Source: a virus
Virus record (IMG/VR): IMGVR_UViG_3300046028_000856
Coordinates: 1-24,082 of that record
DNA: 24,082 nt
Direction: 5' to 3' (one strand)
Positions 1-24,082 of this stretch are shown in pieces. The notes below the pieces were generated by a model. It made no database searches. It was given only the letters and a program-made list of their open reading frames with translations, and was not told where the DNA came from. Position numbers and translations under genes: made by a program. Within the stretch, counting starts at the first letter, position 1; each line of letters opens with the position of its first letter.

Positions 1-2520
1 GAGAGGAGAAGATGCAGGTGTTGGATCTTTCTTAAGCATATCAATTGCTGGGGTGGGGATTTTAGCCGCAGGTGCTGGCGTTCCCGGTGCTGGCGTTCCT
101 GGTGCTGGCGTTCCTGGTGCTGGCGTTCCTGGTGCTGGCGTTCCCGGTGCTGGCGTACTTAAATTCAACAGGCCCTGTTCAAATTGGGCAACGTACCCAT
201 CAGTCAAATCTTTCTTAATTTGTTGCATCGCTGGGGCGTCGCCTTTTCGCAGTGCTTCTTGGTATTTAGGATTGCCAGAAACCTCATTGGACACACGGGT
301 GTTTATTTTATTTAACGTATCTGCATCTACTCTAAGCTTAGCGTTCGGGTAGGCTTTCATAATATTTGCTGTTTCTCTGGTAGCCATTGCGTCGCGTGCA
401 GCCGGGTCTTTAATTGCTTGGTACTCAGGAGACGCAACAAGCTTGTCAAAGATTTCTTTGAACTGTGAAGGCTTCGTTGCAGCCAGTCGTTGTACCGCCG
501 CTGATTCAAGCTGCGATAAATATCTCATTGTGTCCCCGCGTTCTGTAACCGATGCACCCAAATCTGTTTTGTACCTTTCCCCGGTGAGCGTTGCAAGTCT
601 GCCTGCAATATCACGTTTAGCGTCAATACCTTTGGCTCTAGCGGTTTCTGCATCTTGCTGCATCTGTAGTGCTTTACCAAACTGGCCATCCTTGCGTGCT
701 TCCAACGCACTCCCCAATTGGACTTGCGATGCCAGCAAAGCGCGATCAGCTTCGTCGTTTTCCTTTTTAAGCCCACCAAATACACCAGCCGCTTTAGATA
801 CGCCCTTGCCAATTCCTCGGGCGGCGTTGTTGCCTTCTAGTATGTCACCTATAGACATTAACGCGGCTAACCCAGCCATTTCGCCTGTCTTACCTTTTAA
901 GTTTGCACGTTTGTCAGATAGTTCTTGTTTGAACGGGTCTAGCTCACTAGGCCCCATTGTCTTTTTGACAAATTCTTGCTCCTGCAAAATTTTTGCCTGT
1001 CTCTCTGCATCTGTGAGAGGGGTATAGTCAGCCGTTGCTACTTGATTCATGTAGCCACGAAATTCTGCGTCCGATGGCTTTGGATACATAGTTGCAAGTG
1101 GATTAAACCTAATCCCAGTACCGGAGGTGCCTGTACCCCCACCTGATTGGAACGCAACAATACCGCCGTTTGCACCGCTTGCAACCTGTTGCATGTTTTC
1201 TTGCGCATCTGGAGGAAGCTGGTTATACGCAGCGGACATGCCGCTACGCTCAGAAGCCCGTTGGGCCAACTCAGTCTCAATGGCGCTGATGGCGTTTACA
1301 TCTTGGCGTGCTTGCGCGTTTTTATACGCATCTTGCAACTGTTGGTCGCTTAAGCTATCAACGATATCGGCAATGCTTTCTTCGCTGGTAACGGAACCTT
1401 GGTCTCCCGCATAAGTCTTAACTTCGCCGCCGTCGGCAAACGCACCCATCTGTTTAAGGCCGTAGGCACCCATCCCCATAGCCGCTAAATTCTGAGCATT
1501 GCTTGGTGGAGCTTGATACATTTGCATGGAAGATGACGAACCTGTAGGCGTGCCGCGCAACATGTCGGACATAAAGCCCAATTGTTTGTACGGGTAGTTT
1601 TGCTGGTTCAAGAAGTCTTGATACGACTGGCTCAAGCCCTGCTGTTCCATTGCCTGTTGTTGCCCGCCGTATTGGTTCTGCAACTGGTTAATGCCCATAC
1701 CCTGTTGGAACTGTTGCCCACCCAACTGACCTAGCTGACCAGCAGCTTGTAAGCCAGTTTGCAATCCCTGCATCCCATAGTTAGCGCCATACTGACGGGA
1801 CTGCTCCCCAAGCTGCTGAGCAGTCATACCTTGCTGTTGGTTAGCCAACTGGGCTTGCAAGTCTCGTTGTTGCTGAGTATTGAATTGTTGTTGCGCGTTT
1901 TGGAACGCGGCATTTTGCCCTGCGGCTTGAATGTCACCCTTCTGAGTAGCCAAGTTACGAGCAGCCTCGGCATCCATGATGGCAGCACGAGAACCACCAA
2001 ATGCACCGGACTTAACGGCTTGGGCCGCACGTTGAGTCCCCATGATGTCGCCTTGGCGCTGAGCTTCACGCTGCTGGATGTCCACCACATTTTGCATGTA
2101 GGGGTTCATGTACTGGCTGACGTTTGAGCCTGTGTAGTCTTGAGTGCCAACTTGTTGAGCGTTAAATTGTCCGGGGGCATAGCTTGTCCCCATAGCTTTA
2201 GAACCAGCTAAACCCGCAATGCCAGACGCAGTATCTAACTGCGGCGAAGTCTGCATGTTCTGTGCCCCGGTCTGGGCTTGCTGTTGCATTGGCGAAAACC
2301 CAGCAATGCGGTTTGCGTCATAGGTCTTATACGGATTCTGGCTAACGTCTGTTATCGCCGCCGCTTTAGACAGTGCGTCCTTGGCGTACCCCCGCGCCCA
2401 CTCAGGCAACTCTTGCGTTACTGTTTGGGTTGTATTCGCAGGTTGGCTACCACCACCACCCATGCTAATGTGCAAACGTGGGCCAAGTAAAAAGCCCAAC
2501 AGGCTGGATAACTTAAACAT
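1..2520 (-). CDS. Large phage internal virion / structural protein, C-terminus cut by window edge
   Basis: An open frame of 840 codons runs off the left edge with no stop. The ATG at 2520 is preceded by AAGGAG with a 7-nt spacer and overlaps the previous gene's stop by 8 nt; an internal ATG at 2463 (reads [10 protein letters not shown]) is an alternative. The N-terminal third holds a motif I recall from many phage structural proteins ([16 protein letters not shown], roughly residues 130-150) followed by a very Gln/Ala-rich helical stretch. The middle contains FADGGEVK and a long Lys/Glu/Ala-rich, probably coiled-coil part. Near the visible end are five to six tandem APGTP pentapeptides. Together with the gene at 2956-4095 it resembles the internal or ejection proteins of short-tailed phages. 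The specific role is inference; a virion structural role is the firmer part. Confidence 0.75.
71..156 (-). repeat. 15-bp tandem repeat coding for APGTP
   Basis: The plus-strand unit ggtgctggcgttcct/c is present five times perfectly or with one substitution (71-145), followed by an 11-nt partial copy. On the coding strand it gives Ala-Pro-Gly-Thr-Pro pentapeptides, a flexible proline-rich linker near the C-terminus of the large virion protein. The near-identity of copies suggests recent slippage expansion. Confidence 0.95.
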
Positions 2521-2959
2521 TTAGATGCTCCTTGCGGTAATCGTCAAACCGCTCAAAAAATATGTTCTTCCACATTTCGGGAAGGATTTCTTTAGCCTTT
2601 TCTGGGCCCACACAAACATGCACCGCATAGGCTAGTATGTTCCCCGAGGCATGTCGCAACCCGTGGGCAATCTCAATCCCATGAGCGTCTTTGATCTTTT
2701 CAAAATGGTTTGCCGTTTCATACGCAGAAACCACCACCAACCACATTGGCATTATCTGTTCTTGAATTGCCCGGTAAAACGGATTAGCAGGCAAGTACAC
2801 CAGACACGTTAAGAAAGCTTGATTGATTTTATCTGCGGATACGGGCTTGTCCTTGTCAACAAGGTCATCCCAGATGTGAGCCAAGTCCACAAACGCACGA
2901 TACATGTTCAAGGCATCCTGATTGCCCCCAAACCATTCAAGTTTCCCTTGTGGTGTCAT
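2513..2959 (-). CDS. Conserved phage protein of unknown function (148 aa)
   Basis: The ATG at 2959 overlaps the stop of the upstream gene (ATGA), and the stop at 2513 overlaps the next start by 8 nt, so it is translationally coupled on both sides. The protein is predicted mostly helical and rich in Trp and other aromatics, with an acidic motif HIWDDLVDKD at residues 28-37 and a hydrophobic segment near IMPMWLVVVSAYE. I recall similar sequences between the large internal virion proteins of phages, but no function is known to me. The DD-x-x-D-like cluster hints at metal binding, which is speculation. It could be a minor virion component or an assembly factor for its neighbours. Confidence 0.75.
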   Translation of the reverse strand: MTPQGKLEWFGGNQDALNMYRAFVDLAHIWDDLVDKDKPVSADKINQAFLTCLVYLPANPFYRAIQEQIMPMWLVVVSAYETANHFEKIKDAHGIEIAHGLRHASGNILAYAVHVCVGPEKAKEILPEMWKNIFFERFDDYRKEHLNV

Positions 2960-4095
2960 GCTGGTAAAAGGCGTTCGGCTCGGCTGTTCTTAGCCACTTT
3001 ACCTTTACCCACAGTTTTGCCACGGGCTGATTGAATTCGGTCCATCATTGCGTACAGCTTACGAGCACCAGCTTCGGTTGAGCCATTGCCCAACTCAGAC
3101 ACGATACGCGCAGGCACCACAAACTCCCCGTCGGCTAAACGTGCAGGTTGCTTTTTACCAATCATGGCGGGGATAGAGTCGGACACGCCGTCTCCGGGGC
3201 CACGAAGCAGTCGGCCACCATCGGAGTAATCGCCAAGGTTAGAGACACCGCCTTGGGCAAACCCATAGATGGACTTAGCTTCATCTGCGCCAATTTTTCT
3301 GTATCCGGGCGTAAAGTAGCGTTGCTCTTTGCCAAAACTTTGGCCTTGTTCTGGAGACCCGGCCCTTGGCACATTGGGTTCAGGAAATGGTGTAGTTGTC
3401 CCTGGGTCGTAAGCGTAGCGCTGGCCCATATCTTTGTCGGAAGCTGCTGGCGGAGTGGATTTATCTTCGGCCATCAGCATAGGCGCAATCCCCGCCAACC
3501 CAGATTTTGCAATCCCCGAAATACCACCAGCGTTATTAGTAAAGTTGCTCAACCCTTCTGAAGTACCAAGCCCTTTAATACCCGCACCTAACTTGTCAAA
3601 GCCGGACGCTTGAGCAAGTTGATTTTGAGTGGCAACCCCCGCAGTTGCATCTCCAGATGCTGCGGCAAGCTGTTCGGCCATAGGAGTAGACGATGCAATA
3701 TTCTGCACTCCAGCACCCATCAACCCACCAGCCAAACCTGCGCCACCATAGGCGCCCAAGCCCGCTTTGACGCCTTCCATCAAGTTGCCAGTACGCAATG
3801 CTTGGACACCGCCAACTCCAAGGCCAATCATGCCAGGAGTTAAGCCAGCCATAACACCCGGTGCCGCAGCGCCTCCAGTTGCCGCAATCAAGCCAGCGCC
3901 AATAATCATGGGCAACATGTCTTCAAGAAATCCAGCTTCGGGTAAACCCGTAGAAGGATTAAGGGTCAAGGAGCCCCCAGCGGCCATAGCAATTTGTTGC
4001 AACCCCTGGACTTCGTTGGGGGTCATGTGGACTAAGGTCGTGTCTTTACCGCGCCCTTGGGCAGCGAGATGTTGGGCAGCTTGATGAAGGCTCAT
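2956..4095 (-). CDS. Probable internal virion / ejection protein (379 aa)
   Basis: Start ATG at 4095 has GAGG 5 nt upstream. Residues 62-130 form a glycine/alanine-rich hydrophobic zone (GAGLIAATGGAAAPG onward), the kind of membrane-active region seen in ejection proteins. Residues about 296-359 carry a module I recognise from many phage structural proteins: GPGDGVSDSIPA, then KQPARLADGEFVVPA, then GNGSTEAGARKLYAMMDR. The C-terminus is basic (GKGKVAKNSRAERLL). N-terminal residues 24-57 (MTPNEVQGLQQIAMAAGG and following) are also typical of this phage family. With the large protein downstream it probably forms the internal-protein pair delivered with DNA. Virion membership is fairly secure; the ejection role is inference from context and composition. 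Confidence 0.75.
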   Translation of the reverse strand: MSLHQAAQHLAAQGRGKDTTLVHMTPNEVQGLQQIAMAAGGSLTLNPSTGLPEAGFLEDMLPMIIGAGLIAATGGAAAPGVMAGLTPGMIGLGVGGVQALRTGNLMEGVKAGLGAYGGAGLAGGLMGAGVQNIASSTPMAEQLAAASGDATAGVATQNQLAQASGFDKLGAGIKGLGTSEGLSNFTNNAGGISGIAKSGLAGIAPMLMAEDKSTPPAASDKDMGQRYAYDPGTTTPFPEPNVPRAGSPEQGQSFGKEQRYFTPGYRKIGADEAKSIYGFAQGGVSNLGDYSDGGRLLRGPGDGVSDSIPAMIGKKQPARLADGEFVVPARIVSELGNGSTEAGARKLYAMMDRIQSARGKTVGKGKVAKNSRAERLLPA

Positions 4096-4134
4096 TTTTG
4101 CCTCGTAAATGGGGGGTTGGGGGATCGTAGCATG

Positions 4135-4461
4135 TTAGGCCTTTATTCGCAAAGGGTAGCTGGTGGCTGAGCCGCCTGAAGTGTCGTAGTAAATATCGCC
4201 TGAACGCAAGTTGGCAAAGTCAGCCTGCGTTGGTAGGCTGATGACAAACTGTCCAGGCGTAGTGGAGCTTGGTTGGGCAAAAGTTAAACCCCCTACCACC
4301 CCGGTAGTCCCCACGTCGGCAGAAGCAAATATTGCAGGTAGCGGGGCGTTTATCTGGTTGAAATATAGCCGCAAGATGTTCATGAACTGCTCTTGGTACT
4401 GAGCGCTGTACTCAGTTGGGGCCGATGGCAGGCGCGGTGGGGTAACGGTTTTAAATCCCAT
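4135..4461 (-). CDS. Small conserved phage protein (108 aa)
   Basis: The open frame extends upstream to 4530, but the ATG at 4461 (MGFKTVTPPRLP) is chosen: it lies 1 nt after the stop of the preceding tail gene and has AGGAG at the proper distance. The protein has an N-terminal Pro-rich start, a helix (YSAQYQEQFMNILRLYFNQI) and a C-terminal part with LPTQADFANLRSGDIYYD and YPLRIKA. These motifs recur, to my memory, in small proteins downstream of phage tail genes. No transmembrane segment or signal is visible. It may be a minor virion or tail-attached component; the function is unknown. Confidence 0.75.
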   Translation of the reverse strand: MGFKTVTPPRLPSAPTEYSAQYQEQFMNILRLYFNQINAPLPAIFASADVGTTGVVGGLTFAQPSSTTPGQFVISLPTQADFANLRSGDIYYDTSGGSATSYPLRIKA

Positions 4462-4462
4462 G

Positions 4463-6940
4463 TTATCTCCTGCCGTCCGGGCGAATATCAATGCGAGGAG
4501 CGCCCAGTTGCCACTGCACCCCCAACCCATCTATTGCGTCACCAGTGGTTCCAGAACTAACTTTGAACGCCATCTGCCGCCCACGAATCCGCACATAGAC
4601 CTGTTGGGTGAACTGCTGTATGTTGTACGTGATCTGGTTCTGGTAGTTCTGGGTGCTGGCCACAGCGGGGTTGTTTGAGTTTCCGTATGCCGCGCCGGGA
4701 AAGGTTCGGGGTATGGCTGTGAAATACGCGGTTGGCTGGTTCACATTAGAGCCGTCAAACGTCAGGTCAGGAATCAAGCGCCACACAAACCCAAAGTTGT
4801 TGCCGTCCCCAATGTCAAAGTCGGAAGACTGCACATTGGCCACAATTGGGACAGGCGGATTAACCGTGCCGTCATCTACACCATCTTCGTGATAAACCAA
4901 CAAACCATTGTCACTTCCGCCAGCAGACCCATAGGTAACTGCCATTGGAGACGACCGTAATGGGCTGTCAAGCCACGCTGTACGCCCTTGGTTGCTTCCG
5001 TTGTAGTTTGCCCAATCCCCGTAATACCATACGTTGTCTCTGTAGTTGTAGATCACATACCGATCAATTACGGTGGAGTTGGTTGAGCAGTACTGCCACC
5101 AGACCTCGTTGTAACCTTCATTGGTTCCAGACACAAACTGAAAAGACTGTGTTCTGTTGATGTCGGTAAATACATATTCACGCAGCGTAGACGGCAGAAC
5201 ATCCACCCGGCCAGAGTACATATAGAACTGATCTAAGCCCATCCAGTACGTGATGTTAGCGGCAGTGGAAACACAATTGGGGCCAGCAATGGAGATGTTG
5301 TCACCCAGAATCTGGAAGCTCCACACGTAGGGTGGGCCAATATATTGCATGGAGTAAATTGCTGCATCAGTAAACACCAAAATCTCTTGCCGAGTCTGCT
5401 GGGCCATAATAATTGCAGACCCACGGCTAAGCCTGTAATCCCCAGCTTGGTTGGTAATAGATGGCGTCCAGGTTTTATAATCTTCTTGATTTGACCAACG
5501 AATTTGCATGGGGTCAAGCGCAGTGGTAGCGTATACCCCGGTTGGATCATTTGTGCCAAAAGCAATAACAAACCTAGATGCGTCAGATACCAGTACGTAG
5601 TTAACAAAAGATGGGCACGTAGCATCCACCCCTCCCGTGCCCGCAAGAACTATCACACCCCGATTAAAGATGGTTGGGCTTGCGTTAACTTCCCAGTAGT
5701 ACAGGGGGCCACCACGCGCATTAAATATAAGGTCTTCACCAAAGTTTGACTGGCTCCATGTTCGTAGCTGAATTCCAATCCCTGTTGCAGCAGCAACCCC
5801 CCACCCGGTGGCAGAAGCTGCATACTGACGAACAACATCCGCAATTGCGTGCGTTGTTACAAACCCTGCGTACCCGCGCACGCACCCGGTAAATGTTGTA
5901 GCGGTTACCCCTGTGTAAGAAATAACTTCTCCAGTAACACTAAAAGTACCAGAAGCAGAGAAGCCTGTTGTGGACGTGACGTTAATTGTTACTGTGGAGT
6001 ACTGGATAACGCCCGTGGCCGAAGGATGCGAAGCAGCAACAGTGGCGCTTGCTCCCCGTGTACAACCCGTCAAAGTTGTAGCGGTTACCCCTGTGTAAGA
6101 AATGATTTCGCTGTCTATTAACACACTACCAGAAGCGGCAAGAGTTGCCGTACTGGCAACGCCAATCGTAGTAACAGAACTGCTTATTGATGCAGAAAGT
6201 ATGCTGTTGCCAACAGTAGCCAAGGCGCTTGTTGTGAGTGTTGTTGTAACTGACGGCCCAGTAGAGCCACCCCACCCACCAGCGCCCCACCCTACACCAA
6301 ACGTATAGATAGAGCCCCCGGTTGTGGCTTGATACGTGGCTAAAACCGAGCCGCCGCCATTCCCTGCATCTCCTGCTGTAGCTACAACAGATACCGTAAT
6401 GCTGTATGTGCTTGAGGATATGTATGTGATTTGAAACTCAGCATTGAGAATAATTGCAGTTACATTGCCACCAAGACTCACTGCCCCACTAAAAGTTACA
6501 AAGTCCCCGGTCTGAGTGCCGTGCCCCGCATCAGTCACTATGATGGTCGAAGACCCTGTTGTTGCTGCAAAGACTGCCCCACCCACCCCCGAAGTAGCCC
6601 GTATAGGTGTTACATCAAAGAAGTCGCCGCCGGGGCCACTCTGTATATAGTATTTAAGACTGGAGCCAAGAGCCAGTAAGTTAAAGCTGGACAACGTTAT
6701 CCAGTTCCACATAGAACGCACAATGCCCCACAACACACCTGTGGTGGGGTAAACAATTGCCGTGCTTACTCCCGCAATATCTGTAGAAAGCGCTCCAGCG
6801 TCTTTTGCCCAGCCGCCAATTTTTTCTGGCAGACCAGAACGAAAGCGCACCTTATTGGTTTGATACCAACCGCCTTCATTGCCGTAGTTGGTGCTTTCTC
6901 GGTTTGTCCCCGGTCTAAACTGAAGCTTCTGTAAGGGCAT
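4463..6940 (-). CDS. Large virion structural protein, probable tail hub/tube component (825 aa)
   Basis: Start ATG at 6940 with AGGAA upstream. The N-terminus (FRPGTNRESTNYGNEGGW, then TNKVRFRSGLPEKIGGW, residues 7-45) is a strong family signature of large tail proteins in short-tailed phages. Next comes a Gly/Ser/Thr-rich region with inserted modules at about residues 257-370, in which an approximately 60-residue unit containing SEIISYTGV and TGC-x-RG occurs twice. The C-terminal half is rich in Trp and Tyr (VWSFQILGDNISIAGPNC, WWQYCS, DNVWYYGDW), consistent with beta-propeller or beta-sandwich folds. The C-terminus ends in GAPRIDIRPDGRR. A P22 gp10-like tail accessory role is conceivable, but I cannot establish that homology by eye. 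It is followed after 1 nt by the small gene at 4461. Confidence 0.8.
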   Translation of the reverse strand: MPLQKLQFRPGTNRESTNYGNEGGWYQTNKVRFRSGLPEKIGGWAKDAGALSTDIAGVSTAIVYPTTGVLWGIVRSMWNWITLSSFNLLALGSSLKYYIQSGPGGDFFDVTPIRATSGVGGAVFAATTGSSTIIVTDAGHGTQTGDFVTFSGAVSLGGNVTAIILNAEFQITYISSSTYSITVSVVATAGDAGNGGGSVLATYQATTGGSIYTFGVGWGAGGWGGSTGPSVTTTLTTSALATVGNSILSASISSSVTTIGVASTATLAASGSVLIDSEIISYTGVTATTLTGCTRGASATVAASHPSATGVIQYSTVTINVTSTTGFSASGTFSVTGEVISYTGVTATTFTGCVRGYAGFVTTHAIADVVRQYAASATGWGVAAATGIGIQLRTWSQSNFGEDLIFNARGGPLYYWEVNASPTIFNRGVIVLAGTGGVDATCPSFVNYVLVSDASRFVIAFGTNDPTGVYATTALDPMQIRWSNQEDYKTWTPSITNQAGDYRLSRGSAIIMAQQTRQEILVFTDAAIYSMQYIGPPYVWSFQILGDNISIAGPNCVSTAANITYWMGLDQFYMYSGRVDVLPSTLREYVFTDINRTQSFQFVSGTNEGYNEVWWQYCSTNSTVIDRYVIYNYRDNVWYYGDWANYNGSNQGRTAWLDSPLRSSPMAVTYGSAGGSDNGLLVYHEDGVDDGTVNPPVPIVANVQSSDFDIGDGNNFGFVWRLIPDLTFDGSNVNQPTAYFTAIPRTFPGAAYGNSNNPAVASTQNYQNQITYNIQQFTQQVYVRIRGRQMAFKVSSGTTGDAIDGLGVQWQLGAPRIDIRPDGRR
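5895..6103 (-). repeat. 29-bp direct repeat inside the tail gene, 180 bp apart
   Basis: Positions 5895-5923 and 6075-6103 are identical over 29 nt, exactly 180 bp (60 codons) apart and in frame. They encode the same part of two tandem protein modules (SYTGVTATT). This indicates an internal duplication of a domain of about 60 residues within the tail protein. Confidence 0.9.
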
Positions 6941-6948
6941 TTTGATTC

Positions 6949-7425
6949 CTATGACAAGAACATGGCGCGTTCGTCAATCCGACGGTTTTGCAGCCCTTTG
7001 AGTATTTTCCCACCAGCCATGCAATACTTCAAGAGTTCTTCCGCAGCACCCGCTTTATCGCCCCGAAGCAGCTTTTGACGAAGCGTTGAACGCTGGAGGG
7101 TCCCCAAGCCCACGTTAAAACTAAAGCTAACAAGGCTATCATACATGCCTTGTGTAAGAGGGACAGGACAGAAAGAATGCACCCCACGTTCGAAGCGTTG
7201 CAGATCGGCTCTAAGAATCCCATCTACTTCTTCCTTTGAAAAAACCCGGCTATCTTCTGGGCGAAGCGGGTAAGCTCCTCTTTGATCCATTGGTATCTTA
7301 GCTTGGTCTGGGTAAAGTACATGTCCAACTCCTATTGTCCAAAGCAGGGCTGGGCAACGGTATGGTTTAAACCGAATGCCCTCGTGGTGGCAGATGACCT
7401 TGATGGCCTCTGGGCTGAGATTCAT
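6949..7425 (-). CDS. Endolysin, GH24 phage lysozyme (158 aa)
   Basis: Degrades peptidoglycan (beta-1,4 muramidase) at the end of infection. The catalytic pattern of the T4/P21 lysozyme family is visible: Glu15 in HHEG, eight residues, Cys24 where many members have Asp, five residues, then Thr30 in WTIGVGH. The later LVSFSFNVG motif and the GKILKGLQNRRIDERAMFL ending are also typical. Length is normal for the family. The N-terminus has no signal peptide or SAR segment, so export should depend on the holin. Start ATG at 7425 overlaps the holin stop as ATGA, giving a coupled holin-endolysin pair. Cys instead of Asp at the second catalytic position is a known natural variant, so activity is expected. 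Confidence 0.92.
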   Translation of the reverse strand: MNLSPEAIKVICHHEGIRFKPYRCPALLWTIGVGHVLYPDQAKIPMDQRGAYPLRPEDSRVFSKEEVDGILRADLQRFERGVHSFCPVPLTQGMYDSLVSFSFNVGLGTLQRSTLRQKLLRGDKAGAAEELLKYCMAGGKILKGLQNRRIDERAMFLS

Positions 7426-7928
7426 TTGGATTTAAACGCCTGACCGCCGAACCAGAACGACACAACGCAGGCCCAAATGATCTGCGTTTCATCATCCCAC
7501 AATTGATCCATCGCCACATTAAAAGCTACATCTGTGTGCCATGCGTAATAAAAACCAAAGATTTCCACAAACATGAACATGGCAAACATGCCGTAGGTGA
7601 TGACGCTTCTGGTGGCCGCACGCATGTTGATGACCCAAGTGCTGGCCCCTTGGCCCAGAGCTATGTCGTGTGCATACAGGGCTTGGCGCTCCTGCATGGC
7701 CGTCTGGGCGTTGGTGACCTCTGCGTTGATCTGTATCTGCTCAGTCTGGATGTGCTCAATGCGCTCCTGCGCTTCCAGGCCAGCTTTCTTCAAGGTCAGT
7801 TCACGCTCGGTCTGCATTGCCGCTAGGGCAAGTTCATGGTGCTTGTCGGCCCGATCCTGAAAGAACTCAAGGATTTTGGGTAGGCCGCCCATAAGGAAGC
7901 TGATGAGGGATGAGAATAGAGTGAGCAT
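7422..7928 (-). CDS. Holin, 3TM-type (168 aa)
   Basis: Forms the inner-membrane lesion that releases the endolysin. The start ATG at 7928 has AAAGG upstream. The protein has a hydrophobic/amphipathic N-terminus (residues 1-22), a long charged coiled coil (about 24-88), then two membrane segments (YGMFAMFMFVEIFGFYYAW and IIWACVVSFWFGG) and a basic tail ending FKSK. The order coiled coil, then WVINMRAATRSVITY, then FWFGGQA matches what I recall of the 3TM holin family (Holin_3TMs) of proteobacterial phages and gene-transfer agents. Direct 4-nt overlap with the lysozyme gene supports the call. Confidence 0.8.
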   Translation of the reverse strand: MLTLFSSLISFLMGGLPKILEFFQDRADKHHELALAAMQTERELTLKKAGLEAQERIEHIQTEQIQINAEVTNAQTAMQERQALYAHDIALGQGASTWVINMRAATRSVITYGMFAMFMFVEIFGFYYAWHTDVAFNVAMDQLWDDETQIIWACVVSFWFGGQAFKSK

Positions 7929-7931
7929 TAT

Positions 7932-8387
7932 TTAACCTTTCAGATCGAAACTTAGATTGGGGTGGCGTGGATACTGCACAACGCGTTCGCCCTCGGGGCA
8001 TTTGTACTTGATCGTTGCCAACAAAGTTGCCTTGCCTTCAGCAATTTTCTCTTTTTGAACCATTGTCAACTGGTACGTAAATGTATCAATCTCTGGCCCA
8101 GCGGGGCCACTAAATCGGCTTGCGGTGGTGGTGGCCTCATGGACCATACCATTTGCGTCCCGAATGCTTGGCGTAAAGCTCTCAACGGAGCAGTCGTCCC
8201 GCTTCTTGATCCGTGCAACCGTAACATTGATGGGCTGTCCAGCCTCTGCCACGATCTTGAAGTTCTCAGGCGACCACTCAATGATTGCACGGTCAAACCA
8301 ACCGAACTTGTCGGCCAACGTGTAGCTCCCGCCCAGTGCGGCAACGCTTGCGGCAACCGCCCCAATAGCTTTAGTAAGGTCAATCAT
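7932..8387 (-). CDS. Membrane-anchored phage protein of unknown function in the lysis region (151 aa)
   Basis: Residues 1-27 form a weakly hydrophobic Ala/Val/Gly-rich segment (MIDLTKAIGAVAASVAALGG), either a membrane anchor or an uncleaved signal. The remainder looks like a soluble beta-rich domain (INVTVARIKKRDDC, FTYQLTMVQKEK, LLATIKYKCPEG) with two cysteines that could pair if periplasmic. The start overlaps the upstream stop by 4 nt, and the holin gene follows after 3 nt. The position between small membrane proteins and the holin suggests a lysis-related or envelope-facing role, but I know of no assigned function. No lipobox is present, so it is not an obvious o-spanin. Confidence 0.7.
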   Translation of the reverse strand: MIDLTKAIGAVAASVAALGGSYTLADKFGWFDRAIIEWSPENFKIVAEAGQPINVTVARIKKRDDCSVESFTPSIRDANGMVHEATTTASRFSGPAGPEIDTFTYQLTMVQKEKIAEGKATLLATIKYKCPEGERVVQYPRHPNLSFDLKG

Positions 8388-8683
8388 TTTTCTTCCTTCT
8401 TTTGAGCTTCTTCAATCTGCTTTCGCAGTTTCTCGGTTTTTTCCATTTGGGCCTTGGCCTCTCGCCTCACTACCATCGTGTCCATGTACATCATTCCTAC
8501 AAGGGGCAGCACCAGCACGAAGACCAGTGCAAACAGGACTAAGACCAGAAGGTATCCAAACGACCCTGATGATTGAGACTGATTATCCACATTAGGCCTA
8601 TCAAGTAAGCGACTACGAAAACCACCGCTACCGTCTCCAGCACCCTGTCCAGAATTTGATTTTTTAACCTTTGTCGCCGCCAT
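8384..8683 (-). CDS. Small membrane protein with C-terminal coiled coil (99 aa), overlapping the upstream gene
   Basis: Residues 1-42 are polar, Gly/Ser-rich and basic. Residues 43-63 (FGYLLVLVLFALVFVLVLPL) form one strong membrane segment, followed by MMYMDTMVVRREAK and a Lys/Glu-rich coiled coil to the end. The stop overlaps the start of the next gene (ATGA). The first 145 nt lie in a different frame inside the 3' end of the upstream gene. The ATG at 8683 has only a weak GGTG upstream; no other start would retain the membrane segment. Helix-plus-coiled-coil architecture beside holin and endolysin recalls an i-spanin, but positive charges flank both sides of the helix, so topology and role stay open. 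Confidence 0.6.
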   Translation of the reverse strand: MAATKVKKSNSGQGAGDGSGGFRSRLLDRPNVDNQSQSSGSFGYLLVLVLFALVFVLVLPLVGMMYMDTMVVRREAKAQMEKTEKLRKQIEEAQKKEEK

Positions 8684-9108
8684 GCTTTCACCCGCTTTTC
8701 GTGCAGTTCACGAGCCGCCTGCTCTGACTTTTGATCCAAGAGCCGCTGGTACTCTTCTACGATGTCACGCCACATATCAGGCATTCCCATTTCCCAGCGC
8801 ACCATTTTCTCTAAGTCAGCGTAAAACTGCTTGGTCTGGCGCAGATACATTACATTGTCTATGGCTTGTGTGGCAAGGTCGTCTTTGATTCCTTTTTTCT
8901 GATTGTCTTCCCGTTGAACTTCTGCTTTCTTGTGGCTGGCTTCAAGCTCGGCGTGGCCTTTGAAGAACTTTGACAGTGCGCCACCCACTTCCGTGGTGAT
9001 CTTGGACAGATCGTTGCCTGTTTTCTTCAGGTCTTGGTAGACGGCAACGCACCCCTTTATGCCTTCATAGGCACCTTTGCAGAGGGCGAATGCCGTGATG
9101 GGGTCAAT
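8539..9108 (-). CDS. Conserved phage membrane protein, probable ATT start (189 aa)
   Basis: The frame has a GTG at 8988, but homologous-looking sequence continues upstream: IDPITAFALCKGAYEGIKG then AVYQDLKKTG. Similar phage proteins, to my memory, begin M-DP-TAFA, placing the start at the ATT codon 9108-9106. GAAGG lies about 7 nt before it, and the upstream fibre gene stops at 9111, giving a 2-nt gap. No ATG, GTG or TTG occurs between the upstream in-frame stop and this point. The middle is helical and charged (EASHKKAEVQREDNQKKG), and there is one membrane segment near the C-terminus (VLETVAVVFVVAYLIGLMWII). The function is unknown; the position opens the lysis region. The 3' 145 nt also encode the start of the next gene in another frame. 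Confidence 0.65.
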   Translation of the reverse strand: MDPITAFALCKGAYEGIKGCVAVYQDLKKTGNDLSKITTEVGGALSKFFKGHAELEASHKKAEVQREDNQKKGIKDDLATQAIDNVMYLRQTKQFYADLEKMVRWEMGMPDMWRDIVEEYQRLLDQKSEQAARELHEKRVKAWRRQRLKNQILDRVLETVAVVFVVAYLIGLMWIISLNHQGRLDTFWS

Positions 9109-9110
9109 TT

Positions 9111-10223
9111 TTACGCCTTCATGATGTATGCCAACGCATAGTACGGCGGCAAGTTTGCGCCTGTTCCCGACACCCCTTCGGTTGAGTTAGTGACGGTGGT
9201 GTCAACAGTGCCTGCTGGAGTGCCAGCGGATATGCCGACAATTGATATTCCAGTAAATGCGGGAGGAATTGCCGCAGGGCTTTGAACAGAGCCGCCATTA
9301 CTTGAGCCAGCGTTAATGTTGTTATCGGAAACGCTACCTGGGGTGTGCGTGTGGCCTGGGTCCGTTATGGTGTGCGTGTGCGTGCCCAACGCCGTACCTG
9401 TGAACGTGGAGCTCGAAGTCGTCGTGTGGGTGTGAGAAACTAAAATAGCGTTTGCACTGCCGCCTGTTGCATCCACTGCATAAGTGGTGCCCGCCCCCAC
9501 AATGAACCTGTCGCGCAAATCAGGCGTGCTGTTTGTGCCATCGCACAAATTCCAACCACTTGGGATGGAGGCAATGCTGCCGTACCACATGGTAATCACG
9601 CCAGTAGGGATGATATCTCGCACAAACGCAGTCGTAGCAATTTGCGTGGTGTCAGTTCCAAACGCCGCAGTCGGCGCAAGGGGGGTGCCTGTAAAAGTAG
9701 GGGACGCGGACAACACCGTCGAACCTGTACCCGTAGAAGTAGTTACACCTGTGCCACCGTTGAGAACAGGCACGACCCCTGTGACGTTTCCTGACTTTAT
9801 TTCGTAGAAGTTTGTGGCGTCCGACCAGACAAACACTTTATCGCCGTTGGCAACCGTAATCCCTGTACCTGCTGCCGTGGTGTTGCCAATCACAGACGAG
9901 TTGTAGATGGTCATTGACTGGCCGCTGTTGTTCCAAACGATGTACGCTTTAGAAGCGGGGGGCGCATAGACAGCAAAAGTTGCCCCAGTCGTGGTGGTGA
10001 ACCGCAACATGGCATACACGGCTTGGTTGCTTGCTGCCGTAGACGTTGGGCCGTTGGTAAATGTCAGGGCTTGGCTGGCAGCAACAACGCTGACCGTCTG
10101 ATACCCGGCAACGGACGTATCTAGGATGTATGCCAGATTACTGTTGGTCGTGTCCCCCCAAGTACCCGCCTGGGTACCATCACCGGGAAGTTCAATCCGA
10201 AGACTTGATGAATACGTGCTCAT
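9111..10223 (-). CDS. Tail fibre with phage tail collar domain (370 aa)
   Basis: Probable receptor-binding fibre. The N-terminus (MSTYSSSLRIELPGDGTQAG, then WGDTTN) is the conserved virion-attachment motif of many podovirus fibres. Residues 152-180 carry LNGGTGVTTSTGTGSTVL, a common trimeric-fibre linker. Residues 206-243 (PTGVITMWYGSI, IPSGWNLCDGT, TPDLRDRFIVGAG) are the collar domain (PF07484 type). HTHT/HTHTIT/GHTHT clusters at 264-294 resemble the His-x-His metal sites that knit trimeric fibre tips, and LPPYYALAYIMKA at the end is diagnostic. AAGGA precedes the ATG at 10223. It is the last gene of the fibre cluster. Confidence 0.88.
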   Translation of the reverse strand: MSTYSSSLRIELPGDGTQAGTWGDTTNSNLAYILDTSVAGYQTVSVVAASQALTFTNGPTSTAASNQAVYAMLRFTTTTGATFAVYAPPASKAYIVWNNSGQSMTIYNSSVIGNTTAAGTGITVANGDKVFVWSDATNFYEIKSGNVTGVVPVLNGGTGVTTSTGTGSTVLSASPTFTGTPLAPTAAFGTDTTQIATTAFVRDIIPTGVITMWYGSIASIPSGWNLCDGTNSTPDLRDRFIVGAGTTYAVDATGGSANAILVSHTHTTTSSSTFTGTALGTHTHTITDPGHTHTPGSVSDNNINAGSSNGGSVQSPAAIPPAFTGISIVGISAGTPAGTVDTTVTNSTEGVSGTGANLPPYYALAYIMKA

Positions 10224-10232
10224 TTTGTTTCC

Positions 10233-10631
10233 TTATTGCGGTGCTTGCAAATCCCGGACATCCCAGGATTGCGTTGTTTCATTCCATATGTATGGGCCAC
10301 CTTCAATCGGCATTGATACTGGCGCATTCCACAAACAAGTTTCTAAATCTAAAACCCATGATGGGTAGGGTTGGGGCGGGATAAAAGCATCCAACTCCAC
10401 ATTGTATGTAAACCCAATACCCGCATAGTTTTTCCGTAATGATTTAGATTGATCAAGCGATGGCGTAGCCGGGCTTACATTTGGTTGGTAATGAATACCG
10501 CCATACGTGTTGTATGAAGTTTTTACCCATGATGAAGGATTGCCAAATGTGCCGGAAGCAATTACATCTTGCGTTGCCGTAATAACTTGATCAACAATTC
10601 CTTGTGCAGTTACATAAGCATAATGTCCCAT
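10233..10631 (-). CDS. Small conserved fibre-associated phage protein (132 aa)
   Basis: Start ATG at 10631 with AAAGGA upstream. The sequence shows a pattern familiar from cyanophage and other phage virion genes: MGHYAYV start, WVKTSYNTYGG, RKNYAGIGFTYN, DAFIPPQPYPSWVLD and a W-rich tail (CLWNAPV, YIWNETTQSWDV). These proteins usually lie beside tail fibre genes, and many are annotated only as structural or hypothetical. It sits between the glycine-rich adhesin and the collar fibre with gaps of about 10 nt, so it is probably a fibre-attached or fibre-assembly component. No catalytic motif or membrane segment is seen. Confidence 0.8.
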   Translation of the reverse strand: MGHYAYVTAQGIVDQVITATQDVIASGTFGNPSSWVKTSYNTYGGIHYQPNVSPATPSLDQSKSLRKNYAGIGFTYNVELDAFIPPQPYPSWVLDLETCLWNAPVSMPIEGGPYIWNETTQSWDVRDLQAPQ

Positions 10632-10642
10632 AATTTTTTCCT

Positions 10643-11755
10643 TTACGCGGTGTAAGTGCCGGAAGAATTGTAAACAAGAATGGTATTTGCACCAACGGTC
10701 GAAACAGTCGGAGACCCAGTTGTTGTGCCGGTATAGTCTGCTGTGGCTATTTTAAGAATAACAACACCGGAACCGCCCGCCTTACCTGCTTGTGTACCCA
10801 CACTTCCACCTTGAGTTCCGCCGCCGCCGCCGCCGGTATTTGTTCCACCTGCGGTTGCACTGTTGTAAACCGCGCCTGTACCGCCACCACCTGTACCCCC
10901 GGTTATTGTTGATCCTTGGCCGCCCGAACCGCCGCCCGCACGAGTTACAGATGATCCTGTTACGGATGAAGCAACACCATTACCGCCTTGTGCGCCGGAA
11001 CCTGCCACACTTGCGCCGCCGCCACCACCTGCCGTACCTTGACCGCCGGGGTTAGTGCCGCCGCCAAAACCTTGTCCGGTTGTTCCTGTTCCGGCGCCTT
11101 GTCCACCTGTACCAACCGGATCGCCACCACCGCCACCTGAACCGCCGTTTCTAGTTTGCCCCGAAGCAGCAGGACTTCCCGAACCACCACCAGTAGAAGT
11201 AATGGTTGAAAAAACAGAATTTGTACCATTAGATGCAACTGCACCGCCGCCGCCAACGGTAATTGTGTATGTTGTGCCTTCCAACAAGGTAAGCGCAGAT
11301 TCTGCCGTTGCGCCACCACCGGAAGATTCTCCCGAAATACTGCTTCGGTAACCACCCGCGCCGCCACCTGCCGAAGCGTAAGTGTCCGAACCTAAACCAT
11401 TACCACCGCCACCGCCGCCAGCCACAACAACATATGTTGCAGTGTAGTTATACGCGGAAGATGATAGGTATTGCCATTGACCCGCAGTATATATTTCAAC
11501 TACTGATTCTGTAGTGTTATACCGAATCATGCCCGTACCCGGCGAACCGGGGCGTTGGGCAGTTGTACCAACAGGCAAATCAAAATACCCAGTACTTGTG
11601 TTGCTTTGATCGGATACTTGGGCGGGCGTAACCGCAGTTAGCAACGTACCCGTTTCATCAGGCAGCGTTAGCGTCCTGTTTGTGTTTGTGACGGGGGCTA
11701 AGATGGTGACAGTGCCCGTGCCTGTAGCGCCCCCTTGCACGGCTATTAAACTCAT
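10643..11755 (-). CDS. Glycine-rich tail adhesin (370 aa)
   Basis: The ATG at 11755 has AAAGGAG upstream and overlaps the stop of a 32-aa gene (ATGA). Residues 1-40 carry VTILAPVTNTNRTLTLPD, a short N-terminal module also found in the fibre gene at 11863. Residues about 60-95 include TTAQRPGSPGTGMIRYNTTE, another common fibre motif. Residues about 108-335 are glycine-rich (TYVVVAGGGGGG, GGGAGGYRSS, TITVGGGGA, GKAGGSGVVILKI). This matches phage glycine-rich domains thought to fold as polyglycine-II sandwiches, as in the distal adhesin of T4-like phages such as S16, where loops contact the receptor. The receptor role here is inferred from that family. Confidence 0.85.
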   Translation of the reverse strand: MSLIAVQGGATGTGTVTILAPVTNTNRTLTLPDETGTLLTAVTPAQVSDQSNTSTGYFDLPVGTTAQRPGSPGTGMIRYNTTESVVEIYTAGQWQYLSSSAYNYTATYVVVAGGGGGGNGLGSDTYASAGGGAGGYRSSISGESSGGGATAESALTLLEGTTYTITVGGGGAVASNGTNSVFSTITSTGGGSGSPAASGQTRNGGSGGGGGDPVGTGGQGAGTGTTGQGFGGGTNPGGQGTAGGGGGASVAGSGAQGGNGVASSVTGSSVTRAGGGSGGQGSTITGGTGGGGTGAVYNSATAGGTNTGGGGGGTQGGSVGTQAGKAGGSGVVILKIATADYTGTTTGSPTVSTVGANTILVYNSSGTYTA

Positions 11756-11850
11756 GCCGCTGCTCCTTTAAGTGCTGCAACTTCTTGTGCTGTCAGGTCT
11801 ATGGTTGTTTGCAGACCAGTTTGTACATTGACTTCAATTCTTGAGTTCAT
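11752..11850 (-). CDS. Very small conserved-type phage protein (32 aa)
   Basis: ATG at 11850 with AGGGA upstream encodes MNSRIEVNVQTG, then LQTTIDLTAQEVAALKGAAA, and stops as ATGA on the start of the glycine-rich adhesin. The pattern of a short beta strand followed by DLTAQEVAAL is typical of tiny fibre-cluster proteins that I recall from other phages. Its start region shares 22 nt with the start of the 63-aa gene at 12844. A coupling or leader function for the adhesin is possible; the biochemical role is unknown. Confidence 0.6.
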   Translation of the reverse strand: MNSRIEVNVQTGLQTTIDLTAQEVAALKGAAA

Positions 11851-11862
11851 GGTTTTTCCCTG

Positions 11863-12429
11863 TTAACGGAAGACAGAAACATAAATACCACCCGTATCTA
11901 TTAAAGTATTTACATAATTGACAATAACAATTTGACATGCTGTTGTTGTTTGATTAGATGGTGCGCCGTATTGTGTAGCTGATTTAACTGTAATAACTAA
12001 AGATGAATTGTTATTTCCAGCGGATACTGTTAATGCCACGGCATAATTAGCATCTGGCAACGCAGTTGTAAAGTTAACCGTATAGTCACCCGTACTGTTA
12101 TCCGTAATGCTCGAAACATTACCACTTGCATTAATTGCTACAGTACCAGTGCCATTAAATTTTACCCAAGCACGAGCCATATACAACGGGGCAGTGCCTG
12201 ACACGGTGGCAACCTGTGCTGAGTCAATGTTTGGCGTGGTTAATGTTGGGCTGGTTAGTGTTTTATTTGTCAGTGTCTGAGTTGCAGCAATACCCGCTAC
12301 TGTGTCAGTGACATCAGGCAGCGTTAGCGTCCTATTAGTATTGGTGGCAGGGGGTACAACAGTAATTATTCCTGTACCTGATTGCGTCAGTATTTCCAAC
12401 TGACTAACTGCAATTGTTCCGTTTGCCAT
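11863..12429 (-). CDS. Short tail fibre protein (188 aa)
   Basis: Residues 1-45 contain PPATNTNRTLTLPDVTDTV, matching the N-terminus of the glycine-rich adhesin. Residues about 48-70 hold [17 protein letters not shown], a repeat-like fibre shaft motif. The C-terminal half ([45 protein letters not shown] end) is a fibre-tip domain shared with the paralogue at 12860-13411. The ATG at 12429 overlaps the upstream stop by 1 nt (TAATG). Probably a virion fibre or accessory adhesin; the receptor is unknown. Confidence 0.82.
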   Translation of the reverse strand: MANGTIAVSQLEILTQSGTGIITVVPPATNTNRTLTLPDVTDTVAGIAATQTLTNKTLTSPTLTTPNIDSAQVATVSGTAPLYMARAWVKFNGTGTVAINASGNVSSITDNSTGDYTVNFTTALPDANYAVALTVSAGNNNSSLVITVKSATQYGAPSNQTTTACQIVIVNYVNTLIDTGGIYVSVFR

Positions 12430-12656
12430 TACAAACTGTCCATAATAGTTTTAAGTGGAGCCACAGTTGCAGCAGCATCAATGGCTGTTTGCATGGCAGC
12501 ATACTTGTCCCTGATAACCTGTCTTGCCGCTTCAGCAGCCACAGCCTCGTTTGGGATGGTGACCTTGATGTCCAGGGGTGCAAATTCAGCAGACCGCGCC
12601 AATCTGCGTTTGTCGTGAGCAATGACTTTGGCTTTATCTACGTTGATGGTAATCAT
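12429..12656 (-). CDS. Small conserved fibre-cluster protein (75 aa)
   Basis: The open frame reaches 12671, but the ATG at 12656 is preferred because it forms ATGA with the upstream stop and gives MITINVDKAKVIAHDKRR, the start I recall for this family. The rest is helical (AEFAPLDIKVTIP, then AAEAARQVIRDKYAAMQTAI, ending LKTIMDSL). Such proteins are common beside phage fibre genes and resemble the C-terminal part of fibre-assembly proteins, so a chaperone-like role for the adjoining fibre is plausible but unproven. Confidence 0.75.
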   Translation of the reverse strand: MITINVDKAKVIAHDKRRLARSAEFAPLDIKVTIPNEAVAAEAARQVIRDKYAAMQTAIDAAATVAPLKTIMDSL

Positions 12657-12844
12657 GCTGTGTACTCCCATGCGTTTCTAAATGTGCGGTCTGATGGAAT
12701 GTCAGCAACATCCACAATCTTATAAGGCTTGCCAGCAGGAACATCCTTGGCGGCAAGCTCCTCAATAGTTAAGCCGCACTCTTCGGCTGGAATAATGACG
12801 GCCACACCGCCATCGTCTGTTGGGTAAATAATTCTTGAGTTCAT
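12653..12844 (-). CDS. Small conserved fibre-cluster protein (63 aa)
   Basis: Starts at ATG 12844 (MNSRIIYPTDDGGVAVIIPA), with only a weak AAGAA upstream, and stops as ATGA on the next gene. The body includes GLTIEELAAKDVPAGKPYKIV and ends IPSDRTFRNAWEYTA. I recall nearly the same pattern in many phages, immediately before the MITIN-type gene, so the two probably act together. No enzymatic motif is visible. The first codons share 22 nt of DNA with the 32-aa gene at 11850, pointing to cassette duplication. Confidence 0.78.
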   Translation of the reverse strand: MNSRIIYPTDDGGVAVIIPAEECGLTIEELAAKDVPAGKPYKIVDVADIPSDRTFRNAWEYTA

Positions 12845-12859
12845 GGTTTTTTCTTTTGA

Positions 12860-13411
12860 TTAACGAAAAAAAACCGCAGTAAAAGTGTCACGATCTACTG
12901 CGCCAGTTGGTCGAGCGTCAATCATGCGAAAAGACGCAGCTAATATTGTTGCTAATGAATAAGAAGAAGGTATGGAATTTCCATTTACGCCATTAGTACT
13001 ACAGCAAGCAAATCCGTAATTTACATCAGACATAGCAGTCGTAAAGTTTATTGTGTAGTCACCAGTGCCGTTATCCGTAATGCTAGACACATTACCGCTT
13101 CCACGAATCGCACTAGTGCTTGGGTTTGGGGAAAATGCGTTTGCACCATCAAAATTTACCCATGCGCGAGCAGAATAAGATGGCGCAGAACCAGATGCTG
13201 TAGATAATGAGGCAGGTGCAGGTATCCCTGTGCAGTTGGTCAAAATACCGCTTGCCGGAGTTCCTAGAGCCGGAGATGTAAGCGTAGGGCTGGTTAGTGT
13301 CTTATTTGTCAGCGTCTGGGTATCTGTAAGGCCAACAACCGCACTAGCAGGGTTGCCAACGCCACTAGCAGGGAATGTTACTCCAAGAGAGCCATCTAAA
13401 ATTAAACTCAT
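12860..13411 (-). CDS. Short tail fibre protein, paralogue of the 188-aa fibre (183 aa)
   Basis: Start ATG at 13411 with AAGGA. The N-terminus ([17 protein letters not shown]) is a frequent phage fibre opening. Residues about 30-60 carry [20 protein letters not shown]. The C-terminal domain ([48 protein letters not shown] end) is clearly related to the fibre at 11863-12429 but differs in the distal part, as expected if tips diverge under receptor selection. Followed by the 63-aa and 75-aa small partners. Probable virion fibre. Confidence 0.82.
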
Positions 13412-13420
13412 TTTATTTCC

Positions 13421-13879
13421 TTAGACCACAACCCAGCGACTGCCGCTTGGGACTGTGACTGTAATGCCTGAGTTAAGAGTGACCGGCCCTGCGCTCATGG
13501 CGTTGTTTCCTGTTGTAATAGTCGAGCTAACAGCAACAGTCGCTGCATTTTCAACATACCCTTCGCTTCCAATTACAGCACGTTTTGACGGGTATGTAAC
13601 AAACACATCTTTGGTGCCCGCACTGAAATTGACAGCCGAGCCGCCGTTAGACGATGTTAATACTGTTGTTCTGGCAAGGGTTGTGCCTGACAGGGTGTAT
13701 GTGCCAATCCCAACTTCCCATTCTGTTCCAGTCTGGGCTGCAATGGTGTAGTAGGTGGTGTTTCCGTTACCTATGGCCGAAAAAGCCTGAAACCCAGTCG
13801 ATGCCCCAAGCAGAGTCACTGTTCCCGTACCCGTTGTGGTGGTTGTCTCTTTTACTCGGTCTGTAAGTACTAAAGCCAT
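13421..13879 (-). CDS. Conserved tail fibre / base protein (152 aa)
   Basis: Start ATG at 13879 with AAGGA upstream. [19 protein letters not shown] at the N-terminus, then [27 protein letters not shown], and [20 protein letters not shown] are a well-known signature of phage proteins at the base of fibre clusters. The C-terminal [17 protein letters not shown] is a short strand repeat seen at fibre ends. All beta in appearance, with no membrane segment. It probably links or caps fibres on the tail; the precise position in the virion is not known. Confidence 0.8.
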
Positions 13880-13888
13880 ATGTGTCCT

Positions 13889-16510
13889 TTAAGCGACCAG
13901 CGCCCAAGTTGTACCTTGAGAGTCATTTACATTATTCCACGTTGCGGACTGATTGTCATTTACCAACACCCACGTGGAGCTTTGGGCATTGTTAACGATT
14001 TGCCAATCACCCCTAATCGGCGCATACCCAACCAAAGTCAAAACCCCGCATGGCGGCGTGATAATTGTTCTTCTGACCAATCCAGGTATCGACCCAACCA
14101 AAGATAACGCAACCCCGGCAGGTTGTACAAGTATAGTCTGAGTAACAGACGGAGCATAACCTGTTACGCTTACAGCCCCCACTGATGGGGTAATTGATAC
14201 CGCAGTTATTACATCTGGTTGAACGCCAGTAACTAAAGCCGCGCCAGTGCTTGGTGTTACAAAAGAATCTTGTCTAACTACCGGGGCGCTATACGCCAAG
14301 GTTAAATTACCAACGCTCGGCGTAATTAAGCTATCTTGAATCGTTGATGGGGCGTTGCCAACTAAAGTCAATGTTGCCGCAGCAGGGGTCATTACTTTGC
14401 CAGTAACAACGACAACAGGCGCGGAGCCGATTATTTCTGCGCCGCCGCTAGGTGTAAGGACTGTTCCAGTAACAGCCAGTGGGGCCGCCCCAGCAATGGT
14501 TAAATTTTGTACCGCAGGCGTGATAACTTTGGCGCTAACAACAGACGGTGCTACGCCTGTAGCCGTCAGTGAGCCAACGCTTGGCGTGATAAATGTTTCT
14601 CTGAGTAAGGAAGGCGCGATACCCGTAATAGCCGTTGCCCCAACAGTCGGCGTAACGATCGTCTGTCTTATTAACGATGGGGCAGCCCCGGTAACCGTTA
14701 ACGACCCAACAGTCGGTGTAATAACTTTTTCATTAACAACAGAAGGAGCTATACCTACCAGTGTCAGCGAACCAACAGCAGGCGTAATGATTGTCTGTCT
14801 CAGTAACGAAGGAGCAACGCCCGTAATAGTTACTGCTCCAACGGATGGCGTAATGATTGTCTGTCTAAGCAGCGATGGTGCTACGCCTGTAGCCGTCAAT
14901 GCACCTACGCTTGGCGTAATGATAGTCTGTCTTAAGAGAGAAGGTGCTATACCTGTAAGAGTCGCTGAACCAACACTTGGTGTAATTATTGTTTGTCTTA
15001 GTAGCGACGGGGCAGTACCCGTAACAGTCAAAGAACCGACGCTTGGGGTCCTCACGTTGCCCGTAACAACAACGACAGGCACAGAGCCGATTAGTTCTGC
15101 GCCGCCACTAGGCGTAACGACTGTCCCAGTAACATCAGTTGGCGCTATGCCTGTAAGCGCTAAAGAACCAACGCTTGGGGTAATTACTGTCCCTCTAACA
15201 ACCGTAGGGGCAACACCAGCAAGCGTTAGCGAACCAACGCTCGGTGTAATTATTGTTCCTCTAACAACCGTAGGCGCAACACCAGCAACAGTCAGCGAGC
15301 CTACGCTCGGCGTGATGATTGTCTGTCTAAGTAAAGAGGGCGCTACACCCGCAAGCGTTAAAGTACCTACGCTTGGCGTAATGATGGTCTGTCTTAATAG
15401 CGATGGGGTTACACCGGTAAGAGTCAATGCTCCTACAGACGGGGTAATGATGGTCTGCCTTAGTAACGATGGTGCTACGCCAGCAACAGTCAGCGAGCCA
15501 ACGCTTGGCGTGATAAATGTTTGTCTAAATAACGATGGGGCCACGCCTGTAATAGTTAATGAACCTACAAACGGGGCTACGATTGGCCCTGTAACAGTAA
15601 TTGGCGCTACGCCTGCAAGTGTCAGTGCCCCAACGCTAGGGGTAATGATTGTCTGTCTAAAAAGCGATGGTGCTATGCCAGTAGCCGTTACCGACCCAAC
15701 AGCAGGTGTGATGATTGTCTGACGTAATAGCGAAGGCGCAACGCCAGTAATAGTCAACGACCCAACAGCGGGCGTAATAATCGTCTGTCTTAATAGCGAT
15801 GGTGCTACACCAGTAAGAGTCAACGCGCCTACGCTTGGCGTGATTATTGTTTGCCTTAGTAGCGATGGGGCTATACCTGCAAGCGTTAAGGTACCTACGC
15901 TTGGCGTGATAATTGTCTGTCTTAGTAGAGAAGGCGCTATACCAGTAATAGTCAACGCGCCAACGCTTGGCGTAATAATCGTTTGAACTATGTCTGTAGG
16001 TGCTACGCCTGTAAGCGTTAATGCGCCTACGCTTGGCGTGATAATTGTTTGCCTTAGTAGAGAAGGCGCAATCCCTGTAAGCGTTAAAGAGCATACAGCA
16101 GGCGTGATTATTGTTTGAACAATATCGGTTGGAGCGACACCCGTAAGCGTTAACGAACCTACGCTTGGGGTAATGATTGTTTGAACTATGTCTGTAGGCG
16201 CTACACCAGTAAGAGTCAACGCGCCTACGCTTGGCGTGATTATTGTTTGCCTTAGTAGCGATGGGGCAATCCCTGTAAGCGTTAAAGAGCCTACAGCAGG
16301 CGTAATGATTGTCTGTCTAAGCAGCGATGGTGCTATGCCTGTGATAGTTAACGCCCCTACAGCGGGCGTAATGATCGTCTGCCTTAGTAACGATGGGGCA
16401 ACGCCCGTAAGCGTTAATGCGCCTACTAAAGGCGTTATGTTGGTATTTACAAGCGAATCCGCACCCAGCCCCGAAAACGGTGCGCCGGAAAACGGTGCTT
16501 GTGAAAACAT
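13889..16510 (-). CDS. Giant repeat protein, 37 copies of a 22-residue unit, probable fibre (873 aa)
   Basis: ATG at 16510 with GAGG 5 nt upstream. Residues 1-24 are a short non-repeat head (MFSQAPFSGAPFSGLGADSL). Residues 25-838 are 37 consecutive units, each 22 residues without indels, of the pattern ITP-(S/A)-VG-(A/S)-LTLTG-(V/I)-AP-SLLRQTI. Units 21 and 31 are a distinct type (TPSGGAE-IIGS-PVVVVTG) exactly 220 residues apart. Residues about 835-873 switch to an 11-residue repeat with Trp (TWVLVNDNQSA, TWNNVNDSQGT). Alternating beta-strand character and constant length suggest a solenoid or long fibre shaft. Similar LTLTGYAPTV-type repeats occur in other phage proteins, to my memory. Its place in the fibre cluster supports a virion surface role. 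Confidence 0.88.
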   Translation of the reverse strand: MFSQAPFSGAPFSGLGADSLVNTNITPLVGALTLTGVAPSLLRQTIITPAVGALTITGIAPSLLRQTIITPAVGSLTLTGIAPSLLRQTIITPSVGALTLTGVAPTDIVQTIITPSVGSLTLTGVAPTDIVQTIITPAVCSLTLTGIAPSLLRQTIITPSVGALTLTGVAPTDIVQTIITPSVGALTITGIAPSLLRQTIITPSVGTLTLAGIAPSLLRQTIITPSVGALTLTGVAPSLLRQTIITPAVGSLTITGVAPSLLRQTIITPAVGSVTATGIAPSLFRQTIITPSVGALTLAGVAPITVTGPIVAPFVGSLTITGVAPSLFRQTFITPSVGSLTVAGVAPSLLRQTIITPSVGALTLTGVTPSLLRQTIITPSVGTLTLAGVAPSLLRQTIITPSVGSLTVAGVAPTVVRGTIITPSVGSLTLAGVAPTVVRGTVITPSVGSLALTGIAPTDVTGTVVTPSGGAELIGSVPVVVVTGNVRTPSVGSLTVTGTAPSLLRQTIITPSVGSATLTGIAPSLLRQTIITPSVGALTATGVAPSLLRQTIITPSVGAVTITGVAPSLLRQTIITPAVGSLTLVGIAPSVVNEKVITPTVGSLTVTGAAPSLIRQTIVTPTVGATAITGIAPSLLRETFITPSVGSLTATGVAPSVVSAKVITPAVQNLTIAGAAPLAVTGTVLTPSGGAEIIGSAPVVVVTGKVMTPAAATLTLVGNAPSTIQDSLITPSVGNLTLAYSAPVVRQDSFVTPSTGAALVTGVQPDVITAVSITPSVGAVSVTGYAPSVTQTILVQPAGVALSLVGSIPGLVRRTIITPPCGVLTLVGYAPIRGDWQIVNNAQSSTWVLVNDNQSATWNNVNDSQGTTWALVA
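13997..16438 (-). repeat. 66-bp coding tandem repeat array, 37 units
   Basis: The array encodes the 22-residue units of the 873-aa protein. Units keep strict length but differ at many third positions, so the array is old or diversified rather than freshly amplified. A higher-order duplication is visible: 14401-14460 and 15061-15120 are nearly identical and offset by exactly 660 bp (10 units). Confidence 0.92.
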
Positions 16511-16532
16511 AGTTACCTCTTAATGCCCAACA

Positions 16533-16558
16533 GGGGGAAGGACAAAAGTCGTTCCCCC
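16533..16558 (-). promoter_or_regulatory. Strong hairpin in the leader of the repeat-protein gene
   Basis: The 26-nt palindrome pairs seven bases (gggggaa with ttccccc), has one mismatch, three more pairs (gac with gtc) and a four-base loop. It lies in the 69-nt gap between the gene at 16580 and the start at 16510. There is no T-run after it on the minus strand, so it is not a standard rho-independent terminator. It could protect mRNA, pause polymerase or tune translation. Confidence 0.6.
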
Positions 16559-16579
16559 AAGTTTACGAGCATTACCTTG

Positions 16580-17038
16580 TTAGGTTAAGGTAAATATGCC
16601 AGTAGCGGCTGGGAGGATAGTTAACGTATTTGGCGAAGTAACTGTGAACTGGGTGGTAGACAGTTGACAAAAACACAATAACTTGCCCGCGCCCGCGCCC
16701 GTGGAATTACGGAGAATAGCATATTTTATATTTGTCAATGAAGCGCCAGATGCTGTAAAGGTCAAGCCAATAGTAGACATCGTGTACTTCATCTGTTTTG
16801 CAGACGCGCCAACGGTCCATTGTGCCGTTGCAGGAACAAGGTTACGCCCACCAACAACATAACCGCCAGTAGCGGAAATCTCGTTTGTTATTTGACTGTA
16901 CGTACTAAGCGTAAATGTAGATGCGTTACTTGCGGAACGGGCCAACACCATTTTAAAAACACCAGCACCGAGCGTGATTGTCCCGTTGCCAATGTATCTT
17001 TTAGCGTAGTTGTAAAGTTGCCATGCACTTGCAGCCAT
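16580..17038 (-). CDS. Conserved small phage structural protein (152 aa)
   Basis: The frame opens at 17104, but ATG 17038 is chosen: it has AAGGAG 7 nt upstream, lies just after the upstream stop, and gives MAASAWQLYNYAKRYIGNG, the start I recall in this phage family. Further motifs are ITLGAGVFKMVLARSASNAS, then YSQITNEISATGGYVVGG, then YAILRNSTGAGAGKLLCF and ITLPAATGIFTLT-like beta strands at the end (LTILPAATGIFTLT). Predicted all beta. These proteins are usually encoded near tail fibres and probably decorate the virion. It is paralogue-like to the gene at 18479-18901 in pattern (GGY, ILRNSTGAGAGK versus ALIYKAGANGA). Confidence 0.78.
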   Translation of the reverse strand: MAASAWQLYNYAKRYIGNGTITLGAGVFKMVLARSASNASTFTLSTYSQITNEISATGGYVVGGRNLVPATAQWTVGASAKQMKYTMSTIGLTFTASGASLTNIKYAILRNSTGAGAGKLLCFCQLSTTQFTVTSPNTLTILPAATGIFTLT

Positions 17039-17039
17039 G

Positions 17040-18464
17040 TTAAATCTCCTTGATTTCGGCGTATGATGCGCCAGTTTCCAAAATATGGTGGAGAAGCCCA
17101 CCATACACTTCTAACTCAATTTCATCGCCCAACATGCGAATCAGGTCGATAAATTCTTGTGCTTGCGAAATCATCCAAGGGTTGCAGTAGAAAATCTTTC
17201 CACCAACATTTACTGGGGCTACTACTTGTCCGTCATTTTCCGTCTGTTCATAAGCATGGTGTTTGCCATCTTCTAAACATGAATCGCATCCAAACAGATG
17301 AAATCGCTTGAACCCTAGCATTCTAAACAAAGGGATTGCTCTAAGCAATACCGTAGAACCGCCGGGGATGGGAAACCATGTTTCGTACTGTTCTGCAAGA
17401 ATATTATTAAGCAGTTCAGTGCTTGTGTGCCAAATGTAAGTACGTTCTTTTGGTAACTTATCAAACACAGATGGGTCACACTGGGATGCCATGAAATATT
17501 TGCAGTCATCTACAACATTCTCAACAAACCGCTTGTTGAATTCCCTGCCGTCCACCATCACAAAAGCAGAAGGTGTAACGCCGTTATCCAAACAATATTG
17601 GTAAGCATTGTTGATTGCGACCAACTTAACGCCGTTTGCACGGAGTTCTTTGATCTTGTCCATGTTCTTAGCAAGAGAAGGCCCACCACCCACAATCATC
17701 AATTCAACATCATTTGTTGGGTATGGCTGTACCTGTTGAAAACCCAGAGAAATGTTGTGCTTGACATTTGCCTTGATTTTTTCTTCATCCAAGTTGATAA
17801 CACCAATCTCCACAACATCTACACCAGAAGACCATGCAGTTACATAAAACAGGCAGTATCCGTCACGCTCTTCGGACCAGTGGATGATGCACTTGCGGTC
17901 ATTAAACTTTTGCAACCACCATGAATAGGGCTGTACAGTTAAGTGTAGTTTGTGGCCTACCAGTTGACCCATTACATCGTCTTCTGTGGCAATTTGAAAA
18001 AACACATGCTGGCAAGCAGCCAAACAGTTATCTAGCACACGGTCTACATGATGTGGGCGAATATGCTCCATAACATCCGTGCAAAAACCATAAGCGGCAG
18101 ATACTGGTAGTGGCTGGCTTAAATCCGCTTCTACAAAGCGCATGGCGTGGCTTTGCGTTTTTAACATTGGAACGATGTCTTCATCTAGGCAGTTGTCAGC
18201 AAAGTCAACCATAGTGACATTCATGCCACCAAAAAATGCTAAATTCAGTGACCCGCGCCCTGTACCGCAACCAAGGTCAATAACTGACGCGCCTTTTGGG
18301 GGCTTGGCTTGCGCTAAGAACTCTTGAGCAATATGCTCTCCAGGGGCTACAACTCTGTATTCTGGACGGCTCCACATCATCTTGTATAAATCTTTTTCTA
18401 ACGGGCGGTTGTTAGTGATTTTTACTTCTGGTGGGTCAGAAAGAACAGAGGAGAAAAAAGTCAT
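17040..18464 (-). CDS. Methyltransferase-DUF115 fusion protein (474 aa)
   Basis: Residues about 40-215 are a class I SAM-dependent methyltransferase: motif I VIDLGCGTGRG (61-71), an acidic residue at 87 (TMVDFAD), VEADLSQPLP (111-120) and CTDVMEHI (128-135). Residues about 253-460 resemble DUF115/MptE-like proteins (PF01973): LMIVGGGPSL (255-264), AINNAYQYCLDNGVTPSAF then VMVDGRE (283-308), and PGGSTVLLRAIPLF with FHLFGCD (367-394). DUF115 proteins include Maf-type factors linked to flagellin glycosylation with nonulosonic acids, and archaeal MptE pyrophosphokinase. The gene sits between two virion genes with 1-nt and 14-nt gaps, so it is co-expressed with structural genes. The substrate is unknown; modification of a virion protein or host glycan is inference. 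Confidence 0.82.
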   Translation of the reverse strand: MTFFSSVLSDPPEVKITNNRPLEKDLYKMMWSRPEYRVVAPGEHIAQEFLAQAKPPKGASVIDLGCGTGRGSLNLAFFGGMNVTMVDFADNCLDEDIVPMLKTQSHAMRFVEADLSQPLPVSAAYGFCTDVMEHIRPHHVDRVLDNCLAACQHVFFQIATEDDVMGQLVGHKLHLTVQPYSWWLQKFNDRKCIIHWSEERDGYCLFYVTAWSSGVDVVEIGVINLDEEKIKANVKHNISLGFQQVQPYPTNDVELMIVGGGPSLAKNMDKIKELRANGVKLVAINNAYQYCLDNGVTPSAFVMVDGREFNKRFVENVVDDCKYFMASQCDPSVFDKLPKERTYIWHTSTELLNNILAEQYETWFPIPGGSTVLLRAIPLFRMLGFKRFHLFGCDSCLEDGKHHAYEQTENDGQVVAPVNVGGKIFYCNPWMISQAQEFIDLIRMLGDEIELEVYGGLLHHILETGASYAEIKEI

Positions 18465-18478
18465 TTGTGTGTTTCCTT

Positions 18479-18901
18479 TTAAGCAAGTCGAATGAGTGCC
18501 GATGTACTGGTGTTAGCAGGCATCGTCACGGTGAAAGTTGCACTAGATGTCTTGTCATTGCCGAAGTCTAGCACGCACACAGCGCCGTTGGCCCCGGCTT
18601 TGTAGATCAACGCCCCCCTAGCGGTGATCGCGCCCGTCCAAGACGGAGAGGAAAAGTTGACGAACACAATGCTTCCAGAAGAAGTGGACTCCGTGCCAAC
18701 CGTAGCTGTTACCACCAGACCTGTAGCAGCATAGTTGCCCCCCGTTGCTTCTCCAGTAGCGGTATATGCTGTGGTGGTCTGGTCAAGCGTGGCAGCGTTG
18801 GTGTACAACGCCAAGTAAAAGACATCGGTTGAGAAATCAAACGACCCGCTTGCCAGCCCTGATCGAAGAGTATTGCAACTAAAGTTGCCTGTGAATGCCA
18901 T
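18479..18901 (-). CDS. Conserved small phage structural protein (140 aa)
   Basis: ATG at 18901 overlaps the preceding stop by 1 nt (TAATG). The pattern MAFTGNFSCNTLRSGL, DVFYLALYTNAATLDQTTTAY, TATGEATGGNYAATG, ITARGALIYKAGANGA and VCVLDFGNDKTS is a familiar phage family found close to head-tail connector genes. All-beta composition, no membrane segment. A decoration or tail-tip role is plausible; I know of no experimental assignment. Confidence 0.8.
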   Translation of the reverse strand: MAFTGNFSCNTLRSGLASGSFDFSTDVFYLALYTNAATLDQTTTAYTATGEATGGNYAATGLVVTATVGTESTSSGSIVFVNFSSPSWTGAITARGALIYKAGANGAVCVLDFGNDKTSSATFTVTMPANTSTSALIRLA

Positions 18902-19644
18902 TACACAACCCCAGTATTCTGTGGTAGCGGCGCTTGCCGATACTGCCCACTGCGATACGCATCGCTCCGCTCCAGACCATCACCTAGACGTTTGGCCAAT
19001 GCAAGTGCTTCCATGTACTTCTGGTTGTACCCGGCAATGATATCCATCTCACCCTTCATAAAGGTGTAGGCTTCCACCAAAGACCCGTACAACAGCACGG
19101 TGTCAAAGTTGTCACCAAGCCATGTCTGGCCAGAAGCCACTGTGGTGATGGATTCAGGGTAATAATAGTAGTGCAACTCAACGTAATACGTCGCGTCTGG
19201 CGTGGGGCCAAGAATAAGAGACAACTCGTTTGTAATCGCTGAACTGACAATTGTGGGGCCAAACAGCGCGTAATATTTTGGCTCGCCCGTAGAATTTGGA
19301 GTTGGGTACGCCTGACGGATGAAGTTCACATCCTTGTTGAGTAAATACTCAAACGTGCCTGTATCTAAATCAGCGCCCGTAACACCTGTCACCAACGCCA
19401 AAGAATACACAGACAAGAAGTCGTTGGGCAAAGACACGTACTTGTTGTTTGCAGTAATTGCGCTGTACTGGTTCTTGCGAATAGATGGGAACTGAACCGA
19501 GTTGTATATACGTTGTTCAGCCTGCGTGATAAAAGTATTGATCTGTGTCGTTGCGGACACAGTACTCCCACTCGCAAGGTACACAGCCGGGAACTGATTC
19601 TCGGTGTAGCTCTGAATTGTGTTGTACAACTCGGTGTAGTTCAT
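18901..19644 (-). CDS. Head-to-tail adaptor-like protein (247 aa)
   Basis: The start overlaps the upstream stop (ATGA at 19644). The N-terminal helical part (MNYTELYNTIQSYTENQFP, then INTFITQAEQRIYNSVQFPSIRKN) followed by ANNKYVSLPNDFLSVYSL is characteristic of the phage SU10-type adaptor family (PF24175 to my memory), functionally comparable to T7 gp11. The middle (NFIRQAYPTPNSTGEPKYYAL, LSLILGPTPDATYYVELHYYYYP) and the C-terminal helices (GSLVEAYTFMKGEMDI, YNQKYMEALALAKRLGDG) complete the pattern. It should bind the portal ring and connect it to the tail. The family call is good by motif; the exact ring position is inferred. Confidence 0.82.
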   Translation of the reverse strand: MNYTELYNTIQSYTENQFPAVYLASGSTVSATTQINTFITQAEQRIYNSVQFPSIRKNQYSAITANNKYVSLPNDFLSVYSLALVTGVTGADLDTGTFEYLLNKDVNFIRQAYPTPNSTGEPKYYALFGPTIVSSAITNELSLILGPTPDATYYVELHYYYYPESITTVASGQTWLGDNFDTVLLYGSLVEAYTFMKGEMDIIAGYNQKYMEALALAKRLGDGLERSDAYRSGQYRQAPLPQNTGVV

Positions 19645-19925
19645 GCCATCGGGCCTCTGGCCATCAAGCCTTTAGTAGCCGCACCAGTACCACGGATTTT
19701 GATGCCGCTGGTTTTGACATCATCTCGGGCTGGATTGCCCATAGATACACGTCGTGCAGGCATACCACCGGGGGTAGACTCAGCCGCGCTCATGTTGTTG
19801 GGGTCAGTCTGGTATTTGCCAACACTGTTAATGCTGACAGATTTGCCACTCATAGTGTGCGGCACGGCATAAGTGGCGGCATCGCCAACTTCTTTGCCCA
19901 TCATTTTTTTACTAAATTTAGCCAT
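19641..19925 (-). CDS. Small basic conserved phage protein (94 aa)
   Basis: ATG at 19925 shares 1 nt with the previous stop (TAATG), and its own stop overlaps the adaptor start. The protein is basic and Gly/Met-rich: MAKFSKKMMGKEVGDAATYA at the start and SGIKIRGTGAATKGLMARGP at the end, a C-terminal pattern I recall from many phage neck clusters. No globular enzyme motif. It may be a disordered virion peptide that binds DNA or the connector. Confidence 0.75.
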   Translation of the reverse strand: MAKFSKKMMGKEVGDAATYAVPHTMSGKSVSINSVGKYQTDPNNMSAAESTPGGMPARRVSMGNPARDDVKTSGIKIRGTGAATKGLMARGPMA

Positions 19926-20095
19926 TATTTGCTCCCAGATTTTTGGTCCATAACTTTAGCCATGCCACGCCCGTATTGCTTCATCATGTCGTTAGTTTTG
20001 CCGCCAGCAGCCATCTTTTTTGCGCCAAGGTGCATGCGTTTTTCGTGCGCCATGACTTCTTTGTCGGCAATTTTCTTCACTGTTTTCGTGTCCAT
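19925..20095 (-). CDS. Small basic conserved phage protein (56 aa)
   Basis: ATG at 20095 with AAGGAG 6 nt upstream. The product reads MDTKTVKKIADKEVMAHEKR, then MHLGAKKMAAGGKTNDMMK, then QYGRGMAKVMDQKSGSK: highly basic and helical, rich in Lys and Met. The HEKRMH and KKMA-GGKTN patterns recur in small phage head/neck proteins. The stop overlaps the next start as TAATG. The function is unknown; a small virion DNA-associated peptide is possible. Confidence 0.72.
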   Translation of the reverse strand: MDTKTVKKIADKEVMAHEKRMHLGAKKMAAGGKTNDMMKQYGRGMAKVMDQKSGSK

Positions 20096-20104
20096 TTCGA
20101 CTCC

Positions 20105-20494
20105 TTATGTCGTTGCTACCGTAACTGTACCCAATTGCACGGCTAAAACCAAGTTATTTGGCGTTAAACCAGCATCATTTGCCCTAGAGCCCCCAACAGG
20201 GTACCAACCCCATTGAAAGATTCGGCTACCACCACCCGACTCACCATCCGCCAGTAAACCAGATATTACATAACTTCGGTCAGGACGGGGGTTACGCAGA
20301 CCCTGTGGATCGTCTACTGGAAACTCGCCCAAGTGCAATTGTGGCTGATCTGGGTCCCAGCACTCTGGGCACACCAAAAGATCGTAGTTACGCCCTTTGA
20401 TGACTTCACGCTTCAAAAGCGTTAGCTTAAAACGCTGGTCACAGCGATCGCACTGGGCAATCGCATTTTTACCAGAGGCGAACCTATTTCCCAT
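20105..20494 (-). CDS. Zinc-ribbon phage protein (129 aa)
   Basis: The frame continues to 20575, but ATG 20494 (MGNRFASGKNAIAQCDRC) is preferred, 5 nt after the upstream stop. Two Cys pairs, CDRC and CPEC, about 28 residues apart, form a likely zinc ribbon. Then comes WDPDQPQLHLGEFPVDDPQ, and RNPRPDRSY. The C-terminal IFQWGWYPVGGSR and AGLTPNNLVLAVQLGTVTV are also strongly conserved in similar phage proteins, usually encoded between connector genes as here. It is probably a structural or assembly protein of the neck; a nucleic-acid binding role is possible through the ribbon but not shown. Confidence 0.8.
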   Translation of the reverse strand: MGNRFASGKNAIAQCDRCDQRFKLTLLKREVIKGRNYDLLVCPECWDPDQPQLHLGEFPVDDPQGLRNPRPDRSYVISGLLADGESGGGSRIFQWGWYPVGGSRANDAGLTPNNLVLAVQLGTVTVATT

Positions 20495-20499
20495 TAACG

Positions 20500-21423
20500 T
20501 TAACCGATAAACTGTTGTCGCGGCACAAAACGAATAGACGCTTTTTCTTGGTCTTCGCCAGCCGCTATCTGCCAAGCTTCGTCGTACTGGGCCTTCAACA
20601 TGGGTATCCGCTCAAAACCAGAAGGAATCTTTCCAGCAATGTAGTACGACAGACCCGCCGCCATGCAGGGGATGAACCTGAACGGCACGTCCATGACGTT
20701 GACACCGCCACCTGCATCCTGAGTACGGCGCAGTCTCCAGTACACAAACTGATACGTCTGGGCATTGTCAGGAGTCGGCCAAACTGTGACCGCTGGGACT
20801 TGCGCCCAGTACACAGTTGTTCCCGAGGTGTGAGCCGCCGCAGTGGTGTTTTGTTGGCCACGAAAACAGTTAGACAGGGTATTGCCTGTTATGTATCCGT
20901 AGTTGATGATCTCGCTGTCAATTTTAATAAATCCAGATGCAGGTAAACCCGTAGCATTGCTCAACACAATATCAGTGGAAGACGAGGTAATTGTGGTGCT
21001 CAGAGTCGCGCTCACGGGCGAATTCTGACCGTTGAACCGCTGCACCCAGACTTGGATTGGGCGGGCTTGTTGAATTTTGTTGGGGATCGTAGCGTAGGTA
21101 GAAACACTAATACGTGTAATGGTCAAGTCGGCCTGCGTTGCCGCCACGTTCCCACCCGTGCGAATCACATGCTCCAGCAGATCAATGGTGTCGTCTGGCA
21201 GAGCGTAGGTGTTTTGCCCTTGAACCAAGTCAATGATGCCCGGCTCAAACGTCCACATATTGATGCCGCGACTGGCCCAATCTGCAAACATGATGTTGAG
21301 GCTACGCCGCGCTGTACGCAAGTCGTAACCCGTGCGCAACTCCGAGCCAGCACGCTCGTAGGCTTCCTCAACCAACTCTGTCAGGTCAAGGTTAAATGTT
21401 GTTGCGCCAGATGTGACTGCCAT
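20500..21423 (-). CDS. Neck/tail connector structural protein with inserted module (307 aa)
   Basis: Start ATG at 21423 shares 1 nt with the upstream stop. The N-terminal helices (LDLTELVEEAYERAGSELRT, RRSLNIMFADWASRGINMWT) followed by QGQNTYALPDDTIDLLEHVI and ARPIQVWVQRF resemble the gp11-like adaptor/tubular protein group. Residues 140-206 are an insertion containing IKIDSEIINYG and NCFRGQQNTTAAAH, matching the modules in the large tail protein at 4463-6940. The C-terminal part (WPTPDNAQTYQFVYWRLRR, VMDVPFRFIPCMAAGLSYYIA, EDQEKASIRFVP) is well conserved in phages. Two adaptor-type genes in one cluster fit a podovirus neck made of stacked rings. Confidence 0.8.
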   Translation of the reverse strand: MAVTSGATTFNLDLTELVEEAYERAGSELRTGYDLRTARRSLNIMFADWASRGINMWTFEPGIIDLVQGQNTYALPDDTIDLLEHVIRTGGNVAATQADLTITRISVSTYATIPNKIQQARPIQVWVQRFNGQNSPVSATLSTTITSSSTDIVLSNATGLPASGFIKIDSEIINYGYITGNTLSNCFRGQQNTTAAAHTSGTTVYWAQVPAVTVWPTPDNAQTYQFVYWRLRRTQDAGGGVNVMDVPFRFIPCMAAGLSYYIAGKIPSGFERIPMLKAQYDEAWQIAAGEDQEKASIRFVPRQQFIG

Positions 21424-21656
21424 TATCTAAACCCTGCTGTTTTCTTTGCAATGTTTTTTGGTTGCGCTACAAACTGTTTACCTGCCGCTTTACCTGCTCG
21501 TTTTGCCCGCGTTGTTGCAGCGTACTCCGCAGAGCTAAGACTTTTGATCGCAGCTTCTGGGAGATACCGCTCACCCGTTTTTGACGAAGGCTTTCCCGAC
21601 TTGGTGCGCCACTTTTGATCGCCCCAATTTTTTAGGGAAGTCTGCGGCGGTTTCAA
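21423..21656 (-). CDS. DUF5872 C-terminal half, TTG start (77 aa)
   Basis: The first codon is TTG (21656-21654), overlapping the TGA of the upstream gene. The sequence SLKNWGDQKWRTKSGKPSSK, then TGERYLPEAAIKSLSSAEYA and GKQFVAQPKNIAKKTAGFR matches the C-terminal half of DUF5872 proteins as I remember them. The N-terminal half is the preceding gene. The product is very basic, consistent with binding DNA or a virion component. It could be made independently, by reinitiation, or as a fusion by a -1 frameshift at GAT-TGA. GGGGGA lies 8 nt before the TTG. Confidence 0.72.
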   Translation of the reverse strand: MKPPQTSLKNWGDQKWRTKSGKPSSKTGERYLPEAAIKSLSSAEYAATTRAKRAGKAAGKQFVAQPKNIAKKTAGFR

Positions 21657-21940
21657 TCTCTGTATCCCCCACCTGCGGCTTTATAGCGTTTAGCCATTAC
21701 TTGCGCTTTTCTTGCGCTCCATTGCCCTGCGCCTGTACCCACAATTGCCGCAGCTTTGACGCTGTTGAAAATACGTTTGCGTAAACCGGGCTTGGTGTAG
21801 TTACCGGCTTCATTTACCTTGGACTTAGTCTCACCACCTTCTTTGTACTCAGTGAAGTCAGTGTCATCCCGACGTGCCTTGCGGATGCCTTTAGGCATTT
21901 TAGATGGGCTGATACTGCCCATTCCGCGTGAGGCCATCAT
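21653..21940 (-). CDS. DUF5872 N-terminal half (95 aa)
   Basis: Starts at the tandem ATGs 21940/21937, overlapping the upstream stop. MASRGMGSISPSKMPKG, then basic residues, then AGNYTKPGLRKRIFNSVKAA and GQWSARKAQVMAKRYKAAGG match the N-terminal half of DUF5872 (KPGQWSARKAQ pattern). It ends in GGYRD directly before the TTG-started second half. Other phages, to my memory, also carry this as a separate gene ending in YKD, which would make the split ancestral. Function unknown; small, basic, in the head-neck cluster. Confidence 0.75.
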   Translation of the reverse strand: MMASRGMGSISPSKMPKGIRKARRDDTDFTEYKEGGETKSKVNEAGNYTKPGLRKRIFNSVKAAAIVGTGAGQWSARKAQVMAKRYKAAGGGYRD

Positions 21941-22173
21941 ACAAACCTGCCCTTGGTTTTACCCTTGGTAGCGCAGCCATCAGCACGTTTGGAAGCAGTC
22001 ATGCCGCCAGAAGCCTTCTTGACGGGCGCTGACGCACTGTCAATATCTTGAGGCGGGCTACCTTTGCCTTCCGTGTAGATACCTGCATTCTGCTTTTTAT
22101 CGTAGTCTGCAAGTTCTTTAGCCGTTGGGCCACCTTGCTTACCGCGACCTGCGCCAGCGTTATATTCAGCCAT
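21937..22173 (-). CDS. Small phage protein with C-terminal RADG/GKTKGR tag (78 aa)
   Basis: ATG at 22173 with AAAGGGG upstream. The N-terminus (MAEYNAGAGRGKQGGPTAKE) is Gly-rich; the middle has PPQDIDSASAP. The end, KKASGGMTASKRADGCATKG and KTKGRFV, is the same C-terminal tag found in the products of 22185-22724 and 22898-23209. The stop overlaps the next start (ATGA). Probably disordered apart from the tag, and presumably a minor virion protein. The function is unknown. Confidence 0.75.
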   Translation of the reverse strand: MAEYNAGAGRGKQGGPTAKELADYDKKQNAGIYTEGKGSPPQDIDSASAPVKKASGGMTASKRADGCATKGKTKGRFV

Positions 22174-22184
22174 GATTTACCCCT

Positions 22185-22724
22185 TTAGCAGGCGCGACCG
22201 CCCTTAGCCATCATCTTGCCTTTGGTCTTGCCTTTTTGAGCAATACCATCAGCGCGACTAGATGCAGAACCACCAGAAGCCATCTTTTTAGCCATGCCGC
22301 CGTGTTTCATTGCGCCTTTACCGTCACCGATAAACGCAGGTTTGCCGTCTTTCATGGGCATACCGCCATCAGCCATTTTCTTCATACCGCCTTTTTTCAT
22401 GCCCATCATCTCGGCCTTCTCATGCTTCATCATGGAAGCAGGAGCGCCTTTTTTCTTCATGAAGGCCATCTCTTTACCAAGCATTGCTTTAGAGTCTTTC
22501 ATTTCGCCACCTTTTTTAAAAAGCTCGCTTTTACCCTGTCGAGTTTCAGGTTTGTTGATCTTCTGAAGGTCTGCGCGGCTGCGAGTTCCCCCAAACTTCT
22601 TGCCTTTGTCCGCCGTAGCAAAGTCCTGTCCCACGCTTTGAGGAACTTCAACCTTCTTGGCAAACGCTGGATTGTTAGCCACCGCTGCCATAAAGTTATG
22701 TTGTTTCTTACTTGTTGACGGCAT
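22185..22724 (-). CDS. Lys/Met/Gly-rich phage protein, DUF3008-like start, RADG tag (179 aa)
   Basis: The frame extends to 22784; ATG 22724 is chosen because MPSTSKKQHNFMAAVANNPA is the start I recall for this family and resembles DUF3008 (MP-KS-AQ--M-AA). Next come VPQSVGQDFATADKGKKF and, from about residue 70, a low-complexity run of Lys, Met and Gly (KKGGMKKMADGGMPMKDGKP). The C-terminus carries SSRADGIAQKGKTKGKMM then AKGGRAC. The start overlaps the end of the small membrane-protein gene by 17 nt. Likely disordered and basic; a virion or DNA-packing role is guesswork. Confidence 0.75.
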   Translation of the reverse strand: MPSTSKKQHNFMAAVANNPAFAKKVEVPQSVGQDFATADKGKKFGGTRSRADLQKINKPETRQGKSELFKKGGEMKDSKAMLGKEMAFMKKKGAPASMMKHEKAEMMGMKKGGMKKMADGGMPMKDGKPAFIGDGKGAMKHGGMAKKMASGGSASSRADGIAQKGKTKGKMMAKGGRAC

Positions 22725-22896
22725 CTTTATGCGCCCACCGTTGTACGGTATCAGTTTCCCAAATGCGGATAACCATCCACACAATGGTCAATACGCCGCC
22801 AATAAGTGCTACCACGGGAGTCATCCACCCTAAGAACCCACCAAGGCCCATCACAACTGCCGCACCGTCAACCATGGTCTTTGTGTCGTGGTTCAT
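22708..22896 (-). CDS. Small two-helix membrane protein, possible class II holin (62 aa)
   Basis: The frame opens at 22947, but ATG 22896 lies 1 nt after the upstream TGA and gives MNHDTKTMVDGAAVVMGLGG. Two hydrophobic segments, about residues 9-26 and 29-46 (TPVVALIGGVLTIVWMVI), are followed by RIWETDTVQRWAHKD. Size, two helices and the charged W-rich tail fit class II holins or holin-like proteins of phages. A separate 3TM-type holin is encoded beside the endolysin, so this one may be a second holin, an antiholin, or a virion-associated membrane peptide. Confidence 0.7.
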   Translation of the reverse strand: MNHDTKTMVDGAAVVMGLGGFLGWMTPVVALIGGVLTIVWMVIRIWETDTVQRWAHKDAVNK

Positions 22897-22897
22897 G

Positions 22898-23209
22898 TCA
22901 GTACATCTTTCCACGGGTTTTACCCCGTTGGGCCATACCATCCGCACGGCGAGAAGCAGTCATACCACCTTTTTTCATTGCGGCTCCAGCAGCCCCAATA
23001 ACGCCAGCGGGTGCCATGGATTGCATAGCCATCTGTTTCTGCGCTTCCTTGTCTTTCATTGCTTTTTCAAGCAACGCAGAGCCTTCGCCACCTTCTAGCC
23101 CTGATTTCATCCCAAGGGCTCTTGAAAGCGCCTGAGGGATTGCTGTTAGACCACCTAGCAATGCTTTACCAACATCGCCACCTTCGTCAAACCGTTTAGC
23201 TTTTGCCAT
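22898..23209 (-). CDS. Small phage protein with C-terminal RADG/GKTRGK tag (103 aa)
   Basis: ATG at 23209 with AAGGA upstream. Starts MAKAKRFDEGGDVGKALLGG, has a helical middle (ALLEKAMKDKEAQKQMAMQS), a Gly/Ala-rich hydrophobic stretch (GVIGAAGAAMKKGG) and ends in MTASRRADGMAQRGKTRGKM plus Y. The tag is shared with two neighbours. The FDEGG-D-G opening resembles other internal virion peptides of phages. Role unknown; it was probably packaged with or attached to the capsid through the tag, which is inference. Confidence 0.75.
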   Translation of the reverse strand: MAKAKRFDEGGDVGKALLGGLTAIPQALSRALGMKSGLEGGEGSALLEKAMKDKEAQKQMAMQSMAPAGVIGAAGAAMKKGGMTASRRADGMAQRGKTRGKMY

Positions 23210-23218
23210 GATATGTCC

Positions 23219-23473
23219 TTAACATTTCCAAGCCCGAAGGCTTTTGTTAATCCGTGAATTGGGGTCTTTGGCTGTTTTGGGGCTGGTCAGCTTTTTCTTC
23301 ATCCCAGTCATCCTTGCACAGAAAGAGTCGCGCCTGCTGCCGCCCTCGGGCTGCGGTGCTTTCAGACCCGGCTTGCCGGGATTGGCTTTGTTGTAGGAAG
23401 CCCGTCCCTTGGCGTTCAAGCCGCCCTTCTCGGATTTGCCTTCCTTGCGTTGCCATGCAGGGGACTTAGCCAT
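23219..23473 (-). CDS. DUF6321 phage protein (84 aa)
   Basis: The frame opens at 23563; ATG 23473 is chosen because MAKSPAWQRKEGKSEKGGLN is the family start, and it overlaps the upstream stop by 8 nt. KGRASYNKANPGKPGLKAPQ, then PEGGSRRDSFCARMTGMKKK and NSRINKSLRAWKC form a highly conserved pattern that I associate with DUF6321, found in many phages and some large viruses. Highly basic with three Cys-containing motifs including the terminal WKC. No proven function; frequent location in head/neck clusters suggests a virion-linked role. Confidence 0.82.
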   Translation of the reverse strand: MAKSPAWQRKEGKSEKGGLNAKGRASYNKANPGKPGLKAPQPEGGSRRDSFCARMTGMKKKLTSPKTAKDPNSRINKSLRAWKC

Positions 23474-23759
23474 AGCACACCGTAATGCCAGTGGGTGCGG
23501 TTGCCACGGCGGTATACCAAATTCCATTTGGAAAAACGATACCTTCGCCCGGCAAAATGACATTGGTCATATTGGAGTTTGAGCCAGTGTCCAACTCCAA
23601 CAAAATGTTACCACCTGAAGCGTCCAAGAAACGCGCCATACCAGCAGTTGCGCCGCCGGTAATGATTACCGATTTAAGGCGGACACGCCCAGATACAAGG
23701 GCTAGGTTTGTTTGTGCGCCGGTAGCATGGGCGGATTTAACGTCTGTTTGCATTGCCAT
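23466..23759 (-). CDS. Small virion protein, probable head-associated (97 aa)
   Basis: ATG 23759 is selected over a TTG at 23765 because AAAGGAG lies 7 nt upstream. The sequence MAMQTDVKSAHATGAQTNLA, VRLKSVIITGGATAGMARFL, GNILLELDTG and VILPGEGIVFPNGIWYTAV is all beta and resembles short phage proteins encoded after capsid genes. It lies immediately downstream of a terminator that follows a decoration-like gene. Function is unproven; a minor capsid or decoration component is likely. Confidence 0.72.
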   Translation of the reverse strand: MAMQTDVKSAHATGAQTNLALVSGRVRLKSVIITGGATAGMARFLDASGGNILLELDTGSNSNMTNVILPGEGIVFPNGIWYTAVATAPTGITVCYG

Positions 23760-23773
23760 AATCAATCTCCTTT

Positions 23774-23792
23774 AAAAAGGGGCCGAAGCCCC
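23774..23792 (-). terminator. Rho-independent terminator with TTCG loop
   Basis: On the minus strand GGGGC-TTCG-GCCCC forms a perfect 5-bp stem with an ultrastable UUCG loop, directly followed by five T residues. It sits between the stop at 23803 and the ribosome-binding site of the gene starting at 23759. It probably terminates part of the transcription after a highly expressed head gene, with readthrough into the neck genes. Confidence 0.85.
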
Positions 23793-23802
23793 ATTGGGTT
23801 GA

Positions 23803-24081
23803 TTAGGTTGTCGAGAACGGTGTTGCAACAGTGCCTGAACCGTTTACAGTGCCGGTGACCATATAGCAGTTTGCAGCAACAGCAACGATTTCGATGAATG
23901 TGCCAGCAACGCCGCCGGTTGTTCCGCCGTTGAAGTTGATGACGTCAAAGGTGTCTGCGGCTAAGGCGTTGTACGCAACCAAAGCGTCAGATGAGTCGGT
24001 GTCAACACCAAACAAAGTGCCAATGAACAGGTCTGTTCCGTTGGTGGCGATCCTCAGCGAGCTTGTAGTGATGGTTGTGGG
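23803..24081 (-). CDS. Probable head decoration / capsid-associated protein, N-terminus cut by window edge
   Basis: The frame is open to the right edge; the last 92 residues are visible. The sequence includes SLRIATNGTDLFIGTLFGVD, DALVAYNALAADTFDVINFN, GGTTGGVAGTFIEIVAVA and ends MVTGTVNGSGTVATPFSTT. All-beta, Gly/Thr-rich and acidic, like capsid decoration or spike proteins; similar phage proteins, to my memory, lie next to the major capsid gene. The gene start lies outside the window, and a terminator follows the stop, as for strongly expressed head genes. Confidence 0.65.
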   Translation of the reverse strand, partial: PTTITTSSLRIATNGTDLFIGTLFGVDTDSSDALVAYNALAADTFDVINFNGGTTGGVAGTFIEIVAVAANCYMVTGTVNGSGTVATPFSTT

Positions 24082-24082
24082 A

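What the first reader, a model, noticed from the sequence alone, without database searches (positions are those of the whole stretch)
13889..16510. 37 perfect-length 22-residue repeats in one phage fibre-cluster protein
Reading the protein directly gives 37 consecutive units of exactly 22 residues with no insertion or deletion over 814 residues, a short head and a Trp-rich tail. Strict length with variable composition is what a solenoid or repetitive fibre shaft requires. I know of related LTLTGYAPTV-type repeats in phage proteins, but not of a structure or role for an array this long. It could be a molecular ruler or a long side fibre that sets reach from the virion.
Basis: partly seen in the sequence, partly recalled or inferred. 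Interest (0 to 1): 0.75.

Follow-up and report, generated by a model that had tools for sequence, protein, structure and literature searches.

The report
Long 22-residue-repeat phage fibre-cluster protein
A freshwater phage gene in the tail-fibre region encodes a protein built of 37 nearly identical 22-residue blocks that is probably a rigid rod; relatives carry the same end pieces with 4 to 37 blocks, so the phages appear to change the rod's length by adding or removing whole blocks.

Summary
The 873-residue protein (13889-16510, minus strand) has a 24-residue head, 37 units of 22 residues (25-838) and a tail with Trp every 11 residues. Two corrections: units 21 and 31 contain compensating -1/+1 shifts, and the tail begins inside unit 37. 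The array is under protein-level selection (dN/dS about 0.12 between units). In most of 80 IMG/VR loci that share the conserved upstream gene, the next gene has the same plan with 4-37 units (median 11); the window's array is the longest. Length changes near the head; tail-proximal units stay orthologous. New here: the head is a strict triplet of aromatic pentads (F/W-x4-F/W-x4-F/W, 46 of 48 distinct heads), and the same head and Trp tail can enclose a different, 20-residue repeat. AlphaFold2 gives a beta-helix, one coil per unit, at low confidence (pLDDT 66, pTM 0.61). Gene order (adaptor, fibres, lysis, nozzle-like protein) matches phage SU10, whose long tail fibres lie in this slot. Most likely it is an adjustable-length rod of the tail-fibre apparatus. 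Virion presence, oligomeric state and 'ruler' function are untested.

The parts
13889..16510 (-). 873-residue repeat protein: head, 37 x 22 residues, Trp tail
16439..16510 (-). head, residues 1-24 (MFSQAPFSGAPFSGLG...), aromatics F2, F7, F12 as a pentad triplet
   Evidence: triplet in 46 of 48 distinct heads, shuffled mean 0.5 and largest 4
13997..16438 (-). 37 units of 22 residues (residues 25-838)
15647..16438 (-). units 1-12, head-proximal part: close to each other, not clearly orthologous to units of relatives; where array length changes
13997..14986 (-). units 23-37, tail-proximal part: orthologous by position to units of relatives (mostly 0.85-0.98 DNA identity to L003)
13892..14005 (-). 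C-terminal tail with four Trp at spacing 11 (W836, W847, W858, W869), overlapping unit 37
16580..17035 (-). conserved upstream neighbour (phrog_644-like, 151 aa), the anchor of the slot survey
   Evidence: 205 relatives in IMG/VR, the 80 kept at 84-100% identity; phrog_644
18901..19644 (-). SU10-type adaptor protein
   Evidence: PF24175 E 1.6e-20; phrog_2941; isolate homologues
9111..13879 (-). downstream fibre genes (p152, p183, p188, Gly-rich p370a, p132, p370b)
   Evidence: tail-fibre PHROGs; p370b matches tail-fibre genes of isolates
4463..6940 (-). nozzle-like virion protein, downstream of the endolysin
   Evidence: phrog_3287; PDB chain 9nwi_Y E 9.9e-16; position as SU10 gp17

Best explanation
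The gene encodes a structural protein of the tail-fibre apparatus of a short-tailed phage. It is a rigid beta-solenoid rod in which each 22-residue unit forms one coil. An N-terminal triplet of aromatic pentads caps or docks one end, and 11-residue Trp repeats form the other end. The rod spaces the two ends apart, and its length evolves in whole coils by gain and loss of units near the head. Shown: the anatomy, unit-length constraint, protein-level selection, copy-number variation, the site of length change and gene synteny. Inferred: the solenoid fold (low-confidence model), presence in the virion, which end binds what, and the spacer role.
For: 37 x 22 residues far above chance. Hydrophobic residues at unit positions 8 and 10 in 91-93% of 656 distinct units, alternating with small or polar 7, 9 and 11, with Gly/Pro turns at 3, 6, 12 and 15. 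Unit-to-unit dN/dS 0.12 with saturated synonymous sites, 0.18-0.20 between orthologous units. 52 complete distinct relatives with 4-37 units, 599 spacings of exactly 22. Ortholog identity rises from paralogue level near the head to 0.98 at the tail. AlphaFold2 model with three short strands per unit, which aligns with right-handed beta-helices including phage tailspikes, Z 17-20. Slot follows the SU10-type adaptor and precedes fibres, lysis and nozzle-like genes, as SU10 long tail fibre genes gp12-13 do.
Against: Model confidence is low (mean pLDDT 66, pTM 0.61; other models down to 48), Foldseek finds nothing below E 1e-3 (best 0.061), and AlphaFold2 readily folds repeats as solenoids. No oligomer could be predicted. 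The tail was not modelled (pLDDT under 40). No virion proteomics. HMM libraries give no convincing family (Pfam DUF3572 is a repeat-driven hit with no single passing stretch).
Confidence: 0.5

Rival explanations
1. The repeats form an intertwined homotrimeric beta-fibre, like other phage and viral fibre shafts, with three chains sharing one hydrophobic core; the monomer solenoid model is then an artefact. With a rise of nearly 2 nm per 22 residues the shaft would be tens of nm long, a true long side fibre.
For: Phage tail fibres are usually trimers; in SU10 all fibres are trimers (PMC9509320). The position in the genome is that of SU10 long tail fibres. Few charged residues. Low model confidence.
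Against: The best model closes each unit into a coil of the size typical of right-handed parallel beta-helices.
Confidence: 0.27
2. It is an accessory decoration or adhesive protein on head or tail: the array is a multivalent surface that binds a host polysaccharide or another surface, and length sets avidity, not reach.
For: Many proteins with the predicted fold are polysaccharide-binding enzymes or tailspikes; repeat number varies widely; the fibre cluster already holds several candidate receptor-binding genes.
Against: No catalytic or ligand-site signature; units are small and uniform, without the loops that carry binding sites in tailspikes.
Confidence: 0.13
3. The array is a low-complexity repeat that expands by recombination with little function.
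For: Repeat number varies and head-proximal units are similar to each other.
Against: Synonymous sites between units are saturated while amino acids are kept (dN/dS 0.12), variation sits at third codon positions (112 vs 42 and 13), and spacing never leaves 22 in the close relatives.
Confidence: 0.04

Closest known systems
Slot proteins of uncultured phages found here (IMG/VR, e.g. L003, L004, L016, L030, L018, L050)
   Same: Same slot after the phrog_644-like gene, aromatic-pentad head, 22-residue units, 11-residue Trp tail
   Different: 4-30 units instead of 37; many have a Trp/Gly head (GWGRGTWSSAEWG) in place of MFSQAPFSGAPFS
Pelagibacter phage HTVC027P gp68 (QGZ17849.1, hypothetical protein, cultured phage)
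   Same: Same position after adaptor and phrog_644 homologue; head W6-W11-W16 triplet, further GWGxxxWGxxxWG islands, Trp-containing C-terminus
   Different: No 22-residue periodicity; the two C-terminal Trp are 15, not 11, apart; only the Trp/Gly motif is matched by profile (probability 15%)
L089-L095 proteins with 20-residue ESSTATD-type repeats
   Same: Same aromatic-pentad head, and Trp tail in at least L089 and L090
   Different: Shaft of 20-residue units, not 22; not detectably related in the shaft
Repeat protein of Podoviridae sp. ct9yY11 (UOF78774.1, MW202572.1)
   Same: 22-residue beta-rich repeats, profile probability 91%
   Different: About 8 units, no aromatic-pentad head or Trp-11 tail seen; lies next to the gene annotated as major capsid protein
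SU10 long tail fibre gp12/gp13 and nozzle gp17 fibre-dock loop
   Same: Gene position; three Trp receive a trimeric fibre in gp17 (Trp839, 847, 857; PMC9509320)
   Different: No sequence similarity shown; Trp spacing 8 and 10 in gp17, 5 and 5 in these heads
Right-handed parallel beta-helix proteins (alginate epimerases, phage tailspikes)
   Same: Predicted fold (Z 17-20)
   Different: Those have coils of variable length with loops and active sites; here all coils are equal and loop-free. Fold likeness only, identity 4-10%

Membership tests
Aromatic-pentad head / 22-residue shaft / Trp-11 tail proteins (defined here) | Head with three aromatics at spacing 5 | tested here: met
   F2, F7, F12
Aromatic-pentad head / 22-residue shaft / Trp-11 tail proteins (defined here) | Tandem 22-residue units at exact spacing | tested here: met
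   37 units, 36 spacings of 22
Aromatic-pentad head / 22-residue shaft / Trp-11 tail proteins (defined here) | C-terminal Trp at spacing 11 | tested here: met
   four Trp, spacing 11
Phage tail fibre | Encoded in the tail-fibre gene cluster | tested here: met
Phage tail fibre | Sequence similarity to a characterised tail fibre | tested here: not met
   no fibre PHROG or Pfam family for this protein; no PDB homologue for the profile
Phage tail fibre | Homotrimer, present in virion | not testable with these tools
   monomer prediction only; no proteomics
Right-handed parallel beta-helix | Coils of parallel beta-strands of about 22 residues | tested here: inconclusive
   model m287cca3f29e9, pLDDT 66, pTM 0.61, Z up to 20, but Foldseek E 0.061 at best
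Pfam DUF3572 | Match of one contiguous domain | tested here: not met
   39.6 bits in sum, but no stretch passes on its own; best stretch covers 24 of 84 positions

The most novel reading that the evidence does not exclude
The head is a general phage docking module: exactly three aromatic pentads (F/W-x4-F/W-x4-F/W) that place three aromatic side chains for a trimeric partner, the principle seen in the SU10 nozzle loop. It is joined to interchangeable solenoid shafts (22- or 20-residue coils) whose length phages tune one coil at a time.
Probability: 0.18. Interest if true: 0.75.

Novelty: new variant of a known kind. Interest (0 to 1): 0.5.

Why it matters
Reach of a phage's adhesins is thought to matter for host range, but natural systems in which length varies in clean steps while both ends stay constant are rare. 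This family offers a series from 4 to 37 units, so rod length can be tested against virion structure and adsorption. It also gives searchable motifs (aromatic-pentad head, Trp-11 tail) for a group of proteins that Pfam and PHROGs do not cover and that fill the fibre slot of many uncultured phages.

Tried and rejected
Pfam DUF3572 (sum of weak repeat hits) and PDB 'Rab family protein' matches (repeat-driven phmmer hits at E 0.0003-0.0014) were rejected as artefacts of repetitive sequence. Mycobacteriophage minor tail protein matches (31-38% identity) are at best the same kind of repeat: Bipolar gp20 has a few loose units. The genome-contig scan with the Trp/Gly-head profile found no confirmed relative, so no host or prophage was identified. 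tblastn with two shorter relatives found none beyond near-identical records in the phage collection; compositional filters limit this. Literature searches for the repeat, head and tail motifs found nothing. A pseudo-threefold Trp dock at the C-terminus was considered and disfavoured because the number of tail Trp varies from 2 to 5. The first structure job (11 units plus tail) was too poor to use (pLDDT 55). No RNA family or tRNA in the window.

Full report
What is there. The window is a 24 kb IMG/VR virus fragment. On its minus strand lies an 873-residue ORF, 13889-16510. Residues 1-24 form a head, residues 25-838 are 37 units of 22 residues, and residues 836-873 form a tail with Trp every 11 residues. 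The repeat is far above chance: nucleotide identity at lag 66 is 0.607 against 0.294 (largest 0.325) for codon shuffles; a unit profile scores 37 units against at most 1 in shuffled proteins. Two of the units (21 and 31) have compensating -1/+1 shifts and remain 22 long, and the same variant unit recurs across the family.

Selection. Between units 1-12 synonymous sites are near saturation (dS 1.36) while amino acids are kept (dN 0.16, ratio 0.12); between orthologous units of relatives the ratio is 0.18-0.20. Units 4 and 7 are identical in protein but 88% identical in DNA. So the repeat is old and kept at protein level, not a recent DNA slippage product.

Relatives. A scan with the protein found near-identical, partly truncated copies and relatives at 72-85% identity. 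A scan with the conserved upstream gene (16580-17035) found 205 relatives, of which 80 loci were kept. In most, the next gene has the same plan. In three (L040, L043, L049) a homologue of the window's next downstream gene follows instead, and four loci are cut or show no clear ORF. Among 52 complete distinct proteins the array has 4 to 37 units, median 11; 599 spacings are exactly 22, the other 54 are mostly 24 or skip one poorly scoring unit. In the closest relatives (27, 30, 30, 30 and 37 units) no spacing other than 22 occurs. A strict DNA pattern scan shows that 22-residue units of this type also occur in other phage genes with other ends; the longest there has 28 scored units of mixed spacing.

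Where length changes. Aligned from the C-terminal end, the window's units 8-18 are 0.62-0.89 identical in DNA to L003, most of them at the level of paralogues, whereas units 25-37 are 0.85-0.98 identical; the seven extra units lie in the head-proximal part. The array thus appears to grow and shrink near the head while the tail-proximal coils are conserved by position.

The ends. In 46 of 48 distinct heads there are three aromatics spaced 5 and 5 (shuffled heads: mean 0.5, largest 4); the other two (L076, L088) show the triplet slightly later in the sequence. Whether the head is MFSQAPFSGAPFSG or GWGRGTWSSAEWGQG, the register is the same. Of 39 distinct Trp islands 37 have exactly three Trp in register and none has four; the two with two Trp continue with Phe or Tyr. 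Tails have 2-5 Trp at spacing 11 in 48 of 52 distinct cases. The distinct heads are related by descent, so these counts are not independent events. Proteins L089 and L090 carry the same head and Trp tail around a shaft of 20-residue units, so the shaft is an exchangeable module. The cultured Pelagibacter phage HTVC027P has, in the same slot, a protein (gp68) with the Trp triplet head, two further triplet islands and a Trp-containing end; its middle is not 22-periodic.

Context. Upstream are an SU10-type adaptor (PF24175), two phrog_644 paralogues and a methyltransferase/MptE-like gene; downstream come tail-fibre-like genes, an endolysin and a nozzle-like protein. In SU10 the order is adaptor gp11, long tail fibres gp12-13, holin and endolysin, short fibre gp16, nozzle gp17 (functions from PMC9509320). 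In Roseobacter phage CRP-902 the gene after the phrog_644 homologue is annotated as a tail fibre. The slot is therefore a fibre slot by synteny.

Structure. With 50 rows from this family, AlphaFold2 predicts for the head plus nine units a coil per unit with strands at unit positions 8-12, 16-19 and 22-1 (pLDDT 66, pTM 0.61). Foldseek finds nothing significant (best E 0.061; viral library likewise). The structural aligner places the model on right-handed beta-helices at Z 17-20, rmsd 2.4-3.1. The alternating hydrophobic pattern and Gly/Pro turns seen in 656 distinct units agree with such a coil, but an intertwined trimer cannot be excluded.

Conclusion. Best reading: an adjustable-length rod of the tail-fibre apparatus (confidence 0.5), most likely a beta-solenoid. 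At 0.48 nm per coil (general knowledge of beta-solenoids) the window's rod would be about 18 nm. The aromatic triplet may cap the solenoid or dock a trimeric partner; the second option rests only on analogy with the SU10 nozzle loop and is stated as a hypothesis. Limits: metagenomic assembly can distort repeat counts, but the 37-unit array is found in several contigs from sister samples (L001 and L002 complete, L002 differing from the window by one base in the units; L009 and L011 partial), which may be the same virus population.

Noticed in passing
17040-18464 (-): A 474-residue protein joins a methyltransferase domain to an MptE-like domain (PF01973) and sits between two phrog_644 paralogues inside the structural gene cluster; it may modify a virion protein or glycan.
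   Followed up: no
16580-17035 and 18479-18901 (-): Two divergent phrog_644 paralogues flank that gene; the first is kept at 84-100% identity in the 80 contigs fetched, and the second is the one with clear homologues in pelagiphages and roseophages.
   Followed up: partly
14355-15722 (+): A 455-codon ORF without stops runs antisense to the repeat array; it is periodic because the array is, and is most likely a by-product of its codon usage.
   Followed up: no
71-156: Tandem repeat of a 15-base unit, 5.7 copies, 97% matches.
   Followed up: no
L012 6001-7968 (also L036): In contig 3300042691_001984 the repeat gene is split by one in-frame stop codon; the closely related L010 has no stop there.
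   Followed up: partly
L095 3296-4384: Head-like (FGxSFFGDxPFA) and Trp-pair tail-like motifs alternate several times at the end of one protein, suggesting that both are autonomous modules.
   Followed up: no
L107, L109, L113, L119: 22- to 24-residue LTLTG-type units occur in other phage gene contexts with other ends (for instance an acidic C-terminus), so the shaft module is widespread.
   Followed up: partly
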